DNA of 13,005 nt from Desulfoprunum sp. (GTDB taxonomy: Bacteria > Desulfobacterota > Desulfobulbia > Desulfobulbales > Desulfocapsaceae). How positions within the stretch are numbered: the first letter of the stretch is position 1; each line of letters opens with the position of its first letter. The translations under genes and the position numbers were made by a program. The notes beneath the pieces were generated by a model. It worked only from the letters and a program-made list of their open reading frames with translations, was not told where the DNA came from and made no database searches. Shown here piece after piece: positions 1-13,005 of the stretch. Location: NCBI GenBank assembly GCA_030696435.1, contig JAUYSF010000478.1:1-13005 (forward strand), in the 5' to 3' direction.

Positions 1-207
1 CAATTCTCCCACGATGCGACGCGGATCACAACTGTTGCATCACACGGGAGGGATTGCGACACATCCACATTTTTGTTGTATATCCATCAAGATAGGCAAA
101 TTGACAAACTTACCGATACTCAAAGGACTCTTGCGCTCTACCTGTTTTCACGGATTACGGCAAAAGTAGATGGAAACACTCAGACACGTGAGCACCAACG
201 AAAAGAT

Positions 208-242
208 GCCGACGAGTGCGGCGTGGAGCCGCACTCGTCGGC
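208..242 (-). terminator. Rho-independent terminator of the ftsH-redox operon
   Basis: A perfect 15-bp inverted repeat (arms 208-222 and 228-242) encloses a 5-nt loop. On the minus strand the GC-rich stem is followed within three bases by TTTT. It lies about 60 bp past the stop codon of the HybB/NrfD-like gene, where the minus-strand operon should end. On the plus strand no T-run follows the stem, so it appears to work in one direction only. The bases to the left of it (1-207) show no convincing gene or site. Confidence 0.82.
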
Positions 243-300
243 CGGCCAGGATGTCATGTGAGTTGGCATGGGAAAAAGGAATCAGGAACAACAGACTCTA

Positions 301-1560
301 TTATCGGGAAGGAGATTCCTGCCAATCGAAAACAATCGGCAAGCGATAGACGATAAAGCGATACACCACACAGTAGACGGCATAGAGGGTGATGGTCAGC
401 CAAATCTCCTTCCAATGCGGAACCTCCAGGTATAATTGATAGTTAAAACAAAATATTGCGGTATTTAGACGATTCCAGACAATCCCGATAACCGTGATAA
501 AGGCGGCAAAGCGAACTGTCCCAACCGCCCCGCTGCGAACACCGCCGGCAAAAAGCAGCATCGGCAGCACTACCCCAAGGCCGATTTCCAGGAGATAGTA
601 GCCTCCCCAGCCGGTGAGGAGATGTTCCCACTCGTTATCATGGGCCAGGGCGACCAGCTTTATCACCAGGTAGGTGATCATGGCATAGGACGCACCCTTG
701 GCAAGCCCCAGGGTTATCCGGTCAAGACTTGCCGTGAAATCCCTGCCGCAGCGCCAGGGCAGGTAGCGGGCGATCAGGGTGGAGCTGACGATGACCATGG
801 CCAGGCCGCCGAAAACGGCGGAGCAGAGAAAATGGATCCATTGGAATTCGGTCGATAGCCAGAGGGGATGGAGCTTGCTCGGGGCATAGGTAAAGAGGGC
901 GCCAAGGGCTCCCTGATGCAGGGTGGAGAGGATAATGCCGGCGATAGTAAGACCCAGGGCGATGCGTTTGATGTGCTTTTTCCAAGCCGGCCTGCCCAGC
1001 CACTCGAACAGGGCCGGCAGGACCTCGGCGATCTGCACCGAGAGATAGGTGGCGACATGCCAGGCCACCAGAAAGAGTACTGAGGCAGGGCCGAACGAGA
1101 CAAACATGGGATAAGCAAGCCGCCAGGGCATCCCGAGATCCACCTCCAGATAGACAACGGCGAAAAAATAACCGAGAAGGCCGTTGAGCAGAGCCAGACG
1201 TTCAATGGGATGGAAATCCGTTCTGCCAAACAGGGTGACCGTGGTCCCGAGGAGAAACCCCGAGGCCGACAGGGGAACCATGCCGAACAGACCGAACCCG
1301 AGAAAAAGCCCCCAGGGATAATCATTGGAGGCATGCGTTACCGCCCCCAGACCATAGATATAGCGCTGCAGAAGAAGCGGCAGGCCCACGGAAAAGAGTA
1401 TCAGGAGCAGCCAGTTCACCGGGTTGCGCCACACCTGCCGCAGGTACTGGTCCATTGTCAGGCCGAGGAGCAGCCGCTCTTTTAAGCTCCAGGACGTTCC
1501 ATCGATCTTGCTCGAGCCGCTGACGGGTGCGTACACGTTTTCGGAGATTGCCGTCCTCAT
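301..1560 (-). CDS. HybB/NrfD-family integral membrane quinone-interacting subunit
   Basis: This 419-residue protein is very hydrophobic, with about ten predicted membrane segments after a polar N-terminal stretch of roughly 45 residues. It resembles the HybB/HmcC branch of the NrfD family. The segment STLHQGALGALF, around residue 212, matches the conserved LHQSSLGxLF stretch of that branch. In known complexes such subunits bind menaquinone and pass electrons to or from a periplasmic FeS partner. The gene follows that partner here: its ATG overlaps the stop codon of the HybA-like gene as ATGA, with an AGGAGGGGG ribosome-binding site inside the upstream gene. The length is near that of E. coli HybB (about 390 residues). 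It ends with TAA and is followed by the operon terminator. The family is secure; the direction of electron flow cannot be read from the sequence. Confidence 0.9.
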   Translation of the reverse strand: MRTAISENVYAPVSGSSKIDGTSWSLKERLLLGLTMDQYLRQVWRNPVNWLLLILFSVGLPLLLQRYIYGLGAVTHASNDYPWGLFLGFGLFGMVPLSASGFLLGTTVTLFGRTDFHPIERLALLNGLLGYFFAVVYLEVDLGMPWRLAYPMFVSFGPASVLFLVAWHVATYLSVQIAEVLPALFEWLGRPAWKKHIKRIALGLTIAGIILSTLHQGALGALFTYAPSKLHPLWLSTEFQWIHFLCSAVFGGLAMVIVSSTLIARYLPWRCGRDFTASLDRITLGLAKGASYAMITYLVIKLVALAHDNEWEHLLTGWGGYYLLEIGLGVVLPMLLFAGGVRSGAVGTVRFAAFITVIGIVWNRLNTAIFCFNYQLYLEVPHWKEIWLTITLYAVYCVVYRFIVYRLPIVFDWQESPSR

Positions 1561-2492
1561 TTTTCCCCCTCCTGCTCATTTTCACTTGTTGTTTCCTGAT
1601 GTTGCCCCTTGCGGGTGGCCAGCAGATGAAAACCCGCAAACAGCGCCGGCCAGATCGTCAGGACCATCGGTACCATACCCAGGAAGTTCTTTACCGAATC
1701 GAGTATCGGTTCGTGGGGGATCTCCATATCGAAGCCGACTTCAGCAAACGGCACAGGCGAGAGATACAGCCATGACGTGCCTCCCGCCTCATATTCACCG
1801 TAGATATGGTCGACATAGCTTCCTCTGTTTTCCTCTATCCGGCGGCGACCGATCTTGATCAGTTCCTCACGTTTGCCGAACACCAGTGCCTCCTGGGGGC
1901 AGGCCTCCACACAGGCCGGCGGCTTGCCGTACTTCAGCCTGGTATCGTAGCAGAAGATGCATTTGAGAATGCGGGGATCAAAGGCGCTTGAATATTTGAA
2001 GGTCGGGATATAGAAAGGACAGGCCACCATGCAAGTCCTGCAACCGACGCAGACATCGGGATTATAGATGACCGCTCCTTCGGGCGTCTTGGTGTAGGCG
2101 TTGACGAAACAGGACGAGAGACAGGCCGGTTCCTGGCAGTGATTGCACTGCACCTTTTTGAACAAGGGGTGCTCCTGCCCCGGCACCTCGTAGCGGTTGA
2201 CTACCGTATAGCAGTTTTCATCGGTACGCCTCTGCTGGCCATGCTCATCGTTTGCAAAAACAGTATCGTCAGTGAACGGCAGATCGGGGGGCGGCAGATG
2301 CTGTTCGGCATTGCAGGCCGCCTCGCAACTCCTGCATCCCACGCAGCGACTCAAATCAACCAGCACGCCCAGGCTCTCCGTATACTTTTTCACCTGGTGC
2401 GCCGATCCGGCCGCGGGGCGCTGCAGCAGTGTCGCGATTGTCGCAGCCACCCCGCTTTTCAGGATTGTTCTTCGGCTTGTTTTCTCAGACAT
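1557..2492 (-). CDS. Tat-exported 4x[4Fe-4S] electron-transfer protein, HybA-like
   Basis: This 311-residue protein begins with a twin-arginine signal (SRRTILK at residues 6-12, then a hydrophobic stretch), so it should be exported folded with its cofactors. Sixteen cysteines form four cluster-binding groups: C50/53/56/60, C116/119/124/128, C148/151/154/158 and C178/181/194/198. A hydrophobic segment near residues 269-293 followed by a charged tail is a C-terminal membrane anchor, as in HybA (about 328 residues). It would relay electrons between the membrane NrfD-like subunit and the periplasmic cytochrome. It starts 51 bp after the cytochrome stop with its own strong AAGGAGA site, the only non-overlapping junction in the operon. 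Its stop overlaps the next ATG. Related proteins also serve in Hmc-type and Geobacter Cbc-type complexes, so the name HybA need not imply a hydrogenase. Confidence 0.92.
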   Translation of the reverse strand: MSEKTSRRTILKSGVAATIATLLQRPAAGSAHQVKKYTESLGVLVDLSRCVGCRSCEAACNAEQHLPPPDLPFTDDTVFANDEHGQQRRTDENCYTVVNRYEVPGQEHPLFKKVQCNHCQEPACLSSCFVNAYTKTPEGAVIYNPDVCVGCRTCMVACPFYIPTFKYSSAFDPRILKCIFCYDTRLKYGKPPACVEACPQEALVFGKREELIKIGRRRIEENRGSYVDHIYGEYEAGGTSWLYLSPVPFAEVGFDMEIPHEPILDSVKNFLGMVPMVLTIWPALFAGFHLLATRKGQHQETTSENEQEGEK

Positions 2493-2543
2493 CAGCGTCT
2501 CTCCTTGGTTGTTCCATGGTCCCGGCCAAGCGTTCCGGGCCTC

Positions 2544-3032
2544 TCATTTCTTCACCGCCATGCGTTTGCGCCCTGCCGCCGTAAGGGTATGACAGTCCTG
2601 ACAGGCAACTGGGCCGCCCTCCGCCCGGTGACAGCCGAGACACTGCAGGTGCAGCGCTCCCCGCAGACCGGGTTTGTCGATATGATAGACAGCGGCAGCG
2701 GTTGGCGTGACGACAGCCGGTGTTTCGGGCCGCTTAACAACGTGACAGCCCGAACAGGACACGTCGGGGAGAGCCTTGGATTCGGCGTGGCAGCGCTTGC
2801 AGGAGGGATTTTCCGTGCCATCCCCGGTAGTGTGGTGATGGCAGGCGCTGCAGGCGAAAGCCCCGGCATGCATCGAGTGATCAAAGGTCACCGCTTCATA
2901 GAGTTCCTGGAGATACTCAATATTGATCGTTTCCGGGATCTCATCCGCCTCCATCGCCCAGCCGGCCGGACCAGGCCAGATTATCGAAATGAGCAACCAC
3001 ATTGTCGTCACAGCCTTCTGTGCGCTTTTCAT
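2544..3032 (-). CDS. Secreted pentahaem cytochrome c, class III-like
   Basis: This 162-residue protein has a Sec signal peptide (lysines near the N-terminus, hydrophobic core about residues 10-22, likely cleavage after GWA at residue 26). It carries five CXXCH haem motifs at residues 61-65, 78-82, 93-97, 131-135 and 144-148. The segment FDHSMH just before the first haem is typical of tetrahaem cytochromes c3, where such histidines act as distal ligands. Other candidate ligands are H66, H67, H117 and H128. It is probably the periplasmic electron acceptor or donor for the FeS and NrfD-like subunits encoded next. Its ATG overlaps the ftsH stop as ATGA, with AAGGAG upstream, so its translation is likely coupled to the protease. 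Standard c3 has four haems; the fifth makes this a variant. I do not recognise a named orthologue. Confidence 0.92.
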   Translation of the reverse strand: MKSAQKAVTTMWLLISIIWPGPAGWAMEADEIPETINIEYLQELYEAVTFDHSMHAGAFACSACHHHTTGDGTENPSCKRCHAESKALPDVSCSGCHVVKRPETPAVVTPTAAAVYHIDKPGLRGALHLQCLGCHRAEGGPVACQDCHTLTAAGRKRMAVKK

Positions 3033-4888
3033 GCCGTGATCTCCTTAGCTGTAGAGCTATCCTGCGTTGACTGACCGTCGTTGACCGGCTTTCTCCGACT
3101 TTGCCGTTCCTTCGTCCCGGCTGTCGTGGAACAGCGCATGACAATGTCTATCTCGTCTGCGTCGATGGTTTCGTTGACCAGCAGTATCTCGGCCAGGTCG
3201 TGGATCAGTCGATTGTGACCACGCAGCAGCTTTTCCGTTTCGGCGTAGCAGTCATTGATGATCCGCCGTATTTCAAGGTCGATCTCCCGGGCCGTGGCCT
3301 CGCTGAAACTGCCCTGCGTATCGATATCGCCCAGGAACTGATGCTGTTTTCGCCGAAAGACGACGGACCCCAGGGCGCTGCTCATGCCCCATTCACAGAC
3401 CAGCCGACCGGCGATATCGGTGGCGGCGGCGATATCGTTCGCCGCCCCGGTGGAAAGATGGTTGAAGACAATTTTTTCAGCGACCCGACCACCCAGCAGG
3501 ACCTTGATCCTGTTCAACAGATAGACGAGCGAATAGGTGTAACGTTCCTCGAAGGGCACCTGCTGCGTCAGGCCCAGGGCCATGCCGCGTGGAATGATGG
3601 TGATTTTATGCAACTGATCGGTTTCCGGCAAAAGCCTTGCGACAATCGCATGGCCGGCCTCGTGGTAGGCAATCACCCTTCGTTCCTGTTCATTGATGGC
3701 GGCATTCCGGCGCTCAAGCCCCATCACGATTTTGTCCTTGGCCTCCTCAAAATCACTGATCTCCACCGCCTGTTTTTTCAGCCGGGCGGCAGTCAGGGCC
3801 GCCTCGTTGACCAGATTTGCGATATCCGCGCCGCTGAATCCCGGAATACCCTGGGCTATCAGAGGCAGGTTCAAGGCCGGAGAAACGGTGACCTGCCGGG
3901 TATGCACCTCGAGAATCCTTATCCGGCCGTGCAGATTGGGCAGGGAAACCGTCAACTGCCGGTCAAATCTGCCGGGCCGGAGCAGGGCCGGATCGAGAAT
4001 GTCAGGCCGGTTTGTCGCTCCGACAACGATCACCGTTTCGTTGCTGGAAAAGCCATCCATCTCAACCAGCAGGGCATTGAGCGTCTGCTCGCGTTCTTCG
4101 TGGGACCCATTGTTGCCGCCTCCTCTCCTGCTGCCTATTGCATCAATTTCATCAATAAAAACGATGCACGGCGCCGTCTTTTTGGCCAGGCCGAACAGTT
4201 CCCGCACCCTGGAGGCACCGACACCGGCGAACATCTCGACAAAGTCCGAGCCGCCTATCGAGTAAAAAGGCACGGAGGCCTCTCCGGCGATGGCTCTGGC
4301 CAGCAGGGTCTTGCCGGTCCCCGGAGGGCCCTGCAGCAGAACGCCTTTAGGTATGCGGCCGCCGAGCATGTTGTATTTCTCGTGGTGTTTTAAAAAGTCC
4401 ACGACCTCAATCAATTCTTCCCGAACCTCGTCTATCCCGGCCACATCGGCGAAGGTCTTGGTGTCGCCTGGCCCGGTCCTTATCTGAAATCGCTTGTCTT
4501 TCCAGATGCCGCCGCCACCGTACTGACGGGTTCTGAAAACAAACCCCAGGCCGGCCAGGAGCATCAGCAGCAGGATTATGCCCTTCATCCGGGACAATAT
4601 GGACGGCGGTTCCTCGACGGTGATGGTCGCTTTACTTGCCAGGAGGAGCGGCATAAGAGAGGGAATATCTGGAGAAAAGGTCCTGAATGGGTGTCCCTGG
4701 CTGTCTTCAGCCCGGATCTCCGGGCCCTGCATATGCACTGCGGCTACCCGCCCATCCTGCAGATCACTGAGAAAATCCGTGTAGCTCCGATCGGGAGGCG
4801 TCGTCTCGAGCAACCAGGCGTTATAGCCGAGGACCGCCAGAGTCGTCAGGAAGATGAGCAGCAAGCCGATCTGCACCCTGTTTTTCAT
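3029..4888 (-). CDS. ftsH: ATP-dependent zinc metalloprotease FtsH (operon-specific paralogue)
   Basis: FtsH is a membrane-anchored AAA+ hexamer that extracts and degrades membrane and short-lived proteins. I start it at the ATG ending at 4888 (619 residues), because GGGGAG lies just upstream and the two-segment membrane topology begins there; the frame is open upstream to 4999 but that part is non-homologous. Visible parts are membrane segments at about 4-26 and 102-118, a periplasmic domain between them, Walker A GPPGTGKT (187-194), Walker B with FIDEID (244-249), the arginine-finger region near LRPGRFDR (303-310), zinc site HEAGH (409-413) and the third ligand D485. The central pore motif reads MFAGVG (219-224) where most FtsH proteins have MFVGVG. 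The start overlaps the stop of the transposase-like gene and the stop overlaps the cytochrome start. The location suggests a specialised quality-control role for the redox complex rather than the housekeeping copy; that role is inferred. Confidence 0.95.
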
Positions 4889-5787
4889 ACCCGTCTCCCC
4901 TCGTTGTCCCTCTGATGCTGACGCGTCTTGCCGATACGGGCGGAAAAGGCGACAAGACCCGTCAAAAGATGATCCAGAACCGCCAGACGATCGGTCCAAA
5001 AGGAGGTGTTGCAGCGAAAGCTGAATTCATCCAGATAACTCTGCAGGTAACGGCTGTCGATTGCCCCCCGAAACACCGTCGCCAGCCACGTCTCTGTTTC
5101 CTGAAGCAGAAGTCGGCCCTGTTCAAGCTGTTCGACCGACGGTTGTCCGCAGAGATACGATTCCTGCAGACATTCGCGCAACGGCCAGTCCCTTTCTCTG
5201 ACCATTAATGCGGTGTTTGGCTGAATCAGGATCTTCGCGGCAGCCGTAAGCGCTTCAGCCGAACGTGTCTCGAGCACGACAAACTTCACCCTCTTTTTGG
5301 TCTCTTTACAATTCTTCAGTTCCAGGGCAATCCCGATGTCCGGGGTTGTCTTGTCGGCAGCCGTTACGACCGGCAGCGAGACAATGTCAAAAAAAACTAT
5401 GCCGCAGCAGGGTGCGGATTCGGCAAGAGCAGCGGCTCGCCTGATTTTCTGCAGCCAGATCCAGGCTGTCTGATAGCATGAGAGGCCCATGAGCTGCTGG
5501 AGTTCCCGGGCGCTGATTCCCCGACTCTGCAGACAGAACTGCCTGGCCACCTGCATCCAGGCCATCAGGCTGTTCTTGCTGCCATGCATCAGGGTGTGGG
5601 CGGTAATCGAAGTCTGTTTGCGGCAATATCGGCAGACCACGACATAGGCCGGGGCTATATCTTTCTGCACTTCCCCGCAAAACGGACACGTAAAACCCCA
5701 TGGCCAGCGTTTCCGAAACAGATAGGACACGCATGCGTGTTCATTGGCCAAAAATCCATCCGCCTTCAGTTTGTGAGAAGCAGCCAT
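4885..5787 (-). CDS. Transposase-derived zinc-ribbon protein (IS1595/ISXO2-like, apparently domesticated)
   Basis: With a start at the ATG ending at 5787 the product is 300 residues. That start has AGGGG upstream and sits about 44 bp after the predicted sigma-54 start site; the frame is open to 6024 but the extension crosses the promoter. The N-terminal part matches IS1595-type transposases: a zinc ribbon with C34/C37 and C52/C55, then a helical region up to about residue 118. The C-terminal RYLQSYLDEFSFRCN (246-260) is the family's characteristic end segment. The catalytic region between is degenerate. D134 is followed by IVS rather than the usual E-t-y-v-G-G run, and the TDG motif is replaced by RERD near 197-200. 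No inverted repeats flank the gene, and its stop overlaps the ftsH start. It is probably no longer a transposase. A DNA-binding regulatory role is possible but unproven. Confidence 0.75.
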   Translation of the reverse strand: MAASHKLKADGFLANEHACVSYLFRKRWPWGFTCPFCGEVQKDIAPAYVVVCRYCRKQTSITAHTLMHGSKNSLMAWMQVARQFCLQSRGISARELQQLMGLSCYQTAWIWLQKIRRAAALAESAPCCGIVFFDIVSLPVVTAADKTTPDIGIALELKNCKETKKRVKFVVLETRSAEALTAAAKILIQPNTALMVRERDWPLRECLQESYLCGQPSVEQLEQGRLLLQETETWLATVFRGAIDSRYLQSYLDEFSFRCNTSFWTDRLAVLDHLLTGLVAFSARIGKTRQHQRDNEGRRV

Positions 5788-5842
5788 ATGTTCCGTACCC
5801 CTGGCGAAAATGATGATGCCTATCCTGCTCAATGGTGGAGAA

Positions 5843-5857
5843 GCATAAGTTATGCCA
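5843..5857 (-). promoter_or_regulatory. Sigma-54 (-24/-12) promoter of the ftsH-redox operon
   Basis: The minus strand reads TGGCATAACTTATGC, close to the sigma-54 consensus TGGCAC-N5-TTGCA, with the invariant GG and GC exactly ten bases apart. Transcription should start about 12 bases past the GC, near 5831. That leaves a leader of about 44 bases before the chosen ATG of the transposase-like gene. The gene directly upstream encodes an NtrC-family activator, which fits. The -12 box has ATGC where TTGC is preferred. Confidence 0.72.
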
Positions 5858-5892
5858 GAGACTCGGGTATCTGGGGAAAATCCACCGTATCG

Positions 5893-5919
5893 GCAGATGC
5901 GTAACACGCGCATATCTGC
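5893..5919. promoter_or_regulatory. Imperfect inverted repeat, candidate activator site
   Basis: The arm GCAGATGCG (5893-5901) is mirrored by CGCATATCTGC (5909-5919), which differs only by an inserted AT. It lies 36-62 bp upstream of the -24 box of the sigma-54 promoter, so it could bind the NtrC-family regulator or another factor. Function is inferred from symmetry and position only. Confidence 0.35.
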
Positions 5920-5960
5920 AACAGCTGGGTATTTAGGGATAAACAGAGAAAAAGGGGAAC

Positions 5961-5986
5961 TGATCAGGGAAGGCTGCGCCTGATCA
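5961..5986. promoter_or_regulatory. Perfect 8-bp inverted repeat, candidate enhancer (UAS) or weak terminator
   Basis: TGATCAGG (5961-5968) and CCTGATCA (5979-5986) form a perfect inverted repeat with a 10-bp spacer; each arm also contains the palindrome TGATCA. Its centre is about 140 bp upstream of the predicted sigma-54 start site, a normal distance for an NtrC-type enhancer. On the minus strand a CCCCTTTTT run begins a few bases after the stem. The element could therefore instead terminate the regulator transcript, although the stem is short and the spacer long for that. Confidence 0.42.
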
Positions 5987-6072
5987 CCGAAGGGAGATCC
6001 GGCGTGTGGGGCTGCAACACTCAAGAGGGATTACAACATAAGTGTGGCGACAGATGTGTAGGATACTACCTG

Positions 6073-7881
6073 TCAGGAAAACATATCTATGTCCATATGC
6101 AGTTCGTGCATTTTGCGATAGAGGGTTGAACGATCAATATTCAGGATCCGGGCGGCTTTGGCCTTATTGCCTCCGGCCTTCTGCAGGGCGGCCAGAATTA
6201 TCATCGTTGTTTGCCGTTCCTGGTCCGAGAGCTCAGGGTGTCCGCCCGCCATCACCCGACTTTCCTCAATCTTCAACGGCGCCTCCGCCAAACCTCGCAG
6301 GTCTCCCTGGCTCACCTGGCTGACTTCCTCCGGCAGATGTTCGCAGGAAATGGTGGATCCTGTGCAGAGGATGCAGGCCCGCTCGATGACGTGTTCAAGC
6401 TGGCGGACATTGCCGGGCCACTGGTAGCGCAGAAGAAGGCCCATGGCCTGCTCGGAGATACCGGTAATGCTCTTTTCCATCCTGCGGGCGAAATGATCGA
6501 TGAAGTGGTTGGCGAGCAGCTCTATATCGCCCTCTCTGACCCGCAGCGGCGGCATACGGATATCGATGATCAGGAGACGGAAATACAGATCTTCCCGGAA
6601 ACCGCCATTGGTAACTTTCTCTTTGAGATCGGCATTGGTAGCTGCAACAACCCGTACATCGACCCGAATTTCCTTGTCACTGCCGACCGGATAAAACGTT
6701 TTTTCCTGCAGGAAACGGAGCAGGCGCAACTGCATGTTCATCGAGACATTACCTATCTCATCGAGGAACAGGGTGCCGCCATCGGCCTGGAGTATCCTGC
6801 CCATCCTGTTCTCTTCGGCGCCGGTGAAGGAGCCTTTGCGGTGGCCGAACAATTCGCTCTCGAGAAGATTCTCCGGCATCGACGCGCAGTCAACCATGAT
6901 AAGCGGTCGATTGCGCCGAAGACTTTCCTGATGCAGGGCATGCACCACAAGTTCCTTGCCCGTGCCGCTCTCGCCTGTGATCAGCAGGGTAGTATCGACG
7001 CGGGCGATATTCTCGACCATCATGTAGACATTCTGCATGACAGGGCTGGCCCCGATCATTTTATGGAATTGAGTCCTGCCGGGCCTTTGACTCTGTACGT
7101 TGTGACTCATGTCCCTGAAGACCAGGACGGCCCCGGCAGGCTCCCCTGTACCGTCGTCAAGCGGCGATATGCAGATACTCAGCACCTTGCAGACGCCATC
7201 CGGAAAGCACTCACGACGATGATCCGAGAGCTCCAGGCCGGTCTTCATGACATCGGTCACATTTTCCGTCAGCCGGCAAAGATCCTTGTTCAGGCAAAGG
7301 GCGGCGAGATTACCGCCTTCCTCAAGCCCCGACTGCAATGTGCCGAACAGTGCGGTGGCGGCCTGATTCATCTTGAGGATATTGAGATCCTTGTCTACGG
7401 AAATAATACTGTCGGTCACACTTTTGAATATCGTTTCGAGAATACGTCGATAGCGTTCCCCGGCAAGCTCCGCCTCTCTCTTTTCCAGTTCCAGACGATA
7501 CTGCTGAATGGCCAGCCGTGCGGTTTTCAGCAGAGCCTCCTTTTCGACCGGCTTGGAGAGATAGTCGAAAGCCCCGAGCCGTACGGCCTCCGAGGCAGTT
7601 TCGACATGGGGATAGCCGGTGATTATCACCACGGGGCAGAATACCCTGAGCTGCCTGAATCGTTTCAGCAAATCGATGCCGGAATGGCTCTCCAGGACGA
7701 TATCACAGATAATGAGATCAAAATTCCTCAAGGATACCGCCTCGATCGCCTCGTCGTACGAACCGACAGCCAGAACCGTTTCGTATCCCGCCCGTCTCAG
7801 AAAAATGCTGAAGGTATTGCGCAGACTGACCTCGTCATCAATTACGAGAATAGCGGTTTCCGTCAGTGTCGTACGTGCCAT
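6073..7881 (-). CDS. NtrC-family sigma-54 response regulator, REC-PAS-AAA+-HTH
   Basis: This 602-residue regulator has a full set of activator motifs. Its receiver domain (about 8-125) has acidic pocket D15/D16, phosphorylation site D60, T88 and K110. A PAS domain at about 145-258 is inserted before the ATPase. The AAA+ domain (about 275-505) has Walker A GESGTGKE (303-310), sigma-54 contact loop GSFTGA (350-355, usually GAFTGA), Walker B TLFLDEIG (370-377) and WPGNVRQLEHVIERA (488-502). A Fis-type helix-turn-helix (about 568-594, ending RSTLYRKMHEL) binds DNA. It lies 41 bp after the PAS protein gene, probably in one operon with the kinase. The next promoter downstream is a sigma-54 promoter, so the ftsH-redox operon is its most likely target. 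The PAS domain may add a second, phosphorylation-independent input. Confidence 0.94.
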   Translation of the reverse strand: MARTTLTETAILVIDDEVSLRNTFSIFLRRAGYETVLAVGSYDEAIEAVSLRNFDLIICDIVLESHSGIDLLKRFRQLRVFCPVVIITGYPHVETASEAVRLGAFDYLSKPVEKEALLKTARLAIQQYRLELEKREAELAGERYRRILETIFKSVTDSIISVDKDLNILKMNQAATALFGTLQSGLEEGGNLAALCLNKDLCRLTENVTDVMKTGLELSDHRRECFPDGVCKVLSICISPLDDGTGEPAGAVLVFRDMSHNVQSQRPGRTQFHKMIGASPVMQNVYMMVENIARVDTTLLITGESGTGKELVVHALHQESLRRNRPLIMVDCASMPENLLESELFGHRKGSFTGAEENRMGRILQADGGTLFLDEIGNVSMNMQLRLLRFLQEKTFYPVGSDKEIRVDVRVVAATNADLKEKVTNGGFREDLYFRLLIIDIRMPPLRVREGDIELLANHFIDHFARRMEKSITGISEQAMGLLLRYQWPGNVRQLEHVIERACILCTGSTISCEHLPEEVSQVSQGDLRGLAEAPLKIEESRVMAGGHPELSDQERQTTMIILAALQKAGGNKAKAARILNIDRSTLYRKMHELHMDIDMFS

Positions 7882-7922
7882 GGCGATTCCCCGGCTGAAA
7901 AGTTGAAATGCGGTGCAGGTCT

Positions 7923-8675
7923 TCAGGCAAAGGTGTTCATGTCGCGAAAAACGACAACGGCCCCGGTCAACATACCGCGATCCCTGATAGGGGTACTGAC
8001 ATATTCCACCGGGAAACTGGAGCCGTTCTTACACCAGAAGATATCACCGGTTTTATAGTGAACCAGCCCATCCCGGTAGGCCATATAAATAGGGCAGGAT
8101 TCAACGGGATGGGCAGTGCCGTCGGCATGCGTATGGTGGATCAGCTGATGGTGCGTATTGCCGAGCAGTTCCTCCGCCTCCCAGCCGAGCATCAATGAAG
8201 CGGCCTTGTTCATGAAAATGACCTTTCCCTGGTTATCGAGACCGAGTATGCCTTCGCCGGCGGAATCGAGGATCAGATGCAATTGCTTCTGCAGTTCGCG
8301 AACCTCCTCTTCAGCCTGGATGCGTTCGGCAATTTCCCTGTTTAATGATCCATTTACAACCTGAAGCTCGAAAACCCGCTTCTCCATGACCTCGTCAAAC
8401 TGGACACGCAGGTTGTGCATTTCACTGTGCTGGAATTCCACTTCCTTTTTCAGCTTGTCAACCATCAATTCCTGCTCTTTCATGGCCTGCCGGAATGTCA
8501 GGAGAACGACGGCAAGAAACGCGGGAAACAGCAGGCAGGTTTCGATAAAAAACTCGGTCCTGCCGGAAACACTATCAAAAATATGGAGCAGGACAACCAG
8601 ACCGAGAAGGACTGACCATTCAATTGTCAGCAACAGCGCTGTGCTTGCTTGTTTCTTGCTTAGAGTTCTTTGCAT
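7923..8675 (-). CDS. Membrane PAS-domain sensor without a kinase domain
   Basis: This 250-residue protein has two membrane segments (about 12-34 and 41-62), a long charged coiled coil (about 65-130), and one PAS domain (about 130-247). It ends directly after the PAS core, at VVFRDMNTFA. There is no histidine-phosphotransfer or ATPase domain, so it cannot act as a kinase alone. It overlaps the 3' end of the histidine kinase gene by 16 bp and precedes the regulator gene by 41 bp. It may be a membrane-bound sensing partner that docks to the soluble kinase through its coiled coil, or a remnant of a hybrid sensor that lost its C-terminus. The PAS carries C194 in a PVESCPIY segment common in environmental PAS domains. 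The ligand is unknown. The start codon is ATG with only a weak ribosome site, as expected for a coupled gene. Confidence 0.85.
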   Translation of the reverse strand: MQRTLSKKQASTALLLTIEWSVLLGLVVLLHIFDSVSGRTEFFIETCLLFPAFLAVVLLTFRQAMKEQELMVDKLKKEVEFQHSEMHNLRVQFDEVMEKRVFELQVVNGSLNREIAERIQAEEEVRELQKQLHLILDSAGEGILGLDNQGKVIFMNKAASLMLGWEAEELLGNTHHQLIHHTHADGTAHPVESCPIYMAYRDGLVHYKTGDIFWCKNGSSFPVEYVSTPIRDRGMLTGAVVVFRDMNTFA

Positions 8676-10675
8676 GATCGCACCGGCAAATCAATTATGA
8701 AACGGGCCCACTCACCCTTTTTACTCTGCACCTTGATGGTACCCCCATGTTCTCGCACCAGGCCATGACTGATACTCAGCCCGAGGCCTGTCCCCTCGCC
8801 CTTTGGCTTGGTCGAGAAAAACGGGTCGAACAGTCTTTTCTGGATTTCCGGTTCTATACCGATACCCTGGTCGGTAAACGTCAGCCTGATAAAATCCTTT
8901 TCCTCCTGTCGAGATACCTCTCCTTTGATTTCAAGTTTTTTCTCGGCGCAGGGCTGCGGATAGCGCATGTTCAGGGCATACCGGGCATTGCTGATTATGT
9001 TCAGGACAACCTGCTGTAATTGCTGCTCATTGCACAGCAGAGATGGCAGAGGTTGAGCGATGTTGACGGAGCAGACAATCCCGTCTTTTTTCAGGAGGTG
9101 GGCGACCAGATGCAGACTGTTTGCGACTATGGTTTCGATTCGCGATGGGGCATGAGCTTCTTCTCTCCGACGGGCAAAATCAAGCAATTTCGAGACAATT
9201 CCGGCAATCCTCTTGCCTTCGCTGATAATGTTGCCGAGATTTTCGTTTGCATCCGGATCGTGTGGGTCGTCGAGAATTATCTGGGCATAGTTGATGATGC
9301 CGTTTATCGGATTGTTGATCTCATGGGCCACCCCGGAGGCCAGTTCCCCTATTGCCGCCAGATGAGCCGCCCTGATCGCCTCCGCCCTGATGGCTTCCTC
9401 TTCCGTCAGGTTTCGGGCGACCAGCAGGGTTGCATTGATTTCACCGTTTTCCTCAAGGAGCGGGCTGACGGTCAGCATATATGTACCATGCAGACCGTTT
9501 AATTCAGTTTCGGAAATCTGGGTCTTCTGGTAGCCGATAAACTGTTCCAACGGACATTGTTCACCACCGGAATGGCCGCCATGCAGGATATCACAGACTT
9601 TTTTGCCGATCACTTCGTCACGGTGCTTTTTGGCGGCAGCGCAGGTCGCCGGGTTCGCTTCCAGGATTGTCTTGTCATTTGCCACCACCAGGGCCGGATC
9701 CTGAATGGCGATAAAAATCTTTTTCCAACGGGCGGTGAACATATTGAGCTGCTGGTCCGCCGCCAGAGTTTCAGTTTCATCGATACCGAGCATGACCAGG
9801 CCGACTTTGCCTTTCTCAATATTATGCCGGATCGAACCGTGCCAGTTTATAAAGCGTTCCGTTCCGTCCCTGGTGAGTAAAGGGGCCTTGAAATGAATAC
9901 TGGCCTGTTCGCCTTTGAGAATCTCGGAGAAAAGCTGTTGAAACTCACGCCTCTTTTTCGGACTGATCAGCACGTCAACCCAGTATTTCTCCAGTATTTC
10001 CTGCTCGCCGTACCCTGTCACCTGTTCTGCTTTTTTATTGAAGGAGGCAATCGTCCCGCATGGTCTGATTGTCACTATAAGCTCTTGAATAGTATTGATA
10101 ATTTCCTTATTAAAATCGAGTTCGTCATGAAACTTGAGCGCCATGTCCCGGGAAAAGAGAGCAAGCCAGATATCATCTATGACATGGGCAAGAAACTCTT
10201 TCCTCAATTCACTTATATGACCTTTTCCCGGATAATTAACCGCCACAAAACCATAGGTCCGGCCTTGATAACCGACAGGCCAGACAAGATACGAACCATC
10301 CCCGGCCCCTTTGACGCCGAACCGGTCAAGGTCGATGTGCAGATACAATGGTTCGTTGAACGAGGTGAAATCATTGTTGAAACGCTCAATGAGAACCTCT
10401 GCCAGGGCATTTTGCAGGAGAGAATCGCCAGGTCTGGCGGTTGGGCTGGAGGCGTAAAGAATGAATTGGGATTTTTCTCTGTCGAGATTTCCGATCCAGA
10501 CGGAATTGCAGTGCAGGGCTTCATGCAGAACAGTGCAGCAATTCTGAAATATGAATTTCGAACTCTGCGCCTGAGGGTCACCCAGACTGTGCTCCCGGAT
10601 AGCGGTCAACAGTCTGCTGCGGTGCTGGAAGAGTTTCAGGGCTTCCGCCTCTCTTCCCGAAGATGGTTTTACCAT
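8660..10675 (-). CDS. Soluble sensor histidine kinase, GAF-PAS-PAS-HisKA-HATPase
   Basis: The 671-residue product has no membrane segments or signal peptide, so it should be cytoplasmic. A GAF-like region spans about 20-180 and two PAS domains lie at about 185-300 and 310-425; the second has C361 and C374. The dimerisation helix contains H451 in GVAHEINNP, the phosphorylated histidine of NtrB-type kinases. The ATPase domain shows the N box around N563, DQGIGI (602-607), DPFFSTK (617-623) and GEGTGLGLS (626-634), so catalysis should be intact. The start has GAGGA six bases upstream. The gene is followed by the membrane PAS gene (16-bp overlap) and the NtrC-type regulator, its probable phosphoacceptor. 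No clear promoter is visible in the 224-bp gap before it; a TTGACG at 10831-10836 lacks a good -10 box. The signal is unknown; a redox or energy cue is a guess from context. Confidence 0.93.
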   Translation of the reverse strand: MVKPSSGREAEALKLFQHRSRLLTAIREHSLGDPQAQSSKFIFQNCCTVLHEALHCNSVWIGNLDREKSQFILYASSPTARPGDSLLQNALAEVLIERFNNDFTSFNEPLYLHIDLDRFGVKGAGDGSYLVWPVGYQGRTYGFVAVNYPGKGHISELRKEFLAHVIDDIWLALFSRDMALKFHDELDFNKEIINTIQELIVTIRPCGTIASFNKKAEQVTGYGEQEILEKYWVDVLISPKKRREFQQLFSEILKGEQASIHFKAPLLTRDGTERFINWHGSIRHNIEKGKVGLVMLGIDETETLAADQQLNMFTARWKKIFIAIQDPALVVANDKTILEANPATCAAAKKHRDEVIGKKVCDILHGGHSGGEQCPLEQFIGYQKTQISETELNGLHGTYMLTVSPLLEENGEINATLLVARNLTEEEAIRAEAIRAAHLAAIGELASGVAHEINNPINGIINYAQIILDDPHDPDANENLGNIISEGKRIAGIVSKLLDFARRREEAHAPSRIETIVANSLHLVAHLLKKDGIVCSVNIAQPLPSLLCNEQQLQQVVLNIISNARYALNMRYPQPCAEKKLEIKGEVSRQEEKDFIRLTFTDQGIGIEPEIQKRLFDPFFSTKPKGEGTGLGLSISHGLVREHGGTIKVQSKKGEWARFIIDLPVRSCKEL

Positions 10676-10899
10676 GCGCTGTCCTCAAATGGACCAAATG
10701 GTTCATCCATGGTTGGCTAGGCTTTCTGCGGGCACTCAATCTGCATGGACAAAACACTCAGCCGACAACAAATTGCCGATGACGATGCTTTCTGCCTATC
10801 AGAATGCATACCACCATACAATGGATGTGTTCGTCAAGTGTGCATGTCCATCTTTGTGACGTGACCGCAGTTGTCAGGAGCTTTCTCCTCCACCTTCCG

Positions 10900-11646
10900 C
10901 TACAACAGATCGCTTCTCAGCCAGTAGTAGACGATATAGGTTCCGGCCACCAGCAACAGGATGGCCGAGATTTTCTGAATATAGGGCAGAAACCGGCGCA
11001 GGGCTCCGACGACCACGCCCTCTTTCACCAGGGCAATACCGAGGGTCAGGACCAGGAGTACAGAACCCATCCCTAAGATATAGCTGACAAACTGGTACAC
11101 GCCAGCGGTGATATTTTTGGCCGCGATCGAACTGCCCATAACGAGCAGGAAGATCGGCAAGGTGCAGCTCATCGAGGTGGCACCAAAGGCCGCCCCAAAG
11201 AGAAAAAAGCCGCCGACTGTCATCCGGCGGGGATCTCCGAATCTGTCGGCCAGACGGAGCATAAAGGAAAACGACAGGTAATTCCCCAGTAAAAGCCAGA
11301 TCCCCATAATGATCAGGATACTGCCGATGACGAGGGCCAGCCAGGGGATCACATGATTGAGGAAGGTGCCGCCCACGGTGATAATGCCACCCACCACGCC
11401 AAAGAGCAGACCGAAACCGGAGGTGACGGCCGCTGTGATACCTAGGGCCTTGAGCATCCGACGCAGCAGCGACTGCTGGTAGAACCCGGCATCCTCAGCC
11501 CCGAGATAAAGGGTCAGATAGACCGGCAGCATGGCAAAACCGCAGGGGTTCACCGCCGAGACCATGCCGGCCCCGAAGGAATAGCCAAAGGGCAGATAGA
11601 TCGCGACATGCCCAAGCCATTGGCTGATTAACGCCTGTATATCCAT
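10900..11646 (-). CDS. CcdA/DsbD-type transmembrane thiol-disulfide transporter
   Basis: I chose the ATG ending at 11646 (248 residues) because AAGGTG lies nine bases upstream. Earlier in-frame starts (a TTG ending at 11682 and an ATG ending at 11679) lack a ribosome site. About six membrane segments are visible. The two redox-active cysteines of the CcdA family are present: C35 in NPCGFAMLP and C161 in SMSCTLPIF. Proteins of this family carry reducing equivalents from cytoplasmic thioredoxin across the membrane, often to keep apocytochrome c thiols reduced for haem attachment. That fits the multihaem cytochrome encoded in the operon downstream, although the two are about 5 kb apart and not evidently in one transcript. 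No periplasmic thioredoxin-like partner is fused or adjacent. The alternative is a general periplasmic disulfide-reduction or metal-resistance role. Confidence 0.88.
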   Translation of the reverse strand: MDIQALISQWLGHVAIYLPFGYSFGAGMVSAVNPCGFAMLPVYLTLYLGAEDAGFYQQSLLRRMLKALGITAAVTSGFGLLFGVVGGIITVGGTFLNHVIPWLALVIGSILIIMGIWLLLGNYLSFSFMLRLADRFGDPRRMTVGGFFLFGAAFGATSMSCTLPIFLLVMGSSIAAKNITAGVYQFVSYILGMGSVLLVLTLGIALVKEGVVVGALRRFLPYIQKISAILLLVAGTYIVYYWLRSDLL

Positions 11647-11707
11647 TGCGAGGTTCACCTTAAAAATGTTCTTTACCATCAAAGATGAGAACTATTCAGC
11701 GAATTAA

Positions 11708-11819
11708 ATCGCTATCGAAATCGAATCGAGTTCGCAAAAATCATAGCAGTTTCAGGAAAAGTGCGACTGCAACTCAGAATTCACTGCACCGGAAGACGCA
11801 ATCCGATTTCGATAGCGAT
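11708..11819. repeat. 16-bp perfect inverted repeat bracketing an 80-bp spacer
   Basis: ATCGCTATCGAAATCG (11708-11723) is the exact reverse complement of 11804-11819. The whole 112-bp unit lies in the non-coding gap between lpxC and the ccdA-like gene. No transposase or terminal duplication is visible. It may be a REP-like or MITE-like element, or a scar of one. Confidence 0.7.
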
Positions 11820-11833
11820 AGCGATTTCGATCC
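11804..11833. repeat. Hexamer tandem array CGATNN x5
   Basis: Five consecutive six-base units read CGATTT, CGATAG, CGATAG, CGATTT, CGATCC. The opposite arm near 11708-11725 has the same six-base rhythm on the other strand (ATCGCT, ATCGAA, ATCGAA). Similar AT/CG hexamer runs are, from memory, dispersed in several proteobacterial genomes; I could not check this. Confidence 0.65.
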
Positions 11834-11872
11834 CGCTGGACTCAATGACAACAAACTGAACAGTTACAATTA

Positions 11873-13005
11873 TTATTGCCTTCCTCTGGAACTGCTCTGA
11901 ATAGCCTGATACAAGCGTTCCACCAGGGCCTGATTGTAACCATGAGAGGTCATGTTGGCGGTAATGCGTCCTCTGATGGAGAAACCGAGCAGATAGAGGT
12001 CTCCGAGCAGGTCCAATATCTTGTGGCGCACGAATTCGTCGGGATAACGGAGTTCCGTATTGATGACTTTGCCTTCGTACATGATGATATGGGAATTGAG
12101 ATATCCACCACCGACCTTGCCAAGTCTCTGGGCCATTTCGATATTTTCAAAGGTATTGAATGATCGAGCAGGGGCGATCTCCTTGGCAAAAGATCCTTTT
12201 TCAGGATTGAACGTGAAAATCTGTTCACCTATGGGCAGAGGGTAGTCAACCCTCATTGATATTTCGAATCCTGCAAAAGGCTCGGCATAGAGATGCTTTT
12301 CATGCCTCTCCTCGGTTCCCACTCCGATCTTCTCGCGGATGACGGCAACCCTGGTGAAGGCTGGCTGTTCCTCTATCCCTGCTTGCGCTATGAGGTCGCA
12401 GAAATCCTTGGCGGAACCATCTATGTTCGGGACCTCGTCGTCGACCTTTACAAGCACGTTGGTTATGCCGTGCATGGAAAAGATTGCCATCAGGTGTTCA
12501 ACAGTGCGTACCTGTTGCCTGCCGTTATCGAGTGTGGTGGAGTTGGCAGAGAATGTCTTTGATGAGCCAGTTTTGGAAAAATTTCCTAAGGAGGTGATAT
12601 GGCCAGGGATGGTTTGTCCGTCGAGAGTTTGAAAGACGATCCCTTCATTAATCCCCAAGGGGCTGAGGATGATACCTGTTTTCCGGCCGCTCAGAAGCCC
12701 AACACCGTTCAGGACAACATTCTCTCTGAGGGTCCGTTGAAGTTCGGGAGAATCCACTACCTCCACCATGCCGGGGGGCAGCAAAAGGTCGGCACTGGCG
12801 ATCTCAAGTCCGGTATCCGAAGCAAGGGTCGAGTCGCTCCTTGCAGGTTGATGCTTAATGGCAGATTTCACCTTGTCGAGCAAAACCTCCAGATGCAGCG
12901 GTTTTTCCATAAAATCGTAGGCCCCGGCCTTAATGGCGGCAACTGCCGTCTCGATGCCGGCATGTCCGCTCATCATGATGATGGGGAGTGTGGGAAATCG
13001 GCCTT
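11873..13005 (-). CDS. lpxC: Response-regulator receiver domain fused to LpxC deacetylase (5' end outside window)
   Basis: LpxC removes the acetyl group from UDP-3-O-acyl-GlcNAc, the committed step of lipid A synthesis. The frame is open to the right edge, so the start lies beyond 13005. Numbering from the Met ending at 12976, residues 1-42 plus the edge-proximal PTLPII are the last third of a CheY/NtrX-like receiver domain (S3 of MMSGH and K25 of FMEKP are conserved). After a linker, LpxC spans about 75-367. Its zinc ligands H161 (in TVEHL), H318 and D322 (in EFVRHKILD) are present, as are E160, K319 and the base H345 (in SHGYN). The usual GGSLDNA segment is GGYLNSH (289-296 region), with Asn at the typical Asp. 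The enzyme should be active, with possible control by phosphorylation. It has no visible link to the redox operon. Confidence 0.9.
   Translation of the reverse strand, partial: GRFPTLPIIMMSGHAGIETAVAAIKAGAYDFMEKPLHLEVLLDKVKSAIKHQPARSDSTLASDTGLEIASADLLLPPGMVEVVDSPELQRTLRENVVLNGVGLLSGRKTGIILSPLGINEGIVFQTLDGQTIPGHITSLGNFSKTGSSKTFSANSTTLDNGRQQVRTVEHLMAIFSMHGITNVLVKVDDEVPNIDGSAKDFCDLIAQAGIEEQPAFTRVAVIREKIGVGTEERHEKHLYAEPFAGFEISMRVDYPLPIGEQIFTFNPEKGSFAKEIAPARSFNTFENIEMAQRLGKVGGGYLNSHIIMYEGKVINTELRYPDEFVRHKILDLLGDLYLLGFSIRGRITANMTSHGYNQALVERLYQAIQSSSRGRQ

Follow-up and report, generated by a model that had tools for sequence, protein, structure and literature searches.

A redox complex, an FtsH protease and a transposase-derived protein kept together in one operon across many genera

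Why should a membrane AAA+ protease and a transposase-like protein be encoded in the same operon as an electron-transfer complex? The question is raised by a stretch of 13,005 nucleotides from Desulfoprunum sp., the whole of which is called the window here. The host group consists of sediment bacteria living on sulfur compounds. A check of the open reading frames confirms that five minus-strand genes at 301-5787 form one tight unit, in the order ZnR, FtsH, cytochrome, HmcB-like and HmcC-like. The names given to these genes in the initial annotation agree with their matches in Pfam and NCBIfam. The genes, and the probable terminator after them, are:

4885..5787, minus strand: ZnR, a domesticated transposase of the IS1595 type with a zinc ribbon, an HTH and an RNase H-like fold; its proposed role is local regulation by DNA binding
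3029..4888, minus strand: FtsH, a membrane-bound AAA+ zinc protease whose lineage is linked to redox modules (TIGR01241, motifs, tree)
2544..3032, minus strand: periplasmic cytochrome with five CXXCH motifs, homologous to the HmcA C-terminal domain (Cytochrom_CIII; PDB profile matches)
1557..2492, minus strand: HmcB/HybA-like 4Fe-4S protein (Fer4_11/HmcB-like; NF045715)
301..1560, minus strand: HmcC/HybB-like NrfD-type membrane subunit (NF045714)
199..243, minus strand: probable terminator downstream of HmcC, a GC-rich hairpin with a short run of T behind it, read by eye in the sequence

The reading that we favour, with a probability of roughly 0.55, is that the operon encodes an Hmc-like quinol-cytochrome complex together with dedicated FtsH membrane quality control and a local regulator, ZnR, derived from a transposase; the roles given to FtsH and ZnR are ones that we infer.

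The initial annotation described ATGA stop/start overlaps at 4885-4888, 3029-3032 and 1557-1560, and a 51-base gap ahead of the HmcB-like gene with a ribosome site (AAGGAGAG). All of these are present in the sequence. In 13 related five-gene loci, with gene starts picked by script, the genes overlap or lie at most 5 bases apart in 13/13 at both the ZnR-FtsH and the HmcB-HmcC junctions, in 8/13 at FtsH-cytochrome and in 1/13 at cytochrome-HmcB. The proposed coupling is therefore kept at two of the four junctions and varies at the rest. No Rfam family was matched in the window at the gathering threshold.

The gene order is not confined to one strain; an order found in a single strain is what the initial annotation had named as counting against its reading. 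The full order occurs in 13 of 20 loci around ZnR matches, these regions having been picked out of 54 places and being mostly the strongest. Cultured relatives with the five-gene order include Desulfoprunum benzoelyticum (L057) and Desulfobulbus elongatus (L082). A wider count was made of 97 HmcC loci, excluding the window and keeping three identical pairs (L115/L185, L118/L194 and L123/L195). Both ZnR and FtsH are present in 43 of these, FtsH without ZnR in 15, ZnR without FtsH in one, and the cytochrome and HmcC without either in 24; contig ends left eight that could be judged for neither gene and six that could not be judged for ZnR. In Desulfosediminicola flagellatus, ZnR, its upstream element (described below) and the complex are kept, and the complete genome has no FtsH match above 772 bits; the FtsH copies beside HmcC in a sample of the phylum score above 890 bits. 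Given the 24 loci with the core by itself and this complete genome without the lineage FtsH, neither FtsH nor ZnR is indispensable. Of the 297 genomes in the phylum sample, 16 have an HmcC orthologue, our own included, and among the matches listed an FtsH above 890 bits stands beside HmcC in genomes G000, G143, G210, G313 and G038. At an E value of 1e-60, ZnR matches occur in 5 genomes of the sample, and at the operon locus in our own genome alone. The P0001 scan of genome contigs found no relative. The redox complex, the protease and the former transposase are a set kept together across many genera, and a chance neighbourhood was rejected because the gene order is kept so widely.

The closest known complex is Hmc of Desulfovibrio, whose subunits are HmcABCDEF. 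The window's operon shares with it the HmcB-like and HmcC-like subunits, and its cytochrome is homologous to the HmcA C-terminal domain, with 2e84 (429-554) and 1gws (419-543) as the best PDB profile matches. It differs in that HmcA carries 16 haems, whereas the window's c3-type cytochrome has 5 CXXCH motifs, which are kept in 14/14 aligned rows, and in its additional FtsH, ZnR and sigma-54 kinase system. The HmcB-like protein (NF045715, 376.1 bits, equivalog cut-off 420) and the HmcC-like protein (NF045714, 336.8 bits, cut-off 550) both score below the values for true equivalogs, and a canonical Hmc complex was rejected on this ground. The former has a TAT-like signal (TAT_signal sub-threshold, 19.9 of 22.7 bits) and a C-terminal hydrophobic segment; the latter had no Pfam match at 1e-3, and its alignment retrieved nothing from the PDB in a profile search. 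For the 80 best of 172 relatives, no cytoplasmic Hmc-type subunit was seen in the inspected part of the neighbour clusters, and the window stops 300 bases past HmcC. NrfBCD of enterobacteria and Nhc/Ohc are built on a three-part plan of multihaem cytochrome, Fe-S protein and NrfD, which the window's complex matches, although no NrfA was seen at the operon and its sequences are nearer to HmcB and HmcC than to NrfC. Cbc4 of Geobacter (CbcSTU) may have the same cytochrome-FeS-NrfD core, and this core is present, with FtsH and ZnR absent, in Desulfuromonadales loci including L098, L105 and L111.

FtsH is commonly viewed as a general quality-control protease. The operon copy shares the AAA+ and M41 motifs that define the family, with its HEAGH zinc motif and Walker A and B invariant (14/14 rows of an alignment), and scores above the family cut-off of TIGR01241 (704.5 bits, cut-off 600). 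It differs from housekeeping copies in forming a separate lineage tied to redox operons. In a midpoint-rooted tree of 109 rows, from which 16 locus identifiers had been dropped as same-genome or presumed near-duplicates, together with rows shorter than 480 aa, the 57 cluster rows require 2 changes, against a mean of 36.9 when shuffled. In 24 of 26 judgeable genomes (out of 58, our own included, counted by hand), FtsH is encoded at most 4 kb upstream of the HmcC orthologue and on its strand. A multihaem open reading frame lies within 1 kb downstream of FtsH in 53/56 of the cluster, 0/41 of other FtsH and 1/9 of a sister lineage. The sister lineage also precedes multihaem membrane modules, of other types: within 3.5 kb such a frame was found for 9/9 sister copies (nine of the tree's ten, checked in wide loci, four of them from two genomes) and 0/18 control FtsH, hand-picked among other FtsH places. 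The initial annotation had suggested a dedicated assembly or turnover system for the complex. Its word “dedicated” is backed by this lineage beside multihaem genes, while assembly or turnover is a proposed function.

ZnR is related to IS1595-family transposases, with which it shares the zinc ribbon, HTH, RNase H-like fold and a C-terminal YLDEFxFRxN-type motif. It matches Pfam Zn_ribbon_IS1595 (28.3 bits, cut-off 25.4) and, below the cut-off of 75, NF033547 of NCBIfam (66.2 bits). The best PDB match of its AlphaFold2 model (pLDDT 84, with termini of low confidence) is the ISCth4 transposase (E 1.8e-4, TM-score 0.34). Unlike these transposases, it lacks the catalytic set and holds a fixed operon position with its own promoter. 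The second catalytic Asp is present in 0/45 ZnR rows, the third catalytic residue (H or N) in 1/45 and the first Asp in 10/45, including the window's copy, against 14/14 insertion-sequence rows for each; in 14/45 ZnR rows the third position is acidic. The zinc cysteines are present in all 44 rows that cover the zinc-ribbon part. Against the 14 insertion-sequence rows, ZnR forms one clade in the tree (support 98). An active transposon was rejected, since the catalytic residues are lost. Judged by sequence, ZnR is a single domestication of a transposase that is now catalytically dead. The initial annotation placed a transposase-like protein at the head of an assembly system; the transposase origin holds, and a regulatory role suits ZnR better than membership of an assembly machine.

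The features upstream of the operon are:

5842..5857, minus strand: sigma-54 (-24/-12) promoter, TGGCATAACTTATGCT, predicted by sequence
5818..5825, minus strand: GGATAGGC, proposed to be the operator of ZnR; a GGATARGT element (one mismatch) downstream of the promoter at constant spacing
6013..6048, no strand assigned: candidate sigma-54 regulator site with inverted half-sites GCAACACT ... AGTGTGGC, from recurrent palindromes in related loci
6073..7881, minus strand: RR54, a receiver-PAS-sigma-54 activator-Fis HTH regulator (domain matches; syntenic)
7923..8675, minus strand: PAS protein, membrane-anchored by eye (domain matches; syntenic)
8660..10675, minus strand: PAS histidine kinase (domain matches; syntenic)

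The promoter pattern TGGCAYNNNNNNTGCW has a single match in the window, against 0.17 expected, and a promoter-like site scoring at least 18 was found in 43 of 44 ZnR loci. RR54, the PAS protein and the kinase (6073-10675), directly upstream and outside the unit described in the initial annotation, are part of the conserved locus in most relatives. Both marks of a sigma-54 operon that can be read from sequence, a -24/-12 promoter and an adjoining sigma-54 activator, are thus in place. A search for the regulator half-sites within the window gave nothing above chance, and the candidate site derives from the relatives.

With up to one mismatch allowed, the GGATARGT element is present in 32 of 43 ZnR loci; among loci that have a promoter-like site and lack ZnR, it is present in 0/19. 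In this comparison the consensus came from the very ZnR loci that are counted, related loci are not independent of one another, the pairs L115/L185 and L118/L194 count twice among the ZnR-less rows, and six of the 19 also lack FtsH and have promoter-like sites 380-516 bases from the cytochrome that perhaps do not serve as promoters. When two mismatches are allowed, 3/19 ZnR-less loci match, and the rate at random places is 1.2%. The element is present in L062, which has ZnR and no FtsH, and missing from L096 and L100, which have FtsH and no ZnR and are both placed inside the ZnR group; this joint loss of ZnR and element involves very few events. In eight of the 43 ZnR loci (L035, L046, L049, L057, L064, L110, L125 and L133) it is unrecognisable, with at least three mismatches. 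In L125 it occurs a few bases further along. L082 has the element with one mismatch. The composite of promoter and element occurs once in our own genome; over 58 genomes it gave 20 matches, 9 at ZnR and 11 elsewhere, against 3 for a reversed control, and there was no match in the ZnR genomes G001 and G003. The element fits a ZnR operator, the tie between ZnR and the site being one of correlation. Terminal repeats were also sought around five genes of insertion-sequence type. Those of the nearest genuine element (L047) hold GGATAC, loosely like GGATARGT; GGATAC is absent from the repeats of the element in which they are clearest (L050), and the likeness is taken as chance.

In the favoured reading, the HmcC-like subunit and the periplasmic HmcB-like Fe-S subunit would exchange electrons, in one direction or the other, between the menaquinone pool and the five-haem periplasmic cytochrome, which may be viewed as a stand-alone counterpart of the HmcA C-terminal domain. 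FtsH would pull out and degrade unassembled or damaged membrane subunits, keeping the complex balanced. The kinase, PAS protein and RR54 are predicted to turn the operon on through the sigma-54 promoter. ZnR, with catalysis lost and DNA binding presumably kept, would bind GGATARGT at the transcription start and tune, most simply repress, its own operon. The retired transposase probably became the operon's on/off regulator.

The close pairing of ZnR and FtsH could be explained differently, with ZnR as an unstable DNA-binding protein that the operon's FtsH degrades in a regulated way, the pair acting as a proteolytic switch. Regulators degraded by FtsH are known and are comparable with such a switch. 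The tight ZnR-FtsH junction in 13/13 loci, the one locus with ZnR by itself against 43 with both, and the low model confidence at the ends of ZnR would suit it; however, FtsH persists without ZnR in 15/97 loci, and D. flagellatus has ZnR and the element where the lineage FtsH was not found. We regard this as unlikely. It seems distinctly unlikely that FtsH mainly serves the accompanying membrane sensors and small membrane proteins rather than the redox subunits. A membrane sensor does stand beside FtsH in the sister modules, membrane proteins of 70-74 aa occur in three of the four wide loci read, and similar small ones follow HmcC in many relatives, but in the window and the 13 measured loci the gene after FtsH is that of the cytochrome, not a sensor.

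An ordinary Hmc complex of sulfate respiration with chance neighbours is very improbable: HmcB and HmcC are indeed the best NCBIfam matches, but both equivalog cut-offs are missed, there are five haem motifs and not 16, and the neighbours, the adjacent FtsH among them, are conserved over many genera. That ZnR is a decaying, hitch-hiking insertion element is hardly credible. Its IS1595 ancestry, its fast evolution (copies are 23-58% identical to the window's) and the occurrence of true IS1595-type genes in the genomes concerned agree with decay, but the frames are open, the zinc cysteines invariant, the copies one clade in a fixed place ahead of FtsH, and the second catalytic Asp uniformly lost.

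A more general picture, which we put forward tentatively and at less than even odds, is that ZnR arose by a single domestication in Desulfobulbales and is devoted to repressing a sigma-54 promoter, through one composite site in each genome, that its operon has a private FtsH, and that the FtsH lineage provides one protease per inner-membrane multihaem quinol module. ZnR, a dead transposase whose own promoter carries a matching site, offers a case in which the conversion of a transposase into a local bacterial regulator can be tested directly. An FtsH lineage located next to genes for multihaem membrane redox proteins suggests that each electron-transfer complex has a protease of its own, and offers a genetic handle on the assembly and renewal of such complexes.

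The window is contig C11 in full, from an assembly of 494 contigs that is 93% complete. Five genes follow one another on its minus strand, in this order:

4885–5787, minus strand: ZnR, an IS1595-type transposase-derived protein
3029–4888, minus strand: FtsH
2544–3032, minus strand: five-haem cytochrome
1557–2492, minus strand: HmcB-like protein
301–1560, minus strand: HmcC-like protein

The three four-base gene overlaps and the 51-base gap described in the initial annotation are borne out on the sequence. Past HmcC the window has a hairpin accompanied by a short run of T, as read by eye, and genes for a histidine kinase, a PAS protein and a sigma-54 response regulator are located upstream of the operon on the same strand. 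Elsewhere in the window, an open reading frame cut by the contig end (11873–13003) encodes LpxC preceded by a fused receiver domain. Because FtsH degrades LpxC in E. coli, the closeness of this gene to ftsH may or may not be meaningful. A membrane protein at 10900–11682, which by eye resembles a CcdA/DsbD-type thiol carrier, had no match in Pfam or NCBIfam at 1e-3.

The operon's cytochrome aligns to the C-terminal domain of HmcA and to that of nine-haem cytochromes, but it has five haems where HmcA has 16, and the HmcB-like and HmcC-like proteins score under the Hmc equivalog cut-offs. The operon is read as encoding what would be an Hmc-like complex cut down to its membrane-proximal part.

The gene order is not confined to one strain, which was the question left by the initial annotation: the full five-gene order is present in 13 of 20 loci fetched around ZnR matches (picked from 54 places), while one (L037) is cut by a contig end and six are ZnR homologues outside such an operon. 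A close HmcC orthologue occurs in 30 of 58 genomes, including the window's own. By hand count, FtsH lies within 4 kb upstream of it on the same strand in 24 of the 30, is absent in two (G039 and G046), and the remaining four (G006, G031, G045 and G052) are cut by contig ends. An HmcC alignment scan, in which the best 80 of 172 relatives were retained, gave together with extra loci a set of 97. Both ZnR and FtsH are present in 43 of these, FtsH without ZnR in 15, ZnR without FtsH in one and neither in 24, with 14 not judgeable in part or whole. On the HmcC tree, at least five changes are needed for ZnR and at least eight for FtsH. Where the upstream sequence is long enough, Desulfuromonadales loci show the cytochrome–HmcB–HmcC core, mostly with kinase and regulator nearby, and lack both FtsH and ZnR.

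Several loci vary in detail. In L083 the kinase–PAS–regulator block has moved within the locus and sits not upstream but on the downstream side of HmcC, at a distance of about 5 kb, and L115 has a multihaem cytochrome of about 480 residues (11304–12737) directly 3′ of HmcC. The HmcC-like gene contains an in-frame stop in G008:C1, G015:C1 and G055:C111, and these loci may therefore be decaying. Small membrane proteins of two families (about 100 and 76–93 residues) recur near the operon in 42 and 13 of 80 loci (L054–L133), at a median of 1.9 and 2.9 kb past the HmcC start and upstream in some loci; L100 has three copies. Two members tested against Pfam gave no match.

In a 109-row FtsH tree, the 57 FtsH of HmcC-type operons (cluster FtsH) need two changes, against a shuffled mean of 36.9, and share a branch (support 100) with 10 sister accessory FtsH, apart from 42 other copies. 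A single origin of cluster FtsH would be compatible with this tree. A multihaem reading frame lies within 1 kb downstream of 53/56 cluster FtsH, 1/9 sister FtsH and 0/41 others. The low sister count arises because a sensor gene intervenes; within 3.5 kb the counts are 9/9 for sister FtsH and 0/18 for controls. Redox modules also lie downstream of sister FtsH, as read in four wide loci (L219, L221, L222 and L225): a membrane sensor is followed by a NapC/NrfH-type cytochrome, or by a c7-type cytochrome with NrfD and Fe-S proteins. Kinase, sigma-54 regulator and small membrane proteins are found upstream in three of the four, the fourth (L219) beginning too near FtsH to show upstream genes. Two of these redox gene sets are:

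G025:C1:3350000–3369900: L221, sister-FtsH redox gene set
contig C187 of the window's own genome: L219, sister-type FtsH redox gene set

G025 (two contigs) has three redox gene sets in tandem, two with FtsH in the stretch seen.

ZnR retains the zinc ribbon, HTH and RNase H-like fold of its ancestry, and forms one clade (support 98) against 14 genuine IS1595-type rows. All three catalytic residues are present in 14/14 of those rows, whereas in ZnR the first Asp is kept in 10/45 (including the window's), the second in 0/45 and the third residue (H or N) in 1/45. ZnR is evolving faster than its operon neighbours: over a common set of 13 loci, identity with the window's protein is 23–58% for ZnR, 52–81% for FtsH and 61–83% for HmcC. 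In the genomes of L100, L096 and L102, ZnR was not found elsewhere; there were weaker matches only, the best at 159 bits, compared with 346 for the ZnR of L062.

A −24/−12 site at a level reached by at most 5% of 200 shuffles occurs in 32 of 36 relatives whose operon is immediately preceded by the sigma-54 regulator gene. The promoter threshold, a score of 18, is reached at 43/44 ZnR loci and 19/39 ZnR-less loci. The element GGATARGT begins 32 or 33 bases away from where the promoter starts, near the expected transcription start, in 32/43 of these ZnR loci at up to one mismatch and 35/43 at two. The consensus was drawn from ZnR loci, so that the count there is in part built in, and the informative part is the contrast with ZnR-less loci having a promoter-like site, where the element occurs in 0/19 at one mismatch and 3/19 at two; the rates at random places are 1.2% and 5.1%. 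The window's copy is:

GGATAGGC, the GGATARGT element

Promoter and element together occur once in the window's genome, at ZnR. The element is found in L062, which has ZnR and lacks FtsH, and is missing from L096 and L100, which have FtsH and lack ZnR; in these loci it therefore tracks ZnR, not FtsH. Palindromes of the type GCCACACTTSTG-N6-CASAAGTGTGGC, farther upstream of the promoter, are probably the binding site of the sigma-54 regulator.

Two points speak most clearly against such roles for FtsH and ZnR: some genomes retain the complex without them, and GGATARGT is unrecognisable in 8/43 ZnR loci. Overall, the analysis supports the view that the operon is conserved, that its FtsH is specialised and that a transposase-derived protein serves it as a local regulator; FtsH would act in quality control and ZnR as a repressor.
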